Shown: piece after piece, positions 1-64,000 of the stretch
Position numbering within the stretch: position 1 is the first letter of the stretch
Layout: every line of letters begins with the position of its first letter
NCBI RefSeq assembly: GCF_900143015.1
Contig: NZ_FSRT01000001.1
Span: 1,984,001 to 2,048,000, forward strand
DNA: 64,000 bases
Direction of reading: 5' to 3'
DNA from: Fibrobacter sp. UWB11
GTDB taxonomy: Bacteria > Fibrobacterota > Fibrobacteria > Fibrobacterales > Fibrobacteraceae
The notes under the pieces: generated by a model
What the model was told of the DNA's origin: nothing
The model's input: only the letters and a program-made list of their open reading frames with translations
Databases searched by the model: none
Made by a program: the position numbers and the translations under genes

Positions 1-242
1 CCGGTAACGAAATCGGCGACCGTCACCCGAAAATCGGAAACGGCGTGATGCTCGGAGCCCATGCCCAGTTGCTCGGCAACATCCACATTGGCGATGGCGC
101 TAAGATTGGCGCAGGCGCCGTGGTGCTTTGCGATGTTCCGGCTCACACGACGTATGCAGGCGTGCCAGCTGTTCAGGTAGGCCACCCGCACGACGACATG
201 CCGAGCTTCAACATGCAACAGGACTTCACGCGAGACGTTTAA
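1..242 (+). CDS. cysE: Serine O-acetyltransferase, C-terminal part
   Basis: Partial gene; the reading frame is open from base 3 and ends at a TAA at 240-242. CysE acetylates L-serine with acetyl-CoA in the cytoplasm, the first step of cysteine synthesis. The visible residues form left-handed beta-helix hexapeptide repeats (KIGNGVMLGAHAQLLGNIHI, then GDGAKIGAGAVVL) followed by the family-typical DVPAHTTYAGVPA. That stretch closes the acetyl-CoA site in this family. The N-terminal helical domain lies outside the window. The gene runs 16 bases ahead of nth on the same strand. Another hexapeptide acetyltransferase is possible, but DVP-x-x-x-T-x-x-GVPA after the coil favours CysE. Confidence 0.8.
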   Translation, partial: GNEIGDRHPKIGNGVMLGAHAQLLGNIHIGDGAKIGAGAVVLCDVPAHTTYAGVPAVQVGHPHDDMPSFNMQQDFTRDV

Positions 243-257
243 ACGAAAGTAGCGCGA

Positions 258-884
258 ATGAACAAGACTGCAAAAATCAAATTCATTGGCGAAAAGCTGG
301 ACGAACTCTTTCCAGATCCCCCTATTCCTTTAAATTACACGAACCCCTTCACGATGCTTGTCGCAGTTGTCCTGAGCGCCCAATGCACAGACATCCGCGT
401 GAACCAGGTGACCGAAGTCCTTTTCAAGCTTGCCGACACGCCTCAAAAAATGCTCAAACTCGGTGTCGACCGCATTGCCGAAATCATCAAGCCCTGCGGA
501 TTCTTTAACACCAAGAGCGTAAACATCTACAAACTCTCGCAGGCGCTCGTCAAAAAATTCAAGGGCGAAGTTCCGCACACATTCGAAGAGCTTGAAAGCT
601 TGCCCGGCGTGGGCCACAAGACGGCAAGCGTCATCATGATCCACATTTTCAAGATTCCGGCCTTCCCCGTCGACACGCACATTCACCGCCTTGCAGAACG
701 CTGGGGGTTAAGCGATGGTTCGAGCGTCGAAAAGACCGAAGCAGACCTAAAAAAAGCTTTTCCCAAAGAAGAATGGGAAAAGCGTCATTTGCAAATCATT
801 TATTTTGGTCGTACCTACTGCAAGGCTCGCGGGCATAAAGACGAAGAATGCCCGATTTGCAGTGTTGTCAATAAGCACGGGTAA
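258..884 (+). CDS. nth: Endonuclease III (base-excision repair DNA glycosylase/AP lyase)
   Basis: 208 residues, the usual length. The enzyme removes oxidised pyrimidines and nicks abasic sites. The helix-hairpin-helix LPGVGHKTA holds the catalytic lysine, and VDTHIHRLAERWGL holds the catalytic aspartate. The C-terminal iron-sulphur region is unusual. The family pattern is Cys-x6-Cys-x2-Cys-x5-Cys. Here there is one Cys (in RTYCKARG), then nine residues to CPIC, and the protein ends at SVVNKHG with no fourth cysteine. The cluster may therefore be absent or altered. It follows cysE by 16 bases and may be cotranscribed. The identification is firm; only the cluster state is uncertain. Confidence 0.93.
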   Translation: MNKTAKIKFIGEKLDELFPDPPIPLNYTNPFTMLVAVVLSAQCTDIRVNQVTEVLFKLADTPQKMLKLGVDRIAEIIKPCGFFNTKSVNIYKLSQALVKKFKGEVPHTFEELESLPGVGHKTASVIMIHIFKIPAFPVDTHIHRLAERWGLSDGSSVEKTEADLKKAFPKEEWEKRHLQIIYFGRTYCKARGHKDEECPICSVVNKHG

Positions 885-900
885 AATTCTCTAAAAGGCG

Positions 901-922
901 ATTCCGGCACAACGGCCGGAAT
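901..922. repeat. Hairpin 16 bases downstream of nth
   Basis: ATTCCGGC at 901-908 pairs with GCCGGAAT at 915-922. The hairpin lies just after nth and begins a repeat-rich gap. There is no T tract, so a terminator role is not clear. Confidence 0.6.
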
Positions 923-935
923 GACATACAAGGTT

Positions 936-985
936 AGACAGCACGAACGCTTGCGTTCGTATTGGACAACCGCAGTTGTCAAGCC
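936..985 (-). repeat. Interspersed hairpin repeat, copy 7 (degenerate)
   Basis: A 7-bp stem ACGAACG/CGTTCGT closes a CTTG loop at 943-960. A second hairpin, GACAAC/GTTGTC, spans 965-980. Layout and loop match the repeat family described for 42409-42493, but the flanking conserved words are mostly lost. The short sequence CCTCGAAGAGGAATGAC follows and recurs at 1141-1157. Confidence 0.6.
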
Positions 986-1002
986 TCGAAGAGGAATGAC
1001 AT

Positions 1003-1058
1003 GCAAGGCGAGAGCAGCAAGAATGAGCGAACTCATTCTTATTGCCGAGCCGCAGAGT
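1003..1058 (-). repeat. Interspersed hairpin repeat, copy 5
   Basis: CAAGGCGAG, a spacer, then a 9-bp stem AAGAATGAG/CTCATTCTT with loop CGAA at 1019-1040, followed by CCGAGCCGC. The flanking words match the copies at 5166-5246, 36297-36378 and 42409-42493, whereas the stem sequence is unique and self-complementary. It lies between the converging nth and DUF3300 genes, so it has no promoter role here. Confidence 0.75.
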
Positions 1059-1082
1059 CATGTGCTTGCACAATGACAACGA

Positions 1083-1150
1083 AGCCGAGCGATGCAGAAA
1101 CATGCTTGCATGTTTCTATATCCGAGGCGAACATGTCATGCCTCGAAGAG
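1083..1150 (-). repeat. Interspersed hairpin repeat, copy 6
   Basis: The 9-bp stem AGAAACATG/CATGTTTCT with loop CTTG spans 1096-1117 and is flanked by AAGCCGAGC and ATCCGAGGCG. It is the third hairpin of this family in the 287-base gap between nth and the DUF3300 gene. The word GAGGAATGACAACGAAGCCGA, or a close form, recurs around it. Confidence 0.7.
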
Positions 1151-1171
1151 GAATGACAACGAAGCCGAACG

Positions 1172-2206
1172 TTACCTTCTACGCGACGGTGGCGGAGGTG
1201 GATTATGCGGTCCAGGACGACGTTCTGCTCTGCGTGAATCCCGGTTATCATCCGAACTCGAAGCCTGCGGAGGCGGAGGTGGAACCGGACGCTTGTAATT
1301 TGACGGCGGAGGAGGCGGTGCCGAAGTTGTACGCGGTTCCGGTGCAGCCGACTTGTTCAAGCCCTTCCCATCCCTAAAACTATTAGAACGCGGAGGCGGA
1401 GGTGCTGCCGGACGTTTATAATTCGGAGGTGGCGGATTATCAAAATGCCTAGGCGCAGGTCTGTCGCGGAGCCTATCATGACGTGGCGGGCGAACAGATT
1501 CGTGAAAACGACGATGACGCGGAGGTGGCGCATAGCGGTGCGGATGGCGGTAATGCGGGCGGCGATGCACCCAATCGTAATAGAACGGATCCCAGCCCCA
1601 ATAAACAAGACCAGCACCAGTCCAAACCCCATTCACATAGCGAATGCGGATATTACCATCCGATACGACATAATAAACGACACGCGGATCGTATTCAGGA
1701 ACATACACGTATTCTTCGCGGACAGGCTGAATCGAAACATTTTCGTTCACTGTCACAGAAACCTTGTCATCGCTATTCAAATAACCATTCTTATGAGCAA
1801 CCCTGCGCATTCTCTGCACGGCATCCATCACGTCGGCCTTTTGCATTTCAACAGCTTCGCCGAGCTGATGAGACCAAGTTGCATATTTCGCTAATTTGCG
1901 CAGTACATCCGGGAACGGAATGAGTGCAATCACCGATTCGTCGTAATCGAGTTCAGCTCGTTCAATTGCAGCTGCCAAATCATCACCTTTCAAATGGCGA
2001 TTTGCAGTTGCAAATGCAGATGCGCTTGGGAGGTCTTCGCCATGCGTTGTAGCATCAAGAACATGCACCAACAACGGGTCAGGATAAAGCGCAATCGTCG
2101 AAACGAGTGTATCCAATTCCGCAGGCGTATAGCGGTTCTGGGCATTCGCCATTCCTGCCAAAAGAAACACTAGCGGCAGAACATATTTTAGCGTTTTCTT
2201 AAACAT
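1172..2206 (-). CDS. Secreted DUF3300-family protein
   Basis: 344 residues with a signal peptide (cleavage probably after MANA). Residues about 24-170 (YTPAELDTLVSTIALYPDPL and onward) match the DUF3300 pattern: a small helical periplasmic domain of unknown function. The segment EEYVYVPEYDPRVVYYV follows. The last 150 residues are low complexity: a His/Arg/Pro stretch, then repeated units such as PPPPSNYKRP, likely an extended surface or wall-contacting tail. The start is fixed by a strong AAGGAGG seven bases upstream. A Pro/His-rich tail is common in this family. The molecular function is unknown. Confidence 0.8.
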   Translation of the reverse strand: MFKKTLKYVLPLVFLLAGMANAQNRYTPAELDTLVSTIALYPDPLLVHVLDATTHGEDLPSASAFATANRHLKGDDLAAAIERAELDYDESVIALIPFPDVLRKLAKYATWSHQLGEAVEMQKADVMDAVQRMRRVAHKNGYLNSDDKVSVTVNENVSIQPVREEYVYVPEYDPRVVYYVVSDGNIRIRYVNGVWTGAGLVYWGWDPFYYDWVHRRPHYRHPHRYAPPPRHRRFHESVRPPRHDRLRDRPAPRHFDNPPPPNYKRPAAPPPPRSNSFRDGKGLNKSAAPEPRTTSAPPPPPSNYKRPVPPPPPQASSSDDNRDSRRAERRPGPHNPPPPPSRRR

Positions 2207-2282
2207 AGGAACCTCCTTATCCTTAAATTACATCTTATTAGATGCAGCCGACCAGCCCTTGGTTTCAAGATATTCAAAAAAA

Positions 2283-3260
2283 TTATTTTCGATTAGCCCA
2301 AATCAAGTAATCCTTGAGAGCCTCAATTTGCTTTTGTTCCAAAAGAAGCGCGATATTTGGATTATCAAGAAGAATGATTTCATAAAAGATAAAATCGCCC
2401 AATTTATCCGCATCCAAAACCTTGTCGAGCCTGCTCAAGACTTCAACGGAACCCTTATGAGAATCCATAAACGGAAGAAGTCCCATCAAACATTCTCTAT
2501 ACTTCTTTTCCCATGAGCCTGCCATTTTCTTATACTCAGGTTCATACTTCCAAGCTGCCTGAACAAACGCATAATACGACCAAATCGAATCGGCAACAAT
2601 ATTCACGTTACCCGTTGCTGAATCTCGGGACATTTTCACTTGCGGATTGAATGTCCAATTTTTCATACTAAGTCCGTTGTCATCAAAAATCTGCTTGCGC
2701 ACGGCTTCTAGTCGCGGGTTGTTGCGGTTCAATACTTTTGCAATTGAAATTTCTTGAAGAGCCTTTTCCTTTTGACCCTTAATCTTATAAACATCGGCAA
2801 GCAACCAATGCGCTAGAAAATCTATGTAATTAGCATCAATGGCCTTTTTGTACCATAATTCAGCCTTATCCCATTTTTTCTCCATTCCATAAGTTTGTGC
2901 AATATAGGTTATCGCGTTATACAACTTAGGGTCTTGCTGCAAAGCCAGCGTATAAGCATCGCGAGCCTTGGCATACTGATGCGAGCCAAAATAACTTTCT
3001 GCCTTATCAAATAATTTTTTCGCTTCGCCCTTCGGTTCAAACGACTTTAAGACATAGCCATCAGCCGTTTTTTCGCGGTAAACCTGAATATTAATCATCT
3101 TACTGCGATCCGGTACAGGAATCGGTTTTTCAAGGAACTTCAAAGAATATGCCGTTTTGGAATCCTTAATGATATCCATAGCCTTTTTTAACGGATTTTC
3201 GACTTCGGCAAAAGAAAGCGTGACAAACACGCAAAGCAGCATCAGGATTTTATTTTTCAT
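2283..3260 (-). CDS. Secreted tetratricopeptide-repeat protein
   Basis: 325 residues. An N-terminal signal peptide (KILMLLCVFVTLSFA) precedes a mature part with TPR-like helices at about residues 85-190 (LFDKAESYFGSHQYAKARDA; AELWYKKAIDANY; KALQEISIAKVL). The C-terminal part is helical and matches nothing I recognise. TPR units bind protein partners, so a periplasmic scaffold role is the most that can be inferred. AAGGAA lies upstream of the ATG. It is transcribed leftward behind glnS but beyond the terminator at 3325-3352, so it is probably a separate unit. Confidence 0.7.
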   Translation of the reverse strand: MKNKILMLLCVFVTLSFAEVENPLKKAMDIIKDSKTAYSLKFLEKPIPVPDRSKMINIQVYREKTADGYVLKSFEPKGEAKKLFDKAESYFGSHQYAKARDAYTLALQQDPKLYNAITYIAQTYGMEKKWDKAELWYKKAIDANYIDFLAHWLLADVYKIKGQKEKALQEISIAKVLNRNNPRLEAVRKQIFDDNGLSMKNWTFNPQVKMSRDSATGNVNIVADSIWSYYAFVQAAWKYEPEYKKMAGSWEKKYRECLMGLLPFMDSHKGSVEVLSRLDKVLDADKLGDFIFYEIILLDNPNIALLLEQKQIEALKDYLIWANRK

Positions 3261-3324
3261 AAACCCATTCCTTCTTAGTTGAGTCTATAAAACAAAATAC
3301 AAAATGTCCGACAAAAAACAAAAG

Positions 3325-3352
3325 ACCCCGGCTGTTAAACCGAGGTATTAAA
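3325..3352 (-). terminator. Rho-independent terminator of glnS
   Basis: Read leftward: ACCTCGG, an eight-base loop, CCGGGGT (one mismatch), then CTTTTGTTTTTT. It lies beyond the repeat that follows glnS. Confidence 0.65.
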
Positions 3353-3361
3353 ATCTAATTC

Positions 3362-3453
3362 TAATTAGAACCAAGCGAGACAAGGCGCGAACCCCCGTAG
3401 CGTACTAAGCGTACGTGAGGGGGTGAGCAACGCCGTATCGCGAAGGTTATAAT
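3362..3453. repeat. Second intergenic repeat family, single copy
   Basis: Contains ACAAGGCGCGAACCCCC, the palindrome CGTACTAAGCGTACG and GGGGGTGAGCAACGCCG, bounded by TTCTAATTAGAA and ATAATTAGAATT at its ends. CCCCC(G)/GGGGG and GGCG/CGCC are placed to pair, giving one long imperfect hairpin around the palindrome. Sequences with CAAGGCG...AGCAACGCCG ends are scattered in many bacterial genomes (from general knowledge). It lies between glnS and its terminator. Confidence 0.65.
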
Positions 3454-3460
3454 TAGAATT

Positions 3461-5128
3461 TTACTTTGTTGGATTAAAGCTGTCTTTCAATCCCACAGTT
3501 CTGTTAAACACGAGGTGACCCGGCTTGGAGTCTTCGCTATCAAGGCAGAAGTAGCCCTGACGCATGAACTGGAAACGGTCTTCGAGCTTGGCATCGGCGA
3601 GAGCGGGTTCCACCTTGGCTTGCTTAATGACCATGGAATTCGGGTTCAGGTAATCGTGCCAGTCTTCGCCTTCCGGGACCTGGGCAGGATCTTCGAGCGT
3701 GAACAAGTTATCAATGAGGCGCACTTCGGCATCCACAGCGTGTGCGGCAGAAACCCAGTGGATCGTGCCCTTGACCTTGCGGCCATCCGGAGATTCGCCA
3801 CCCTTGCTGAGCGGGTCATAAACGCAGTGGATCACCTTGACCTTGCCGTCTGCATCCTTTTCGACACTCTTGCAAGTGACAAAGTAAGCACCCTTGAGGC
3901 GGACTTCGCCTTCCGGCTTCAAGCGGAAGTACTTCTTCGGCGGTTCTTCCATAAAGTCATCAGCTTCGATGTAGAGTTCACCGCTGAACGGAACCTTGCG
4001 CGTACCGGCATTCGGGTCGTTCGGGTTGTTCTCGACTTCGATCATTTCGACCTTGCCTGCTTCCCAGTTGTCAATCACGAGCTTGACCGGATCAATCACG
4101 GCCATCACGCGGTTAGCGGTCTGGTTCAATTCTTCGCGGATGCAGAAGTAAAGGAGGTTCACGTCGACCATGGAATCGGCCTTGGAAACACCGATGCGGC
4201 TGCAGAACTCACGGATGGAACTCGGGGTAAAGCCACGGCGGCGGAAACCGCAAACGGTCGGCATACGCGGGTCGTTCCAGCCAAGCACAGCCTTTGTCTG
4301 CACAAGTTCGAGGAGCTTGCGTTTGCTCATCATCGTGTACGTGAGGTTCAAACGAGCAAATTCAATCTGCTGCGGACGGTTCTGCAAACCAAGTTCAATG
4401 AGGAACCAATCATAAAGCGGACGGTGGGCTTCGAACTCGAGCGTGCAGATGGAGTGCGTGATGCCTTCAATCCAGTCGCTGATCGGGTGGGCAAAGTCAT
4501 ACATCGGGTAGATGCACCACTTGTCGCCAGTGCGATGGTGCGTGCAATGCTTGATGCGGTAGATGACCGGATCGCGCATGTTCATGTTCGGGCTTGCGAG
4601 GTCGACCTTGGCACGGAGGCACTTTTCGCCGTCGGCGTACTTGCCGTCGCGCATTTCGTGGAAGAGCTTCATGTTCTCTTCAACGCTGCGGTCGCGGTAG
4701 GGGCTCGGGCGGGATGGCTTGCCGGCGTCATTGCCGCGGTATTCCTGCATTTCGTCGCGAGTCAAATCTTCGACGTAAGCCTTACCCATTTCAATCATCT
4801 TTTCGGCAAAGGCGTAAATCTGGTCGTAGTAGTCGCTTGCGAAAAATTCTTCTTTCCATTCAAAGCCGAGCCACTTCACGTCTTCACGGATAGAATCGAC
4901 GTATTCCACGTCTTCCTTGGTCGGGTTCGTGTCGTCGAAGCGGAGGTTCGTAAAGCCACCGAACTTTTTGGCGGTGCCGAAGTTCAAGCAGATGGACTTG
5001 GCATGGCCAATGTGAATGTAGCCGTTCGGTTCGGGCGGGAAACGCGTCAGCACGTGATCGCGCTTGCCGGTTTGGAGGTCGTTAACGATAATGTCCTGAA
5101 TAAAATTCGAAGATTCGGGGATTTCCAT
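3461..5128 (-). CDS. glnS: Glutaminyl-tRNA synthetase
   Basis: 555 residues, normal for bacterial GlnRS. It charges tRNA-Gln directly in the cytoplasm. The class I signature [15 protein letters not shown] lies near residue 30, and the KMSKS equivalent TMMSKRKL near residue 270. [10 protein letters not shown] and the [12 protein letters not shown] stretch are typical GlnRS segments, and the C-terminal half is the two-barrel anticodon-binding region. The start is supported by AAAAGGA ten bases upstream. A TATCTTTC box lies at 5157-5164, directly against a hairpin-repeat copy. Presence of GlnRS suggests that direct charging of tRNA-Gln is used. Confidence 0.97.
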
Positions 5129-5156
5129 AACAGGGTCCTTTTAAAATTTTACGAGG

Positions 5157-5164
5157 GAAAGATA
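5157..5164 (-). promoter_or_regulatory. -7-type box TATCTTTC upstream of glnS
   Basis: Read leftward, TATCTTTC lies about 28 bases before the glnS ATG and one base after the CCTTGCACACTTTT end of the repeat. It resembles the Bacteroidota -7 element TAnnTTTG. Confidence 0.5.
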
Positions 5165-5165
5165 G

Positions 5166-5246
5166 AAAAGTGTGCAAGGTGAGTCATGCACGAAAACTTG
5201 TTTTCGTATGTGCGAACCGCAGCCACGGACGCCGAAGGCGTCAAAA
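5166..5246 (-). repeat. Interspersed hairpin repeat, copy 1
   Basis: Read toward glnS, the order is: hairpin GACGCC-TTC-GGCGTC (5228-5242), linker CGTGGCTGCGGTTC, a 7-bp stem ACGAAAA/TTTTCGT with loop CAAG (5190-5207), and the terminal word CACCTTGCACACTTTT. The order and conserved words match copies 2 and 3. The glnS promoter box starts one base beyond the end. Confidence 0.8.
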
Positions 5247-5298
5247 GTAGGGAGTCAGAAGTAGGAAGTAGGCTTAGCATTTCTATTTTTACGTTAGA

Positions 5299-6213
5299 AT
5301 GGCAAATATTGGATATAGCTTTTTACTGGTTCTGGCAGCATTCCTTTGGGGATCGACCTTTGTCGCACAAATTGAGGGGAACGACATCGGTCCGTTCGCT
5401 TTCGTATGCATGCGTAATTTTATTGCAACCGGAGTCCTTTTCGGGCTCGCCAACATTTTAGACAAACTTGGTAAAAATCCAAGGCGCCCCAAGAACAAAG
5501 AAGACCGTCGCAAGCTCTGGAAAGCAGGCTTATTCTGCGGGCTTACGCTTTTCTTTGCGATGAACTTGCAACAGACGGGGCTTTACCTGGGGTGCTCGGC
5601 CGGGAAAGCGGGGTTCCTCACCACTTGCTACATCATTTTCGTCCCGATTCTAAGCCTGTTTTTCGGCAAGAGGATTTCTACTAAGATTTGGCTTTGCGTA
5701 GCCATTACAGTCGTAGGACTTTATCTGCTCTGCATCAAGGGCGATTTTTCAATCGAGATTTCCGATACAGTTCTGCTATTGTGCGCACTCGCCTTTGCAA
5801 GCCACATTTTGGTCATTGACCGGTTCGGCACTCACGTCGACAACATTCGACTTTCGGCAATCCAGTTTCTCGTGGTTGCAACACTTTCGATTTTCCCGAT
5901 GTTTTTCGTGGACTTAAAAGGGAATTTCGCGGGTTTCGGCAACATTGTCGAAGTCTATTCGCATTTCAAGCCGTGGATTCCGCTTTTATATGCGGCCATC
6001 CTTTCGAGTTGCGTGGCATTCACTTTGCAGATTATTGCACAAAATAAAATTAGGCCCACCCTAGCATCGCTATTGATGAGCCTTGAATCTGTTTTTTCTG
6101 TAATTTCTGGATGGGCGGTTCTTGGCGAACGATTCACACTTCAAGAAGGAATCGGCTGCGTGCTAATGTTCACCGCCGTCATCCTTGCGCAAATCGATTT
6201 TAAGCACCATTAA
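5299..6213 (+). CDS. EamA-family (DMT superfamily) permease
   Basis: 304 residues with about ten hydrophobic segments in two EamA halves. The first begins FLLVLAAFLWGSTFVAQ, and the second contains PLLYAAILSSCVAFTLQIIAQ and LASLLMSLESVFSVISGWAVLGE, a very typical EamA ending. It is an inner-membrane transporter of metabolites or amino acids whose substrate cannot be told from sequence. There is no Shine-Dalgarno; a TATTTTTA box sits seven bases before the ATG. Its TAA overlaps the stop codon of the converging antiporter gene in a shared TTAA, so the two ends share bases 6210-6213. Confidence 0.9.
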   Translation: MANIGYSFLLVLAAFLWGSTFVAQIEGNDIGPFAFVCMRNFIATGVLFGLANILDKLGKNPRRPKNKEDRRKLWKAGLFCGLTLFFAMNLQQTGLYLGCSAGKAGFLTTCYIIFVPILSLFFGKRISTKIWLCVAITVVGLYLLCIKGDFSIEISDTVLLLCALAFASHILVIDRFGTHVDNIRLSAIQFLVVATLSIFPMFFVDLKGNFAGFGNIVEVYSHFKPWIPLLYAAILSSCVAFTLQIIAQNKIRPTLASLLMSLESVFSVISGWAVLGERFTLQEGIGCVLMFTAVILAQIDFKHH

Positions 6214-7727
6214 CCTTTTTTCTTAGCACGCTTTTTAAGCAACACAAGCGTGCCAAAGGTAAGCACAAAGCCGAACAACAACGAAAGTACAGCGCTACGG
6301 GTTAACCCCGCGACAATGTAAGTGATGAACGAAATTGCCGCCACAACAAGTACATACGGGATTTGTGTATTGACGTGATTCACGTGATTACATTCCGCAC
6401 CGGCACTTGCCATAATCGTCGTATCCGAAATCGGAGAACTGTGGTCACCGCAAACGGCACCCGCCATACAAGCCGAAATGGAAATAATCATGAGGCTGTA
6501 ATCCACGCCACCAAAGGCTGCAACGACAATCGGGATGAGGATTCCGAACGTGCCCCAGGAAGTTCCTGTCGCAAAAGCGAGGAACGCAGCAATCACAAAA
6601 ATAATCGCCGGCATAAAGTTCATGAATCCAGAAGCGCCACCTTTTACAAGGCCAGCCACAAATTCCTTCGCGCCAAGTGCATCCGTCGTGCCCTTGAGAG
6701 TCCATGCCAAAGCCAAAATCAAAATTGCAGGAACCATCGCCTTGAAGCCATCCGGCAAGCAGGCCATGCAATGGTTAAAGCGCAACACGCGGCGGCTCAT
6801 GTAGAAACATACGGTAAAGATAAACGCACCAAACGAACCAATCGCAAGACCGACAGAAGCATCGCTTGAAGCAAACGCATCGACAAAGCCCTTCGCCGCA
6901 TCGCCTGATGCAAAATAACCGCCAGTATAAATCATGCCAAGCACGCAGAACACAATCAAGGATGCAATCGGAATCACAAGGTCGAGAACACCACCCTTAG
7001 TCTCCATCAAGTTCAACGCTTCCAGTTTTGCATCCATCGCATTATCATCCGATTCAAACTTTTTCATCGGTCCGATATTCACATTCCAAAAGACAACAAG
7101 GAACAAAGTAAAAATAGTCAACAAAGCATAGAAGTTAAAAGGAATCGCCTTGATGAAAAGAGTGAGTCCATCCTCGCCTTCCACGAATCCCGAAACCGCT
7201 GCAGCCCAAGAACTGATGGGAGCGATAATGCAAATAGGCGCCGCCGTAGAATCAATCAAGTATGCGAGTTTTTCATGGCTCACCTTGAAGCGGTCCGTCA
7301 CCGGACGCATCACGCTACCGACCGTGAGGCAATTGAAATAGTCATCGATAAAAATCAAGATGCCAAAGCAAACCGTTGCAATCTGCGCACCGACTTTAGA
7401 CTTAATATGAGCCTTGGCCCAGTTGCCAAATGCAGCAGAACCACCCGCCCTGTTCATGAGCGCAACCATAGCCCCCAACATAACAAGGAACACGAGAATA
7501 CCCACGTTATAAGGGTCTGCAACTTTTGCAATCAAGCCATTCTTGAAAACGGCATCAAAGAATCCCGAGCCAGTTCCTTGACAAAGAAGGAGCCCACCGA
7601 CAATGACGCCCACAAAAAGCGATGAGTAAACTTCTTTACTGACAAGGGCTAGAATAATTGCGACAAGAGCCGGCACGAGAGCCCAAAAGGTTCCGTAAGC
7701 CATTACAGTATTTGCGGCCTGTTCCAT
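6210..7727 (-). CDS. NhaC-family Na+/H+ antiporter
   Basis: 505 residues with 11-12 predicted membrane helices. The stretch GDHSSPISDTTIMASAGAE followed by CNHVNHVNTQIPY is the family hallmark, and FIDDYFNCLTVGSVMRPVTD is another conserved segment. It probably exchanges Na+ (or an organic ion) for protons across the inner membrane; family members also include amino-acid/H+ exchangers. The gene follows a 57-residue ORF by three bases, so the two should be cotranscribed. Its stop overlaps that of the converging EamA gene. Confidence 0.9.
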   Translation of the reverse strand: MEQAANTVMAYGTFWALVPALVAIILALVSKEVYSSLFVGVIVGGLLLCQGTGSGFFDAVFKNGLIAKVADPYNVGILVFLVMLGAMVALMNRAGGSAAFGNWAKAHIKSKVGAQIATVCFGILIFIDDYFNCLTVGSVMRPVTDRFKVSHEKLAYLIDSTAAPICIIAPISSWAAAVSGFVEGEDGLTLFIKAIPFNFYALLTIFTLFLVVFWNVNIGPMKKFESDDNAMDAKLEALNLMETKGGVLDLVIPIASLIVFCVLGMIYTGGYFASGDAAKGFVDAFASSDASVGLAIGSFGAFIFTVCFYMSRRVLRFNHCMACLPDGFKAMVPAILILALAWTLKGTTDALGAKEFVAGLVKGGASGFMNFMPAIIFVIAAFLAFATGTSWGTFGILIPIVVAAFGGVDYSLMIISISACMAGAVCGDHSSPISDTTIMASAGAECNHVNHVNTQIPYVLVVAAISFITYIVAGLTRSAVLSLLFGFVLTFGTLVLLKKRAKKKG

Positions 7728-7730
7728 AAA

Positions 7731-7904
7731 TTACTTTTCCTCAGGTTTCAAGGATTCAAGCGGTTTTTTTACCCCTGCATTTTCCAGTTTTTGCAAGACT
7801 TCGATAGCGTAATCTATCGCATCCAAAGAATGCGAACTTGCATACATTCTCAAGTCAGAAAGCGCATAAATAGCCCTCTGGTTATTCATTTCTTTTTCCG
7901 ACAT
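7731..7904 (-). CDS. Small protein upstream of the antiporter
   Basis: 57 residues starting MSEKEMNNQRAIYALSDL, placed by AGGAG nine bases upstream of the ATG at 7904. An in-frame ATG at 7928 lacks such a site. The product is hydrophilic and mostly helical (DAIDYAIEVLQKLENAG), with no signal or membrane segment. The stop lies three bases before the antiporter start, so the two are probably translated from one message. I do not recognise the family. A cytoplasmic accessory or regulator of the antiporter is only a guess from position. Confidence 0.65.
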   Translation of the reverse strand: MSEKEMNNQRAIYALSDLRMYASSHSLDAIDYAIEVLQKLENAGVKKPLESLKPEEK

Positions 7905-8042
7905 AAATTTCTCCTTTGCATTTTTCAAAAAAATAGCTTAAATAATCTAAATATTATTTTGCGAATTTTAACAACAATACCCATGTGATACTCCAATTTT
8001 GGAAATCATTACTATATTTCGAGCACCTTTTAAGGAGAAAAA

Positions 8043-9341
8043 ATGAAATCCATTAAATTCATAGCTGCAGTAGCTGCATTTTGTTTCGTAGGTCAATCAT
8101 TCGCAACAGACTGGTACGTAAGCCCAAACGGCAAAAATAAAAACGAAGGAAAATCAACATCCGCCCCGCTCAAAAACATTTGGAAGGCTATAGAACTCGC
8201 ATCTGACGGAGATGTCATCCGCGTAGCAGCTGGTAATTATAATGGCCAGATGAAGCAGGGATGGATCAAGCTCGACAAGCCCGTGTCCATCATCGGCGGC
8301 TACTCGGACGATTTTTCCAGTCGCGATGTCGTTAAGAACAAGACCTTGTTCCAGCCGACGAACGAAATGAACGGCACCAAAGGCCAAGGAATTCTTCACC
8401 TCAATTACAAGGGCGCAAATTCCAAAGTCGTCATCGACGGATTCATTTTTGACCAAGGCGAAGCAAACAGCTACCACCCGGTTGAAGGCAAACCCGAAGG
8501 TGTCGAAACCGGCATGTGGCTTGAACCTCCGTCCAAGGGAAACACAACTTTCCCCTCCCTTAACAATTATAGCCTCTATGGTGAAAACTCTGAAGGCGAG
8601 CTTACCATTCAAAACTGCGTCTTTGTAAATGCCGGAAACATTGCATTGAACTTAAACCATGTCGCAGGCAAGGTCAAAGTTTTGAACAACATTTTTATTG
8701 CCAATAGAATCGTTGGCGCAAATGTGCAAGCCAAGCAAAACAAAGTCGACGCCGTCGATTATGAATTTGCCTATAATACCGTAATGTTCACCTGGACTCG
8801 CACCAAGTTGTTCGAAGACATGGGCTACGGCGTACGCGCCAACACGAACTGCATTACCCGAGTTCATAACAACATCTTAGCCCTCAACATGATGGCTGGT
8901 TTCGACAACACCAAGGGTGACCCAAAATCAAAGAAGGTCTATCTCGACAAGAACGCCTTCATCCTGAACAAGAAGGGTGACGTCACTGTTACTGTGAGCC
9001 CGAACATCCTTTGGCTTAATGTCGCCGATGGTGCATTCGAAGACTTGGAAGACGCTCCGAGCATCCAAAGCCTCAATGGAAACATTTCCATTAGCGATCC
9101 GAGCATATTCAAGGGAAAAATCAACCAGGCTTATTTGGAAGGTTTCTTAAACGCTACTTACACGGAACAGGCTTCGTACAACGAAAATTCCCCGGCAAAT
9201 CTTTTCAGAGCCGCTATGGGTCTCAACAAGCAGGGTTCCATCAAGTCTAAGGTATCTATGTTCATGAACAAGTACCCGATGGAAGAAGCTCTAAACCTCT
9301 TTGGACTCATGGAAGGTTACGGCGCTCAAAAGCAAAAGTAA
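8043..9341 (+). CDS. Secreted right-handed beta-helix protein
   Basis: 432 residues. The signal peptide probably ends at QSFA. The mature protein starts TDWYVSPNGKNKNEGKSTSA and continues PLKNIWKAIELASDGDVIRV, the DUF1565/pectate-lyase-like N-terminal cap. Repeating strands such as LTIQNCVFVNAGNIALNLNH and VKVLNNIFIANRIVGANVQA form the beta-helix. Such proteins bind or cleave acidic polysaccharides, which would fit a plant-fibre degrader. No catalytic residues can be assigned, so enzyme or adhesin remains open. AAGGAG lies before the ATG, and a hairpin terminator follows the stop. Confidence 0.8.
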   Translation: MKSIKFIAAVAAFCFVGQSFATDWYVSPNGKNKNEGKSTSAPLKNIWKAIELASDGDVIRVAAGNYNGQMKQGWIKLDKPVSIIGGYSDDFSSRDVVKNKTLFQPTNEMNGTKGQGILHLNYKGANSKVVIDGFIFDQGEANSYHPVEGKPEGVETGMWLEPPSKGNTTFPSLNNYSLYGENSEGELTIQNCVFVNAGNIALNLNHVAGKVKVLNNIFIANRIVGANVQAKQNKVDAVDYEFAYNTVMFTWTRTKLFEDMGYGVRANTNCITRVHNNILALNMMAGFDNTKGDPKSKKVYLDKNAFILNKKGDVTVTVSPNILWLNVADGAFEDLEDAPSIQSLNGNISISDPSIFKGKINQAYLEGFLNATYTEQASYNENSPANLFRAAMGLNKQGSIKSKVSMFMNKYPMEEALNLFGLMEGYGAQKQK

Positions 9342-9361
9342 TCCAGAAAACATGCAAAACA

Positions 9362-9389
9362 GGCACCTCAATCGAGGTGCTTTTTTTAT
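9362..9389 (+). terminator. Rho-independent terminator of the beta-helix gene
   Basis: GGCACCTC-AATC-GAGGTGC followed by TTTTTTT, 20 bases after the stop codon. Confidence 0.85.
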
Positions 9390-9424
9390 ACCGACTACAA
9401 TCAGCCGCATAAAAATCACTGGAT

Positions 9425-9491
9425 GGGGCAAAGCCCCTACTCCTCGGCTCGGTTATAAAAATGAGTTCACTCATTTTTGCAACACTCGCCT
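9425..9491 (+). repeat. Interspersed hairpin repeat, copy 4
   Basis: CTCGGCTCGG, then a 9-bp stem AAAAATGAG/CTCATTTTT with loop TTCA (9457-9478), then ACACTCGCCTT. It has the same orientation relative to the downstream gene as copies 1-3. The upstream hairpin is GGGGCAAAGCCCC (9425-9437) instead of GACGCC/GGCGTC. The promoter-abutting end is replaced by a different scattered sequence (CTTCGACTTCGCTCAGGATG). Confidence 0.65.
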
Positions 9492-9575
9492 TCTGAGTAG
9501 TCTTCGACTTCGCTCAGGATGACACAAACCTTCCTACCGTCGACTTCCTACTGTCTACTACAATTATTATATTAT

Positions 9576-11272
<1,697 letters not shown>

Positions 11273-11317
11273 CAGGAACTTTGTAACTAGTAAAAACCGT
11301 CCTATTTGGAGGTGTCC

Positions 11318-13117
11318 ATGGAAAACGCAAGAAAAATTCTCAACGAGTTTATCAAGAACAAGTTCTCTGACCAGAATGAGTTGAAGAAAGAATTGTTCAA
11401 AGCCGGCGTTGCAGCCTTGGATGAGGGCTGGACGTTCATGGACGCCACATTCCAGTTGGGCGGGAAAGCTAGGGACGAAGGGCTCTCGGCAGATGAAGTA
11501 GAAACGATTTTGCGAAACGCATTCTCCGAAGAAAAACGGAGAACAGAGCGCGAAGAAGAACAAAAAGCCGCAGCACAAGCCGCTTCGCAATCCGCACAAA
11601 CTCCGCAAGCACAAGCTGCAGCAGCGCAGCCAGGAGTAGCTCAAGGGGTTGCACCGGGCATGGCTCCAGGTTATACAACCATGGGACCAACAGTCATCTC
11701 GCCCATTTCGGCAACGATGATGCAGCAGATGATTGCACTCGGTCTCGACAACCAGTCTCTTGAATTGTTGCAAAACTTCAAGATTGACCCTGAAGCGCTT
11801 TCAATCCCGTGGCCTGCTTCGGACTGGCGCAAGGACTTTGCAAAGCTCCTTGCGGCAACGTTCAAACCAGACGAAACAATCGAATTCAAGATTTCGAACA
11901 CGCCAAAAGGTTCTCGCGAGCTCGTCTCGAACATTATCGGCCAGGACGAAGCGCTCAAGAAAATCATGAAGCAGCTCGACAGCCCCGATGGAGCGCTGTT
12001 GACAATCAATGCCGTAGGCAGCGGAAACGCCGATGCAACCGACGAAAGTTGGCGTTACCGTTATGTTGTCGTCGACAATCCGAAGATGACGCTCGCAAAG
12101 CAGCTCGCCTACTACAAGGCATTGAACCTTCCCTGTGCCGCCCTCGTGAACACGGGTGCAAACTCCGTACAGGCTTGGATCAAAATCGAAGCGACCGACC
12201 AGGAAGAATACAACGAGCGTGTCGATTTCCTTTTCCAGACGCTCGAATCGCAAGGCTTTAAAGTCGATGAAGGCAACCGCAACCCTAACCAGATGGTTCG
12301 CATGCCGGGCGTACTCCGCAATGGCAAGCAGCAGTACCTTATCGCTTTGGAACAAGGCGCCAAGAACTTCACGGAATGGCGTGAATGGGCCGAATACTCA
12401 CTCGACGGAAAACCGCTCATCGAACTTGCAAGCGATAGCGAAGAAGCACCGAAGAAAGACGTTACCATTATCGAAAACGTGCTACGCGCCGGTGAATTTT
12501 TCTTGTTCACGGCACCTCCGAAAAGCGGAAAATCGCTTGCCCTTTTGGACATGGCTCTTTCGATATGCTATGGCGAAGACTGGTTCGGCAACACGACAAA
12601 CGAAAACGACGTTTTGTTCATTAACATGGAACTCACCAAGTCCGTATTCTTGAACCGTCTGTTTACACTTGGCGAAAAACGCAAGCTCCAAGCGAATACA
12701 CCCAAGTTCGGTTTCTTGAACCTCCGCGGAACAGCTCTTTCACCGCTTGAAATCGCACAACTTATTGCCAAAAGAATTCAAGGCGCCAAGAAGCTCGAAA
12801 ACCACGATTACAAAGTCGTCGTTATCGACCCGATTTCGGCAGTTCTTCACAATCCCAAGTCTGCAAGACTTAGCGGATCACCGCACCAGAACCTCATGCA
12901 AATGGTGGATTCTATCATAGCCCTCACAGGCTGTGCAGTCGTAACTTCGTGCAACATAAACGAATACCCCTACCTCGAAGCACGTGCCGACAGCGTCATG
13001 TCGCTCTCGCCTGTAGAAGGTAGCCTGAACATGTACCAGATTAACGGTTCGTTCCGCGAATTTCCGAAGACTCTCGCCAAGGAATGTTCCTGGATTTATC
13101 CTAGATTTATAGTTTAA
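11318..13117 (+). CDS. Primase-like domain fused to a RecA-like (RepA/AAA_25) ATPase
   Basis: 599 residues from the ATG at 11318, chosen for GGAGGTG four bases upstream (an in-frame TTG lies at 11306). Order: a helical N-terminus, an Ala/Gln-rich linker (about 80-135), then a central part with LNLPCAALVNTGANSVQAWI and NRNPNQMVRMPGVLRNGKQQ. The latter resembles the archaeo-eukaryotic primase-like domains fused to replicative ATPases. The C-terminal RecA-like domain has Walker A APPKSGKSLALLDMAL and Walker B YKVVVIDPISAVL. Replication-initiation helicases of the RepA type share this ATPase. I see no clear primase metal triad, so that half may be a nucleic-acid-binding remnant. It is followed 21 bases later by a degenerate methyltransferase. 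Confidence 0.7.
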   Translation: MENARKILNEFIKNKFSDQNELKKELFKAGVAALDEGWTFMDATFQLGGKARDEGLSADEVETILRNAFSEEKRRTEREEEQKAAAQAASQSAQTPQAQAAAAQPGVAQGVAPGMAPGYTTMGPTVISPISATMMQQMIALGLDNQSLELLQNFKIDPEALSIPWPASDWRKDFAKLLAATFKPDETIEFKISNTPKGSRELVSNIIGQDEALKKIMKQLDSPDGALLTINAVGSGNADATDESWRYRYVVVDNPKMTLAKQLAYYKALNLPCAALVNTGANSVQAWIKIEATDQEEYNERVDFLFQTLESQGFKVDEGNRNPNQMVRMPGVLRNGKQQYLIALEQGAKNFTEWREWAEYSLDGKPLIELASDSEEAPKKDVTIIENVLRAGEFFLFTAPPKSGKSLALLDMALSICYGEDWFGNTTNENDVLFINMELTKSVFLNRLFTLGEKRKLQANTPKFGFLNLRGTALSPLEIAQLIAKRIQGAKKLENHDYKVVVIDPISAVLHNPKSARLSGSPHQNLMQMVDSIIALTGCAVVTSCNINEYPYLEARADSVMSLSPVEGSLNMYQINGSFREFPKTLAKECSWIYPRFIV

Positions 13118-13138
13118 ACAATTAACACGATTTGAAAG

Positions 13139-14509
13139 ATGTACAAACAAAACAATCGTTTTCCCCGCCGTACCGAAGGCAATAGAATAGGCAAGCCTCT
13201 CATCGGAGGCAAATTCCACGCCTCCAGAAAAACTGATATCCGCAAGGATAACGAACCCGAAACAAAGCAGGCAAAGTCTGACAAGCCTGTTGTCCGCAAG
13301 ATTCTTTCGTTCGAAGACATCAAGGCTCAAGTTTCGGCCTGGATGGAAAACGACCGCATTCCAGGAAAACTTCAGGCATGGTTTACTGCCGAAGCCACAC
13401 CTGAAAAATCCGACTGGAGAATCATCAAGGAATACCACGGAGCACAAGAAAATATAGTCGTTGAAGCCCCGTCCCGCGATATGAAGCCCATAGAGCTTGT
13501 AAACCGCGTCATGGAACAGCTTCACAAGGAACATTTGCGCATCTTTAAAAAGGCTTTGCGCCAAATTTGGTTCCGCGCCACAGGCGACGGACGTTTCGCC
13601 CTTCTCGTACAAGTGAATGTCAAGGGAAGAATATCGGCACATGGCTACAAAACGTTCATCGACTTCCTTGAACGCAGCTGCCCCGAAGTCATCAGCTGCC
13701 ACCAGATCCAGTGCCTCCCCGACCGTCTTTTTGACCCTGCCGATGCTCAAGGCATGAAAATCGAGGCGAAATGCGCCTTTGGCAGCAACTTTATGCCCAT
13801 TGCAAGCACAGGTTTCTGCATGCACGTTTTGGACTGGACCCCGCGCATCAAGGATGCTTGGCTCAACCTCCCCGTCCGTATCAAGGACGCCATCCATCCA
13901 AACCGCGAAGACAGATTCTTTGAATTCTGCTCCGGTTCTTCTTACGTATCAGCAAGCCTAGCCCCTTGCTTTAAGCAAGTCGAAGCACTCGATTGCCGCG
14001 AATCCGCTATGCAGTCTTCGAAGTTGAACATTCGAAATCTTGCAACGCAGAACATGCGTTTCCACCGCAGCCATCTGGACGCAAACTTCATTTCCAAGTT
14101 CTTCTCCAAAAGCGATAATGCCGAAGGCCGTTGGACGTTCTATATAAATATGAACTCCAATGACGTCATCACTTCGGAAACCATACTCACGCTCGCAGCA
14201 TCTAGGCCCGAAAGAATTCTCCTGCAAACTGGGAACCTGGAAAACGCCTCCAAGGCCATCAAATCGTTCAGAAATGAGGGGTATATGCTCCGCAAGAGCA
14301 TCCCGTTCTACTTGGAACCCGGTCGTGGCAACTTCGAAATTCTCTTCTTGTTCGTACCGGATCGAGTAGGCATTTTAGGCCAAAACCCAGCCCTTGCACA
14401 CCGTTCTCGCAATATTCAGCGCCCCAAAGAGAGTTTACAGCGCTCGAAAATGTCAGATATTCCTCATTTTGTGCAAAAAACGCCCACTTTTAAGCAAAGA
14501 AAAGATTAA
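13139..14509 (+). CDS. Divergent TrmA/RlmD-fold protein, probably not an active m5U methyltransferase
   Basis: 456 residues. After a basic, disordered N-terminus (about 1-55), residues about 150-440 follow the layout of RNA (uracil-5-)methyltransferases. RFFEFCSGSSYVSASLA stands where the SAM-binding DxxCGxGxFS loop belongs, and FKQVEALDCRESAMQSSKLN matches the following strand and helix. The catalytic parts differ: the DPPRxG stretch reads YINMNSNDV, and the SCNP motif with the nucleophilic cysteine reads LLQTGNLENA. I infer a methyltransferase fold used for RNA binding or another reaction. It follows the primase-like ATPase gene by 21 bases and probably shares its message. Confidence 0.6.
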   Translation: MYKQNNRFPRRTEGNRIGKPLIGGKFHASRKTDIRKDNEPETKQAKSDKPVVRKILSFEDIKAQVSAWMENDRIPGKLQAWFTAEATPEKSDWRIIKEYHGAQENIVVEAPSRDMKPIELVNRVMEQLHKEHLRIFKKALRQIWFRATGDGRFALLVQVNVKGRISAHGYKTFIDFLERSCPEVISCHQIQCLPDRLFDPADAQGMKIEAKCAFGSNFMPIASTGFCMHVLDWTPRIKDAWLNLPVRIKDAIHPNREDRFFEFCSGSSYVSASLAPCFKQVEALDCRESAMQSSKLNIRNLATQNMRFHRSHLDANFISKFFSKSDNAEGRWTFYINMNSNDVITSETILTLAASRPERILLQTGNLENASKAIKSFRNEGYMLRKSIPFYLEPGRGNFEILFLFVPDRVGILGQNPALAHRSRNIQRPKESLQRSKMSDIPHFVQKTPTFKQRKD

Positions 14510-14547
14510 ATTAATATTAGAATAATTATTTGCTTAGGGAAAAGTGT

Positions 14548-15705
14548 ATGCGATTTCTAAAATGCGCTTCGATCTGCCTTGGTCTTTCGGCTCTAATTGC
14601 ATCTGCCTATGTGGTAAAAAAAGGCGATACCCTTTGGGACATCAGTGGCGAATTTTTAAACAATCCGTTTGCCTGGCCGGACCTTTGGGAAAATAACAGA
14701 CACATTGAAGACCCGCACTGGATTTATCCAGGTGACTCCATCTATTTAGGTGAAGGCATTAAAGACGACGGTTACCGTCTCCCGAAGACAAAACCGTGCG
14801 AAGCGGCCATCGCCGATTCCAACTTGCCGAAAAACATCAAGGCCGTAGGCTGCGATGAACGAGACGCCCGCAATGGCGATTTCGAAAACATGCTTGGAAA
14901 TCTCCGCGACAAGGACAAGAAGCAAAAGAAGAAAAAGGCTGCTGACGCCTATTTCTACCAGAAGCGCCCTGAGCCAAAGATTTTCAACGGCTATTACCAG
15001 ATTCTCGCTCCCGAAATCTACACGCTCGATTCCATCAAGAAGGACAAGCGCTACTTCTCTATCCAATCCGGCGAAAAGAAAGTACCGATTATCCATATTC
15101 CTGAATCCGAAGTCGTTGTGGGCATTGGCCGCAAGACGGACGCAAACGTCAAAAAAGGCGACTTGATCGAAATTCTCGATGCACGCGCCATTGAAGTGCC
15201 GACCAACAATAGCAAGAGCTACGACAACTTTGCACTGGTCAGACTTTCGGGCTACGCCAAGATTACCGCCGTGGGCGATACGCTCTCTAGAGCAAAGATT
15301 GTCCAAAGTTTCAGGGAAATCAAGATAGACCATTCCAAGGCCCGTCTGAAACAGCCACTCAATATTTTGAACGTGTCCAGCTATACCCCCGTTCCCGAAG
15401 CAAAGATTGAAGAAATGGCAATGATCCGTTACACGATGGACCCGATGCTCATTATCGGCTCTTACGCCTATATCTTGGTAGACAAAGGTGCAAAGCAAGG
15501 CTATAACACTGGTGATGCCATCGCCATTTGGTCAGAAGACAAGACCGATGCAGGCCTTCCGCCAAGACTCCTTGGACGTGGCGTGATTGCAAGAGCTTCC
15601 GACAACGAATCCACGGTTCTCGTTCGCGAAATCTATTCGAACAGCCGCCGCATTGAAATTGGACACAAAGTCTCCGTAACACATCAAACAAACTTGGTCC
15701 AGTGA
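14548..15705 (+). CDS. Secreted LysM-domain protein
   Basis: 385 residues from the ATG at 14548 (TTAGGGA lies ahead; an in-frame TTG at 14530 is less likely). A signal peptide ([15 protein letters not shown]) is followed at once by a LysM domain, [20 protein letters not shown] to [12 protein letters not shown], which binds the glycan of peptidoglycan. The long C-terminal part (about 130-385) holds beta-rich segments such as [20 protein letters not shown] and [20 protein letters not shown], typical of LysM proteins of fibrobacters, spirochaetes and bacteroidetes. It probably acts at the cell wall. Its TGA overlaps the GTG of a small membrane peptide, ahead of a sensor kinase. Confidence 0.82.
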
Positions 15706-15818
15706 CAAAGAACTTACTGATAATCATTGGAATTGCTATTTCGGTTCTGGCCATTTTTATGGCCGGAAGTGTCCTTATACTCAATTATCCTGAATTGTCA
15801 GCGCATATTCCATTCTAA
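15702..15818 (+). CDS. 38-residue single-span membrane peptide
   Basis: The GTG at 15702 overlaps the TGA of the LysM gene (GTGA), and the ORF ends with TAA at 15816-15818, 15 bases before the kinase start. The product begins [19 protein letters not shown], continues [13 protein letters not shown] and ends SAHIPF: one hydrophobic helix of about 25 residues with a short polar tail. The stop-start overlap suggests translational coupling. It could tune the neighbouring sensor kinase, as small membrane peptides do elsewhere, but that is inference. The risk is that it is chance coding; conservation in related genomes would decide. Confidence 0.5.
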
Positions 15819-15833
15819 GGAAGTGGGCTTCCA

Positions 15834-17882
15834 ATGCGGATTTCTCGTAGCAATCTACTCTTTCTTTCCTTTTTTGCGGGAGGTATTGTCTTACCGACAG
15901 CAATCCTCTCGTTTTTGAGTGTAAGAAACATTCAGAACGAAGCATACCTCGCGCAGAAGAACTATAACGAAAGTACGGCAACGTTCCGCGAACAGTGCGA
16001 ATCGACCGTCAGCAAAGAACAGAGCAAGATATTCCAGGAAGTCAAGTCCGCTTCGCTGTATCTTTACGAACAGCCGCACAGCCTACTTGACTTTGGCAAT
16101 GCCACGCAGTTCAAGACCGTGAACGGCATTGAAGCAATGTTCCTGTACAACAACGGAACACTGATTTACCCCGACATTTCGTCCAAGCACTTTTCAAAGA
16201 CTTCGGACTACTCGAACAGCCTCGCAAGCCCATTCGAGAAAATGATTTTCCGCGAGGAGGTTACATCGGCCATGCCTCAGCCGGCCAGCCTCTCGCGTTC
16301 GGCTCGCCAGCTGAGATTCTCGTTTGAATCCAAGGACGACCAGATTCAGAATATCCTTGGACTTGTACGCATCGCCTACAAGACCAAGGACTACGAAGAA
16401 GCACTCCGGCTCCTCAACATTCTCGAAGAACATCCGCACCAACAGGGTTACCTCCATTCGGACCTCACACGCTCGGTCAACCTGTTGCACTTCGAGATTC
16501 TCGTTGCACAAAAGAAGCACAAAGAAGCCGAAGATTACACACTCGCCGTTTTGAACCAGTTCTTGCAGAGTAAGAACATCGAAAACCTGCCCTCGGCTAA
16601 ATTTTTCTTCGAAACGACATTCACACAAATTCTCTCCTTCGAAAACCTGAGCCAAGAAAAGCGCGAAGCTTTTTGGAACTTGCGAGAGAACTTCAACCGC
16701 CAGCTCGGCTACATGGACATATTCTTTAACAACAAAGAAATTGTCCAAGCGCTTTTGAACAAGGAATCGACGTCCAAAAGCGGCATCGATATCATGAGCA
16801 ACAACAAGTCGACATTCATCAAGATGAGCTACCCCATCCTCTCCGGAGACCAGGTCGTGCTTGCCAAGGTGAACATCGACGAATACCGCGAGCGCATGCG
16901 TTCCAAGATCAAGACTTCGGCACAAGGCTGGAAGGGCATCCCCTATTCCATCACCGAAGGAAGCGACAAGACTCTTATCCTTGGGCATGTTTCGGACAGT
17001 TCCGCCATCATGACGCAAGTCATGCTAGACAAAGTCATTTCCTGGAACTTAACCTTGTACGAAAAAGGCTTGAGCGAAATCAAGAAAGACACGCGCAAAC
17101 GCATGTTCCTCATGTATGGACTTCTGTCGTTCTCGCTCATTACGGTTCTTCTCGGATCTATCGTGATGTTCAGATTCCTCACGCAAGAACACAAGCTCTT
17201 GGCCATGAAGGCAAACTTCCTTTCGAGCGTTTCGCACGAACTTAAAACACCGCTCACCTCCATCAAGATGTTTGCTGAAATGATGGCCCGCGGACGCGTG
17301 CAAAAAGTCGAAAAAGTGCAGGAATACTCGGGACTCATCGGCAAGGAGGCAACACGCCTCGAGAACTTGATAGGCGCCATCTTGAACTACACACGCATGG
17401 AACATGGCAAGGGCGGATTCCATTGGGAAAAGCTCGATTTCTCGGCTTGCGTGCAAAAGGTATTTGACAACGTCGAAGATATCGGTGTCGAAAAAGGACT
17501 TTTGTTCAATACTAAGATAGAGCCCGGTTTATACGTCATTGGCGATTACACGGCCCTGTACAGTTTGGTGCAAAACCTTATTGAAAATGCAATTAAATAT
17601 ACAAACGCCCCTGGTGACATTACCATAACGGTAGCCCCCGACGAAGACAGAGTCGTTTTCTCCGTTGCAGATACCGGCATAGGCATCCCCACTTCGGAAC
17701 AAAAAAATATATTTAATGATTTTTATAGAGTCGGTGACGAAATGACTCGCAGCACCAAAGGCTCCGGACTTGGCCTTGCTATTGTCAAGCGCGTAGCGGA
17801 ATCGCACAAGGCTACCATTTCGCTCACTAGCAAACCCGGCAAGGGCTCCACATTTACCGTACGATTCAAAAAGGCAGAATGA
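15834..17882 (+). CDS. Membrane sensor histidine kinase
   Basis: 682 residues. One membrane helix near the N-terminus (residues about 7-28) and a second at about 424-446 enclose a large periplasmic sensor part of roughly 390 residues with helical, TPR-like stretches (YKTKDYEEALRLLNILEEHP). The kinase core follows: H-box SSVSHELKTPLTSIKMFAEM (His about 468), N-box LVQNLIENAIKYT, G1 VADTGIGIP and G2 KGSGLGLAIVKRV. No HAMP or PAS domain is evident. Its stop overlaps the response-regulator start by four bases (ATGA). The LysM protein and beta-propeller protein in the same run suggest that it senses envelope state. Confidence 0.93.
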   Translation: MRISRSNLLFLSFFAGGIVLPTAILSFLSVRNIQNEAYLAQKNYNESTATFREQCESTVSKEQSKIFQEVKSASLYLYEQPHSLLDFGNATQFKTVNGIEAMFLYNNGTLIYPDISSKHFSKTSDYSNSLASPFEKMIFREEVTSAMPQPASLSRSARQLRFSFESKDDQIQNILGLVRIAYKTKDYEEALRLLNILEEHPHQQGYLHSDLTRSVNLLHFEILVAQKKHKEAEDYTLAVLNQFLQSKNIENLPSAKFFFETTFTQILSFENLSQEKREAFWNLRENFNRQLGYMDIFFNNKEIVQALLNKESTSKSGIDIMSNNKSTFIKMSYPILSGDQVVLAKVNIDEYRERMRSKIKTSAQGWKGIPYSITEGSDKTLILGHVSDSSAIMTQVMLDKVISWNLTLYEKGLSEIKKDTRKRMFLMYGLLSFSLITVLLGSIVMFRFLTQEHKLLAMKANFLSSVSHELKTPLTSIKMFAEMMARGRVQKVEKVQEYSGLIGKEATRLENLIGAILNYTRMEHGKGGFHWEKLDFSACVQKVFDNVEDIGVEKGLLFNTKIEPGLYVIGDYTALYSLVQNLIENAIKYTNAPGDITITVAPDEDRVVFSVADTGIGIPTSEQKNIFNDFYRVGDEMTRSTKGSGLGLAIVKRVAESHKATISLTSKPGKGSTFTVRFKKAE

Positions 17883-18595
17883 TTATGCAACAACACAGAA
17901 TCCTTATTGTTGAAGACGAAGAAATCATCCGGCTTGGGCTCCAGGATAACTTCGAGCTCGAAAACTACGAAGTCGAAACGGCATGCGATGGCGAAGAAGC
18001 TATCGCCAAGACGGACTCGTTCCAGCCGCACTTGATTTTGCTGGATGTGATGTTACCCAAGAAGAGCGGCTTTGAAGTCTGCCGTTTCATCCGCAAGAAA
18101 CATCCGGAATGCATAATCATCATGCTCACGGCAAAGACCGAAGAGACCAGCAAGGTTGCAGGCCTCGACATGGGCGCCGATGACTACGTGACAAAGCCGT
18201 TCTCGATTCTTGAACTTTTGGCTCGTGTAAAGGCTTTTCTCCGCCGCATCGATCTCCAGAAAGCACCGGCCAAACAGCTTTCATCGGTGGACGTCATTGA
18301 TTTTGCCGACATCCACATGGATTTCAAGAAGTTCGTTGCCACAAAGGGCGGTGTACCGCTTGAACTTTCCACAAGAGAATTCCAGATTCTCAAGTACTTC
18401 TGGCAGCGCCGCGGCGAAGTCATTTTGCGCGAAGACTTATTGCAAGACCTCTGGGGGTACACTCCCGACAACATGCCTTCGACAAGAACTATCGACAATC
18501 ATATCGTAAACTTGAGGCGCAAACTCGAAGACGATCAGGCAAATCCGAAAATCATCCTTTCAATCCGTGGAGCAGGCTACAAGTTCGATGCTTAA
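17879..18595 (+). CDS. OmpR/PhoB-family response regulator
   Basis: 238 residues. The receiver domain has the acidic pair in ILIVEDEE, the phospho-acceptor Asp56 in LILLDVMLP, the Thr of IIMLTAKTEE and the Lys of VTKPFS. The C-terminal winged helix contains LSTREFQILKYFWQRRGEVI and TRTIDNHIVNLRRKLEDD, the OmpR-type DNA-recognition region. The ATG at 17879 overlaps the kinase stop; an ATG two codons later is possible. It is the partner of that kinase. Its TAA lies inside the start region of the next gene (ATGCTTAA). Confidence 0.95.
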   Translation: MIMQQHRILIVEDEEIIRLGLQDNFELENYEVETACDGEEAIAKTDSFQPHLILLDVMLPKKSGFEVCRFIRKKHPECIIIMLTAKTEETSKVAGLDMGADDYVTKPFSILELLARVKAFLRRIDLQKAPAKQLSSVDVIDFADIHMDFKKFVATKGGVPLELSTREFQILKYFWQRRGEVILREDLLQDLWGYTPDNMPSTRTIDNHIVNLRRKLEDDQANPKIILSIRGAGYKFDA

Positions 18596-21119
18596 TTCTT
18601 GGTTCAACAGAAGCAACGCATACAAGGCGTGGATTCTTACAATCCTCGTCCTCTGTTCGCTGTTTTCTGGCCAAGCATTTGCAGGCAAGATGGCTTCGCA
18701 ACTCCAAGAAGCCATCTACCTCTTTGAAATGAAAGGCGAAGCAGGCGAAGCAATCCGATTGCTTGAAAAGATTTCGCGCCAGGGTGATGATGACGACAAG
18801 GAATCGGCATTCTTTTACCTCGGAAAGATTTACGACTTGGCAAATAACAAGGCCCAGGCAAATCACTATTATGGGCGCAGCCAAGCTTTTACCCAAACCA
18901 CCAGCAAGGCTTACTGGCTCGCTGGGCGTGACGCGGCAACAACTTATTCTCCAGAAAGGCTTTTGCAAAAAATCATTACGCTCAAAAGCCCCATCCGCAA
19001 ATTCTTCGATGGCAAAAACGCCAACATTCTTTTCGAAAACGGGCACATTGCTAAAATCGAAAACGGAAAAGTCGTAGAAATAGCATCAAAGCTAGACGAA
19101 TCAAGCCACTTATTGCAAATTGATTCCGATGGAATGTGGTACCAGAATGCCACTCGCGACTCGCTCTTTTTCAAGCCGCATAATTCGCCCAATCAAGAAA
19201 TTTCTTATGCCGTAAAAAATATAAACCAGTTCACCGCCATAAACGGGAACGCCATCGCCATCACTGATAAAGGCTTTTACATTTTCGATCGCAAGGGAAC
19301 TATCATTAAGAACAATACCGACTACTCCTCTTGCCAGTTGCAAAACAACCAGTTCATCAACGACAACTTTATCATTAACTGCACCGATAACGCGCTACAC
19401 TTTATTTCGGCAAGTTCAGCGACAGAAGCATTCACCATTGCGCAATACGACATTATCCAAAAAGTCTTTATCTATAAAGACTACATCTACTTGATTTCAG
19501 GAAATGCGCTATTCTGCTACAGTTTGCAAGACCCTCAAAAAACGCTCTGGAGAGTCGAAGTCGGAAACGTAGAAAGCATCCAGGCTTTCGAAAACAACAT
19601 TGTCACACTTGAAGCTTCCGGGAAAATCACCTTGTACGACCAAGCCTCGGGCACTGTTCTTTCAACCGTTCGGGCAAACGCATCGAACATGTACACGCTA
19701 GCACGGGGAACTCTCGGACTATTTTCGAACGAAGGCTCAGTCATCACCGTCGACACGTTACTCCGCCCGCTATGGGGATTCAACTTCGCAAAGCCCCCCA
19801 TGACGCACCCCATCATTAAAAGGCGCTATATTTACGTTCCCTTCAGCAACCGGAAAATTTTTGCCATCGATGCCCACTATTACGGGCAACGTCCTTTGTA
19901 TTCGAGCAAGTTAGCTTCTCAAGCTGTTCATTTGGCAAAGCAAAAAAAATGGGATAAAATTCCGCCCTATCTCGAATCGATTATCGAGAACGAGCCCGGC
20001 AACGCCGAAGCACACTTCCTCAAAGCGTTTAACCTAGAAATAAAAGATGCGCCCGAAAAAGACCGTCAAAAAGCATGGGCCGAAGCCGTGAGACTTTCTA
20101 CCGGAAGTCCACAAATTGCACGCATTGTTTTGAAATACTACAGCAAGGTTATCGGAGCAAACTATGCAAGCCAGCTGAACATTTCTCCAAAGACCATATA
20201 TCCGCAATTGCTGGGTTCCAAAAAGAACCTTTACATGGTAGACCCCGCCACCGAACAGCTCATCTGCATCAATGCCGAAAACGGCAAGCAACGCTGGAGC
20301 AAATATATCGGCAAAATCGGCAATGCGCCCGTCATCCAGTCCGACGAAAATACAATTGTGATATCGACCGGCTACCAGATGAACATTTACGACATGAACA
20401 AGGAAACGTTCAACAAGCCGTTACAACTGCCCGGCAAGGCGTTTAGCTTTACAATTTCCGGGGACTACATTTACGCCTCCACTTGGAATGGATTTTTGCT
20501 GAAGATTTCACGAGTAAACAATAGCCTTGTCTGGTCGCGCAAAGTCTATTCGATGCCGTTCCACGTTGTCAAAATGAACAAGTTCTTGCAACTTTGCAAC
20601 CTCGATGGCGAACTAATGCGCATAAATGACGATAATGGACTTACCATAGAAAAATCGACATACAAAGTTCAAGTCAACATCACGGCAATGGAAGGTATTG
20701 ATTCAACGCTTGTACTTGTTTCCAGCACCAACAAACTTTTCTTGCAAAACACGAAGCGCAAGGAATTCAGTCCAACGCAAGTGCTCATGGAAAATCCAAT
20801 TGTTTCAATGCAAGTGTTCAAAGACCAAGGTGAAGACAAAATCATCATTTCGCTTTCGGACCAGTCTATTTTCCTTTATTCAAGCATCGGTACCCCGCTC
20901 TGGAAATACCAAGGGAAAAAATCCACATTTTCAAAGCCGTTCATTTACGACGGAAAAGCATGGATAGATCAAGGCAACGAAATCATAGCCATTTCGATCA
21001 AGAACGGGAAAGTTGTCAAAACATTTAACACCCCTGGCGGTGCAGGAACCCCGCTTATTTTGAACCATACTTTGTTTAGTGCATCGCCTAAACGGGTACT
21101 TTATGCGTTTCCGCTTTAA
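18588..21119 (+). CDS. Secreted beta-propeller (PQQ-like) and TPR protein
   Basis: 843 residues from the ATG at 18588, which overlaps the response-regulator stop; an in-frame GTG at 18567 would lengthen it by seven residues. An N-terminal signal or anchor (AWILTILVLCSLFSGQAFAG) is followed by a TPR-like helical pair (about 35-105). The rest holds many short strands of PQQ/WD-like blades, for example LWRVEVGNVESIQAFENNIV and PLWKYQGKKSTFSKPFIYDG. A second helical stretch lies near 440-515. Such propellers bind partners in the periplasm. Being the last gene of the kinase/regulator run, it may be part of the same envelope circuit. Confidence 0.78.
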   Translation: MLNSWFNRSNAYKAWILTILVLCSLFSGQAFAGKMASQLQEAIYLFEMKGEAGEAIRLLEKISRQGDDDDKESAFFYLGKIYDLANNKAQANHYYGRSQAFTQTTSKAYWLAGRDAATTYSPERLLQKIITLKSPIRKFFDGKNANILFENGHIAKIENGKVVEIASKLDESSHLLQIDSDGMWYQNATRDSLFFKPHNSPNQEISYAVKNINQFTAINGNAIAITDKGFYIFDRKGTIIKNNTDYSSCQLQNNQFINDNFIINCTDNALHFISASSATEAFTIAQYDIIQKVFIYKDYIYLISGNALFCYSLQDPQKTLWRVEVGNVESIQAFENNIVTLEASGKITLYDQASGTVLSTVRANASNMYTLARGTLGLFSNEGSVITVDTLLRPLWGFNFAKPPMTHPIIKRRYIYVPFSNRKIFAIDAHYYGQRPLYSSKLASQAVHLAKQKKWDKIPPYLESIIENEPGNAEAHFLKAFNLEIKDAPEKDRQKAWAEAVRLSTGSPQIARIVLKYYSKVIGANYASQLNISPKTIYPQLLGSKKNLYMVDPATEQLICINAENGKQRWSKYIGKIGNAPVIQSDENTIVISTGYQMNIYDMNKETFNKPLQLPGKAFSFTISGDYIYASTWNGFLLKISRVNNSLVWSRKVYSMPFHVVKMNKFLQLCNLDGELMRINDDNGLTIEKSTYKVQVNITAMEGIDSTLVLVSSTNKLFLQNTKRKEFSPTQVLMENPIVSMQVFKDQGEDKIIISLSDQSIFLYSSIGTPLWKYQGKKSTFSKPFIYDGKAWIDQGNEIIAISIKNGKVVKTFNTPGGAGTPLILNHTLFSASPKRVLYAFPL

Positions 21120-21233
21120 TTTGGCATCAATTTGATTCAATAAACTACTGTAAGGGTGTTGGTAAATTAAATTTTAGTGGTCATATTCGCAAAATCTCAC
21201 TACATTTTGCGCATCAAGTTTTACAGGAACTAA

Positions 21234-23015
21234 ATGAGCGTCCATTTCAAAAAAATCGCCCCCTTTTGCTACCTCTCCATAGCGGTTGCGTTCATGGTCG
21301 CAGGCTGCAAGGACGATGCATCAAAGACGCCCAAAGAAAAGGTTTCTGAATTTCCGAGAAACGAGACTTTGTACATCGGAGGGTTCGACTGGGCTCCACC
21401 CACCACATTCAATCCGCTCGATCCCGACCCGAACTTCCCGACTGATGGCAACATAAGACTCATGTACGAGTCGCTCCTCACGTTTAACCAGCTTACCGAG
21501 AATCTGGACCCGATGCTAGCCGATGGATTCACCCAGACGGATTCAAGCATTACCGTTCATTTAGATTCACGAGCCAAGTGGAACAACGGAGAACCAGTCA
21601 CTCCTGACGATGTCATTTACTCATTCAGGATAGATTCACTGCTCCCGACGGCACACCATAACAACTGGAAGCACTTCAAAAGCATTACGGACGACGGCGA
21701 TAACCATATCACATTTCTTTTGTCTGACAACAAAAACCCGCTCATGGCCTTGAACGCCATCGCCGAGACATCTATTCTCCCGAAGTCCGTCTTCGAACCG
21801 CTGATCAAATCCGCCAAAAGCGGAAAAACATACAGCATGGAGAAGATTCTCAAATTCACAAACGATTCTCACCCGATTGCTTCGGGGCCGTACACCCTCA
21901 AGACTTACACCCCCGACCAAATTGTTCTTGAACGTGTCGAAAACTACTGGCGCCAAAATCATTATGGCAAAAGGAAGCCCGCCCCCAAGTACATCATCCA
22001 CCCCATTTACGACAAGAACGACAACTTCAATAGCGCAATGATTCGCGGGAACCTTGATGTCTCTTCGATTTTTCTACCCAGAATTTGGGAAAAGTCAAAG
22101 GACAGCATCCGAGCCTGGAGCCGCGAGGAACCCTACCAGCTCCCCTCAACCCTAACAGCTCTCATCATTGCGACTACCAAGGAACCGTTCAACAACGTAG
22201 CCTTTAGGCGCGCCCTCGCCCATTCCATCGACTTTGAAAAAATCAAAGCCAAAGCATTTTCGAACTATACCCCCGCCATACAGCCCGGGTTCATTTTGCC
22301 CTTTGGCACCGAGAAAAAGTATTTCAACAAAGAAGATATCGAAACCTACGGGTATAGTTATAACACGGATAAGGCCCGTGAGATTCTTGCGGAAGCCGGA
22401 TACTCATGGAACGAAGAAGGCAAACTCCTCGACAAAAAGAAAAAGCCTGTCCGCACAATTTCGATCGAGTGCCCGCAAGGTTGGACCGACTGGATCGATG
22501 CAATCAACGTCTTAACCGAATCGTTCGCAGAAATCGGCATTACCGCCGAAGCAAAAATTATCGATTATGGAATATGGGACACGAACATCCGCCGAGGGAC
22601 ATTCGACCTATCCCTTAAGACTCCGCCCACGGAACACTCTGTTGCAAATCCCTGGCACAGATTCTACCAAATGCTAAGCACAGCTAACTATAAACCGGTT
22701 GGCGAAGAAACATTTGCAAACCCGGGACGATTCCAGAACGCCGAAATAAACAATCTCGTGATGCAAATACCGACCATTACAGCCGAAGATTCGCTCGTAG
22801 AAACCTACCGCGAACTCAACAAGCTGTTCATGCAAACGGTCCCCCTCATCCCCCTCATGTATAGGCCCTCGACCTACTACCAGTTCTCTACCAAGCACTG
22901 GACGAACTTCCCCACGGAAGAAAACCCGTATGCGCCCCCCAATAACCTGATTGTGGCCGCCGGAGTGAGCGCTCTTTGGGAAATTGTACCCGTCGAACAG
23001 CCGGATAATCAATAA
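21234..23015 (+). CDS. Peptide/oligopeptide ABC transporter substrate-binding lipoprotein (family 5)
   Basis: 593 residues. The signal peptide ends in the lipobox MVAGC, so the protein is lipid-anchored. DppA/OppA family features are MYESLLTFNQLTENLDPMLA, VTPDDVIYSFRIDSLLPT, the VAFRRALAHSIDFEKI helix and a C-terminal LFMQTVPLIPLMYRPSTYY. It binds peptides or similar solutes for import. No permease or ATPase gene is adjacent, so the transporter core must lie elsewhere or the protein works alone. It has its own start 114 bases after the previous gene; CTACATTTTG at about 21200 could be its promoter box. Confidence 0.9.
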   Translation: MSVHFKKIAPFCYLSIAVAFMVAGCKDDASKTPKEKVSEFPRNETLYIGGFDWAPPTTFNPLDPDPNFPTDGNIRLMYESLLTFNQLTENLDPMLADGFTQTDSSITVHLDSRAKWNNGEPVTPDDVIYSFRIDSLLPTAHHNNWKHFKSITDDGDNHITFLLSDNKNPLMALNAIAETSILPKSVFEPLIKSAKSGKTYSMEKILKFTNDSHPIASGPYTLKTYTPDQIVLERVENYWRQNHYGKRKPAPKYIIHPIYDKNDNFNSAMIRGNLDVSSIFLPRIWEKSKDSIRAWSREEPYQLPSTLTALIIATTKEPFNNVAFRRALAHSIDFEKIKAKAFSNYTPAIQPGFILPFGTEKKYFNKEDIETYGYSYNTDKAREILAEAGYSWNEEGKLLDKKKKPVRTISIECPQGWTDWIDAINVLTESFAEIGITAEAKIIDYGIWDTNIRRGTFDLSLKTPPTEHSVANPWHRFYQMLSTANYKPVGEETFANPGRFQNAEINNLVMQIPTITAEDSLVETYRELNKLFMQTVPLIPLMYRPSTYYQFSTKHWTNFPTEENPYAPPNNLIVAAGVSALWEIVPVEQPDNQ

Positions 23016-23074
23016 AAAAGTTCCTTTTCTCTCAAAAAAATTTATTTTTTGCACACCAATTCAAGGAGTATATC

Positions 23075-23872
23075 GTGGGAAAATTACGTTTTGTTTTGCC
23101 AAATACTTTCACAAGCCTGAACTTTTTGTTGGGTGTGTTTTCCATTTGTTGGACAACAGGAGCGTTCAGTTCTTTTAGTACGGCAGACCAAATCCGCATG
23201 GGTGCATATTTTGTCATGTTGTGCGCGCTTTTTGACAAGCTTGACGGTTTTGCAGCCCGACTCGTGAACGCCAGTTCCGAATTCGGAGCCCAGTTCGACA
23301 GCCTCGCTGACTTGATTGCTTTCGGCCTTGCCCCGGCATTCTGCTTCTTCTTCACTTACAAGATTTATGCACCGGAATGGTTCCAAAACCACGGCCTTCT
23401 GATGGTAGTCGCTCTCTCCGTTTACGTGCTCTGTGCTGCCATGCGCCTTGCCAAGTACAACGCATGCGACTCCGACACCTACCACCACCACTTCTCCGGA
23501 CTTCCTTCTACATTTGCCGGTATGATCAACGCCGTGCTTATCGTTTTCCTCAAGACCAAGGGTGTTTTTGCCGATCCGAGCACATTCCTCTTCTGGCTTC
23601 CGGTTATCGTGTTCGTTGCAACGGGATTCTTAATGGTGAGTCCGTTGTTCCTCCCGAAGCTCCAGCCGCGCAAGAACAAGGCTTTCAACATTTTCCAGAT
23701 CGTTCTGATTTTGCTCACCTACGTTGCCGGAATCCTCTTCTACAACGAAAAGGTGCCGTACATTCTTGAATACTTGCTTCTCCTTGGAGCAAGCTACATG
23801 CTCATCGGCTTCGGCGTTGGCCTTGCAACCCGCAAGCAAATCATCGAAGAAGCTAAGGCCTCAAAGAAGTAG
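23075..23872 (+). CDS. pssA: CDP-diacylglycerol-serine O-phosphatidyltransferase
   Basis: 265 residues, starting with GTG behind AAGGAG. It makes phosphatidylserine, the precursor of phosphatidylethanolamine, in the inner membrane. The CDP-alcohol phosphotransferase motif is complete: DKLDGFAARLVNASSEFG followed by AQFDSLADLIAFG (D-x2-D-G-x2-A-R-x8-G-x3-D-x3-D). About seven or eight membrane helices follow, which fits the Bacillus-type (PssA class II) enzyme. No psd decarboxylase gene is nearby. A hairpin terminator lies about 70 bases downstream. Confidence 0.93.
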   Translation: MGKLRFVLPNTFTSLNFLLGVFSICWTTGAFSSFSTADQIRMGAYFVMLCALFDKLDGFAARLVNASSEFGAQFDSLADLIAFGLAPAFCFFFTYKIYAPEWFQNHGLLMVVALSVYVLCAAMRLAKYNACDSDTYHHHFSGLPSTFAGMINAVLIVFLKTKGVFADPSTFLFWLPVIVFVATGFLMVSPLFLPKLQPRKNKAFNIFQIVLILLTYVAGILFYNEKVPYILEYLLLLGASYMLIGFGVGLATRKQIIEEAKASKK

Positions 23873-23942
23873 TCGATAAAACAACGTCATCCTGAGCGAA
23901 GTGCGCAGCACAAACGAAGGATCCAGTTAAATTTCAAGCAAA

Positions 23943-23974
23943 AAGCCCGCCGAAAAGCGGGCATTTCCTTTTTA
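23943..23974 (+). terminator. Rho-independent terminator after pssA
   Basis: AAGCCCGC-CGAAAA-GCGGGC followed by a T-rich run ending TTTTT. A scattered word, GTCATCCTGAGCGAAG, lies at about 23887-23902 between the stop and this hairpin. Confidence 0.75.
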
Positions 23975-23988
23975 TAGGCTATAGTGGA

Positions 23989-24687
23989 TTAGCGCGTTCC
24001 CTGGCATTCCAGAAATTCCGCAAACGCACGACCATAGCGGTCAAACAAATGCTCCAACGACATGCGCGGGAGTTCCAACGTCACACATTCCAGTCCGCGC
24101 TCACCACACCACGTACCAAAGCTCCCCGGCGTCTTGTACCCAATGTCTGGCAACCAAGGCAAGTTAAACGTATCCATCAAGCCTTCGACAAGCGCAGTCT
24201 TTTGTGGAGCATCGACGCAAGCCATCGGAGCATGCATCGAAATAACACTTGCAGGTTTCAGTTTTTCAACCAACTCAACAAGAGCCTGAGTCTCCGGTTC
24301 GCTCCCGGCAACAGCCCCCGGTGACAAAAGTGTGTCTCGCGGAGCTTCCAAAATAGAACGTGAAGCGACCATTTCTGTTGAAAAGTTCTGCGTCTTGAAA
24401 TTGCGGTTCAAGTCCACTCCGTGTACATTTCCGCGCGTTCCAAGGACCATGCCATCAGGATTGGCACTCAGAATAAATGCAATGGAATCAAAGTTGTCTT
24501 CAAAAGCCCGTAATACTCGGCTCAAGAGAAACGTCGTTTCCGGTTCTTCACCGTGAATCCCGGCTATGACGAGCAATTTACATTCTCGTTTGCATGGGAA
24601 ATACAAAAGCGGAGCACCCAGCACCGAACGGCCATAGATAGAAGATTTCAACCGGATTATACCGCGAGATTCAAGAGTAAAATTCAT
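23989..24687 (-). CDS. M14-family zinc carboxypeptidase, MpaA-like murein peptide amidase
   Basis: 232 residues, a compact single-domain M14 enzyme. Zinc ligands are seen in LLVIAGIHGEEPETT (His-x-x-Glu) and in VISMHAP. The substrate-binding stretch is SANPDGMVLGTRGNVHGVDLNRNF cut here in the middle as NPDG...GVDLNRNF, and the catalytic Glu lies in ECVTLELPR. MpaA removes meso-diaminopimelate from recycled murein tripeptide in the cytoplasm; no signal peptide is present, which fits. Together with the M15 peptidase gene 67 bases upstream, it suggests a small peptidoglycan-recycling group. Confidence 0.85.
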   Translation of the reverse strand: MNFTLESRGIIRLKSSIYGRSVLGAPLLYFPCKRECKLLVIAGIHGEEPETTFLLSRVLRAFEDNFDSIAFILSANPDGMVLGTRGNVHGVDLNRNFKTQNFSTEMVASRSILEAPRDTLLSPGAVAGSEPETQALVELVEKLKPASVISMHAPMACVDAPQKTALVEGLMDTFNLPWLPDIGYKTPGSFGTWCGERGLECVTLELPRMSLEHLFDRYGRAFAEFLECQGTR

Positions 24688-24754
24688 AGAACTAGTAAAC
24701 TGTAAAATTTAACTGGATACTTCGCCCTTTGGGCTCAGTATGACGTAATGCATT

Positions 24755-25432
24755 CTACACAAAGTAAGGATAGATGTATTCCTCAGCAAGCTGCGGGAGA
24801 TTCGCCAGTACAGCGCGTTTACATTCCATATCCGAGCGTTCATAAATGTTGCGCAGCACATCGAGCGAAAAGTGCTCCAAGCGTTTGCGCGATGTCGGCA
24901 GATGCGCAATATGCCACCCCTCGGGCTTGATTTTTCCGCGACCAGGGACAAACACACGACTAAATCCGAACGATTCACCCGCCTCCATGCGCGCCGTCAA
25001 GAACGCATGGAATTTCGCAAACATGCCTTCACATTCCGCGGGCGTGAGCTGGACCTCGTAGCCCTCCGGGCACGCAGCTCCATCGACTACGTCGATGTCC
25101 GTCCCCAAATGGTGACGGCTCGCCCCCGGAAGAGCAGACCAAGTGAGAATCGCATACATCAGTTCTTCTTCATCTTTCGGGCGTTCCATCGGCTCGCCGT
25201 TTTCATTCAAGAGCTTAAGTTCACCTCGTGCCTTGCGGTTCCAAATCGAAAGTTGCTTTTCGAACGAACGATACGCCGACTCAAGGCGCAGTTCAAAGCC
25301 GTTCGCGGCAGCCTCTTGCGCAAGCAGCTGCAAATCGCCAACAATTTCCCGGTCAACAAAATACCCCGGCTGGAACTCGACCAAATCGGGCGTTCCAAGG
25401 CCATACGGCAATAACTGAGACATATCCGTCAT
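24755..25432 (-). CDS. M15B-family D-Ala-D-Ala carboxypeptidase (VanY-like)
   Basis: 225 residues. LRLESAYRSFEKQLSIWNRK contains the SxYRS-type core. Zinc ligands follow the family pattern: SRHHLGTDIDVVD (S-x-H-x-x-G-x-x-x-D) and EGWHIAH (E-x-W-H-x-x-H). The enzyme trims the terminal D-Ala from peptidoglycan peptides. No signal peptide is seen at the chosen ATG, so the product may be cytoplasmic (recycling) or exported by another route. Its ATG overlaps the ruvC stop by four bases, so the two genes share a message. Confidence 0.87.
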   Translation of the reverse strand: MTDMSQLLPYGLGTPDLVEFQPGYFVDREIVGDLQLLAQEAAANGFELRLESAYRSFEKQLSIWNRKARGELKLLNENGEPMERPKDEEELMYAILTWSALPGASRHHLGTDIDVVDGAACPEGYEVQLTPAECEGMFAKFHAFLTARMEAGESFGFSRVFVPGRGKIKPEGWHIAHLPTSRKRLEHFSLDVLRNIYERSDMECKRAVLANLPQLAEEYIYPYFV

Positions 25433-26001
25433 TGAATAGTCCCTCCCATCTTTTCAATCAAATCCTTCCATTGCTGCACCGTCGCCTTTTTCTTTTTAGC
25501 TGTCTTCTTTTTCGTGACAAGCGACTGCACCGGAGAGGCCGGATTCGCATGGGTCCACGCAATGGCAAGCGCATCAGTAGCATCGAGCGGTAGTTCAGAA
25601 GCAACAATCCCGAGGCGAGCAAAGACCATGTTCGCCACATGTTCCTTCGAGGCAGCCCCATCACCTGTAACAGCCTGTTTCACGACACGCGGTGGGTATT
25701 CGTCATACGTCATCCCGCGACGGTGGCACGCCACAAGTATCGCCCCACGGATATGCCCAAGCACAAGAGCGCTTTTCACATTTTTGGCAAAAAACACGCC
25801 TTCCATCGCCAAAGCATCCGGATGATAATGGTCCAAACGCTCTTCCAGCTCCGAAATAATATGCACAAGCCTGTCTTCAAGACTCTTTGTGGCGTTTGCA
25901 TGAAACGTGCCATACTCAAGGACTTGAATTTGATTGCCCGTTTTTTTCAAGAAAGCATATCCGGTCGTAATGGAGCCCGGGTCGATACCTAGAATAACCA
26001 T
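25429..26001 (-). CDS. ruvC: Crossover junction endodeoxyribonuclease RuvC
   Basis: 190 residues. It cuts Holliday junctions in recombination repair. The catalytic acids sit in VILGIDPGSITTGYAFL (Asp7), LAMEGVFFAKNVKSA (Glu) and DATDALAIAWTH (Asp pair). The C-terminal KKKTAKKKKATVQQW is a basic extension. There is no Shine-Dalgarno; a TATTTTTT box lies four bases upstream of the ATG, hinting at a leaderless message. Neither ruvA nor ruvB is adjacent. The stop overlaps the M15 peptidase start. Confidence 0.95.
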   Translation of the reverse strand: MVILGIDPGSITTGYAFLKKTGNQIQVLEYGTFHANATKSLEDRLVHIISELEERLDHYHPDALAMEGVFFAKNVKSALVLGHIRGAILVACHRRGMTYDEYPPRVVKQAVTGDGAASKEHVANMVFARLGIVASELPLDATDALAIAWTHANPASPVQSLVTKKKTAKKKKATVQQWKDLIEKMGGTIQ

Positions 26002-26089
26002 GACAAAAAAATAGATAAAAATGCTTTTTTTTCAAAAAAAACGCATTTGCGGGTGCGGACTTTATTAGATTTCTCTATAGGAGGCGACC

Positions 26090-27973
26090 ATGCTGATTGA
26101 TCAGGAACATGCAGATTATATGAGAACGAAAGCACACCCAAGACAACTGGGTATTCCCCTGAGCCGTTGGGGCCGTAACCTTATAGCCTGCTGCCCATTC
26201 CACTCCCCCGAAGAGACCTCTCTATTCTTCTATGATGCGCTGGGTTACTGGCGCTACCGCTGTCTCCAATGCGGTGCAGAAGGAGACTTGGTCGATTTTC
26301 TCATGAAAAGCCGTTTTAACGGTCTCGACGAACAGTCAGCTCGTTCCGAAGCCTATGACTTTCTCGGATCGCTCGACAAGGACCTGGCCAACAGCCAAGA
26401 TAGCGAACATCCGTGGGTCAAGGAAGTTGGCGGTGAAAAGTCTAAAGTCCTAGAATGTTTTGTTCGTTATTGCCACTGGGCCGCCTGCAAGAGCCCTTCT
26501 TCGGCAAAATTCTTGGAAGCACGCGGTTGGAGCATTGGTCAAGCTCAACTTTACGGTCTCGGCTACTACAGCGGTGACCCAGAACCGTTCATCAGCTACT
26601 GCATGCTTTCGGGCATCGAACGCCACCAGATCAGTTTTTACCTCGACAACCTCGATGCATACCACGAACCGAGAATTACAATTCCGGCCCGTAACTCCAA
26701 GGGGTTCATCCACTCCGTTTACGGAAGGCTCATCGACGATAACGAGAAGAGCCATACATACATCACTTATGCATCCGGTCCGACTGTAATTCCGTTCAAC
26801 ATTCAAGCCGATAGCAGCAACCCGATTATTGTACAAGGGTTCTTTGACGCCCTCACCGCCGACCTCGCCGGTATTCCAGGCGTTGTCTCTACGATGTTCC
26901 AGGAATTGAACATCAACCACCTGTACAAGTTAAAAGCCTGCGGTGCTGAATCGTTCACGGTATTGTTACGCCGCGAAGAAGACCGCCGCAATCAGGAACT
27001 CAAGATTCAAAAGTACTTGAAGCTCGCCGAACAAATGCACATGAGCCTCAAGTCCATCATCCTCCCGAAAGACGAAACGGTCGATACATTCGTACGCAAG
27101 AACGGAGCAGACCAGCTCCTCGATCTCATTGCCAAAACCGAAGTCGATACAATCCACTCCCACCGCCGCTCGATGCTGTTGCAAGACATCAAGGAAAACT
27201 TCGATAACGCGATGGCATGCCCGCCGGACCAAAGCGTGGGCTACAAGCTCAGCACGTTCCCCAAACTCACCAAGGAAATCGACGGTGTGCAGTCGGGCTG
27301 TTTCTTTGTATCGTCGCAACCGTTTGGCCTCAAGACATTTTTACTTTCGAGCATCACGCTCGACCTCATCGAGAGCAATCCGAACCTTAAAATCATTTAC
27401 GTTGCCTACGAAACACCGCGCCGTCAAATTTTCGACAGGCTTGTTTCCATGCTTATTGGTGAATCCATTCTCACGGTCCGCAAGCAGAATGCAGACAACG
27501 AAATCAACCAGAAGATTACGGATGCGACACGCGACTTGATGGGCTATGTGCGTAACAATCGTCTCGAGATTTGGGACGACATGCCCTCGCTCGACTTTAA
27601 CGATCTTCTCAAAACGCTACAGCCGGAACTCAAGGACCATCCCGATTTGATTCTCGTAATTGACGGGATTGACCACTTGAAGATTACCGATCGTCCGGAA
27701 CTTCCGGATATTCACGAAAAGCGTTCGTCCATCATGCTCGACTTGTACAAGGCTCTCGACATTCCCATTTTCCTCGGTGGTGAACTCATCGATTCTAACA
27801 TGGGTCTTTTGGGGCCGCGCGCTTACCTCCGCGATTCCGACGCCATCTATTGGCTCGTCGAAAAGAATGGCGCATTGAGCCTCTCGGTCGATTCCAAGAG
27901 ACTGGGTACAAGCCGCATCTACGAAGACAAGATTTTGATTGACCCACAATCTAGCCGCATGAAAGAAGCTTAA
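26090..27973 (+). CDS. Primase-helicase-like protein with CHC2 zinc finger and degenerate Toprim and RecA domains
   Basis: 627 residues in the order of phage T7 gp4. A CHC2-type zinc finger has CCPFH (Cys35, His38) and RCLQCG (Cys58, Cys61). A Toprim-like part (about 240-310, NPIIVQGFFDALTADLAGIP) follows, then a DnaB/RecA-like ATPase (about 385-620). The zinc ligands are intact. The Toprim Glu is Gln (VQG) and its DxD is replaced by LRREED. The Walker A loop reads SSQPFGLKTFLLSSI instead of a GKT loop, while a Walker B-like LILVIDGIDHL remains. ATP hydrolysis and primer synthesis are therefore doubtful. AGGAGG supports the start. It is translationally coupled (TAATG) to a glycosyltransferase gene. 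Confidence 0.75.
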   Translation: MLIDQEHADYMRTKAHPRQLGIPLSRWGRNLIACCPFHSPEETSLFFYDALGYWRYRCLQCGAEGDLVDFLMKSRFNGLDEQSARSEAYDFLGSLDKDLANSQDSEHPWVKEVGGEKSKVLECFVRYCHWAACKSPSSAKFLEARGWSIGQAQLYGLGYYSGDPEPFISYCMLSGIERHQISFYLDNLDAYHEPRITIPARNSKGFIHSVYGRLIDDNEKSHTYITYASGPTVIPFNIQADSSNPIIVQGFFDALTADLAGIPGVVSTMFQELNINHLYKLKACGAESFTVLLRREEDRRNQELKIQKYLKLAEQMHMSLKSIILPKDETVDTFVRKNGADQLLDLIAKTEVDTIHSHRRSMLLQDIKENFDNAMACPPDQSVGYKLSTFPKLTKEIDGVQSGCFFVSSQPFGLKTFLLSSITLDLIESNPNLKIIYVAYETPRRQIFDRLVSMLIGESILTVRKQNADNEINQKITDATRDLMGYVRNNRLEIWDDMPSLDFNDLLKTLQPELKDHPDLILVIDGIDHLKITDRPELPDIHEKRSSIMLDLYKALDIPIFLGGELIDSNMGLLGPRAYLRDSDAIYWLVEKNGALSLSVDSKRLGTSRIYEDKILIDPQSSRMKEA

Positions 27974-29154
27974 TGTTTACCATCGTTGATTTCAACAACT
28001 TCTGGAGTCCGTCAGGAGGCGGAGTCCGTCGTTACCATTTGCAGAAAATGGCTTTTTACGAAAAGCAAAGCGAAGTCCGTTCGGTATTTGTCATGCCCTC
28101 TTCAAGCACGTACACAGAAACGCGAAGCGAAGGGCTGATCATCGAGCATGTGGAAGCATTCCGGTTCCCAGGCAATTGGGAATACCGCTTTATGTGGAAG
28201 GGCAGTCAAATCCGCCCGATTCTTGAAAAATACAAGCCCGATGCAATTGAAGTTGGTTCTCCATATATTTTGCCATCCGTTGTCCGCAACATTGCAAAAA
28301 AAGTTGTTCCCAACGCAGCGCTATTCAGTTTTTGGCATGCCGATTTTCCGGTAACCTATGTAGGCAGACCCATTGCAAAAAAATTTGGCGCAGGCACGGG
28401 AACGTTCTTCCGCAAAATTGCATTCTGGTACGCGAAGCAAGAATTTAAAGATTTCGACTGCGTACAAGCTTCATCAAAAGAAGCCATGGCGCGCCTCAAA
28501 AAGAACGGCCTCCCCAACCCACGTTGGATTCCGCTCGGTTGCGATATCGATACATTTTCGCCCAGCAGACGTGACGAAGCGCTTGTTGCAAAACTTAAGG
28601 ACGGCGAGCCCAACCGACTCACGATATTTTTCCCGCACAGGCATTGCAACGAAAAAGGCATAGACCTTGTTCTTGGCGCATACGACATTCTAACACAAAA
28701 GCTCGGCCACGAACCCGCAATAGTCTTTGCAGGCACAGGCCCAAGCCTCCCGCTCGTTCAAGCCGCGGCCGAAAAATACAAGCACGTGAGCTACATTGGA
28801 TTCGTAAACTCCATCGATGAAATGGCCCGCTATTACGCGAGTGTCGATATGGGGCTTGCGCTCTCCGGCTGGGAAACGTTCGGACTTTCCATCCTCGAAA
28901 GCATGGCTAGCGGGAACGCTCTTGTCGGCGCTGCCGCCGGGGCCGCATTCGAACACGTCACAGAATCAGGTGCAGGAACAATCCTCAAGGAGCGCACGCC
29001 CGAAGCCTTAGCCGATGCGATTGTCGAGCTCTACAATTCAGACCTCACCGACAAAAAAGCAAAAGCACGAAAGTACGCCGAGAAATTCAGTTGGAACGAT
29101 TGTTTCAAACGCCAACTCGCTTTGTACAAAGAAATTACCGGACTTAAAAAATGA
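27973..29154 (+). CDS. GT4-type glycosyltransferase
   Basis: 393 residues. The first base of its ATG is the last base of the preceding stop (TAATG). GT-B fold features are an N-terminal SPSGGGVRRYHLQKM nucleotide/acceptor loop, FFPHRHCNEKGIDLVLGAYDIL at the domain boundary, and the nucleotide-sugar signature SGWETFGLSILESMASG (E-x7-E). It transfers a sugar from a nucleotide donor in the cytoplasm, perhaps to a lipid or wall polymer. The next gene (an LTA-synthase-like sulfatase) overlaps by four bases, so glycolipid or surface-polymer work is likely. Sugar and acceptor cannot be read from sequence. Confidence 0.9.
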   Translation: MFTIVDFNNFWSPSGGGVRRYHLQKMAFYEKQSEVRSVFVMPSSSTYTETRSEGLIIEHVEAFRFPGNWEYRFMWKGSQIRPILEKYKPDAIEVGSPYILPSVVRNIAKKVVPNAALFSFWHADFPVTYVGRPIAKKFGAGTGTFFRKIAFWYAKQEFKDFDCVQASSKEAMARLKKNGLPNPRWIPLGCDIDTFSPSRRDEALVAKLKDGEPNRLTIFFPHRHCNEKGIDLVLGAYDILTQKLGHEPAIVFAGTGPSLPLVQAAAEKYKHVSYIGFVNSIDEMARYYASVDMGLALSGWETFGLSILESMASGNALVGAAAGAAFEHVTESGAGTILKERTPEALADAIVELYNSDLTDKKAKARKYAEKFSWNDCFKRQLALYKEITGLKK

Positions 29155-31181
29155 AAAATTTTATACAGAAAATAGCCAAGTTCTTTGAGCCATCCAAGAA
29201 CTTGGTTTTAATTTCGCTCGCCTTTTGGGTTACGCACATTCTGCTCCGTGTAATGCTACTCTTCCGTAGCAATCCTTACGGATTCCCGTTTGTATCTAAG
29301 CCGGACTGGTTTATTTTCCACGCTGTCTGCATCGACTTTATGTGGATTTGCAATGCGCTTGTGGTGTTTATGGTGCTCGGCGGAATTGCCGCAAAAATCG
29401 CAAGTTCGAGATGCGCGGCATCTGCAATTCAAAAAGTCGCGAAAGTCACGACGATTGCCTACACGGTTTTCCATAGCGTCATCTTACTTTTTACGCTTTT
29501 AGACAACGAAGTCCAGCGATTCTTGGGCGGGCACTTGAGCTTCGGCCTTGTGGACACCTACAAGGACACATCGTCCATTGCCATGTTCTATGACTACGTG
29601 GCAAACGACTTGTCTATCCCTTATTTGCAATTCGTTGTGCTCGTACTGATGCTCCCGTTGACCTACGGCTTATACAAACTGTTGAGCAAGCATTACCGCA
29701 CGCCAGACGGATTCCGCATGAAAAAGTCCGTCATTGCAATGGTCATCTTTTACATAGCCTCTTACCTGTTCGTTTATTTTATCTGGACCGGGAACGCTCG
29801 CATGGCAAAACTCCGTCCGGTAGTTTCGCTAGTCTATAACGATCTATTCGTTGCAAAAAGTGCAGCAGGGCTTTCCGAACAAGAACTAGCCTCTTACCGC
29901 ACCGCTTACCAAAATCTGTGGCAACGCGTCGAAGGCGATAATCTCTGGAAATTCTCAGATGATAAAGAAGGCCATGGACTTCCGCTTTACCGAGTACCAA
30001 GCGCAGAGCTCCAGAACAGCGAAAAGCTCGCAGCCCAACGCGAAATGAAGCCCAACTTCATTTTAGTGCTTATGGAATCGCATCGCGGACTTAACACGGG
30101 CTACATGAATCCGCAAATCCAACCCTCGCCTACACCATTCCTCGATTCAATTGCCGCCAACTCTCACGTGTGGATGCGCATGCATACAAGCGGAGTCCCG
30201 ACAACAGGCGGCGTTCTTTCGACACACTTAGGCATCCCGCACCATTCTAGACTTTCGCAAGCAACCGACCTTGCACATGTCACGCTCCCCAGTTTTGTAT
30301 CCGTACTGACAAACAACGGCTACAGCACACACTACATGTCGGCAGCCGACCCCGCCTGGGATAATCTCGGTGTCTGGATGGCCAAATGGTACACTGCAGA
30401 ACATTACAGCCGCGAGCGCGAAGATGATTCGACATTCATGGAGCATGCCGCCCAATATGTGCGCGACACGCTCTCCAAAGCAGGCAAGCCGTTCCTCGCC
30501 ACGCTCATGACGCGCTCCAACCATTACCCGTTCAACTTTGCAGCAGGCATGACCGATGAACAAAAAGCACGCCCCCTACAAGAGCGCATCAACGTCACCA
30601 TGAACTATGCCGACAGGCAACTCGCGCACTTCATCCGCTCCATTCAAAACGAAGAATGGTACAAGAACACGTACGTTATCATCATGGCAGACCACGGTTT
30701 CCCCTTAGGCGAAAATGGAGTTTCGACCATGAACGGCGGCGGATTTTCAAACATCAGTTGGATTCCGTTTATCATCCACGGCAAAGGGCTTGAACCGGTT
30801 CACGACACGACAACTGCCGCGCAAATCGATATCGCCCCCACCATACTCGAGCTCGCCGGATTTGCAGTCCCGAATATTTTCATGGGACACAACTTGCTGC
30901 GTGATACAGAAACCACTCTGAATGCTGACAGCACGATCGTCAAAAAGGAACTCGCAGGGCTCTCGCTAGGAGCATACTCGGGCTATTCTGCACTCGGCCT
31001 CGACAAATACCGCGTAGTTTCAAAGACAAACTCCAACGACGAAGTTTACCTCTTTGATGATGGAGACATGCGTCAGGAGCACGACCTCGCCAAAACAGAA
31101 GCCGAACGCACTGCCAAAATGCACGCCACGCTCGATACACTCATCAAGATTTCGGATTATTCGCTCGAACACGGGCTGTAA
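29151..31181 (+). CDS. LTA-synthase-like membrane sulfatase/phosphotransferase
   Basis: 676 residues. Five or so membrane helices (residues about 15-225) precede an extracytoplasmic alkaline-phosphatase/sulfatase-fold domain (about 290-650). Metal and nucleophile regions are visible: FILVLMESHRGLNTGYMNP (first Glu), TSGVPTTGGVLSTHLG (the Thr in the nucleophile position), YVIIMADHGFPLGENG (Asp-His) and FIIHGKG. Relatives transfer phosphoglycerol or phosphoethanolamine to surface glycans. It overlaps the glycosyltransferase gene (ATGA), and the pair probably builds and decorates a surface polymer. A bidirectional terminator follows. Confidence 0.87.
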   Translation: MKNFIQKIAKFFEPSKNLVLISLAFWVTHILLRVMLLFRSNPYGFPFVSKPDWFIFHAVCIDFMWICNALVVFMVLGGIAAKIASSRCAASAIQKVAKVTTIAYTVFHSVILLFTLLDNEVQRFLGGHLSFGLVDTYKDTSSIAMFYDYVANDLSIPYLQFVVLVLMLPLTYGLYKLLSKHYRTPDGFRMKKSVIAMVIFYIASYLFVYFIWTGNARMAKLRPVVSLVYNDLFVAKSAAGLSEQELASYRTAYQNLWQRVEGDNLWKFSDDKEGHGLPLYRVPSAELQNSEKLAAQREMKPNFILVLMESHRGLNTGYMNPQIQPSPTPFLDSIAANSHVWMRMHTSGVPTTGGVLSTHLGIPHHSRLSQATDLAHVTLPSFVSVLTNNGYSTHYMSAADPAWDNLGVWMAKWYTAEHYSREREDDSTFMEHAAQYVRDTLSKAGKPFLATLMTRSNHYPFNFAAGMTDEQKARPLQERINVTMNYADRQLAHFIRSIQNEEWYKNTYVIIMADHGFPLGENGVSTMNGGGFSNISWIPFIIHGKGLEPVHDTTTAAQIDIAPTILELAGFAVPNIFMGHNLLRDTETTLNADSTIVKKELAGLSLGAYSGYSALGLDKYRVVSKTNSNDEVYLFDDGDMRQEHDLAKTEAERTAKMHATLDTLIKISDYSLEHGL

Positions 31182-31202
31182 TTCGCGCAGACCTTAACGC
31201 GA

Positions 31203-31230
31203 AAAAGACTCGTCAATGACGAGTCTTTTT
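31203..31230. terminator. Bidirectional terminator between the sulfatase gene and tRNA-Pro
   Basis: AAAAAGACTCGTC, AAT, GACGAGTCTTTTT: a symmetrical hairpin with A and T tracts on both sides. It can end the rightward operon and the leftward tRNA. Confidence 0.85.
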
Positions 31231-31232
31231 AG

Positions 31233-31306
31233 TCGGGATGACTGAATTCGAATCAGCGACCTCTTGAACCCCATTCAAGCGCTCTACCAGGCTGAGCTAC
31301 ATCCCG
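31233..31306 (-). tRNA. tRNA-Pro(GGG)
   Basis: Read leftward, the acceptor stem CGGGATG/CATCCCG is closed by discriminator A, the D arm begins TAGCTCAG, and the T loop is TTCGAAT. The anticodon arm CTTGA-ATGGGGT-TCAAG puts GGG at positions 34-36. The 3' CCA is not encoded. A promoter (TTG, 20 bases, TAACTTTG) lies upstream and a terminator just downstream. Confidence 0.93.
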
Positions 31307-31327
31307 AGGTCTCTTACAAGAGTATGC

Positions 31328-31358
31328 CAAAGTTAGTTAAACCACGGTATTTTTTCAA
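31328..31358 (-). promoter_or_regulatory. Promoter of tRNA-Pro, Bacteroidota-type
   Basis: Read leftward: TTG (31356-31358), 20 bases, TAACTTTG (31328-31335). This matches the known TTTG-N19-21-TAnnTTTG layout. The tRNA 5' end follows 21 bases later. Confidence 0.65.
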
Positions 31359-31402
31359 GGCAAACTCTTGAAAAAAGCAACAATTAGACCATTCCGGCAG
31401 CG

Positions 31403-32134
31403 CTAGTCCTTCCAATAACCAACGATAAGCACTTCAGGTGTTGCCTTCGGGAATTTTTTGCTCTTAAAGCCGACAATCTTGCGAATGCTCTTTTGTTTGA
31501 GTTCCCACCCCGTGCGGGAAAGTCCACTCGTCGAAAGGGTCAACTTCAATCCAGGAACCTTGCCCCCTTCCCTAATTTTACCCAAATCATCAACATTGAG
31601 CATCACGTTCTTGGTCTTGAGCTTAAATTCCTTTTGAGCATTTTCATCAAGAGTTAGGTCTGGGCGAGTTTTCTTGTCGGTTCCCCACACGTAGAACGTC
31701 CATTCACGCTTTTCATTCGGAGCGTAGTACCCCGTATCAAATAGCTTTTCGCCAAAGAAAATCGGATTTTTCACATAGCCATCAAGTTGAGCAGCATACG
31801 ACTTGCCCTGATTGTCAATCATCACCACAACCGGATTGATTTGACCATCCATGCCAGCAAAATCCATATCAAATTCAATTGTCACCGCAGCATTCGGTGC
31901 AATCTTAGTCGGATACTTAAAATTCGACATGCCAATACCTTGACCCATCACGGTTTCAAGGGTTATTTCTTTATTCGTAATATTGGCACCCTTGATAACG
32001 ATATGACGCACATCGCCTTGGTCTGCATAACCAATCGGGTACGGATCCGGCACGAAACGGATAATATCGTCAGCAAGTACGGGAGCCACAAAAAACGCAG
32101 CTAAAAGTGCAAGAGAAAACTTTTTGAAATTCAT
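31403..32134 (-). CDS. Secreted protein of unknown function
   Basis: 243 residues with a clear signal peptide (LALLAAFFVAPVLA|DD). The mature part is beta-rich: VRHIVIKGANITNKEITLET and APNAAVTIEFDMDFAGMDGQ look like an immunoglobulin-like domain of the DUF1573 kind, and KFPKATPEVLIVGYWKD closes the protein. No catalytic motif is visible. A TATATTAA box stands exactly five bases before the ATG with no Shine-Dalgarno, suggesting a leaderless message. It stands alone downstream of a small lipoprotein gene read the same way. The DUF1573 resemblance is a weak impression. Confidence 0.65.
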   Translation of the reverse strand: MNFKKFSLALLAAFFVAPVLADDIIRFVPDPYPIGYADQGDVRHIVIKGANITNKEITLETVMGQGIGMSNFKYPTKIAPNAAVTIEFDMDFAGMDGQINPVVVMIDNQGKSYAAQLDGYVKNPIFFGEKLFDTGYYAPNEKREWTFYVWGTDKKTRPDLTLDENAQKEFKLKTKNVMLNVDDLGKIREGGKVPGLKLTLSTSGLSRTGWELKQKSIRKIVGFKSKKFPKATPEVLIVGYWKD

Positions 32135-32155
32135 ATTGGTTAATATACAAAAATG

Positions 32156-32440
32156 TCACCATTTCTTTCTAGACGAAGATGATTTACGATCTATACAACG
32201 ATATTTCGATTGATCATAACAATAACTGGAAATAGAAAAACCAGGAGATATCGGTACAGTGCGATAATAATCGACACATTCATCGTACTTGGGTTGATCA
32301 ACGCACATCGCATTTTTCTTATTATACTCATCCTGACTTTCCTTATACCATTCTTCAGCGCAAGTATTCGTAGAAGCGCAGGGCCCGCACGCCATAAGCA
32401 ACGGGCACACGAGAATCGGTATAATCAAGAACTTCATCAT
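32156..32440 (-). CDS. Small cysteine-rich lipoprotein
   Basis: 94 residues from the first of two adjacent ATGs (32440 or 32437). MKFLIIPILVCPLLMAC is a lipoprotein signal with lipobox LLMAC. The mature part is short, has six further cysteines after the acylated one (CASTNTCAEEWYKE, CVDQPKYDECVDYY, YCYDQSKYRCIDRK) and ends in a Ser/Lys tail. The even count suggests disulphides in the periplasm. I do not recognise the family. A longer in-frame reading from 32512 is rejected because it would run into the oppositely read phosphatase and displace the signal. The start lies head-to-head with that gene. Confidence 0.65.
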   Translation of the reverse strand: MMKFLIIPILVCPLLMACGPCASTNTCAEEWYKESQDEYNKKNAMCVDQPKYDECVDYYRTVPISPGFSISSYCYDQSKYRCIDRKSSSSRKKW

Positions 32441-32460
32441 AAAATGAATATACAAAATTC

Positions 32461-32468
32461 TAAATTTG
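32461..32468 (+). promoter_or_regulatory. -7-type box TAAATTTG, five bases before the phosphatase start
   Basis: An exact TAnnTTTG match followed by GCGCC and ATG. Transcription would begin at or next to the start codon. Confidence 0.55.
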
Positions 32469-32473
32469 GCGCC

Positions 32474-33265
32474 ATGACTCCACGCGACAAACTCAAAGCA
32501 TTGCTTCACCAAAAGGAACTGTTCATTTTCGATTTAGATGGAACGCTATTCAATACGCTGGGCGATTTGGCACCCGCAGTGAATTACGCAATGAAGCAGT
32601 CCGGGCTTAAAACACATCCCAACGAAGATGTAAAAATCTTCATCGGAAACGGCTCCATGAACCTCATACGTCGAGCGGTAGCCGCTAATTATGTCGGCAT
32701 GGAAAACATTCGTGATATCGATAAAGTCGCCGCCGTGCTAAGCAGCAATGGCTACAGCGAAGATAAGATTAAAGAAATTCATAAAGTTTATTCAGAATAC
32801 TATTGGGAACATTGTACTGAAAATACAGAACCGTACGAAGGGGTTATAGAACTCGTTCAACGAATCGCAAACATCAAACGTGACGGAAACTGCGCGAATG
32901 GTAATGGATACTGCGCCGGGAATAAATGCGCCGCGATGCTCACAAACAAGCCGGTCGCACCCGCACAAAAAATTCTCGAAAAATTCGGTCTTGAAAATTC
33001 GTTCGCCACATACCTCTGTGGAGACACCACGCCCGCACGCAAGCCAAGCCCCGCCGGGATTTTCGAGATTCTCCGCCAAACAGGAATCGTCCCCGAAAAA
33101 GCAATTATGATTGGTGACGATACACCCGATGTTCTAGCAGCAAAGAACGCAAGCATCGATTGCATCACGCTTTTTGAAGGCTTCGGCAAAGCAGAAAATC
33201 TGCTCCCGCTAGAACCGCGCTATACCGCAGGCCACATCAAGGATTTCGCAGAATTTATCGATTAG
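32474..33265 (+). CDS. HAD-family phosphatase, phosphoglycolate-phosphatase-like
   Basis: 263 residues from the ATG at 32474. HAD motif I is FIFDLDGTLFNTLGDL, the Thr of motif II lies in AAMLTNKPV, and motifs III-IV are KPSP and MIGDDTPDVLAAKNA. The all-helical cap fits the Gph/PGP group, which clears 2-phosphoglycolate and similar phosphate esters. A perfect TAAATTTG lies five bases before the chosen ATG, with no Shine-Dalgarno, so I prefer it over the in-frame ATG at 32444. An insert of about 13 residues (RDGNCANGNGYCAGNKC) before motif II carries three cysteines and is unusual. Confidence 0.85.
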   Translation: MTPRDKLKALLHQKELFIFDLDGTLFNTLGDLAPAVNYAMKQSGLKTHPNEDVKIFIGNGSMNLIRRAVAANYVGMENIRDIDKVAAVLSSNGYSEDKIKEIHKVYSEYYWEHCTENTEPYEGVIELVQRIANIKRDGNCANGNGYCAGNKCAAMLTNKPVAPAQKILEKFGLENSFATYLCGDTTPARKPSPAGIFEILRQTGIVPEKAIMIGDDTPDVLAAKNASIDCITLFEGFGKAENLLPLEPRYTAGHIKDFAEFID

Positions 33266-33274
33266 ATAATTCCA

Positions 33275-33589
33275 TTACCTTTTCAATCTTTGTTTATCAT
33301 CTAAAATTTGGGTTAATTCTCGAGCTGCATATTCAAGGCCATCCCACGGATCCCCTAGTTCATAATTATCCGCATTAACACCATAATAACATACTAAATC
33401 ATAATCAAGCCAATCCGAGACTTCTAAAATTTTTTCTTTTTTTGTGGAATCAGACGTTTCTAACTTGCTAGAATCATTCAAAACACCGGTCGTATCCTGC
33501 TTTTCTTCAGCAGCACCGCAATTAGCCCAAAATACAGCCGTGATCAACAGCGTAATTTTATGAAATTTTTTTCTAAAGAACCTAGACAT
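33275..33589 (-). CDS. Small lipoprotein of unknown function
   Basis: 104 residues. KITLLITAVFWANC is a lipoprotein signal with lipobox FWANC, followed by a Ser/Thr/Asp/Lys-rich linker and a short acidic domain (WLDYDLVCYYGVNADNYELG). The signal resembles those of the two TonB-C-type lipoproteins upstream (ALWAGC, VLWAGC), so the three may be relatives, this one without the C-terminal domain. No function can be given. It follows the next gene by 18 bases and may share its message. Confidence 0.6.
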   Translation of the reverse strand: MSRFFRKKFHKITLLITAVFWANCGAAEEKQDTTGVLNDSSKLETSDSTKKEKILEVSDWLDYDLVCYYGVNADNYELGDPWDGLEYAARELTQILDDKQRLKR

Positions 33590-33607
33590 ACTCTGTATTA
33601 TACAAAA

Positions 33608-34432
33608 TTATTCTGTCAGCGACAAAGGCTGTTCAGAAGCACTTGATGCAGCCGAAGGAATAACTTCGTACAGATTAACAGGGAATGTAAACGTCCCGCC
33701 TCTTTGCGTTTTCGGGAATGCCCAACGAGCTATTGATTTTCTGATTTCTTCGCTAAACTGATCATTCGTTGATTTAATCTCAACATTTTCAACGTTTCCA
33801 CTCGGAGAAATCTTCAGTTCAAAAACAGTCTCTCCTTCAAATTCCTTAGCACGTTTAGCGCTATACTTTACATTTTTATAAAGATTCTTATTGCAGATAT
33901 GGCGTATGGCCGGCGAACGCTGACGGAATACTTTCAGAAAATATTTAACATCAATGTCGTTATCCTTCCCTACGACAACATCATCTTCCGTCAATTCTTT
34001 GACAAGGCAACGAGGAACAGAGCGAGGCGGCCGGCTAATTTCACGAGGGTCATCAGGAGAAACAATCTCACGCGGAGGCCGAACTCCATAAAGGGCTACC
34101 GCTCTCCCCATATTTTCTTCGATAACACCGTACAAAGCCCGAATCATACCGATTTCAGGCTTCATCTTGGCAACGCGAGCAACCTTTTTCAACAGGGAAT
34201 CCTTGGCAGGTTCTATCACAGCAACGTTATCCGAAGCAGACGATTCCGCAAACTCATTTTCAGACACCAAAGTATCCGCAGAAAGAGAACTATTCGCCGA
34301 TTGCGCCGCATTTCCCAAAATTTGCGATTGAGAAACATCCGACTTTTTATCAGAATCGTTACAACCAGCCCACAACGCAGCCGCAGTCATGAGCGCCACT
34401 TTGCCAAGAAATTTGCTGAAGTTTTTCGCCAT
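33608..34432 (-). CDS. Lipoprotein with a C-terminal TonB-like domain
   Basis: 274 residues. The signal ends in ALWAGC (lipobox), then comes a long Ser/Asp-rich linker (about 25-70). The C-terminal part, KYFLKVFRQRSPAIRHICNK then EFEGETVFELKISPSGNVEN and IARWAFPKTQRGGTFTFPVN, matches the AgmX/TonB C-terminal fold (VxFxIxxxGxVxxxxV...W.FP). A normal TonB has a membrane helix and a proline spacer, and both are missing here. This is more likely a periplasmic or outer-membrane adaptor, as in gliding-motility AgmX/PglI proteins. A paralogue lies at 35166-36143. Confidence 0.72.
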   Translation of the reverse strand: MAKNFSKFLGKVALMTAAALWAGCNDSDKKSDVSQSQILGNAAQSANSSLSADTLVSENEFAESSASDNVAVIEPAKDSLLKKVARVAKMKPEIGMIRALYGVIEENMGRAVALYGVRPPREIVSPDDPREISRPPRSVPRCLVKELTEDDVVVGKDNDIDVKYFLKVFRQRSPAIRHICNKNLYKNVKYSAKRAKEFEGETVFELKISPSGNVENVEIKSTNDQFSEEIRKSIARWAFPKTQRGGTFTFPVNLYEVIPSAASSASEQPLSLTE

Positions 34433-34524
34433 GCTTTATAAATAACAAAATTCAAATCAGAAAAATCAGCGTACAAAGACAATTTTACACGTTCAAGGGG
34501 CGTTTTTTTTGCCCAAATATGCTA

Positions 34525-35142
34525 CTAAAATGCAATTTTCGGAGTTTGCGAACGCAGCACCCACAAGCGAATGATAACAGCAACGGTCGCCCCGATAAGA
34601 CACATGAACATATCCGTTTGCGTATCCCAAATGTAGCCCTGCGTTCCTAAAAATGCTTCCGTATCCGTCGGATTGCTGAGCGATGCAAGCCACTCGATAA
34701 TTTCATAAAGCGCAGAAATTGCCTCGGCCACGCACACCGACAAGAAGCCCGTCCAGCCAGCCGTCTTGATCGGAGTCGTGCGGCGCAAAAGTTCAATCAT
34801 CACAAGTGCAGGAGTAACGCCCTGCATCAAATGCCCGATTTTATCGTAGTTGTTTCGCGTCCAGCCGAACCAATCCTGCATCCAGAATCCAAGCGGAACA
34901 TTCGCATACGAATAATGAGCCCCCACCAAAAGTACCGCCATATGGAGCGCCATTACCCCGTAAAGATACGTCGGCATCCTGAATTTTTTGTAAGTCAACA
35001 CAAGGACCAACAGCCCGACAATCGCAGGTGTCGCTTCAAGAATCCAAGTGAGATAAGTATCTTCGACTCCGATGACAGACCAAAGCGTTGTCAGGAGAAC
35101 AAACGCTAGCAAGAACAAATGAGATTTTTCAATATTATTCAT
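34525..35142 (-). CDS. DUF2238 (YjdF-like) membrane protein
   Basis: 205 residues from the ATG at 35142; five more codons upstream are open from 35157. About six membrane helices. Conserved polar residues of the family are present: NNYDKIGHLMQGVTPALV, SALYEIIEWLASL and YIWDTQTDMFMCLIGA. These Asp/His/Glu residues within helices suggest a metal-dependent or proton-linked activity that has not been established for the family. It lies between the two TonB-C-type lipoprotein genes and is read in the same direction. Confidence 0.85.
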   Translation of the reverse strand: MNNIEKSHLFLLAFVLLTTLWSVIGVEDTYLTWILEATPAIVGLLVLVLTYKKFRMPTYLYGVMALHMAVLLVGAHYSYANVPLGFWMQDWFGWTRNNYDKIGHLMQGVTPALVMIELLRRTTPIKTAGWTGFLSVCVAEAISALYEIIEWLASLSNPTDTEAFLGTQGYIWDTQTDMFMCLIGATVAVIIRLWVLRSQTPKIAF

Positions 35143-35165
35143 GCATAGAAAATACAAATTTTCAA

Positions 35166-36143
35166 TTATTTAGGCTGCGACGATAGTCTGGCTTCTTCAT
35201 AAAAACGAATGGGTACATAAACAACAGTCGTTCCTGATTTAACCTTAGAGAAAGTCCATCGACACACCGCATTTATTATGTTTTCATCAAAATCTTTAAC
35301 ACCAGTAGTCGATGAAATTATTAACGCATCTTTTACAGTTCCATCCGCAGAAATCGTTAACATCAATGTAATTTTTCCTTCAAAAGGATTAGACGGTTTT
35401 CCCTCGAGAAACATTCCGTATATATGACTTAAAGTAGGATTTTTTTGTCGAAAAACTTTTGCAACCCTTGAATACATCTCTTGATTAAGAGTTTGATTGT
35501 CTGCGGATTTAATATTTTCAAAAAGAACTTTCGCAGTTGCGTTAGACTTAAACTTAACCGCATTCACATGACCCACCACACTAAGTTCAGAAGTCATACT
35601 AAAAGGATGAACAAGATCTTTAGGAAAAGGATACGATCTTAGGCCATATTCCTCGGGAACACCAACATAAATAAGACCTCTGCTAGTATTTACTCTTGTT
35701 CTTCTAATACAACCGTACTTTTTAACAGAACCATACTTCAACAAGTTTCCTATATCGTATCGAAGCCCCGCATACACGTTGTCCTTACAAACGTTACCTA
35801 ACGGTCCAATAGGAAAATATTCTTTCATCAAGCTATCTCTAGTCCGCTGTTTTTCAAGCAGTTTCGCGGAATCCAACAATATGACCGTTTGGGAATTTGT
35901 ATCAAGGGAATCTTTAGAAATCTCACTCGAAAGAGAATCGTCTTTTCCCGTTACATTCTGCAACGCCGCAGAATCAGATGATTCAACTAGATTGGATATT
36001 TCAGCTACACCGAAACTGTTCGAAGCGCTGCTTAATGACTTTTCATTTTTCGAATCTTTATCAACGTTACTGCAACCAGCCCACAGCACCGCTGTAGCCA
36101 TCAACGCTATTTCACTAAAATATTTGCTAAAGAAGTTTGCCAT
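35166..36143 (-). CDS. Lipoprotein with a C-terminal TonB-like domain (paralogue)
   Basis: 325 residues from the ATG at 36143, chosen by alignment with the paralogue start (MAKNFSKFLG versus MANFFSKYFS). ATGs at 36149 and a TTG at 36158 are in frame. Lipobox VLWAGC is followed by a Ser/Asn/Asp-rich linker (about 25-95) and a middle part containing YVGVPEEYGLRSYPFPKD. The TonB/AgmX-like end runs VAKVFRQKNPTLSHIYGMFL, FEGKITLMLTISADGTVKDA and VCRWTFSKVKSGTTVVYVPI. It is longer than its relative by about 50 residues in the middle. The bases AATTTTGTTATTTAT precede both starts, so regulation may be shared. Confidence 0.72.
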   Translation of the reverse strand: MANFFSKYFSEIALMATAVLWAGCSNVDKDSKNEKSLSSASNSFGVAEISNLVESSDSAALQNVTGKDDSLSSEISKDSLDTNSQTVILLDSAKLLEKQRTRDSLMKEYFPIGPLGNVCKDNVYAGLRYDIGNLLKYGSVKKYGCIRRTRVNTSRGLIYVGVPEEYGLRSYPFPKDLVHPFSMTSELSVVGHVNAVKFKSNATAKVLFENIKSADNQTLNQEMYSRVAKVFRQKNPTLSHIYGMFLEGKPSNPFEGKITLMLTISADGTVKDALIISSTTGVKDFDENIINAVCRWTFSKVKSGTTVVYVPIRFYEEARLSSQPK

Positions 36144-36296
36144 GGCCATAAATAACAAAATTCAAAATAAACAATCAATGCAAAAAAATTTCTTTTACAA
36201 TTTTTTTCACATCATTTTGGCACAAAGGATTTTCAGAACTTTCCATTGAGATTATGGGATTTTTGCGTTTTCCGCACTTCTCGCGCGTCGCTCGCC

Positions 36297-36378
36297 TTTT
36301 GACGCCTCCGGCGTCCGTGGCGGCGGCTCAAATATGCGAAAGCAAGCTTTCGCGCATTATTCGCCTTGCGCACTTTTA
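36297..36378 (+). repeat. Interspersed hairpin repeat, copy 2
   Basis: TTTT, hairpin GACGCC-TCC-GGCGTC (36301-36315), linker CGTGGCGGCGGCTC, a 7-bp stem GCGAAAG/CTTTCGC with loop CAAG (36336-36353), then CGCCTTGCGCACTTTT. The miaB promoter box begins two bases beyond it. CTCGCGCGTCGCTCGCC on its left side looks like a decayed second unit. Confidence 0.8.
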
Positions 36379-36379
36379 C

Positions 36380-36387
36380 TATCTTTG
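36380..36387 (+). promoter_or_regulatory. -7-type box TATCTTTG, five bases before miaB
   Basis: An exact TAnnTTTG match followed by GCCGC and the ATG at 36393. There is no Shine-Dalgarno, so the message is probably leaderless. Confidence 0.55.
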
Positions 36388-36392
36388 GCCGC

Positions 36393-37715
36393 ATGACGAA
36401 ATACCACTTGGCCACATACGGCTGCCAGATGAACGAATACGACTCCGCAATGATAGCTCAACAGCTAGACATGTGCGGCTGCGTCGAGACAAACAACCAA
36501 GAAGACGCCGACATCATCATCGTGAACACCTGCAGCGTACGCGAAAAGGCCGAGGAAACCGCCATCGTGAACATCAGCAAGCTCAAGTACTTGCGCAAGA
36601 AGAATCCCGACGTGAAAGTCGTCGTGTGCGGCTGCATGGCCAAGAACCGCGGCCCAGAACTGCTCAAGCGCCTCAAGAACGTGAACTACATCGTAGGCCC
36701 AGACCAGTACCGCAAAATTCCGGAGCTTCTGTTCGGCGATGCCCAGAGCCCGCTGCACAAGACGCACCACAAGATGTTCATCGACGAAGATCGCAACGAA
36801 AACTACCTCGGCGACTACGCCAAGTTGAGCAATAACTTCAGCACGTTCGTCGCCATCCAGCGTGGTTGCAACAAGCGTTGCAGCTACTGCATCGTGCCGT
36901 ACCTCCGCGGCCCCGAGAAATACCGCGAAGCAGACGACATCCTCGCCGAAGTCCGCAGAGCCGCCGACAAGGGGATTACCGAAGTGATGTTGCTCGGCCA
37001 GACGGTAAACGCCTACAAGACCGCCACCGAAGACTTCGCCACGCTTTTGACGAAGGTCTCCGAAATCGGCGGCATCAAGCGCATCCGCTTTACAAGCCCG
37101 CACCCGCGCCATTATACGAACGAACTCATCGACGTTCTTTTGAACAATCCGAAAGTTTGCCATTACGCGCACATTCCGCTCCAGAGCGGCTCCGACGCCA
37201 TTCTCAAGAAGATGCGCCGCCAGCACAACATGGAGCAATACATGACCGTCATCGAACAGTTGCGTAGCCACGACCCGTACTACGCGATTTCAACAGACGT
37301 CATCTGCGGATTTGTCGGCGAGACCGAAGAAGATTTCGAACAGACTATCAAAGCATTCGAAGCGTGCCAATTCGACACGGCGTACATGTTCATCTACAGC
37401 CCGCGCAAAGGCACGGAATCGTTCAACGAGCCTGAAATCCTCACGCCCGAAGAAAAATCCGCACGCCACACGCGCCTCGTGGAACTCCAGAACGCCATTA
37501 CGCTCAAACGCAACCAGATGATGATTGGTCGCACCGAAGAAATCCTCGTTGAAGCTAGCTCCACCCGCGACAAGACTGAATTTGTCGGTAAAACGGACAA
37601 CTTCAAGAAGGTCATCTTCAAGCCCGAAGAAAGCCGCATTATCAAGCCGGGCGATTACGTGCAGGTAAAAATCGACGATATCCGCGGCTGGACTCTCCGC
37701 GGCACGCTCGTATAG
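36393..37715 (+). CDS. miaB: tRNA-2-methylthio-N6-dimethylallyladenosine synthase MiaB
   Basis: 440 residues from the ATG at 36393. The radical-SAM methylthiotransferase modifies A37 of tRNAs. N-terminal cluster cysteines lie in TYGCQMNEYDS, VNTCSVREKAEE and VVCGCMAKNRG. The radical-SAM CxxxCxxC is RGCNKRCSYCIVPYLRG, and the C-terminal TRAM domain holds EILVEASSTRDKTEFVGKT. EVMLLGQTVNAYK separates MiaB from the related RimO and MtaB. An upstream in-frame ATG at 36366 would lie inside the promoter/repeat and is rejected. A hairpin-repeat copy abuts its promoter. Confidence 0.95.
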   Translation: MTKYHLATYGCQMNEYDSAMIAQQLDMCGCVETNNQEDADIIIVNTCSVREKAEETAIVNISKLKYLRKKNPDVKVVVCGCMAKNRGPELLKRLKNVNYIVGPDQYRKIPELLFGDAQSPLHKTHHKMFIDEDRNENYLGDYAKLSNNFSTFVAIQRGCNKRCSYCIVPYLRGPEKYREADDILAEVRRAADKGITEVMLLGQTVNAYKTATEDFATLLTKVSEIGGIKRIRFTSPHPRHYTNELIDVLLNNPKVCHYAHIPLQSGSDAILKKMRRQHNMEQYMTVIEQLRSHDPYYAISTDVICGFVGETEEDFEQTIKAFEACQFDTAYMFIYSPRKGTESFNEPEILTPEEKSARHTRLVELQNAITLKRNQMMIGRTEEILVEASSTRDKTEFVGKTDNFKKVIFKPEESRIIKPGDYVQVKIDDIRGWTLRGTLV

Positions 37716-37805
37716 CACCAACCCCGTCCCTCGGTTCACTCACGTAACTTACGGAATATCAACGAGTTACAGAATTTCAGTCATATCTTTTTGTAGAAAT
37801 ATTTG

Positions 37806-37813
37806 TATCTTTG
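37806..37813 (+). promoter_or_regulatory. -7-type box TATCTTTG upstream of the SPOR gene
   Basis: An exact TAnnTTTG match, 25 bases before the ATG. GAGGG precedes the start, so this message probably has a normal short leader. Confidence 0.45.
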
Positions 37814-37838
37814 TTTTCGAGGGCAAATAGAGGGCAAT

Positions 37839-38750
37839 ATGGCTAAATATTTTATTCAAAATTTGGTTATTACAGGCGCACTGTGCGCTTTTGCTACAAC
37901 AACATCCTTCGCGCAAGCCGCACAAACACTGGCTTCAGCACAAAAAGCATATGTCAACGGCAACTGGAAAGAAGCGGCTGCCGCATACGAACAAGTCTGC
38001 CCAACACAGGCCGAATCCTTACGTACCGAATGTTACCTTTGGAACATCCTCGCCCTTTCGCAAACGGGTGTCGCAGCTGATTTCAGCAAAGCAGGCAAGC
38101 GCCTCGATAGTCTCATAGACAAGACAAACCCGCAGCAAGCCATTTACGCCGATCTTATGATGACCAAGGCACAATTCCAGATGTACCTCGGCCGCTACAA
38201 CAAAGCCGCAGAATCTCTCGTGCATGCCATCGAAACTTCGCAGCCGCATCAGGTCACCGTGCTGCAAAAAGTCTGCGCCGCCGTACAAGACCGCGCCCAC
38301 AGCGAAGAATTGAACGAAGCCTGCAAGGACCTCGGCAATCCCGAAGCTCGCGAAGCCCGCAAAGTCAAGGCTGAACAAGCCGCAAAAGCAGAACAGCCAA
38401 AAACAGCAGAATCTAAGCCACAAGCTACAGAAACAAAGGCCACAGAAGTTGCAACGGCAGCCCCCAAAACAGAAGCAACAGAAGCAAAGCCTGTCGAAGA
38501 AAAATCCGCATGGCAGCTGCAACTGGGCGCATTTGGCGTCAAGTCCAACGCCGACCTGCTCGTAGATAACCTGAAAAAGCGCAATATATCTTGCACCATT
38601 ACGCAAAATACTCTAGAAAGCGGCAAAGTGCTTTACATCGTGCGCACCGGTCCATTTGATACAAAGGAAAATGCAGTGGATTACGGAGCCAAGAAACTAG
38701 CCCCGCTGAACGTTGAATTCAGGCCAATGCTTGTAAAGCAAGCTCTCTAA
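37839..38750 (+). CDS. Secreted TPR and SPOR-domain protein
   Basis: 303 residues from the ATG at 37839 (GAGGG upstream). A signal peptide (cleavage near TTSFA|QA) is followed by TPR-like helices (KAYVNGNWKEAAAAYEQVC; QMYLGRYNKAAESLVHAI). A Lys/Ala/Glu/Thr-rich linker (about 180-230) then leads to a C-terminal SPOR domain, WQLQLGAFGVKSNADLLVDN to VLYIVRTGPFDTKENAVDYG. SPOR domains bind denuded glycan at division sites, so a role at the septal wall is likely. It is flanked by miaB and tRNA-Leu and appears to be a single-gene unit. Confidence 0.85.
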   Translation: MAKYFIQNLVITGALCAFATTTSFAQAAQTLASAQKAYVNGNWKEAAAAYEQVCPTQAESLRTECYLWNILALSQTGVAADFSKAGKRLDSLIDKTNPQQAIYADLMMTKAQFQMYLGRYNKAAESLVHAIETSQPHQVTVLQKVCAAVQDRAHSEELNEACKDLGNPEAREARKVKAEQAAKAEQPKTAESKPQATETKATEVATAAPKTEATEAKPVEEKSAWQLQLGAFGVKSNADLLVDNLKKRNISCTITQNTLESGKVLYIVRTGPFDTKENAVDYGAKKLAPLNVEFRPMLVKQAL

Positions 38751-38849
38751 ACGTTTACAAACAGTATAGCTAAAAAATTTTTTACGGTTTTTTACGCATA
38801 AAACAAGCGTTTTTTCGCATTATACCTACAAAAAACGCAAAAAATGTTC

Positions 38850-38857
38850 TATATTTG
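38850..38857 (+). promoter_or_regulatory. -7-type box TATATTTG of tRNA-Leu
   Basis: An exact TAnnTTTG match, 12 bases before the tRNA 5' end. No TTG is seen at the usual 19-21 base distance. Confidence 0.5.
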
Positions 38858-38869
38858 TGATACCTCCCC

Positions 38870-38953
38870 GCCGGGGTGGTGAAATTGGTAGACGCGCTGG
38901 ACTCAAAATCCAGTACTCGCGAGAGTGTGAGGGTTCGATTCCCTCCCCCGGCA
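38870..38953 (+). tRNA. tRNA-Leu(CAA)
   Basis: A class II tRNA of 84 bases. Acceptor GCCGGGG/CCCCGGC, discriminator A, D arm TGGTGAAATTGGTAGACGCG, anticodon arm CTGGA-CTCAAAA-TCCAG with CAA at 34-36, a variable arm about TACTCGCGAGAGTG, and T loop TTCGATT. No CCA is encoded. It reads UUG codons. Confidence 0.95.
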
Positions 38954-38978
38954 TTAAACGTTTAAGAAAGAGATCAAA

Positions 38979-39707
38979 ATGAGTAAAATGTTCAAAATGC
39001 TTTCTGCTGTATTGTTCGCGGGCTCATTAGCGTTTGCTCAGTCAGACGACCTCTTTTCTGACGATTTCCAGGACGCTGCAACTGCAGATTCCATTGCGCA
39101 AGCAAACGCAGAACTTTCCCAGTCCAATATTGGTACAGCTCAGGCCGTTGGTGGCCAGTGGGAAGGCTTCAAGTACGAAGACATGGGTCTCACCCAGTGG
39201 GAATACCAGCAGGCTAAGGAACAAGGCGTTTCTCGCGAAAAGTTGACAAAGCTTGTCGAACTCGGCATTCGTCCGACTGAATATCTCCAGAAACCTTGGA
39301 ACAGACTTGGCGTGAGCGAAGAAGATTGGCTCAGCCAGCGCGCCGAAGGTATGGAAGATGCTGACATCGACCGCTCCTACCGTTATCGCAGTGGCGATCA
39401 GGGTAGCGCTTATATTTCTCTTTTGATTCCCTCCTATTATCAGTGGAAAACAAAGCAGACTGCCAAGGCAACCTTCATGGACGTTCTTGAAATTGGCAGT
39501 ATTGCTTGCACAGTTGTCTTCTACGTTCAGGATAAAAGTTATTGGTGGTACGGATTCCTCGGAATCGCAGCAGCACACCTTTGGTCCTTTGCAGATGCTT
39601 TCATCAGCACTCAGTGGGACAGCAACCCGGACGCAAACCGCTTCAGCTTTGGCATCATTCCGACTCCGGACCAGGGCGTAGCAAGCTTCCTCAATGTTAA
39701 GTTCTAA
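38979..39707 (+). CDS. Secreted or membrane-associated protein of unknown function
   Basis: 242 residues with a signal peptide ([15 protein letters not shown]). The mature N-terminus is acidic. The middle has helical segments with [20 protein letters not shown]. The C-terminal third holds one or two hydrophobic stretches ([34 protein letters not shown]) and ends in FLNVKF, a terminal aromatic residue as in outer-membrane proteins. The pattern resembles DUF5683-like envelope proteins, but I cannot place it. It starts 25 bases after tRNA-Leu and overlaps the region just before panD. Confidence 0.55.
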
Positions 39708-39714
39708 GCGCATC

Positions 39715-40071
39715 ATGCAGCTAGAATTACTTAAAAGCAAAATTCATCGCGCTACAGTAACTGATGCAAACCTCAACTACGAGGGTTCAATTACTATTGC
39801 TCGCGATTTGATGGATGCAGCAGGCATCCTCCCCTTCGAAAAGGTTGGCGTCCTTGATGTCAACAATGGTTCTCGCCTTGATACTTATGTCATCGAAGGC
39901 AAAGCTGGTTCTGGCGTTATCTGCCTGAACGGTGCAGCCGCTCGATTGGTTCAGCCAGGCGACCTCGTCATTATTGTTGCTTACGCAACCATGTCCCCGG
40001 AAGAAGCCAAGACATGGAAACCAACCGTCATCCGCGTCAACGGCAAGAACGAAATCATCGAAAAGATTTAG
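39715..40071 (+). CDS. panD: Aspartate 1-decarboxylase (pyruvoyl enzyme)
   Basis: 118 residues from the ATG at 39715; the upstream in-frame ATG at 39694 lies within the preceding gene. PanD makes beta-alanine for pantothenate and CoA. The self-cleavage site is the Gly-Ser in [15 protein letters not shown], which generates the pyruvoyl group. Other conserved parts are [37 protein letters not shown] and VIIVAYA. No other pan gene is near. The start is seven bases after the previous stop, so cotranscription is likely. A strong terminator follows. Confidence 0.95.
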
Positions 40072-40105
40072 TCCTTACACATAGCGCAAAAAATTTTAGC
40101 ATGAA

Positions 40106-40133
40106 TCCCGGCCCTCAAGCCGGGCTTTTTTTT
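40106..40133 (+). terminator. Rho-independent terminator of panD
   Basis: CCCGGC-CCTCAA-GCCGGG followed by CTTTTTTTT. Confidence 0.9.
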
Positions 40134-40213
40134 CGTTTTTTTTGAAAATTTGCAACTTTGTAACAATGTAAATGTTGTATATTAAAAGTAAACTATAATA
40201 TTGAGGTTATTCA

Positions 40214-41731
40214 ATGCCAGAAAATATCCTATACGTAATTATTGCAGTTGCAATCCTTTTAATCATCTGCATTTTCACGATGTCATATATCAAGGCCGCC
40301 CCAGACGAAGCTATTATCGTATCGGGGCTTCGGAAACTTCCGAAAGTCATCATCGGTAGAGCAGGGCTCAGAATCCCGTTCTTCGAACGAGCCGACCATC
40401 TTTCATTGCAATTGATTCAGATTGACGTGAAAACAGGTAGCCCCGTCCCGACAAAGGACTACATCAACGTCTCTGTCGACGCCGTCGTGACCGCCAAGAT
40501 TTCGGACAATCCAGAACGTCTCAAATCCTCTGCACAGAACTTCTTGAACAAGAAGCCCGAAGACATTCGCGCCATGATTGTCGATATTCTCGAAGGTAAC
40601 ATGCGTGAAATTGTAGGCCGTATGCAACTCGTAGACCTCGTGGGTGACCGCAAGCAGGTCTCTGAACTCGTGCTCGAAAACGCCATCCCGGACCTTGAAA
40701 AGCTCGGTATCGTGGTGCAGACGTTCAACATCCAGAATTTTGAAGATGCCAACGGCGTGATTGAAAACCTCGGTGTCGATAAGACCTCTGCCATTCGCAA
40801 GGCAGCCGCCATTTCCAAAGCTAATGCCGAAAGAGACATCAGCGTCGCTCAATCGCAGGCCAAGAAAGAAGCTAACGATGCCGCCGTTGCTGCAGAACTC
40901 GAAATTGCACAAAAGCAAAACGATCTTGCCGTGAAGAAAGCAAACCTGCAGAAGATTTCTGACACCGAAAAAGCTATTGCAGATGCAGCTTACGAAATCC
41001 AGAAGCAGACTCAGCAAAAGGAAATCAACGTTGCTCAGGCTGAAGCTGAAGTCGCCAAGCAAGAAAAGGAAATCGAAATTCGCGAACGCATGGTCATGGT
41101 GACGGAAAAGGAACTTAAGGCCCAAATCGAAAAGAAAGCCGAAGCCGACCGCCAAGCACAAATCCAGCGCTCCGAAGCAGAACTATTCCAACAGCAGAAA
41201 GACGCTGAAGCTATCCGCTATAAGGAAGAACAACGCGCCAAGGCAATCAAGCAAATTGCAGAAGCAGAAAAGGAAAAGGCATTCGCCGAAGCTGAAGCAA
41301 CAAAGGCAAAAGCATTAGCAGAAGCCGAAGCAACAAAGGCAAAGGGTCTCGCCGAAGCTGAAGCCATCAAGGCTCAAGGTCTCGCCGAAGCTGAAGCGCT
41401 CAACAAGAAGGCCGAAGCCATGAAGCTCTACGGTGACGCAGCCCGCCAAGAAATGCAGCTCAAGACGATTGAAAAATACTTCGAGCAGATGCCGCAGATT
41501 GCATCTGCCATTGCAAAGCCGATGGAAAAGATTGGCAACATCACCATGTACGGCGAAGGCAATACAGCAAAGCTCACGGGTGACATCACCAAGACGCTCA
41601 CGCAGGTCACGAACGGTCTCACCGATTCGCTCGGCATTGACCTCCGTACTGTACTTGGCTCCATGTTCGGTGCAAAACTCGCCGGAGTCACCAAAAACGA
41701 CGATCAAAAAAGCGACAACAATAACAAATAA
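40214..41731 (+). CDS. Flotillin-like SPFH-domain membrane protein
   Basis: 505 residues. One N-terminal membrane helix (residues 5-25, IIAVAILLIICIFTMSYI) precedes an SPFH/PHB domain (about 27-200, ISGLRKLPKVIIGRAGLRIP-like start and VSVDAVVTAKISDNPERLKS). A long coiled coil (about 200-410) follows, rich in Ala/Glu/Lys with repeated AEAEATKAKALAEAEATKAK units. The C-terminal flotillin part holds MQLKTIEKYFEQMPQIASAI. Flotillins form large membrane rings and organise ordered membrane zones. No NfeD partner gene is adjacent. It lies between two terminators as a single-gene unit. Confidence 0.92.
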   Translation: MPENILYVIIAVAILLIICIFTMSYIKAAPDEAIIVSGLRKLPKVIIGRAGLRIPFFERADHLSLQLIQIDVKTGSPVPTKDYINVSVDAVVTAKISDNPERLKSSAQNFLNKKPEDIRAMIVDILEGNMREIVGRMQLVDLVGDRKQVSELVLENAIPDLEKLGIVVQTFNIQNFEDANGVIENLGVDKTSAIRKAAAISKANAERDISVAQSQAKKEANDAAVAAELEIAQKQNDLAVKKANLQKISDTEKAIADAAYEIQKQTQQKEINVAQAEAEVAKQEKEIEIRERMVMVTEKELKAQIEKKAEADRQAQIQRSEAELFQQQKDAEAIRYKEEQRAKAIKQIAEAEKEKAFAEAEATKAKALAEAEATKAKGLAEAEAIKAQGLAEAEALNKKAEAMKLYGDAARQEMQLKTIEKYFEQMPQIASAIAKPMEKIGNITMYGEGNTAKLTGDITKTLTQVTNGLTDSLGIDLRTVLGSMFGAKLAGVTKNDDQKSDNNNK

Positions 41732-41756
41732 TTCCTGAGAAATTCATCTCGACCAA

Positions 41757-41790
41757 GAGGCTTCATTTTACCATGAAGCCTCCTTTTTTA
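41757..41790 (+). terminator. Rho-independent terminator of the flotillin gene
   Basis: GAGGCTTCAT-TTTACC-ATGAAGCCTC followed by CTTTTTTTA. An apparent ATG at 41773 lies inside this hairpin and is not a gene start. Confidence 0.9.
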
Positions 41791-41802
41791 TATATTCATT
41801 AT

Positions 41803-42381
41803 ATGCGATTCATGAGCCTTACAGTGTTATTCCTAGCAGCGATTGCCTTTGCAGCCTCCCCCGCAAAGGCAGATTCTACTGAACTCTCGGAAACACTCGT
41901 TGCAGCACAGGATACCATTGTTGACACTATCTATATCATTCGTGAAAGCGGCATACCTTGGAACCGCGAACATTTCGACCCTGAACGCCTCGTCCGTCAC
42001 GATACATTCGACCCGGCGTTGAAAGTAGCCTATACTTATTCCGTAAGTTTTATCGGCGGCACACTCGGTTCGTTTGCGCAGCAAAGTTTCATGGCGCATT
42101 TCGCCTACGAGTTTACGCCAAATCTTCACTTGTATGCAAATGTGGGCCTTTGGATGCCACTCTATTCGAGCCTCCATTTCGGCAACCGCATTGCCCGCGA
42201 AGACGTGAAGCAAGGGAACGTGGGCATTTTGATTCCAGATATTGCATTGGAATACAAGCCTAACGACAAGATGACTTTTAGAGTCATGTACATCAACGAA
42301 AGAGATGCATTCAGAGCCTATGGACCACACCGTTATTTCTATGACGATTGTCCATGGAGAAACCCGCATTATTGCTGGTAA
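41803..42381 (+). CDS. Secreted protein, paralogue A
   Basis: 192 residues from the ATG at 41803, with a signal peptide (LTVLFLAAIAFAASPAKA). The mature protein contains GIPWNREHFDPERLVRHDTF, DPALKVAYTYSVSFIGG, FMAHFAYEFTPNLHLYANVG and VMYINERDAFRAYGP: alternating strands that look like a small outer-membrane barrel. It has no known family that I can name. Paralogue B (42508-43095) shares nearly all these blocks. A TATATTCA box stands four bases before the ATG with no Shine-Dalgarno. The ATG at 41773 is rejected because it sits in the upstream terminator. Confidence 0.72.
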   Translation: MRFMSLTVLFLAAIAFAASPAKADSTELSETLVAAQDTIVDTIYIIRESGIPWNREHFDPERLVRHDTFDPALKVAYTYSVSFIGGTLGSFAQQSFMAHFAYEFTPNLHLYANVGLWMPLYSSLHFGNRIAREDVKQGNVGILIPDIALEYKPNDKMTFRVMYINERDAFRAYGPHRYFYDDCPWRNPHYCW

Positions 42382-42408
42382 CCATTTTACTACTCTCGTC
42401 TCGCACAC

Positions 42409-42493
42409 TTTTGACGCTTTCAGCGTCAGTGGCGGCGGCTCGGTAATAAAATCAAGCAAGCTTGATTTTACTACTCTCGCCTTGCACACTTTT
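42409..42493 (+). repeat. Interspersed hairpin repeat, copy 3
   Basis: TTTT, hairpin GACGCT-TTC-AGCGTC (42413-42427), linker AGTGGCGGCGGCTC, a 10-bp stem TAAAATCAAG/CTTGATTTTA with loop CAAG (42447-42470), then CTCGCCTTGCACACTTTT. TACTCTCGTCTCGCACACTTTT just left of it is a second copy of the end word, so units can abut. In the first hairpin, C-to-T and G-to-A changes keep pairing relative to copies 1 and 2. Confidence 0.82.
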
Positions 42494-42507
42494 GTATATT
42501 CATTTTC

Positions 42508-43095
42508 ATGAAACGAATTATTTTATCTGCTCTTTGCATATCGACGTTTGCCTTCGCAGACGTTACAACAAACATAGAATCGTCCGAAATGGCAACCCAA
42601 GTCATTGCCGAATCATCAGTCTCCACAAACGATGAAGTCGAAGCCAATTACCAATTTCGAAACGATGGCATTCCGTGGAACCGCGAATTTGATTCTGACC
42701 GCATGGTCCGTCACCAGACATTCGACCCAGCCTTAAAAGTCGCATACTCCTATTCACTCAATTTCGTTGCAGGAAGTTTCGGCTCGATCGCAAGCCAAAG
42801 CTTTATGGGACATTTCGCCTACGAGTTCACACCGAATCTTCACTTGTACGCAAATGTTGGTCTCTGGATGCCACTCTACGCAAACATTAGCAACGGTTCC
42901 CGCATCGCAAGAGAAGACCTACGCCAAGGCAATGTTAATGTATTGATTCCAGATGTTTCGCTAGAATACAAGCCTAGCGAAAACACACTAATAAGAATTT
43001 CCTACGTCAATGAACGAGACGCCCTGAAAGCCTACGGCCCACGCAGTTTCTTCCACAACGAATGTTCTAGCCGCAGTTCCATCCTCTGCCAGTAA
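42508..43095 (+). CDS. Secreted protein, paralogue B
   Basis: 195 residues with a signal peptide (IILSALCISTFAFA|DV). Shared blocks with paralogue A are GIPWNREFDSDRMVRHQTFD, PALKVAYSYSLNFVAGSFGS, FMGHFAYEFTPNLHLYANVG, WMPLYANISNGSRIAREDLR and YVNERDALKAYGPRSFFHNE. The N-terminal 30 mature residues differ. A TATATTCA box lies five bases before the ATG, and repeat copy 3 abuts the box. A hairpin terminator follows. The likely role is as a structural or binding component of the outer membrane. The pair is a local duplication. Confidence 0.72.
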   Translation: MKRIILSALCISTFAFADVTTNIESSEMATQVIAESSVSTNDEVEANYQFRNDGIPWNREFDSDRMVRHQTFDPALKVAYSYSLNFVAGSFGSIASQSFMGHFAYEFTPNLHLYANVGLWMPLYANISNGSRIAREDLRQGNVNVLIPDVSLEYKPSENTLIRISYVNERDALKAYGPRSFFHNECSSRSSILCQ

Positions 43096-43116
43096 GCACT
43101 TCTATTCCACTTTGTC

Positions 43117-43145
43117 ACCCCGGATTTATTCCGGGGTCTTTTTAA
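43117..43145 (+). terminator. Rho-independent terminator of paralogue B
   Basis: ACCCCGG-ATTTATT-CCGGGGT followed by CTTTTTAATTTTT. Confidence 0.85.
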
Positions 43146-43169
43146 TTTTTCTAGATTTTATAGCAAAGA

Positions 43170-43619
43170 ATGTTCCACAACTATTCTAAAGCGCTCCACC
43201 TAAACTTTGCCGTAGGAGTTTCTTCGGCTGTTTTTGCCGCATTCCTCTTTGCAGGTTGCGAAGAAGAAAAGCCAGCTCCCGTCGTACGTGAAGTTCGCCG
43301 AATCAAAGGCGAAGTAGAAGTGCTGAATAGCTGCAGCATGAAAGGCGCCGCCGTAAAAATGCGCACGTTCTTGCGAGACAACGGATTTGACGTCGTCCAT
43401 ATCGACAACGAACGTCTCCAGAACTATGACGAGACCATCATTGTGCTCAGGAACCCGGAATGGGAAGGGGCCCAAGCTCTCGCCGCTACATTAAAAACAA
43501 AAAATGTTCTGGTCCTTGTAAACAAGAATGCAACGGTCGATGCCGTAGTGCATACCGGAAGAGATTTTCAACAAATAGTAGAACCCGATCAGGGAGAACA
43601 AAATGACAGCAACAAATAA
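43170..43619 (+). CDS. Lipoprotein with LytR_C-like domain
   Basis: 149 residues. The N-terminal signal ends in the lipobox LFAGC. The rest, GEVEVLNSCSMKGAAVKMRT then FLRDNGFDVVHIDNERLQ and WEGAQALAATLKTKNVLVLV, follows the LytR_C (DUF of LytR/CpsA/Psr C-termini) pattern, a small alpha/beta domain found in wall-associated proteins. Here it occurs without the LCP catalytic domain. It overlaps the start of rsfS by 17 bases. In many bacteria a LytR-type gene precedes rsfS, so the linkage agrees with the assignment. Confidence 0.75.
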   Translation: MFHNYSKALHLNFAVGVSSAVFAAFLFAGCEEEKPAPVVREVRRIKGEVEVLNSCSMKGAAVKMRTFLRDNGFDVVHIDNERLQNYDETIIVLRNPEWEGAQALAATLKTKNVLVLVNKNATVDAVVHTGRDFQQIVEPDQGEQNDSNK

Positions 43620-44022
43620 CCAAGATTTTTCTGAAACCGTTAAGCTTGGTGCAGGTATCCTTTTTGAACTTCGCGCCCAAAACGTGCAGCTCATCGACCT
43701 CCGAGGAGTCAAGAACGAAGCAGATTACTTCCTCATCGCAACTTGCGAAAGCGAAGCCCAAATGCAGGCAATTTTGAACGAACTCACCAAGGAGTTCAAG
43801 GCTCGCAAGCTCCATTATATCGGTGTTGAATACAAGGAAGGCGTGCGTTGGGCAATCTTTGACGCAGGTCTTGACCTGATGGTTCACCTGTTCGAAGAAG
43901 AAAAGAGAAACGAAATTTCCTTTGAACGTCTGTACGCAGACGGTAAACTCATGAACCTTGATGAGCATGACTTCATCCGCGAAAACGAAAAGAAGTCTGG
44001 AGACGACAATGAACTCATTTAA
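43603..44022 (+). CDS. rsfS: Ribosomal silencing factor RsfS
   Basis: 139 residues. RsfS binds ribosomal protein uL14 on the 50S subunit and blocks subunit joining under starvation. Family blocks are VQLIDLRGVKNEADYFLIAT, YIGVEYKEGVRWAIFDAGLD and LMVHLFEEEKRNEISFERLY, that is, D-x-R...DYF...A and G-x-x-W-x-x-x-D...VHxF. The C-terminal tail is acidic. It starts inside the LytR_C gene, and argS starts 14 bases before its end, so the three are translated from one message. Confidence 0.95.
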   Translation: MTATNNQDFSETVKLGAGILFELRAQNVQLIDLRGVKNEADYFLIATCESEAQMQAILNELTKEFKARKLHYIGVEYKEGVRWAIFDAGLDLMVHLFEEEKRNEISFERLYADGKLMNLDEHDFIRENEKKSGDDNELI

Positions 44023-45721
44023 TGCAGAAATCGCAAAGGCACTTGCCGCTACCGGAGCATTTGCTGAAGATGCCGCATTGAAACTTATTTCCGTACCGCC
44101 TGATACCAGCCACGGAAACTTCACCATCCCGTGTTTTTCTCTTGCAAAGACACTCCGCAAGGCCCCGAAGCTTATCGCCGAAGACCTCGCGGCACAGGTG
44201 AAACTCCCTGCGGGACTTTCCAAGGTCGAAGCGGTTAACGGTTATCTGAACTTTTTCATTGACCGCAACTTCCTTGCTAAGGAAACGTTGAGCGAAATCG
44301 CCGCCAAGGGCTTGGAATATGGTCACGCAGCTCCGAATGGCAAGGTTGTCTGCATAGACTACAGCTCCCCGAACATCGGTAAGGAACTCGCGTTCCACCA
44401 CCTGCGTTCCACAATGATCGGAAACTCGCTTTCCCGCATCTACAAGGCTGCCGGTTACAAGGTCGAACGCATCAACCACTTGGGCGACTGGGGCACGGCC
44501 TTCGGTAAGCTCATCGTGATGTACCTCCGCGAAAAGCTCCCGACTGACGACGCAACGCTCGATGCACTCACCGTGAAGGAACTCAACATCCTTTACGCTA
44601 GCTTCTCCAAGGTTTCTAAAGAAGAACCCGGTCTCGAAGATGAAGCTCGCGCCGCATTCACCAAGCTCGAACAGGGCGATGCCTTCTATCGCAAGCTGTG
44701 GCTCGCATTCCGTGCCGCAACGCTCAAGGAACTCATGCGCATTTACGACATGATGGGCGTTAGCTTTGATCACTACACCGGTGAATCTTTCTTTGAAGAC
44801 AAAATCCCGGCAGTACTCGACGAACTGCGTGAAAAGAATTTGATGGTCAACAGCCAGGAACGCGACGTGGTAATGCTCGACGAATTCGACTTGAATCCGT
44901 GCCTTATTCGTAAGAGCGATGGATCCACGTTGTACGCAACCCGCGACCTCGCAGCCGCCATCTACCGCAAAAAAGAATACAACTTCGACAAGTGCCTTTA
45001 CGTGGTGGACCTTGGACAAGCACTCCACTTCAAGCAGGTGTTCCACGTGCTCAAGAAGATGGGCCGTGAATGGTACAAGGACATGTACCACATTCCGTTC
45101 GGCGTTATCCTCCAAATGGTCGATGGCAAGTGGGAAAAGGGCAAGACACGTACTGGTACGGCAAGTCTCCTCCGCGACGTGATCGAAGCTGCCCAGAAGA
45201 AAATTCTCGAATTCATCGACGAAAAGAATCCGACTCTCGAAAACAAGGAACTCATCGCACGCCAGATCGGTATTTCCGCACTCACCTTCAACGACTTGAA
45301 GAACAGCCGCCTGAAGGACGTCCGTTTCGACTGGGATGCCGTCATGAGCTTCGAAGGTGACACAGGTCCGTATGTGCAGAATGCCCATGTGCGTCTTTGC
45401 AGCATCATGCGCAAGGCCGGTTACACCGTGAACGTTGCCGACGTGGATTACGCACAGCTTACCGATGATGCCGCCTATAGCCTCATCAACATTCTCGCAA
45501 AGAAGGGCGAAAAGATTCTCGCCGCCGTCAAGGACGATGAACCGAGCGTACTCGCGCAATACGCACTCGAAATTGCCGAAGCCGCACACAAGTTCATCCA
45601 CGAAGACCGCGTGCTCGGATCCGCCGAAGAAAAGTCCAGACTTTTCCTCGTACAATCTACGCAGATTGTGCTCGAAAATGTCCTCGACTTGCTAGGCCTC
45701 TTCCCGATTCGCCAGATGTAA
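44009..45721 (+). CDS. argS: Arginyl-tRNA synthetase
   Basis: 570 residues from the ATG at 44009, inside the rsfS 3' end. It charges tRNA-Arg. An N-terminal add1 tRNA-binding domain is followed by the class I core with IDYSSPNIGKELAFHHLRST in place of the usual HxGH and INHLGDWGTAFGKL. A second signature, DGKWEKGKTRTGTASLL, replaces KMSKS, as in several ArgRSs. The C-terminal anticodon-binding helices hold VQNAHVRLCSIMRKAGY. The first His of the HIGH motif is not at its usual place (AFHH). Other class features are intact. A bidirectional terminator follows. Confidence 0.95.
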   Translation: MNSFNAEIAKALAATGAFAEDAALKLISVPPDTSHGNFTIPCFSLAKTLRKAPKLIAEDLAAQVKLPAGLSKVEAVNGYLNFFIDRNFLAKETLSEIAAKGLEYGHAAPNGKVVCIDYSSPNIGKELAFHHLRSTMIGNSLSRIYKAAGYKVERINHLGDWGTAFGKLIVMYLREKLPTDDATLDALTVKELNILYASFSKVSKEEPGLEDEARAAFTKLEQGDAFYRKLWLAFRAATLKELMRIYDMMGVSFDHYTGESFFEDKIPAVLDELREKNLMVNSQERDVVMLDEFDLNPCLIRKSDGSTLYATRDLAAAIYRKKEYNFDKCLYVVDLGQALHFKQVFHVLKKMGREWYKDMYHIPFGVILQMVDGKWEKGKTRTGTASLLRDVIEAAQKKILEFIDEKNPTLENKELIARQIGISALTFNDLKNSRLKDVRFDWDAVMSFEGDTGPYVQNAHVRLCSIMRKAGYTVNVADVDYAQLTDDAAYSLINILAKKGEKILAAVKDDEPSVLAQYALEIAEAAHKFIHEDRVLGSAEEKSRLFLVQSTQIVLENVLDLLGLFPIRQM

Positions 45722-45761
45722 AATACGCCGCGCCCCGGCGCGACGCATTTTGATGCATATA

Positions 45762-45793
45762 AAAAAAGAGAGCTTTTTAAGCTCTCTTTTTTT
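45762..45793. terminator. Bidirectional terminator between argS and the FISUMP gene
   Basis: AAAAAAAGAGAGCT-TTTTA-AGCTCTCTTTTTTT: a symmetrical hairpin with A and T tracts, serving both converging genes. Confidence 0.9.
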
Positions 45794-45809
45794 GCGTTTA
45801 GCGCAAGCC

Positions 45810-46931
45810 CTAGTTACCGTTGATGCAGCGGACGGAGTATCCGTTGTTCTTAGCAGTAGCCGGAACGAGCTGGCGAACCATCTGGTCACTCATACGGCCC
45901 ATAGCCCACAGCCAAATCGTTTCGTTACGACCATTCTGAGCACTCCAGAAGCCGGCATATTCGCCCATGTCTTCGTAGCGCACGGTAGACTTGCCGAGAA
46001 TTTTGCGATAGCCCGAAGAGAAAACGGTAAAGCCGTATTCGTCGGTACCGCCACCGCCCTGCCAACCAGTCGTAGCCTTCATCTTTGTTGCAAAGTTACC
46101 GCACTTGTCAACACCATCGTAGCAACCCGTGAGGCCCTTGAGCATGTCAGACCATTCGCGGTCACGCGGCAAATGCCAGCCTTCCGGACAAGCCTTGCGG
46201 GCACCTTCCAAGTCGTACAAACGACCGCTACGGGCGCAGTAAGAATCCTTGTCTTCATAGCACCAGGAATGACCTTCGACATTGTAGTTCACGTTCTGAG
46301 CAAACCATTCACGGCCTTCCACCTTGATGATACGATAAACTTGTCCGTCACGCGGGTCGGTAAAAGAAGTAGACTTGTCACGAATTACAGCGCGGTGTTC
46401 CTGTTCAGCCTTGCGGAAAGCAGAAAGCTGTTCGCGCTTGTATTTCTGACGGCCTTCGAGTTCTGCCACCCAAGCTTTCTGGGCTTGCGGATTTGTAAAC
46501 TTTATACGCAAATCGTAGATATTGAACAAATCGTTACCGCATGCAAAATCTACACCAGCAATATTGATGATAAGATCTTCATTGCCAAATTTACGCGGCT
46601 TGTCGAAATAAGAAATCCAGGCTTCCATTGTATTGCGGCAGTTGTCGTAAAAAGCCGGGTCTTCGACCAACTTAGCAGGAACAGTCATGTTACCCGCAAC
46701 AGAAAAATCAAACTTGTCATCCAAAACGCGGAACGAAACCGGCTGGACATTCTTGTAATGAGTGTATTGACCAAAACGGATGTCACCGTCAATCTTCGCA
46801 GCGGCATAATCGCCCTGCCCTTCGGCATTAAAAATAGCGTCCCACGTTTTCGGTGGAGCCGCAAAAACCTGCGCAACAGACAGCATAAGCACAGAGCAAA
46901 TTCCTAATTTGAACAATTTAAATTTCTCCAT
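45810..46931 (-). CDS. Secreted Fibrobacter major paralogous (FISUMP) domain protein
   Basis: 373 residues. A signal peptide (GICSVLMLSVAQVFA|AP) leads into an N-terminal domain (about 25-190) of unknown type, then the FISUMP domain. That domain shows DPRDGQVYRIIKVEGREWFA, QNVNYNVEGHSWCYEDKDSY, RLYDLEGARKACPEGWHLPR, FTVFSSGYRK and a final SVRCINGN. The domain is expanded in Fibrobacter, where it is found on secreted proteins of unknown role, and is the best taxonomic marker in this window. Four or more cysteines suggest disulphides. AAAGGAT lies before the ATG. Confidence 0.9.
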   Translation of the reverse strand: MEKFKLFKLGICSVLMLSVAQVFAAPPKTWDAIFNAEGQGDYAAAKIDGDIRFGQYTHYKNVQPVSFRVLDDKFDFSVAGNMTVPAKLVEDPAFYDNCRNTMEAWISYFDKPRKFGNEDLIINIAGVDFACGNDLFNIYDLRIKFTNPQAQKAWVAELEGRQKYKREQLSAFRKAEQEHRAVIRDKSTSFTDPRDGQVYRIIKVEGREWFAQNVNYNVEGHSWCYEDKDSYCARSGRLYDLEGARKACPEGWHLPRDREWSDMLKGLTGCYDGVDKCGNFATKMKATTGWQGGGGTDEYGFTVFSSGYRKILGKSTVRYEDMGEYAGFWSAQNGRNETIWLWAMGRMSDQMVRQLVPATAKNNGYSVRCINGN

Positions 46932-47032
46932 TTTTTTATCCTTTTTATTTACTTACTGCAATGTTAGTTATTTTTTGTCTACTTGGAAATAAAATATTTG
47001 GTAACATGGCCTAAATTTTTTAATATTATAGT

Positions 47033-47878
47033 ATGTCTATGACTCGTTACATTCTTCAAATTCTTTGTCCCGACCAAAAAGGGCTTATTGCCGGCACAAC
47101 GCAAGTTCTTGCCAAAGCCGGAGCTAATATCATCGACCTCCAGCAACATACCGCCAAGGATATCGAAACTTTTTTCTTGCGCGCCGTATTCGACATTGAG
47201 TCAGACGACGTTCCCGAAGTCAAAAGACATCTCGAGACCATCGCCCCGCACCTCCAGCTCAACTGGAAACTTTTCGACACCTCCAAGACCGAACGCGTTG
47301 CCATTTTCGTATCCAAGACCGACCATTGCCTTTACGACTTGCTTCTCAAGCACCGCGATGGCGACCTTCCCTGCGAATTCAGTTGCATCGTCGGCAACCA
47401 CCCGGACCTTGGCCCCGTAGGCGGCTCCTTTGGCGTACCGTTCTACTATGTGCCGTCCAACCCGGATAAGAGCATTCCCGAAAACCGTTTCCGCGAAATT
47501 ATCGAAGAAACGAAAACCGATACAATCGTCCTCGCCCGCTACATGCAGATTTTGAGCGAGAACTTTACCGAAGAATTCAAGTACCGCATCATCAACATCC
47601 ACCACGGGTTCCTCCCGGCATTCAAGGGTGCGAAGCCTTATCACCAGGCATGGCACAAGGGTGTGAAGATTATCGGTGCAACAGCGCACTTTGCCACAGA
47701 GGACCTTGACCAAGGTCCAATCATTTGCCAAGACATCCAGCGCGTTCCTGAAACCGCAAGCATCGATGAACTTGTTGAACTCGGCAAGGACATCGAAAAG
47801 CGCACGCTTTCACAAGCGCTCAAACTCTGGCTTGAACACCGCGTGTTTGTTCACGCCGGCAGAACGTTTATTCTCTAG
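47033..47878 (+). CDS. purU: Formyltetrahydrofolate deformylase
   Basis: 281 residues. PurU hydrolyses 10-formyl-THF to formate and THF, balancing one-carbon pools. An N-terminal ACT domain (YILQILCPDQKGLIAGTTQV) is followed by a formyltransferase-fold domain. The catalytic Asn-His-Asp set lies in IINIHHGFLPAFKGAKPYHQ and ATAHFATEDLDQGPIICQD. The ATG at 47033 or the one two codons later could start it. It begins a run with a membrane protein gene nine bases downstream and pyrE after that, so nucleotide metabolism is the shared theme. Confidence 0.95.
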   Translation: MSMTRYILQILCPDQKGLIAGTTQVLAKAGANIIDLQQHTAKDIETFFLRAVFDIESDDVPEVKRHLETIAPHLQLNWKLFDTSKTERVAIFVSKTDHCLYDLLLKHRDGDLPCEFSCIVGNHPDLGPVGGSFGVPFYYVPSNPDKSIPENRFREIIEETKTDTIVLARYMQILSENFTEEFKYRIINIHHGFLPAFKGAKPYHQAWHKGVKIIGATAHFATEDLDQGPIICQDIQRVPETASIDELVELGKDIEKRTLSQALKLWLEHRVFVHAGRTFIL

Positions 47879-47887
47879 GAGTCACCA

Positions 47888-48499
47888 ATGTCCGAAGAAA
47901 TTCAGAATGAAGCCCCCGTCCAGGAACCGACTGTTTCTGCCGACAACAATGTCAAGGCCGAAGCTACAGCCGAAGTCAAACAGACAATTATCGAGCCCAA
48001 TGATGATAAAGAAATCGTCAATCCTTTGACTGGCGAAGTCATTCGCCCTGCAAAGCCCAAGGAAGAATCTTCTAATTCTCCTTACAAGCAGTTCAAACCG
48101 GAAACGTTCGTCAACCCGATGACGGGCGAAGAAGAACATACCACACTCGGCGGCCCCCAAGTCATTATCAAGAAGGACCGCGGACTTGCCTACTACGTAG
48201 GATTCGCTCTGCTCGTTGTCTTGAGCTTTGCCTTCTTCTTCTTGCCGGGCATTACCATTACGTTTGCTGCAAGCCGCCTCGTCGACTTGAACACATCTGC
48301 AGCATGGGTATTCAGCACCATTCTGAGCTTTGGCGTTTGGCTCATTTTTAAGCTAAAGATCAAAGGATTCGAAAAATCCTTCCATAGCTATTTAGTACTT
48401 TGCGTAATATGCTTGGTGTCGCTGTTCGCCATCCAGTTTATTACCGATTACAACATAATCTCTGAAGTTGTAGCGCTCCTCATCGGAGCTAAAGCCTAG
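47888..48499 (+). CDS. Membrane protein of unknown function
   Basis: 203 residues. The first 90 are hydrophilic and contain two related words, VNPLTGEVIRP and VNPMTGEEEHT, 30 residues apart. The rest holds three or four membrane helices (YYVGFALLVVLSFAFFFLPG; AAWVFSTILSFGVWLIF; YLVLCVICLVSLFAIQFI). I do not recognise a family. It lies nine bases after purU and eight before pyrE, so it is almost certainly cotranscribed with them. AGGAGTCACC lies just before the ATG. The cytosolic repeated word could be a docking motif. Confidence 0.65.
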   Translation: MSEEIQNEAPVQEPTVSADNNVKAEATAEVKQTIIEPNDDKEIVNPLTGEVIRPAKPKEESSNSPYKQFKPETFVNPMTGEEEHTTLGGPQVIIKKDRGLAYYVGFALLVVLSFAFFFLPGITITFAASRLVDLNTSAAWVFSTILSFGVWLIFKLKIKGFEKSFHSYLVLCVICLVSLFAIQFITDYNIISEVVALLIGAKA

Positions 48500-48507
48500 G
48501 ATATTCA

Positions 48508-49179
48508 ATGAACAATACAGATACTTTTGTACACTTTCTCGTAGAATCTGGCGCCCTCAAGTTCGGCAACTTCGTGACCAAGAGCGGTCGCGAAACGCCT
48601 TACTTTATCAACACCGGAGAGTTCCGCACGGGAGCATCCCTTTCTAAGCTCGCCGAATTTTACGCAGCAGCATTCATGGTTCACTTCGACGGTAAAGCCC
48701 AGAACCTTTACGGTCCGGCCTACAAGGGCATCCCACTTTGCGCCGCAACCGCAATGAAGCTTTCTGACCTTTATGCCCAGAACCTGACGTTCACGTACAA
48801 CAGAAAAGAAGTTAAGGATCACGGTGAAGGAGGCTCTCTCGTCGGTTACAAGTACACCGAAAAGACGAATGTTGTCATCATCGAAGACGTGATTACCGCA
48901 GGTACATCCGTCAACGAAACGATGCAGGCTCTTTCGCAAATCGAAAATGCAAACGTCGTCGGTCTTTTGATTTCTGTAGACCGTAAGGAAAAGCTCGAAA
49001 ACGGCAAGTCCGCACTCCAGACTGTTCAAGATGAATACGGCATCGAAGCCCATTCCATCGTGAACATCAACAACATCATAGCATTCCTCGAAAACGAAGA
49101 AAACCGCAAGGCCATCAACGCTCCCGAAGGAATCCTTGATCGAGTCTACGCTTACCGTGAAAAGTGGGGCGCAGTCTAA
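48508..49179 (+). CDS. pyrE: Orotate phosphoribosyltransferase
   Basis: 223 residues. PyrE joins orotate and PRPP to make OMP in pyrimidine synthesis. The PRPP-binding loop is NVVIIEDVITAGTSVNETM, and the flexible lysine-rich loop is TYNRKEVKDHGEGGSLVGY. The N-terminal FGNFVTKSGRETPYFINTGE matches the substrate hood. Length and order are normal. It is the third gene in the purU run. The next gene, a lipoprotein, begins 35 bases later. Confidence 0.95.
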   Translation: MNNTDTFVHFLVESGALKFGNFVTKSGRETPYFINTGEFRTGASLSKLAEFYAAAFMVHFDGKAQNLYGPAYKGIPLCAATAMKLSDLYAQNLTFTYNRKEVKDHGEGGSLVGYKYTEKTNVVIIEDVITAGTSVNETMQALSQIENANVVGLLISVDRKEKLENGKSALQTVQDEYGIEAHSIVNINNIIAFLENEENRKAINAPEGILDRVYAYREKWGAV

Positions 49180-49214
49180 ACTGCAAAGGCGTCCTGCGAA
49201 ATCCACGAGTGCAA

Positions 49215-49910
49215 ATGACGTTTAAGAAGTCAATTTTATCCATTGGATTTGCAATCTGCATGCTCACCGGGTGTGCAGATTCTTATCATTGGACAACAAG
49301 CCACCCAGCATACCATAAGGCCCCTTATGGCGGTATTGCGGTGACAGGCATCGAAAACGCATTTGTGATTACTCGTTCCAACTGGTTTGCAAAGCGCCTC
49401 GAAATCGGCACGGATAGCATCCAAATTAAAGGAACGCTCCACTGCCGAAACACATTTGAGACTGAATTGCGCAAAGCGTACGGGAATCTCATCGTTCTCC
49501 CCGATACCGCCAATACCAAGTTTCCCGAAGAAAGCCTAAAACTCGATGAACGTATTTTCATCAAGGGGCACATCCCGGAACAAGGGGTTGCACTCAAGGA
49601 CACAGCCGGCAATGTTCCGCCCGTTGTTTTGATTCTGCACGAATTCATTATCGGTACAGACTTGAAGCGCGAAAACTTCTTTGACTACGCGCTTATTCAC
49701 AACGAGAGCGGTAGCATCCGCAAGCCCGACAACGTCAGCGCCATTTTTTCGTACACGCTTTGGGATAACTTAAAACAGCGGCCATTGTTCAGCGCCGTTG
49801 ACGAAATACAGCAGCCCATTACCACTTACAAGATTTCGAACCTGACGAATCTCGTCCAGATGGCTGTCCAAAAAATCCGCAAGAATCTTTACGAAGGAGT
49901 TGTCAAATGA
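49215..49910 (+). CDS. Lipoprotein of unknown function
   Basis: 231 residues from the ATG at 49215. The signal ends in the lipobox MLTGC. The mature part has YGGIAVTGIENAFVITRSNW, ERIFIKGHIPEQGVALK, VVLILHEFIIGTDLKRENFF and a C-terminal helix ITTYKISNLTNLVQMAVQKI. The overall layout resembles periplasmic lipoproteins of the PBP-activator/DUF799 kind, but I cannot assign it. It overlaps the next gene by four bases (ATGA), so the two envelope proteins are made together. Confidence 0.6.
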   Translation: MTFKKSILSIGFAICMLTGCADSYHWTTSHPAYHKAPYGGIAVTGIENAFVITRSNWFAKRLEIGTDSIQIKGTLHCRNTFETELRKAYGNLIVLPDTANTKFPEESLKLDERIFIKGHIPEQGVALKDTAGNVPPVVLILHEFIIGTDLKRENFFDYALIHNESGSIRKPDNVSAIFSYTLWDNLKQRPLFSAVDEIQQPITTYKISNLTNLVQMAVQKIRKNLYEGVVK

Positions 49911-51163
49911 AAAAACTCCTCGCCATTCTTTTATTCCTTGCGGCATTTGCCAGCGCCTCCGAAGTTTACTTCGATTCAAAATTTACGCTTTGGAAAGACG
50001 CCACCATCTTGATTTGGACACTCGACGGCAATTCGCCTGTCAGCACTAACGAATTTTGTCTATCGCTCCGCCGTAACAACACCGGAATCGGTGAACCCAA
50101 ATGCCGTGAACTCGGAGAATGGGAGCGCGACACCATAGCCACACGCTATGGCACTTGGCTCTCGAATAACTTAGAAAAGGGATTGCCGCCGGTTTATTTA
50201 CGCGCAAGGCATCCAGGCATGGCTGCTAAAATCCAAGCGCTAGAAGACAACATCGTTCTCTTCCTTGCGCCACAGGGAAAATTTATCCAAGTTGCCATTT
50301 TTAATGAAACGACACAAGAACCGCAAGCAGCTGGCATCGTAAAAGCCAATAGCGACAAGGTTGCTCTCGGCGATGACATCGCAGCAACGTTCTTCGACAA
50401 GCGAACCAAACGCCGCCTGACCAAAGAAGAACGCCTTAAAATGCAAACGGAACCCGATGACCTCTACAAAGAAGTTCCCAATCTCAGGATTTGGGCAGGT
50501 GTCGGTGTTGGCTTTTCTCAAGCCCATTTCCCGCTCACCCCGGATAACTGGACAAGCAGCCATACCAGAAGCCGAGTCCGCAACTACCGCGTAACAAAGG
50601 ATTCCGTAAGCCTCTGGAATTTTATCGACGATGCAGACCCGTTCCTCAGTCTTTACGCAGGTCTCACTTGGCATGGCTTTATCGGTATTGAATTTTTGTA
50701 CCGCTATTCCAACCGCCACATGAAATTAGACAAAGCTGATACGGTCTACAAGGAACTCGACCATTGGGATTTTGGACAACATGATATTGGGCTCAATGCG
50801 CTTTTGTCCATGACATACCCCATCACGCCATGGCTAGACATTACACCGCTCTTTTTCCTCGGATTCCAATACACCTTCTATGTCGAAGATATTGAGCTGA
50901 AGAAAGGAGTTAAAAATCCATCACGCGCTTACAAGTACCGCATTAAATTCGAAGACCTTTATAAAGGCGCCCTCGTAGGCGTTGGCGGTCAATTCGTTTT
51001 CAAAAAGCATTACGGTGTCGATTTACGAGCAGGGATTTCGAGTCGCGGCCGTGACATCTATGAAGCCCCCTCCCCCGATGCAGGCGCAGCAGCTACCACA
51101 ATCGGCAAATCCACCATCGATTGCTTTATAAGCCTCGGGTTTGAATACCACTGGACTCTATAA
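49907..51163 (+). CDS. Secreted protein with a C-terminal outer-membrane-barrel-like region
   Basis: 418 residues with a signal peptide (LLAILLFLAAFASA|SE). The N-terminal 170 residues form a mixed domain with a basic stretch (FFDKRTKRRLTKEERLKM). The C-terminal 240 hold alternating strands, for example LRIWAGVGVGFSQAHFPLTP, GLTWHGFIGIEFLYRYSNRH, ITPLFFLGFQYTFYVED and FISLGFEYHWTL, ending with an aromatic-x-aromatic pattern expected for a barrel. It probably sits in the outer membrane with the upstream lipoprotein as partner. The family is not recognised. Confidence 0.68.
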   Translation: MKKLLAILLFLAAFASASEVYFDSKFTLWKDATILIWTLDGNSPVSTNEFCLSLRRNNTGIGEPKCRELGEWERDTIATRYGTWLSNNLEKGLPPVYLRARHPGMAAKIQALEDNIVLFLAPQGKFIQVAIFNETTQEPQAAGIVKANSDKVALGDDIAATFFDKRTKRRLTKEERLKMQTEPDDLYKEVPNLRIWAGVGVGFSQAHFPLTPDNWTSSHTRSRVRNYRVTKDSVSLWNFIDDADPFLSLYAGLTWHGFIGIEFLYRYSNRHMKLDKADTVYKELDHWDFGQHDIGLNALLSMTYPITPWLDITPLFFLGFQYTFYVEDIELKKGVKNPSRAYKYRIKFEDLYKGALVGVGGQFVFKKHYGVDLRAGISSRGRDIYEAPSPDAGAAATTIGKSTIDCFISLGFEYHWTL

Positions 51164-51168
51164 TTTGC

Positions 51169-51176
51169 TAAATTTG
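51169..51176 (+). promoter_or_regulatory. -7-type box TAAATTTG before the helicase gene
   Basis: An exact TAnnTTTG match, eight bases before the ATG at 51185. No Shine-Dalgarno lies in between. Confidence 0.5.
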
Positions 51177-51184
51177 CCGTCACT

Positions 51185-52576
51185 ATGAGTGACGAAATTA
51201 AAGAAGAAACGAAAGAAAGAGTAAATCCGTTTTTAACGCCTGTCAAAATTATCGAGCCCAAGAACAAGCTCCCCGATTATACGTTTGATATGCTCCCCGA
51301 AGAACAGAAGGCTATTCTCCGGGAACACGGCTGGACCGAACTGATGCCTGTCCAGCGCAAATCCATCCCTTACATGCTCGCCGCCCGCGATATGCTCGTG
51401 CAATCGAAGACGGGTTCGGGCAAGACGGGCGCATACGCCCTCCCGCTTTTGCAGGTCATTGTCCGTGACCATCCGTATCCGCAGGCACTTATCCTTGTGC
51501 CGACTCGAGAACTCTGCATCCAAGTGCAAGAAGAATTCGAAAAACTCTCGAAGGGTACCGGCATCAAGTCTGTCGCCATCTTTGGCGGCGTGAGCTATGA
51601 ACCGCAAATCAAGGCACTCCGTTCCGGTGTACATGTTATCGTCGCCACTCCAGGCCGTTTGATGGACCATATCCAGCGCGGTAACGTAGACTTGCTTTCC
51701 ATTCGCGACCTCGTCCTTGACGAAGCCGACGAAATGCTCTCAATGGGTTTCTACCCCGACATGCAGAAGATCCGCAAGTACTTGCCGAAGGCAATCTCTT
51801 GCACAATGTACAGCGCCACGATTCCGCAAACGGTCAAGAGCCTTGCCCGCGAATTCCAGCGTCCGGGTGCCGATTTCCTTTCGCTCAGCTACGACAAGGT
51901 CATCGCAAACAACCTCGAACACCGCTACTACACTTGCGACGTGATGGAAAAGGATTCCATGACCATCAAGGTTCTGGAATACTACAATCCTGAAAGTTGC
52001 ATGATTTTCTGCAACTACAAGCGCGACGTGAGCTACCTCGAACAGGTGCTTTCCGGTTACGGTTTTGAAGTTGGCGCATTGAGTGGCGACGTGGCGCAGA
52101 GCCTCCGCGAAAAGACACTCAACGCCTTCCGCGACAAGAAGCTCAAGATTCTCATCTGCACAGACGTTGCCGCCCGCGGTATCGACGTGGACCACGTGAC
52201 GCACGTGATTGTCTATGACCACCCCGCCGACCACGAAGTCTATGTGCACCGCAGCGGACGTACCGCCCGTGCAGGCCGCAGTGGTCTCTGCATTTCGCTC
52301 ATCACACCGGTCGAAGAAATCGATTTGCGCCAGACTGCAGTTGATTTCGGTATCAACTTCATCAAGATGGACCCGCTCACGAACGACGAAATCGCAAAGA
52401 AGGTGAGCGAACGTACCAAGGTCCGCCTCGAAGAAGTCCGCAAGCACTTCGGCGGTCAAAAAGCAACCGAACGCATCAGCCGCATGCTCCCGCTCGTAAA
52501 AGACCTTGCGAACGGCACGACCGACGACCAAATGCTACTTGCCTACCTGCTCGACAGATTCGCATGGAAAAAGTAG
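51185..52576 (+). CDS. DEAD-box RNA helicase
   Basis: 463 residues. All core motifs are present: Q motif near MPVQRKSIPYMLA, motif I QSKTGSGKTGAYALP, Ia PTRELCIQ, Ib TPGRLMDH, II LDEADEML, III YSATIP, V DVAARGIDVDHV and VI HRSGRTARAGRSG. The C-terminal extension is short and basic. It unwinds RNA duplexes, for example in ribosome assembly or mRNA turnover. Its TAG stop lies within the left G-rich repeat of the element that follows, so the original stop context has been replaced. Confidence 0.95.
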   Translation: MSDEIKEETKERVNPFLTPVKIIEPKNKLPDYTFDMLPEEQKAILREHGWTELMPVQRKSIPYMLAARDMLVQSKTGSGKTGAYALPLLQVIVRDHPYPQALILVPTRELCIQVQEEFEKLSKGTGIKSVAIFGGVSYEPQIKALRSGVHVIVATPGRLMDHIQRGNVDLLSIRDLVLDEADEMLSMGFYPDMQKIRKYLPKAISCTMYSATIPQTVKSLAREFQRPGADFLSLSYDKVIANNLEHRYYTCDVMEKDSMTIKVLEYYNPESCMIFCNYKRDVSYLEQVLSGYGFEVGALSGDVAQSLREKTLNAFRDKKLKILICTDVAARGIDVDHVTHVIVYDHPADHEVYVHRSGRTARAGRSGLCISLITPVEEIDLRQTAVDFGINFIKMDPLTNDEIAKKVSERTKVRLEEVRKHFGGQKATERISRMLPLVKDLANGTTDDQMLLAYLLDRFAWKK

Positions 52577-52605
52577 GTTACAGGTTTTAGGTTGTAGGTT
52601 TTAGG
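52573..52605 (+). repeat. Left G-rich terminal repeat of the four-helix-bundle element
   Basis: Thirty-three bases of a 7-8 base unit: GTAGGTTA, CAGGTTTT, AGGTTGT, AGGTTTT, AGG. It begins one base before the TAG stop of the helicase and ends three bases before the ATG of the four-helix-bundle gene. The right repeat (52984-53017) is its imperfect inverted partner. Confidence 0.75.
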
Positions 52606-52608
52606 AAA

Positions 52609-52995
52609 ATGCGAGAATACCATTCTCTTGAAATATGGAAAAGAAGCCATCAATTCACACTTAATGTGTATGAATTGACTAAAACCTTTTTTCCAAAAGA
52701 AGAACTTTTTGTTCTAACCTCACAACTTAGACGATCTGTAACATCAATTCCAACTAATATCGCAGAAGGTTGTGGAAGAAAGACAAATACTGAATTAGCA
52801 AGATTTCTTCAGATATCACTAGGTTCTGCGGCTGAATCAGAATATCAATTACTACTTGCAAAAGATTTACATTACATAAGTGACGATATTTTTAACAAGT
52901 TTAATTCAGAAATCATCGAAATAAAGAAAATGCTCAACGCGTTTATTCAACATCTACCCCCAGATGCAAAATCTGAAATTAAACCTAACCCCTAA
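52609..52995 (+). CDS. Four-helix-bundle protein (TIGR02436 / 23S rRNA intervening-sequence type)
   Basis: 128 residues. Hallmarks are LEIWKRSHQFTLNVYEL, LTSQLRRSVTSIPTNIAEG, LARFLQISLGSAAESEYQLL and a last helix IIEIKKMLNAFIQHL. Relatives occur inside rRNA intervening sequences, as free-standing genes, and as Avd accessory proteins of diversity-generating retroelements, where they bind nucleic acid. No reverse transcriptase or rRNA is near. The gene is AT-rich with many TTA, AGA and ATA codons, unlike the GC-richer codon use of its neighbours. Its last four residues (KPNP) are encoded by the right terminal repeat. This suggests a transferred element. Confidence 0.9.
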   Translation: MREYHSLEIWKRSHQFTLNVYELTKTFFPKEELFVLTSQLRRSVTSIPTNIAEGCGRKTNTELARFLQISLGSAAESEYQLLLAKDLHYISDDIFNKFNSEIIEIKKMLNAFIQHLPPDAKSEIKPNP

Positions 52996-53017
52996 CACCT
53001 ATTACCTAATTCCTAAC
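52984..53017 (-). repeat. Right terminal repeat of the four-helix-bundle element
   Basis: On the plus strand: CCTAACC, CCTAACA, CCTATTA, CCTAATT, CCTAAC. It is inverted relative to the left repeat (52573-52605), overlaps the end of the four-helix-bundle ORF, and stops one base before the ATG of map. Confidence 0.75.
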
Positions 53018-53018
53018 A

Positions 53019-53780
53019 ATGGCTAAGATCAAAGTAAAATCCGCAAAAGAAATCGAACTGATCCGCGATGCCGGCGCTCTCGCTGCCGAAACGCTGATCC
53101 GTGCGGGCGAAATGTGCAAGCCCGGCGTCTCCACGCTCGAAATCGATGAATTCATCGGCGACTACACTCGCCAGCACAAGGGCATCTCCGCATGCATGGG
53201 CTACCACGGTTACCCGCGTTATGCCTGCATCAGCATCAACGAAGTTGTCTGCCACGGCATCCCGAACGCAAACACCATCCTCAAGGATGGCGACATCGTG
53301 AACATCGACATCACGACAATCCTCTCCGGCTACCACGGTGATACCTCCGCCATGTTCTGCGTCGGCAAAGTTTCTGACATTGCCCGCGAACTCGTGGACA
53401 CGGCCAAGTTCTGCATGGAAGAAGGCATCCGCGCTGCAGGCGAAAGAGGCGCCCACTGGAACGACATCGGCTGCGCCATTCAGGACATCGCCGACGAACA
53501 CGGCTTTAGCGTTGTCGAAGACTACTGCGGTCACGGCATCGGTCGCGGCTTCCACGAAGAACCGACCGTCTACCACTTCCGCAACTACGAACGTTGCCCG
53601 TTCATCGAAGTTGGTAACGTGTTCACTGTCGAACCGATGCTCAACGTCGGTCGCCCGGGAACGAAGACTCTCGCTGACGGTTGGACCGCAGTGACCCGTG
53701 ACGGCTCTCTCAGTGCCCAGTGGGAACACACCGTCGTCAAAACCAAGGATGGCATCGACATCCTGACGCTTCCGCGATAG
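53019..53780 (+). CDS. map: Methionine aminopeptidase, type I
   Basis: 253 residues. It removes the initiator methionine. Metal ligands are all present: the two Asp in GDIVNIDITTILSGYHGDTS, His in GHGIGRGFHEEPTVYHF, Glu in NVFTVEPML and Glu in SAQWEHTVV. SINEVVCHGIPN carries the conserved His of the active site. Upstream of the ATG there is only the C-rich repeat of the preceding element. Its own promoter and ribosome site must therefore have been displaced, or map is now served by upstream transcription. Confidence 0.95.
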   Translation: MAKIKVKSAKEIELIRDAGALAAETLIRAGEMCKPGVSTLEIDEFIGDYTRQHKGISACMGYHGYPRYACISINEVVCHGIPNANTILKDGDIVNIDITTILSGYHGDTSAMFCVGKVSDIARELVDTAKFCMEEGIRAAGERGAHWNDIGCAIQDIADEHGFSVVEDYCGHGIGRGFHEEPTVYHFRNYERCPFIEVGNVFTVEPMLNVGRPGTKTLADGWTAVTRDGSLSAQWEHTVVKTKDGIDILTLPR

Positions 53781-53791
53781 ACGAATCAACC

Positions 53792-54127
53792 ATGTCCTTC
53801 CTCAGCAACGCCCGCGACAAGGCAGTCGAATTCTTTTTTCAGCGTAACGATTTCTTCAAGCAATTTGGAGAAATCCAAAACGTTGATATCGACTCGCAAG
53901 AAAACCAAGCAAACATCACCATCCTTCTGCATGGGGAAACTGTCCCCACTCTTCTTTGCACCCACTATTGCTTTGAAGATACTGACGAAGGAACGTTAAT
54001 TGTTATAAACAAAGTTGATAGTCCGAGAGAGATGATCAACGAAATCGCCGCGTGGTGGTTCAAGAGCCATTCCATCAAGAAAGCACTCCCCAAAGGCACA
54101 GGCTTATTCGCCAAAATTTTGTTCTAA
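53792..54127 (+). CDS. Small protein of unknown function, tandem paralogue 1
   Basis: 111 residues from the ATG at 53792, 11 bases after map. The core ANITILLHGETVPTLLCTHY, then FEDTDEGTLIVINKVDSPRE and MINEIAAWWFKSHSIKKALP, is shared with the next gene, so the two arose by duplication. The product is predicted to be cytoplasmic: strands followed by a C-terminal helix with a Trp-Trp pair. No signal, membrane segment or catalytic motif is visible. Position suggests an operon map / paralogue 1 / paralogue 2 / EcsC-like. Confidence 0.6.
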   Translation: MSFLSNARDKAVEFFFQRNDFFKQFGEIQNVDIDSQENQANITILLHGETVPTLLCTHYCFEDTDEGTLIVINKVDSPREMINEIAAWWFKSHSIKKALPKGTGLFAKILF

Positions 54128-54149
54128 CTGGCACCGAAGGAATTTTAGA

Positions 54150-54437
54150 ATGGACGAACAACTTCAAAAAGTCTTCAACAATATTTCTTTCAGCGTCAAC
54201 GCCGAGAAACAGACGATGGACCTTACCGTCCTCCCGCATGGCGAAACGGCTCCCATATCTTTCCATTTGAACTACAAACTCGTAGAAAATGGCGAAGAAA
54301 CCGAAATAATCGTCGAAAAAATCGCCTCCGATCGCATTTGGGTCGACGAAATTGTGCACTTGTGGCTAGAAAAAAGTAATTTTCAATATAGGATTCCCCA
54401 AAACCTCTCAAGAATTGTTAAAATGTTCTTGAAATAG
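54150..54437 (+). CDS. Small protein of unknown function, tandem paralogue 2
   Basis: 95 residues. MDLTVLPHGETAPISFHLNY, then ENGEETEIIVEKIASDRIWV and DEIVHLWLEKSNFQYRIPQN, aligns with paralogue 1 block by block (the GET-P, I-x-S-x-R and EI-x-x-W positions match). The N-terminal 15 residues of paralogue 1 are missing. There is no signal or membrane helix. The next gene follows 21 bases later behind AGGAG. I know no named family for it. Confidence 0.6.
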   Translation: MDEQLQKVFNNISFSVNAEKQTMDLTVLPHGETAPISFHLNYKLVENGEETEIIVEKIASDRIWVDEIVHLWLEKSNFQYRIPQNLSRIVKMFLK

Positions 54438-54458
54438 GAGAAAAAAAGGAGCAAGCCC

Positions 54459-55175
54459 ATGTTGAATTTTAAAGAATACAAAGACAAAAAAAGCGAATCC
54501 ATCCAGGAACTGTTTAACTCAATCGTCTTCAACCTGATTACGGACATTCCGGACTCGCTCCTTTGCCCAAACAACGATCCCGACAAGCGTGCCGACGTGC
54601 TTATCAAGCAAGCCGCATTGAAAGCCGCTACCGTAAGTACCTCGCTTTCTATCCCGGCCGGTTTTACCGGTGTCTTGACCTCTATCCCAGACATTGCCGC
54701 CGTCTGGCGCATCCAGGCACAGCTCGTCTCGGATATCGCCTGCACCTACGGCAAGTTCGCCATGCTCAGCCGTGAAGCCATGGTCTGGTGCCTTTTCCGC
54801 CACAGCGCAGCATCGCTCCTTCGTGATGTTGCCGTCCGCACCGGCAGCCGCATCGTAGTCCAGAAGCTTTCGCTCACGGCACTTCAGAAGTTGCTCCAGA
54901 AAATCGGTGTCAAGATTTCTGCAAACTTCCTCGGTCGCATCGCCCTCCGTGCCATCCCCGCCATTGGCGCTATCGGTAACGGTGCATACACCTACTTCGA
55001 CACCACCGAAGTCGGCAAGACCGCAATGGCATACTTCAAGGCACTCGAAGGAGTCGAAAAGCCGGAACTTGTCGAAAACAGCATCGACAAGGATCCCGAT
55101 TCCAGCGAATCCAAAGAAGAATCCACCGAAAAGAGCGAAAGTGATACAACGGACACTCCGGAAGAAAACGTTTAA
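54459..55175 (+). CDS. EcsC-like protein
   Basis: 238 residues. The segment SIPAGFTGVLTSIPDIAAVW then RIQAQLVSDIACTYGKFAML is the EcsC family core, and ALRAIPAIGAIGNGAYTYFD near residue 170 is the usual glycine-rich second hydrophobic stretch. The C-terminal 40 residues are acidic (ESKEESTEKSESDTT). EcsC proteins are membrane-associated and first known from an ABC-exporter operon of Bacillus; their biochemical role is unsettled. Here there is no exporter, but two small paralogues upstream. A hairpin terminator follows. Confidence 0.75.
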   Translation: MLNFKEYKDKKSESIQELFNSIVFNLITDIPDSLLCPNNDPDKRADVLIKQAALKAATVSTSLSIPAGFTGVLTSIPDIAAVWRIQAQLVSDIACTYGKFAMLSREAMVWCLFRHSAASLLRDVAVRTGSRIVVQKLSLTALQKLLQKIGVKISANFLGRIALRAIPAIGAIGNGAYTYFDTTEVGKTAMAYFKALEGVEKPELVENSIDKDPDSSESKEESTEKSESDTTDTPEENV

Positions 55176-55204
55176 ACAAAATTTTTCTCATAAAGGTTTT
55201 CAAA

Positions 55205-55233
55205 AAGCAGCCTGTTTTAAGGTTGCTTTTTTA
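55205..55233 (+). terminator. Rho-independent terminator of the EcsC-like gene
   Basis: AAGCAGCCT-GTTTTA-AGGTTGCTT (one G-T pair) followed by TTTT. Confidence 0.75.
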
Positions 55234-55294
55234 CATTTTTAGCTAATTTAAGCCAAATTCTCCCCCTTTTATACCATCAAATGAAAAAGCGCCC

Positions 55295-55324
55295 TTGAGT
55301 TCCCCCCAAAATTTTCTATTTTTG
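55295..55324 (+). promoter_or_regulatory. Promoter of fusA, Bacteroidota-type
   Basis: TTG (55295-55297), 19 bases, TATTTTTG (55317-55324). It matches the TTTG-N19-21-TAnnTTTG layout and lies 45 bases before the fusA ATG. Confidence 0.65.
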
Positions 55325-55368
55325 GGCGCAACATTCAATAACATCAACTCCATTAGTGGAATAAAAAT

Positions 55369-57498
55369 ATGAAAGACATCCAACTGCACAGAAATATTGG
55401 TATTTCTGCCCACATCGACTCTGGTAAGACAACTCTTACCGAACGTATCCTTTACTTCACAAAGCGTATTCACGCTATCCACGAAGTTCGTGGTAAAGAC
55501 GGCGTCGGTGCCACGATGGACTCCATGGAACTTGAACGCGAACGCGGTATCACGATTCAGTCTGCCGCTACCTTCGCAAACTGGACCCACACCAAGACCG
55601 GCGAACGCGACTCCATCAACATCATCGATACCCCGGGGCACGTGGACTTCACGATCGAAGTGGAACGTTCTCTCCGCGTGTTGGACGGTGCTATCCTCGT
55701 CCTCACTGGCGTTGAAGGCGTCCAGTCCCAGTCTATTACCGTTGACCGCCAAATGCGCCGTTACCATGTGCCGCGCGTCGTGTTCGTGAACAAGTGCGAC
55801 CGCTCTGGTGCAAACCCGCTCCGCGTTGCAGTCATGCTCAAGGAAAAGCTCAACCACAAGCCGTGCGTCATGCAGATTCCTATAGGTTTGGAATCCAATC
55901 TTAAGGGCGTGGTCGACCTTCTCGAAATGAAGGCTTACTACTTCGAAGGCGACAACGGCGACGACATGATCGAAAAGGAAATCCCGGAAGAACTCGTCGA
56001 CCAGGCTAACGAATACCGCGAAAAGCTCGTTGACTGCTGCGCTGACTACAGCGACGAAGTCATGGAAAAGGCTATGGAAGGCCAGTATGGCGTCGACCAG
56101 ATCGACAAGGCCCTCCTCAAGAAGGTTATCCGCGAAGCTACCATCCGCCTCGACATCACTCCGGTGTTCATGGGTTCTGCTCACAAGAACATTGGTGTCC
56201 AGAAGCTCCTCGACGGTGTTATCGACTTCCTCCCGTGCCCGACCGACGTTGAAAACAAGGCTCTCGACCTCGACAACAACGAAGCTGAAGTTATCCTCAA
56301 GTCCGAAGACAACGCACCGCTCGTCTGCTACGCATTCAAGCTCGTGAACGACCGCTATGGCCAGCTCACCTACGTCCGCGTTTACCAGGGTACCCTCAAG
56401 AAGGGCGACATGATCACCAACATGGCAACCGGCAAGAAGGTTTCCGTTGGCCGTCTCGTCCGTATGCACGCTGACGAAATGGTGGATATCACCGAAGCCG
56501 GTGCAGGCGACATCGTTGCTCTGTTCGGTATCGACTGCGCATCCGGTACGACATTCACGGATGGCAAGAACCACTACAACATGACTTCTATGCACGTTCC
56601 TAACCCGGTTATCGAACTTGTTATTGAAGCCAAGAACCGTGACGACCTCGACAACATGTCCAAGGCCCTCAACCGCTTCACGAAGGAAGACCCGACGTTC
56701 CAGGTCGAAGTTGACAAGGAATCTGGTCAGACCATCATCAAGGGTATGGGCGAACTCCACCTTGACGTTTATATCGAACGTATGCGCCGTGAATACAAGT
56801 GCGACGTGACGACTGGTGCTCCGCAGGTTGCTTACCGCGAAACCATCACCCGCCCGGCCAAGTTCGACTACACTCACAAGAAGCAGACTGGTGGTTCTGG
56901 TCAGTACGCTAAGGTCGTCGGTGAAATGCGTCCGATGGCTGTCGAAGGCGACCAGGAAAAGGTCTACAACTTCGTCAACTCCGTCGTCGGTGGCCGTATT
57001 CCGAAGGAATACATCCCGTCTTGCGACAAGGGTTTCCAGAGCTGCATGGAAGCAGGTTCTTTGATCGGCTTCCCGGTTGTGGGTATCGAAATGGAAGTTC
57101 AGGATGGTGCATTCCACCCGGTCGACTCCTCTGATATGGCGTTCCAGGTTGCAGCCCGTATGGCCTTCCGCGAAGCTTTCGCCAAGGCTGGTGCTCAGAT
57201 CCTCGAACCGATCATGAAGGTCGAAATCCAGACTCCGACCGAATTCCAGGGCGGCGTTGTGGGTAACGTTTCTCAGCGTCGTGGTGCTATCACTGGCACT
57301 AGCGAAGAACTCGGCATGACCACCATCACCGCTGAAGTTCCGCTTTCCGAAATGTTCGGTTATGCTACGGACCTCCGTTCCATGACCCAAGGTAAGGCTG
57401 AATTCACCATGGAATTCTGCAAGTACCTCCCGGTTCCGAAGAACATCCAGGAAGAACTCATCAAGAAGTACGGCGACAAGGTTAAGGCAAGAGCTTAA
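55369..57498 (+). CDS. fusA: Elongation factor G
   Basis: 709 residues. This GTPase drives ribosomal translocation. G1 is [14 protein letters not shown], the switch region [21 protein letters not shown]3 DTPGHVDFT and G4 [11 protein letters not shown]. Domain III-V blocks include [14 protein letters not shown] and [20 protein letters not shown]. Codon use is strongly biased toward a few C-ending codons, as in highly expressed genes. It is a single-gene unit between a clear promoter and terminator rather than in an str operon with rpsL/rpsG/tuf, so it may be one of several EF-G copies. Confidence 0.96.
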
Positions 57499-57533
57499 TC
57501 CAAGCCAAACCAGCTAAAACTTCTCGAAAGTTT

Positions 57534-57567
57534 AAAAGGCCTGCAACGAAAGTTGCAGGCCTTTTTG
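57534..57567 (+). terminator. Rho-independent terminator of fusA
   Basis: AGGCCTGCAAC-GAAA-GTTGCAGGCCT flanked by AAA and TTTTT: an 11-bp stem. Confidence 0.95.
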
Positions 57568-57906
57568 TTTCCCAAACACCCTAATGAGCCCTCTATCATT
57601 CCACTCATGTTCCCTACGGCGCCCAAAACACGCCTAACGTAATCATGACAAAGGAAGAGCCCCGCAAGGGAGCTCACGGGACTCTCATGATAACGTAACA
57701 CTAGTAAGTTCTACTCCGCGATTCGATCCGGCTTCCCGTCTCAGAACCAGAATTTACTGGTGTCACATGAATAATATAACGCGGGAATGATTAGCGCGGA
57801 CAAAAAAAATTTACGGAGCTAGTTCCCAAAAAGAACATTCCAATATGGAATAGCGGCTTCGCCGCAGTTACCAGAGCTTAGTTAGCAGAACGTCAGGATG
57901 ACGGCG
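57568..57906. other. Long intergenic stretch with a structured element
   Basis: About 340 bases with no credible ORF. It holds the paired element at 57637-57696, a short palindrome ACCAGAATTTACTGGT near 57743, GCGGGAATGATTAGCGCGG near 57781-57799, and toward mazG scattered hairpin words (GCGGCTTCGCCGC; CGTCAGGATGACGGCG). The last is likely the mazG 3' hairpin, without a clear T tract. Confidence 0.5.
57637..57696 (+). ncRNA. Candidate structured RNA or paired element
   Basis: ACGTAATCATGA (57637-57648) pairs with TCATGATAACGT (57685-57696), 12 positions with one mismatch. Inside, GAGCCCC-GCAA-GGG-A-GCTC (57657-57675) forms a 7-bp stem with one bulged A and, on the plus strand, a GNRA-type GCAA tetraloop. 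No known RNA family is recognised, and no promoter is obvious. Its status as a transcript is unproven. Confidence 0.35.
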
Positions 57907-58704
57907 TTAAGAAGACAACTTTGCTTCTTTCCACAGCTTTTGCAGGCCTTCTAGCCCCACATCCTTGATTTCCTTGCCCTGTTCCTTGACACGGCGTTCC
58001 ACTTCGCGGAAACGCTTTTCGAACTTGTTGTTAGCACGTTGCAAAGCGATATTCGCATTAAAGCCGCAATGGCGAGCCACATTCACCAAGCTAAACATGA
58101 TATCGCCGAATTCATCTTCGAGGCGATCTACGTTCGCATTTTCAGAAGAAACGTTCTCCATTTCTGCACGGAATTCAGCAAATTCTTCTTGAGCCTTGTC
58201 AAACACTGGCCCCGGTTCGCCCCAGTCAAAACCGACTTTAGCAACTCGGCGAATAATATCTTGCGAACGCGCGAGCGTAGGCATGCTCTTGCTCACTTTA
58301 TCCATAATAGACTGCCCAGCATGCTTTATGTTGTTTTTTTCTTGAGCCTTGATGCGTTCCCAACGGCGACTGACTTCATTTGCATTATCGACTTGAGCAT
58401 CACCAAACACATGTGGATGCCTGCGTACCATTTTTTCACAAAGGCCTTGAATTACATCGTCAATGGAAAAATCGCCTTGTTCCTTACAGACCTGCGAATG
58501 GAAAATGACTTGGAAAAGCACATCGCCAAGTTCTTCGCACATGTGTTCCTTGTCGCCCTCTTGAGCGGCATCGATAAACTCACAACTTTCTTCAACCAAA
58601 TACGGCAACAGCGAATGTGTATCCTGCTTGCGGTCCCATGGGCAACCATTCTCCGAACGGAGACGTGCCATAATATCAACCAAATCGTTAAACGAGTATT
58701 TCAT
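57907..58704 (-). CDS. mazG: Nucleoside triphosphate pyrophosphohydrolase MazG
   Basis: 265 residues from the ATG at 58704; an in-frame ATG at 58749 would add 15 residues unrelated to the family and is rejected. MazG hydrolyses NTPs to NMPs and pyrophosphate. The first domain has GCPWDRKQDTHSLLPYLVEE and the EExxE...ExxD set (SCEFIDAAQEGDKEHMCEEL, GDVLFQVIFHSQ). The second repeats it (AQEEFAEFRAEM; LEDEFGDIMFSLVNVARH). TATCTTTT lies exactly five bases before the ATG and no Shine-Dalgarno is seen, so the message may be leaderless. Confidence 0.94.
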   Translation of the reverse strand: MKYSFNDLVDIMARLRSENGCPWDRKQDTHSLLPYLVEESCEFIDAAQEGDKEHMCEELGDVLFQVIFHSQVCKEQGDFSIDDVIQGLCEKMVRRHPHVFGDAQVDNANEVSRRWERIKAQEKNNIKHAGQSIMDKVSKSMPTLARSQDIIRRVAKVGFDWGEPGPVFDKAQEEFAEFRAEMENVSSENANVDRLEDEFGDIMFSLVNVARHCGFNANIALQRANNKFEKRFREVERRVKEQGKEIKDVGLEGLQKLWKEAKLSS

Positions 58705-58709
58705 GCTAT

Positions 58710-58717
58710 AAAAGATA
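58710..58717 (-). promoter_or_regulatory. -7-type box TATCTTTT, five bases before mazG
   Basis: Read leftward: TATCTTTT, ATAGC, ATG. It has the same spacing as at miaB and the HAD phosphatase gene. Confidence 0.5.
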
Positions 58718-58853
58718 GAAAGTATAACGGGCCCTTGTTTTTGCTCCATAAATTCAGTAAATTAGTTACACCATTATTTATACCGTTAATTTTATCGTTT
58801 CCTATATCGTTACGTTTATCAAATTACCATGGCGCCTTGCGCTTGAAAAAAAT

Positions 58854-59753
58854 ATGGAAACGAATCTTTTATACAACGAACCTTACCGCGAACTTTTCCG
58901 CGACAATTATCCGCTCCTTCTCGGTGCATCCAAGTTCTGCCCCAAACGGCTTTTTTGCAAAGGTACACTCCCCTCCGCTGATAAAATTGGAATCGCGATG
59001 GTCGGCACCCGCCGCCCAACAGCCTCCGCCGAAGAACTCTGCAGGCGGCTAGTCGCATCGCTTAAAGGTACAAATGCTATTGTCATTTCTGGGCTAGCCC
59101 AAGGTATTGACTGCTATTGCCACAAAGCAGCACTAGAAGCCGGGATTCCAACGATAGCCGTCCTCGCGCAAGGGCTAGATGCAAAAATCGACGGAGAACG
59201 CGCAACTATCGCAGAGCGCATTTTGCAAGCTGGAGGCGCACTTCTGAGCGAATATGAAAGCGACACTCCCGCCTACAAGGGGAACTTCATCGCACGGAAC
59301 CGCATCATCAGCGGGCTTAGCCAAGCAACGCTCGTCGTCCAAAGCCGCCAAAAGGGAGGCGCCCTTCTCACCGCGCAATTCTGCCTAGACGAAGATAAGC
59401 CGCTCCTCGCCATCCCCGGGAATTTCGACTGTGACCTCTATAGCGGCACCAACGCACTCCTCGACAGCGGACGCGCAAAACCCGTATTCATTCCTGAAAG
59501 TTTGCGTTCTGTAGCAGGGGTTCCATTCCTCGAAGGAGCGAAGATTGAGCAGCTTACGACATGCGGAGTGCAACTATCGAGCGCGGCACAGAAAGTTTTC
59601 GACCGTTTTAACGGGTTCCGCAAAACATTTTCGGAACTTCAAGAAGATTTTGACTTTAAGGCACCGGAACTTTTAGCTATATTGACGGAGCTAGAAATAT
59701 CTGGTCTAGTCACATCAAAGGACAACTTCCAATTCTATTTTAACGGAGCATAA
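58854..59753 (+). CDS. dprA: DNA-processing protein DprA
   Basis: 299 residues, shorter than average because the N-terminal SAM-like domain is missing or reduced. DprA protects incoming single-stranded DNA in transformation and loads RecA. The Rossmann core is clear: AMVGTRRPTASAEELCRRL, VISGLAQGIDCYCHKAALEA, LLSEYESDTPA, FIARNRIISGLSQATLVVQS and GGALLTAQFCLDEDKPLLAI followed by PGNFD. A C-terminal winged helix (VFDRFNGFRKTFSELQEDFD) is present. The ftsB-like gene starts four bases after its stop. Confidence 0.93.
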   Translation: METNLLYNEPYRELFRDNYPLLLGASKFCPKRLFCKGTLPSADKIGIAMVGTRRPTASAEELCRRLVASLKGTNAIVISGLAQGIDCYCHKAALEAGIPTIAVLAQGLDAKIDGERATIAERILQAGGALLSEYESDTPAYKGNFIARNRIISGLSQATLVVQSRQKGGALLTAQFCLDEDKPLLAIPGNFDCDLYSGTNALLDSGRAKPVFIPESLRSVAGVPFLEGAKIEQLTTCGVQLSSAAQKVFDRFNGFRKTFSELQEDFDFKAPELLAILTELEISGLVTSKDNFQFYFNGA

Positions 59754-59757
59754 TTAG

Positions 59758-60036
59758 TTGCACATACGACTTATTATTGGAATTGCCACCTCGATTACCT
59801 TCGCGTTCCTGGTGTTCCACTTGCTGTTCGGCAAGAACAGCATCCCAGAGCAGCGTAGAATCGCGAAAGAAATCAAGCTCTACCAGATGCAGATTGACTC
59901 GCTCGCCAAAGTTATCGAAGAACGCGACGAGCTCATCCAAAAATTAAAGACCGATTCCCTCTACAAAGAAGAAATTCTACGTACCCGCTACGGCATGAGC
60001 CGTGAAAACGAGAAAGTATTTCAGCTGGTTAAGTAG
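59758..60036 (+). CDS. FtsB/DivIC-type septum-formation initiator
   Basis: 92 residues, starting with TTG four bases after dprA. One N-terminal membrane helix (LIIGIATSITFAFLVFHLLF) is followed by a coiled coil (EIKLYQMQIDSLAKVIEERD, ELIQKLKTDSLYKEEI) and the family ending YGMSRENEKVFQLVK. FtsB links FtsL and FtsQ in the divisome and activates septal wall synthesis. Size and layout fit well. A non-ATG start and coupling to dprA may keep expression low. Confidence 0.85.
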   Translation: MHIRLIIGIATSITFAFLVFHLLFGKNSIPEQRRIAKEIKLYQMQIDSLAKVIEERDELIQKLKTDSLYKEEILRTRYGMSRENEKVFQLVK

Positions 60037-60128
60037 TTGGTAGAACTTAGACAGCTTCGCTCTTAGAACTTAGATAGATTGCCGCGCTTCGCTCGCAATG
60101 ACGTTTTTCACAATTCTAAGCTCTAAAC
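60037..60128. repeat. Scattered hairpin sequences between converging genes
   Basis: TAGAACTTAGA occurs twice (about 60051 and 60065-60075, the first after GTTGG). GATTGCCGCGCTTCGCTCGCAATGACG follows cut here as GATTGCCGCG...CGCAATGACG, with TTCTAAGCTCTAA in inverse form on the far side. Similar GCTTCGCTC-type words are common as dispersed intergenic repeats. No function can be given. Confidence 0.45.
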
Positions 60129-63100
60129 CTACGCCATTTTGCTCGCGTCACTACGGACTGATTCGACCTTCCCTGCAAAGAAGCTATAGGCCGCAGGCAC
60201 AATAAAGAGCGTCATGAACGTTGCAAACGTAAGACCGCCTACAATAGCAACACCCATTGCAATGCGGCTCGGGGTGCCGGTCAAGATGAGCGGCACCGCG
60301 CCCAATACCGTCGAAAGGCTCGTCATGAGGATTGGGCGGAAGCGGCGTTCCGCCGCCATCCGAGCCGCCTCGAGCTTGCTGCATCCGGTATTTTCTGCAA
60401 TCTGGTTTGCAAACTCTACAATCAAGATTCCATTCTTCGTCACAAGGGCAATCAACAAAATCAAAGCGATTTCGCTAAAGATGTTGAGCGTCTGGCCTGT
60501 GACAAACAAGCTCACCAAAGCACCCGAAAGCGCAAGCGGCACCGTAAAGAAAATCACGAACGGAGCACGGAAACTTTCGAACTGCCCGGCAAGCACCAAG
60601 AACACAAGCGCAAGCGCAAGCATGAACACCACATACAAGCCCGAAGAGCTTTCTTCAAATTCCTTCGACGATCCCGAAAGCGTAGTGCTCACACTCGGGT
60701 AATCCTTCAACAACTTCTTTGCAATGCGGCGCATTTCTTCGACGCCATCGCCAATCGTCTTGCCCGGCACAAGGCCAGCCTGGATTGTAGCAGCGCTAAA
60801 GCGGTTATAACGCGGGAGTGACGGAGATGCGGACTGTTCCTTATACGTGATAAAGTTGTCCAAGCTCACCAGCTCACCCTTGCCGTTCTTGACCGTGAGC
60901 ATCGAAAGATTTTCTGGCGTATCGCGGTACTGATAACCGACTGCGCCAATAATATCGTACTGACGGCCGTCCTTATAGTAATCGCCATAGGTCTGATCGC
61001 TAATAGCAAGCTGTACGGCCTGCGCAATGTCATTCACGGACACGCCTTCTTCGTTTGCCTTGTCGCGCAAAATCTCGATATGGAGTTCCGGCTTCGTGAA
61101 GCGCAAGTTGCTGTTCACCACACTAAACACAGGGCTCTTGCTTGCCGCTTCTTCGAATTTCGGCACAAGGTCACGCAACACTTCGATGTTCGGAGCCTGC
61201 AACACAAACTGCACCGGGAGGCCACCGCGCTGCGTACTGATGCTCTGCGGTTCAAATACCATCACGCGCAAATCCGGGTATTCGTTACCGAGCACCTGAA
61301 TCACACGGGCGATTTCGCTCTGCGGACGGCGGGCTTTCTTGTCGTCGTTCAAGAACAAACGCATTCTCGAGTTGCCAGCATTCCAAGCACCCGCCTGGAA
61401 TTCCGTATATTCGTTCGAGTCAAGAATAGAAATCACCTCGTCAGCAAACTCGTCCGCCATTCGTTTCGTTCTTGCAAGGTTCACGCCTTCGGGCATGCTC
61501 ATGTTCACCATCACGGCATTAGAGTCTTCAGTCGGCGCCATTTCGCTACTCATGTTATTGAAGCAGAAATACGCTGCCACAAACAGAGCCGCCACAATCG
61601 GGAACAACAGAAAACGCAACCGAAGGAATCCGCCCAACAAGCGGGAATAAAGTCCGTTGAAGCCTTCAAAGAACGGTTCTGTAATGCGGAAAAACCATCC
61701 CTGTTTCTGGCGTTTCAAGAATTTCGAACAAAGCATCGGCGAAAGAGTTAAAGCGCACAAAGTCGAAAGGAACACCGTTCCAATCATCACCGCCACGAAT
61801 TCACGGAACAAAAGCCCCGTCGTGCCCCCCAACGCAAGGACAGGCACAAATACGGTCATAAGCACAATCGAAGTCGCAATCACAGCAAAGAAGATTTCAT
61901 TAGTTCCAGCCACAGCAGCCTGCTTCGGTGTCATGCCATTTTCAATCTTGTGGTAAATGTTTTCCACAATCACAATGGCATCATCCACTACAAGACCAAT
62001 TGCAAGTACCATCGCCAAAAGCGTAAGCACGTTGATACTGAACCCGCAAAGGTAAAGCACAAAGAAACTACCAATCACAGATACAGGCACAACAACCATC
62101 GGGATAAACGTTGTGCGGCCTTCGCGGAGGAACGCAAAGATAATTGCAATCACGAGCACAAATGCAATAAAGATGGTCTCCACCACTTCCTTGATAGAAG
62201 CGCGAATGTTAATCGATGTATCGCGGCCATAAAGCAGTTCTACGCTTTCGGGAATTTCACGGCGGATATCTTCGACGCGCTTGTAGAATTCGTTTGCAAT
62301 TTCGACATGGTTACTGCCCGGCTGCGCCATGAGTGCAAGCGTAATGGAATTCTTGCCGTTACGTCTAAAACCTGTACGCGTATCTTTCGGTTCGTAATGG
62401 ATGTCCGCCACATCAGAAATGCGAACGACGGTTCCATCTTCAGCCGTTCTCACCGCAATGTTGCCAAACGATTTCGGATCGATAACTCGGCCAAGCGTAC
62501 GGATAGAAAGTGTCGTTTCGCTACCTTCAATCGAACCAGACGGAAGTTCCAAATTTCCTTGTTTCAAAGCTGCCGCCATTTGCGCACCCGAGACCCCCAG
62601 AGCCTGCATACGGATGGGGTCAATCCAAAGGCGCACTACCGGACGTTTTTCGCCCCAAATAGCCACTTCAGAAACACCGTTAATAGTCTGCAAGCGTTCC
62701 TTCACGTGGTTGTTTGCAATTTCAGAAACTTCCATCGGGTCGAGCTTATCGCTCACAAGGCTCACCATCAAAATCGGGTCGCTATCGCTATCGGACTTGT
62801 AGACCGTCGGTTCATCGACATCGTCCGGCAAACGGCGACGCACACGGCTCACGCGGTCGCGGATTTCGTTTGCAGCCGCTTCCAAGTCCATGCCCGTTTC
62901 AAATTCAATGCTGATGTAAGAGAATCCATCGCGGCTTGTAGAAGTGAGAGCCTTGATACCTGATGCACTGTTGATGGAAGCTTCCAAAATTTCAGTCACT
63001 TCGGCTTCCACGACTGCAGCGTTTGCGCCGGGGTAAGAAGTACGCACCTGAATCAAAGGATAGTCGACGTTCGGGTATTCACGAATACCGAGTGAAGTCA

Positions 63101-63185
63101 AGCCAAAAAAGCCAAGCAACAGGATGACAAGCGCCATCACTGTCATAAGCACCGGGCGACGAACAGAGAGTTGGCTAACGCTCAT
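60129..63185 (-). CDS. RND-family efflux transporter (AcrB/MexB-like inner-membrane pump)
   Basis: 1018 residues with the 12-helix, two-loop RND layout. Typical segments are RPVLMTVMALVILLLGFFGL at the N-terminus, YPGANAAVVEAEVTEILEAS, GLVVDDAIVIVENIYHKIEN (charged residues of helix 4) and LVTKNGILIVEFANQIAENT (helix 10 region). It uses the proton gradient to export drugs, lipids or other hydrophobic compounds. The HAE1/2 type fits; a heavy-metal type does not. The adaptor gene upstream overlaps by one base, so they are cotranscribed. An outer-membrane channel gene is not in view. Confidence 0.95.
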   Translation of the reverse strand: MSVSQLSVRRPVLMTVMALVILLLGFFGLTSLGIREYPNVDYPLIQVRTSYPGANAAVVEAEVTEILEASINSASGIKALTSTSRDGFSYISIEFETGMDLEAAANEIRDRVSRVRRRLPDDVDEPTVYKSDSDSDPILMVSLVSDKLDPMEVSEIANNHVKERLQTINGVSEVAIWGEKRPVVRLWIDPIRMQALGVSGAQMAAALKQGNLELPSGSIEGSETTLSIRTLGRVIDPKSFGNIAVRTAEDGTVVRISDVADIHYEPKDTRTGFRRNGKNSITLALMAQPGSNHVEIANEFYKRVEDIRREIPESVELLYGRDTSINIRASIKEVVETIFIAFVLVIAIIFAFLREGRTTFIPMVVVPVSVIGSFFVLYLCGFSINVLTLLAMVLAIGLVVDDAIVIVENIYHKIENGMTPKQAAVAGTNEIFFAVIATSIVLMTVFVPVLALGGTTGLLFREFVAVMIGTVFLSTLCALTLSPMLCSKFLKRQKQGWFFRITEPFFEGFNGLYSRLLGGFLRLRFLLFPIVAALFVAAYFCFNNMSSEMAPTEDSNAVMVNMSMPEGVNLARTKRMADEFADEVISILDSNEYTEFQAGAWNAGNSRMRLFLNDDKKARRPQSEIARVIQVLGNEYPDLRVMVFEPQSISTQRGGLPVQFVLQAPNIEVLRDLVPKFEEAASKSPVFSVVNSNLRFTKPELHIEILRDKANEEGVSVNDIAQAVQLAISDQTYGDYYKDGRQYDIIGAVGYQYRDTPENLSMLTVKNGKGELVSLDNFITYKEQSASPSLPRYNRFSAATIQAGLVPGKTIGDGVEEMRRIAKKLLKDYPSVSTTLSGSSKEFEESSSGLYVVFMLALALVFLVLAGQFESFRAPFVIFFTVPLALSGALVSLFVTGQTLNIFSEIALILLIALVTKNGILIVEFANQIAENTGCSKLEAARMAAERRFRPILMTSLSTVLGAVPLILTGTPSRIAMGVAIVGGLTFATFMTLFIVPAAYSFFAGKVESVRSDASKMA

Positions 63186-64000
63186 TACTCCACCTCGTAA
63201 TTAATCGAGTGACGGAGTCCCTTAATCTTGACATCAGCGCCCGGACGCAAGCTCACAATGCCGGAAACAATCACCGTATCGCCAACATCAAGGCCCGAAA
63301 GCACCTGCACAGACATCGGCGTGCGAAGTCCCGTCGTGACATGCTTGATTTTAGCCTTGCCGCCCTGGCTCACAAACACGTAAGCGCCTTCCCTGTCGAG
63401 AATCATCGCTTCGGACGGAATCGTAAAGCTCTGCACGTTGCTTGCTTCCATCGCGACATTCACGCTCACAAAGCTACCAGCAATGAGTTCGCCCTTTGCG
63501 TTATCGACATCGACCATCACGCGACGAGTGCGGCTGCTCTCAGAAATCACGGCATCTAGCGCAGATACAACGCCTTGCTTTTCGACATTGCGTTCAGCAT
63601 CCTTGAGTACAATCTTATCGCCCACCTTAATGACAGAAGCGTAACGTTGCGGAAGCGCAAACTTTGCCTTGAGGCGATTGACCTCGCTGAGTTCTGCAAT
63701 CGGCGTCCCAGAATTGAGCCAGGCGCCCACAGAAACATCCACAAATCCAAGTTTGCCGCTAAACGGTGCACGCACTTCGGTTTTTGCAAGTTGAGCGCGA
63801 ATCAGCTCAACACTAGCCTGAGCAGACTTGAGCGAAGCTTCTGCTGATTCCAAGTCCTGCTTTGTAGCTCCGTTCTTTTCAAAAAGACCGCGGACACGCT
63901 GTTCCTTTTGTTCAGCAAGCATCTTGTTCGATTCAGCCTGTTTAAGCTGTGCACGGAGTTCGGAATCGTCAATTTTAGCAAGGAGCGCTCCCTTCTTGAC
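63185..64000 (-). CDS. RND efflux periplasmic adaptor (membrane fusion protein), partial
   Basis: The C-terminal 271 residues are in view; the reading frame continues past the window end. Order: the end of a lipoyl half (VKKGALLAKIDDSELRAQLK), the coiled-coil hairpin (LFEKNGATKQDLESAEASLK), the second lipoyl half (TEVRAPFSGKLGFVDVSVGA), a beta-barrel (LKAKFALPQRYASVIKVGDK) and the membrane-proximal domain (VLSGLDVGDTVIVSGIVSLR). It bridges the inner-membrane pump and an outer-membrane channel. Its last base overlaps the pump's first. Its signal or lipobox lies outside the window. Confidence 0.92.
   Translation of the reverse strand, partial: VKKGALLAKIDDSELRAQLKQAESNKMLAEQKEQRVRGLFEKNGATKQDLESAEASLKSAQASVELIRAQLAKTEVRAPFSGKLGFVDVSVGAWLNSGTPIAELSEVNRLKAKFALPQRYASVIKVGDKIVLKDAERNVEKQGVVSALDAVISESSRTRRVMVDVDNAKGELIAGSFVSVNVAMEASNVQSFTIPSEAMILDREGAYVFVSQGGKAKIKHVTTGLRTPMSVQVLSGLDVGDTVIVSGIVSLRPGADVKIKGLRHSINYEVE

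Follow-up and report, generated by a model that had tools for sequence, protein, structure and literature searches.

The window analysed here, a stretch of 64,000 nucleotides from Fibrobacter sp. UWB11, contains seven copies of a short hairpin-forming repeat (Table 1). By direct inspection all seven were found where the first-pass annotation, made from the letters alone, had placed them. A covariance model trained on further copies of the same genome also recovered 7/7, five with E < 1e-8, one with 3.8e-8 and the copy at 943-960 with 1e-4, while the eighth-ranked match in the window had an E of 0.77. As had been claimed, the stem of every copy pairs perfectly; it measures 8 to 11 bp and closes a loop of 2-4 nt. 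The second hairpin, GACGCC/GGCGTC, lies at 5232-5246, 36301-36315 and 42413-42427, the last reading GACGCT/AGCGTC. Pairing had in fact been understated: the helices around the noted stem (P1, P1b and P2) pair too, and conservation extends to the AT/GC and CTCG/CTCG mismatches. Several sites differ between genomes. The site orthologous to 939-1150 in G071 is without the entire array, and the 9422..9510 element is part of an insertion of ~160 bp that is missing from G069 and G071, with CTACAAT repeats on the element's flanks in the window. At the 36297..36378 site, neighbouring species carry one element, two, a remnant or none. The variable genes at 33260-34570 and 35165-36345 are likewise without match in the otherwise syntenic G071 and G069.

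Table 1. Copies of the repeat in the window, with the parts of the 42409..42493 copy
Feature	Position	Strand	Description	Model score
Array copy 1 of three	939..964	-	only P2-P3 hairpin ACGAACG-CAAG-CGTTCGT; outer helices degraded	21.8 bits
Array copy 2 of three	986..1076	-	full element; P3 AAGAATGAG/CTCATTCTT; P2 GCA/TGC; core 1009-1049	55.4 bits
Array copy 3 of three	1082..1150	-	P3 AGAAACATG/CATGTTTCT; P2 GAT/ATC; core 1086-1126	
Element	5160..5246	-	P0 hairpin GACGCC/GGCGTC; P3 ACGAAAA/TTTTCGT; missing from G069 and G071	
Element	9422..9510	+	GGATGGGGC subfamily; P3 AAAAATGAG/CTCATTTTT	
Element	36297..36378	+	P0 GACGCC/GGCGTC; P3 GCGAAAG/CTTTCGC; just upstream of gene starting near 36393	
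Element	42409..42493	+	parts in the rows below	
P0	42413-42427	+		
CTCG, 5' side	42439-42442	+		
P2	42443-42445	+	GTA	
AT	42446-42447	+		
P3 / P3'	42448-42456 / 42461-42469	+		
Loop	42457-42460	+	CAAG	
Mismatch partner	42470-42471	+	AC (usually GC)	
P2'	42472-42474	+		
Bulge	42475	+		
CTCG, 3' side	42476-42479	+	followed by CC, TT and P1'	

Read in the orientation of the first-pass annotation, the unit starts with the P0 hairpin, followed by P1, ~3 nt, P1b (GG or GC), CTCG, P2 (3 bp) and AT, and continues through P3 (mostly 7-9 bp), a CAAG loop, P3', GC, P2', one free base, CTCG, P1b', TTNN and P1'. It is non-coding and ~80 to 130 bp long. P0, P1, P1b, P2 and P3 all vary in sequence and keep their pairing, and the joints, namely the CTCG/CTCG internal loop, the AT/GC mismatch and the CAAG loop, are near-invariant (AT in 236/238 and GC in 227/238, counts that are partly high by construction, as the finder admits close variants only). 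On the opposite strand the joints read GGCGAG/CGAGCC, that is, tandem G.A pairs, and the loop reads CUUG. The tandem G.A motif is stable in RNA and in DNA. Mismatches within P3 are T.C and C.T in the annotated orientation, and thus G.A on the other strand, where we counted 50 G.A against 3 C.T, the first figure being inflated by kinship among copies. Because of this asymmetry, and because the predicted folding energy was lower for the GGCGAG strand in 5/5 strand pairs, our data point to the strand opposite to the annotated one as the folding strand. It would fold as 5'-GGCGAG-N-P2'-GC-P3-CUUG-P3'-AU-P2-CGAG-CC into a compound hairpin with the extra P0 hairpin beside it. Wobble-type pairs made up 10/1201 (5 G.T and 5 A.C). 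As both kinds are rare, they do not separate an RNA from a DNA fold, and they set the repeat apart from the usual wobble-rich RNA stem. A strand asymmetry of wobbles, 14 to 4 in a first set, was dropped when the larger set gave 5 to 5.

Scanning with a covariance model built on 17 copies, with P0 left outside the model, we found 103 copies in the source genome, 7 to at least 72 in each of 36 congener genomes and 0 in 24 genomes from other genera of the phylum. Since the number of candidates scored was capped, the high counts are minimum values. A loose-pattern scan of all species genomes returned 80 loci, mostly chance matches, and the Fibrobacter locus alone passed the covariance model. The pattern CTCG-N(1-4)-AT-N(14-30)-GC-N4-CTCGCC matched the genome 31 times, and its backward reading once, the structure-based finder had 0 matches on reversed sequence, and plasmid records gave no match to the repeat. 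On the viral contig L466 (IMGVR_UViG_3300013129_001015), positions 4136-4155 match the left side of the CAAATGC subfamily.

Across 101 model-aligned copies, 94.2% of cells were paired and 570 were double changed, with double changes at all 17 pairs; the covariation score of 0.825 fell to 0.03-0.14 when partners were slid. This alignment was fitted to the structure and hence favours pairing. A plain sequence alignment of the first 17 copies gave the same picture, with one-sided cells at 1/289, and the pairing of P0 was read directly from the sequences, outside the model. Simple in-house gene calling places almost all copies (99/103) between genes; for eight of the 99, close to the end of a stretch, only one neighbouring gene was in view. 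The check set out in the first-pass annotation, namely a covariance model, a genome scan, covariation and intergenic bias, thus came out positive throughout.

Comparing the stretches around matches in five genomes, we observed many orthologous sites without the element. Two of the empty sites are clean: in G071, AGCAGCAATT directly abuts CCTAACC where G001 has an 85-bp insert, and in G001 TGCTTTAGCA corresponds to a 78-bp insert in G075. Both show a duplication of 0-1 bp, with gain and loss unpolarised. Over the junctions as a whole, target duplications measured 0-1, 4, 7 or 13 bp, with no consistent length. Arrays and composites occur, some copies lying within larger composite repeats, and G034 and G072 have no element loci in common.

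In connection with the stems themselves, P3 and P2 were identical between species at ~17 orthologous loci whose flanks had changed by several per cent to ~15%. At 4 orthologous loci with both flanks alignable, the stem had changed and the pairing was kept (e.g. GTGCAAATGAATTTACAC vs ATCCATGCAAGCATGGCT). One of these is the 42409 copy of the window, with three paired changes relative to G071 and G069 (AAAATTGAA/TTCAATTTT in both; AAAATCGTG/CACGATTTT in G006). The second, G000_L083 vs G001_L353, has an unrelated tip, the third, G000_L104 vs three species, an unrelated tip of another length, and the fourth, beside a tRNA gene, differing stems. One locus carries three paired alleles. The four changed loci have flank divergences of 13-19%, and no rewriting event was seen between near-identical flanks on both sides; over longer times, repeated insertion at a single site may pass for orthology. 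Among P3 sequences differing at one pair, there were 73 double changes against 32 one-sided ones, and 24 of 56 single-pair Watson-Crick neighbours were transversions, which cannot pass through G-U; the 32 transition-type neighbours are also compatible with stepwise compensation. Moreover, 21 P3 sequences were found in more than one P1/P1b/P2 context, although some of the 8-bp cases could be coincidence. Since stems are usually identical or else replaced with pairing kept, G-U is rare and P3 is shared across P1/P2 contexts, each change appears, from these sequence comparisons, to be one concerted event that affects a whole helix, with selection for the fold acting as a filter.

The explanation that we favour, with a probability of roughly 0.55, is a genus-specific mobile hairpin of the REP/MITE sort, with joints under selection, helices changed in concerted steps and a mover supplied in trans. 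Selection on the joints would come from a factor that binds the folded strand, most likely the moving machinery, the putative trans-acting mover. Helices would change mainly in single concerted steps. Either replication would switch templates inside the hairpin, or the segment between two conserved joints would be exchanged with that of another copy, both arms being carried together; half-changed copies would be weeded out. One template-switching event can create or maintain hairpins and alter both arms (PMC8794818). The hairpins described there resemble ours in that one event explains paired multi-base changes, but they belong to RNA genes, whereas ours form a mobile, dispersed repeat in which conserved mismatches separate the rewritten helices. 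Selection for structure and a copying process that rewrites both arms had been offered as two readings of the family, and each seems to hold in part: the former because joints are conserved and stems frozen between species, the latter because stems are replaced at orthologous sites, G-U intermediates are rare and transversion pairs frequent. Compensatory change is usually taken as proof of selected RNA structure. A high-copy, fast-turnover repeat in which paired change seemingly affects whole helices, with few wobble intermediates, lends itself to a natural test of the ways in which hairpins arise and persist, and here that repeat is a genus-wide mobile element with no known mover.

An alternative would be a regulatory or 3'-UTR RNA, selected locus by locus and varying by ordinary stepwise compensatory mutation, with mobility secondary. 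The strong covariation, the favouring of one strand and the freezing of stems between species would fit such an RNA, as would the placement of copies, which occupy 32 convergent and 14 divergent gaps (p 0.011, no baseline for gap numbers) and in several cases begin at the stop codon. A bias for replication strand was weak (63/103, p 0.03) and confounded with gene direction. We consider an RNA of this kind unlikely, as G-U pairs, expected as the commonest exception, are below 1%, the same locus carries unrelated stems, and copy number and sites turn over rapidly. Nor was there an Rfam match: in the window and five loci, tRNAs only exceeded the gathering score. A sub-threshold match to Termite-leu (26.1 bits, cut-off 51) was seen at L049:1386-1470 (-). 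An intrinsic terminator was rejected for lack of a fitting U-tract, the T frequency on the folding strand staying within 0.16-0.30 across all 10-nt bins 3' of the core; the other strand is T-richer 3' of the core, with no consistent tract.

The outer stems might instead be built from the insertion target by snap-back synthesis primed from the hairpin, leaving the order direct copy, P0, inverted copy, core, direct copy. A direct repeat of the right flank was found left of P0 in 20.6% of copies, a minority pattern, against 2.2% of shuffled pairings. At G001_L363 the target TTAATTCCTGGCA stands at both ends and inverted in P0, and only once in the empty site of G071, and at G069_L341 the P1 arm complements the promoter found in the empty site. 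Both filled sites contain the sequence of the empty site doubled and inverted. Direct repeats can, however, also result from similarity between promoters or from insertions nested in older repeats, and P1 is common to many copies of a subfamily, so that we regard such an origin as very unlikely. Its strict form, with P1 always derived from the target, was dropped because clean inserts, e.g. G001_L357, bring both P1 arms along. We give little credence, too, to a mobile DNA that makes its own stems, in which the folded strand would prime snap-back synthesis at or after insertion and copy the target or its own arm. Pairing would then be a product of the movement mechanism rather than of selection, and the fixed mismatched joints would be stop and switch points.

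The small size, intergenic location and inconsistent target duplication of the repeat, together with the folding of one strand around conserved mismatches, resemble REP and IS200/IS605 logic, and the repeat is, like a REP, a short intergenic high-copy palindrome (103 copies, 99 intergenic). That it is a REP-type element whose Y1 (RAYT) transposase was lost from the genome or acts from elsewhere is nevertheless strongly disfavoured: PF01797 had no match in the source genome despite 103 copies, matched in 7/25 genus genomes searched, the source genome being one of the 25, and had no match in 17/24 congeners, e.g. G006, G014 and G019 with 49-71 copies, and a GTAG or CGTC tag stood within 12 nt of the core in 0.4-3.9% of 259 copies each. 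On the lack of tag and host Y1 transposase, a plain REP/RAYT assignment was discarded. Integron attC sites are single-stranded DNA hairpins with a variable stem and conserved joints, and the analogy ends there, as the repeat has no R-box pair (RYYYAAC / GTTRRRY in 0/259 copies) and its copies are dispersed singly over the chromosome. A retroelement origin was set aside, reverse transcriptase (PF00078) being absent from the source genome and sporadic in the genus. REP/REPIN elements with RAYT (TnpA-REP) are likewise short, high-copy, intergenic palindromes, for which sub-families with alternative complementary stem residues have been described (PMC3733652, PMC2817692, PMC8266576). Ours differs in lacking the tag and host transposase, in its much larger compound hairpin and in several helices that all vary, and G-U is rare in it, whereas for GTAG repeats G-T pairing is described as frequent (PMC3733652, PMC2817692, PMC8266576). 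Bacterial MITEs and small mobile sequences (PMC2229807, PMC10969869) are similarly non-autonomous, non-coding and insertion-polymorphic, but for the repeat constant terminal inverted repeats, a constant target duplication and a parent insertion sequence were not found. Mitochondrial repetitive and double hairpin elements likewise spread as intergenic hairpins, some without clear target duplication, with stems reported as conserved and loops as variable (PMC2800124), the reverse of the Fibrobacter repeat. Two papers on bacterial palindromes did not mention Fibrobacter, and repeats of this kind are not described in the main text of the paper on the S85 genome. The statement that no named family resembles this one stands for Rfam and the literature consulted. 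We file the repeat with the dispersed bacterial palindromic repeats, outside REP/RAYT, as a case of unusually clear concerted stem change with no known mover.

Lastly, some loci share further features. An element adjoins a tRNA gene at L048:1500-1701 (C5:91560 in the source genome), L066, G001_L393 and G034_L499; part of the T arm of the tRNA recurs in the sequence around these elements (GGCGGGAG ... GTCGAACCCAC), and the tRNA-adjacent locus has a different stem in three species. A promoter-side subset (36297-36393 and 42409-42508 in the window; G069_L341, G001_L405, G001_L412) terminates at, or immediately short of, a TAnnTTTG-like box near a start codon, and several of its members have a direct copy of this box left of P0. 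Other palindromic words surround many element loci (in the window e.g. at 900-1160 and 9490-9525), among them TCTCGTCTCTCGTCT, GTCATTCC..., CTTCGCTCAGGATGACA and CCCCGGA...TCCGGGG, which suggests that several nested repeat families exist in the genus.

Follow-up and report, generated by a model that had tools for sequence, protein, structure and literature searches.

A probable IVS-type mobile element with matched inverted heptamer arms between a helicase gene and map in Fibrobacter, with apparent relatives across many bacterial phyla

Between the genes for a DEAD-box helicase and methionine aminopeptidase (map) of Fibrobacter sp. UWB11 lies what is probably a compact mobile element of the rRNA intervening sequence (IVS) type, set between protein genes and composed of an S23p gene with matched inverted heptamer arms, whose protein would recognise its own heptamer unit. 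Sequence comparisons place relatives in a wide range of bacterial phyla, where the heptamer differs from lineage to lineage, and the long-puzzling heptamer repeats of bacteria may thereby be explained. The window analysed comprises 64,000 nucleotides (GCF_900143015.1, contig NZ_FSRT01000001.1, positions 1,984,001 to 2,048,000). Within it, the whole element is 445 bp long and AT-rich (52574-53018), with the following features.

51185..52576, + strand: DEAD-box helicase, the upstream host flank (orthologous junctions in congeners)
52574..52605, + strand: left arm, 4.6 copies of the 7-bp unit TAGGTTN (period-7 matches 20/25)
52609..52995, + strand: S23p gene, 128 aa, 23S-rRNA-IVS-type four-helix bundle (PF05635, TIGR02436; profile matches, AlphaFold)
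52982..53018, - strand: right arm, TAGGTTN unit in reverse complement, repeated about 5.3 times
53019..53780, + strand: map (methionine aminopeptidase), the downstream host flank, adjoining the right arm

The initial annotation had described a 128-residue TIGR02436 gene between inverted G-rich and C-rich arrays. This is confirmed by the profile scores of S23p (PF05635, 134.7 bits, cut-off 33.8; TIGR02436, 138.1 bits, cut-off 24) and by the arms themselves, which consist of TAGGTTN and its reverse complement. However, the period is exactly 7 rather than the 7-8 bases given there, and the arms measure 32 and 37 nt instead of 33-34. The left arm reads TAGGTTA CAGGTTT TAGGTTG TAGGTTT TAGG (52574-52605), and the right arm, reverse-complemented, TGTTAGG AATTAGG TAATAGG TGTTAGG GGTTAGG TT (52982-53018). 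As had been claimed, the helicase reading frame is terminated by the first TAG of the left arm (52574-52576). The right arm does encode the last S23p residues (PNP, followed by the stop codon), but it extends right up to the map ATG at 53019, where a gap of one base had been reported. The GC content is 0.33 in the element versus 0.49 over the whole window, and the excess of A/T-ending codons seen earlier is evident from a GC3 of 0.21 in the S23p gene versus 0.67-0.72 in neighbouring genes. At this single locus, the arm match has a score of 17, which was attained in 2 of 2000 dinucleotide shuffles; taken over all loci, the pattern lies far outside what chance would give.

The host genome (3.76 Mb) contains two PF05635/TIGR02436 genes in all. 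The sole other member (L002) shows the same layout with a different unit (TAGTCAT/TTGGTCA): the stop codon of the upstream gene lies inside the left array, and the right array finishes beside the downstream start codon. Because this locus repeats the helicase–map layout with another unit, the heptamer is no fixed signal. The earlier description of the ends as one TAGGTT-type sequence does not hold: 133 distinct units were found among 211 non-redundant arrays.

Comparison of the flanks of family genes, as the initial annotation had proposed, identified period-7 arrays in 69% of flanks at 132 loci of the phylum, versus 0-2% for periods 5, 6 and 8-11. An array is present on at least one side at 113 of these loci and on both sides at 70, and 19 are without a clear array on either side. 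In 71 loci from related genomes, flank autocorrelation is raised only at 7 (0.42, 0.37) and 14, with other periods at 0.24-0.30. We also analysed a wide set, the best-scoring 80 loci of a larger set, which spans Bacteroidota, Chloroflexi, Acidobacteria, Verrucomicrobia, CPR bacteria, an archaeal MAG and others; here 47% of flanks are periodic at 7, 11% at 8 and 1-3% at most other periods. In these best-scoring 80 loci from many phyla, the mean arm match is 18.6 within elements versus 9.2 between elements, and none of 10,000 permutations gave a mean above 10.8. Runs of N inflate the single scores of two wide-set loci (L223 and L253), and many loci were drawn from metagenome-assembled genomes. 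The original observation is real and general.

The arrays also share a base composition. The strand reading inward from each end has 11% C and 31% G, and G exceeds C in 182 of the 211 arrays. A meaning of the G-rich left arm for gene orientation was dropped because a palindrome reads alike on both strands. We likewise rejected mutation targeted to a single position within the unit, which would resemble mutagenesis by diversity-generating retroelements (DGRs) (top-position mismatch share 0.43 versus 0.37 expected). At three loci (L016, L020 and L033), short GC-rich palindromes such as GCTAGGCGAAGCCTAGC lie beside the left array, upstream, and are a separate kind of hairpin.

S23p genes flanked by heptamer arrays occur likewise on named cyanobacterial plasmids. 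On plasmids of Pseudanabaena (L283) and Anabaena 90 (L288), the gene and its arrays lie between cas6 and cas4 in CRISPR-cas operons, and in the operon of L288 a cas1d of type I-D is annotated. No S23p relatives were found in GenBank phages. In IMG/VR, 33 putative viral contigs (L299-L331) carry relatives, most of them bordered by a heptamer arm on one or both sides, and such contigs are possible vehicles for transfer of the element.

The suggestion that the element moves as one piece is well supported by comparison of related loci. In one group (L171/L174, L173 and L175), elements that are 82-86% identical occupy three junctions unrelated to one another (dnaK–dnaJ, ABC transporter–pth and a third site), and DNA homology among them is confined between the outer edges of the left and right arrays. 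Because the homology blocks stop at these edges, the arms travel with the gene. Of 10 congeners, 8 have a precisely empty dnaK–dnaJ junction, just a few bases long, and 1 has the element there. In the remaining one, the closest congener (L290), TAACTCTCAACTATACTAAG after the end of dnaK resembles a right-arm remnant. The helicase–map element is present in 3 of the 24 congeners examined, the host genome included, and a fourth carrier (L122) was found afterwards. Precise empty sites, which had been named as a check on mobility, are present at this junction as well: it is empty in several congeners (stop codon plus 0-3 nt) and holds gene-less arrays of different units in others. In its terminal inverted repeats and precise empty sites, the element resembles insertion sequences and DNA transposons. 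No target-site duplication was recognised at the helicase–map and dnaK–dnaJ junctions, which span just a few bases and vary from species to species, and the element encodes no transposase or recombinase, S23p being its sole gene.

Between tandem genes, 98 elements lie in sense and 3 in antisense orientation, a bias that could reflect mere selection for expression. In the phylum set, the left array starts at a median of 5 nt after the upstream stop codon and the right array ends at a median of 18 nt from the next start codon; the corresponding values for the wide set are 1 nt before the stop codon and 8 nt from the start codon. In the predicted RNA fold the two arms pair (z -3.75), so that the element has the complementary ends and the one long stem around the ORF that characterise IVSs.

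The heptamer unit follows the protein. For elements that occupy different sites and share no flanking sequence, similarity of the right arms rises with protein identity: the arms are alike in 1-3% of pairs below 60% identity, in 21% at 60-70% and in 67% above 70% (n=12). Pairs with 80-90% protein identity agree fully in their consensus unit in 85% of cases at the same site (n=65) and in 100% at different sites (n=8, some of these being a single site truncated by a contig end), versus a baseline of 0.3% for unrelated proteins. Units are shared in these pairs despite differences of 42-49% at fourfold-degenerate sites, and the unit thus stays the same within a lineage and is subsequently exchanged on both arms. 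The proteins of L029 and L161 are about 73% identical to those of L024, L030, L036 and L037, and their units differ at 4 of 7 positions; from the sequences, this difference looks to be a recent unit switch on both arms. With dN/dS of 0.06-0.15, copies at different sites included, S23p is under purifying selection. The proposal that the protein recognises the repeated ends is favoured, since the unit goes with the protein lineage and is preserved to a much greater degree than fourfold-degenerate sites, although homogenisation among copies, not protein recognition, could be part of the cause of this conservation.

The AlphaFold model of S23p is a confident four-helix bundle (pLDDT 92.5). Its nearest folds in the PDB are 2gsc (XCC0516; TM 0.82-0.87) and 2rld, each of five chains; Avd from the DGR of a Bordetella phage (4dwl) comes next. 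The pI is 6.9, not basic, compared with a family median of 9.1, which counts against the preferred explanation. A role as a defence system was rejected, as no PADLOC family was identified.

Arrays without a gene are far more numerous than the elements. In 800 kb of the host genome we identified 53 period-7 arrays, 49 of them intergenic although the sequence is 90% coding; control periods gave 0-3 intergenic arrays each, the multiple 14 excepted. A strong inverted partner lies within 150 nt of 14 of the 49 intergenic arrays and of none of the random pieces, and all 16 arrays with at least a moderate inverted partner have the same C-poor inward polarity. Congeners contain up to 82 matches to the TAGGTTN pattern and up to 88 to ACGAGAG, many genomes having none, and the reversed control patterns gave one match in total. 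Gene-less arrays are more numerous where a gene-bearing element shares their unit (p 5.5e-5 and 0.03, with kinship ignored and one cross-control also positive, p 0.01). The initial annotation had held that arrays at many loci without the gene would speak against mobility. Such arrays are indeed found at many loci, and with the same units as the elements they fit gene-less derivatives and do not refute movement. At a lysS–lolC/E-like junction (L127, L131, L133, L136, L149 and L152), two heptamer units are nested, as if one element had landed in the remains of another.

In the explanation we consider probable, the element inserts in the sense direction, in the narrow space that separates one gene's stop codon from the start codon of the next, and an insertion so placed would impose little cost on the operon. 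It would be transcribed with the host mRNA, and base pairing between the arms would give a long stem that RNase III probably trims, as happens with rRNA IVSs. S23p, which has the Avd fold, most likely recognises the heptamer unit of its own lineage and in this way would define what moves. With no nuclease-like, transposase-like or reverse transcriptase (RT) domain encoded in the element, strand transfer probably falls to host enzymes. Copies that have lost the gene may persist as small heptamer hairpins, possibly mobilised in trans.

The count of 49 gene-less intergenic arrays in 800 kb, against two S23p genes in the whole genome, could also mean that hairpins come first, with replication slippage and template switching between the arms (quasi-palindrome correction) building arrays at junctions and S23p a passenger in hairpin loops. 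Template switching would account for matched arms, and the nesting of different units at one junction fits this order of events, but neither the tie of the unit to the protein lineage across unrelated sites nor the transport of the arms with the gene, as shown by homology ending at the outer array edges, is expected from it. Moreover, no other convincing cargo gene was found between long-range matched arrays in the 800 kb, and we regard this origin as unlikely.

A route through RNA, in which RNase III cuts out the element RNA and an RT acting in trans copies it back to DNA with S23p as an Avd-like partner, draws on the fold of S23p, the strong sense-strand bias and the IVS precedent. RTs (PF00078), however, are absent from the complete host genome and from 62 of 80 congeners, many of these carrying elements, so dependence on an RT was rejected. 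Membership of a DGR was rejected too, the Avd model scoring 23 bits, far under its cut-off of 80, and this route appears improbable. We give very little credence to a non-mobile regulatory cassette, in which an ordinary resident gene is accompanied by arrays serving as terminator-like, RNA-stability or translation signals. The arrays do adjoin stop and start codons, and a report on Beggiatoaceae proposes TAACTGA heptamers as translational signals (PMC4679880). Yet empty sites, occupancy that varies between close genomes and the same element at unrelated loci contradict regulation as a complete explanation, whereas a regulatory side effect is possible.

The preferred reading, an S23p element that recognises its own arms, would give one testable answer to two old puzzles, the purpose of the S23p/IVS protein and the origin of bacterial heptamer tandem repeats. 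It also suggests a mobile element that lacks a catalytic gene of its own and recognises its ends in a lineage-specific, co-evolving manner, and it predicts that each S23p prefers its own heptamer. More tentatively, as a generalisation that could go either way, there may be a widespread mobile class whose ends, in place of a fixed sequence, are arrays of a freely evolving 7-bp unit that corresponds between the two arms and evolves together with a non-catalytic protein of the Avd type. The rRNA IVSs would be its rRNA branch, and the orphan heptamers of Cyanobacteria, Xanthomonas, Beggiatoaceae and others its gene-less derivatives. In the part of the literature searched, we found no paper that joins S23p/IVS elements to heptamer repeats, and an earlier description is possible.

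Among known systems, the 23S rRNA IVSs of Leptospira and Coxiella (PMC4990558) are similar in their PF05635 protein, their size (428-444 nt versus 445 nt here), complementary ends forming one stem around the ORF, heptamers adjoining the ORF and sporadic distribution. In the Coxiella IVS, GACAGAT heptamers stand in tandem ahead of S23p, and RNase III cuts its 28-bp terminal stem in vitro (PMC4990558); because of these heptamers and this stem, rRNA IVS elements share the heptamer-arm architecture. Unlike them, the helicase–map element is inserted between protein genes and not inside an rRNA gene, and none of 7 conserved 23S words occurs in any locus retrieved. The family here also differs in its full inverted heptamer arrays, lineage-varying units, many sites and gene-less relatives. 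The Avd proteins of DGRs (PDB 4dwl, 8ube) resemble S23p in fold (TM 0.70-0.73 by query length), but the helicase–map element has no RT, TR or VR and falls below the Avd model cut-off. MITEs and REPINs with RAYT transposases (PMC3116915) likewise comprise small palindromic gene-less elements beside rarer gene-bearing relatives; in contrast, there is no transposase here, and the ends are lineage-specific heptamer arrays, not a fixed terminal sequence.

Finally, tandem 7-bp units in intergenic DNA, the hallmark of STRR-type repeats, are present here. Intergenic 7-bp tandem arrays near stop or start codons have been reported as the STRRs of cyanobacteria, as TAACTGA of Beggiatoaceae (PMC4679880), as GGGAATC of Xanthomonas, often in inverted pairs (PMC4692102, which also covers Nostoc), and as heptanucleotide families of Geobacter (PMC2700814). 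In the parts searched, these papers connect the arrays with no gene, mechanism or mobile element, whereas here the arrays are the ends of a gene-bearing element.
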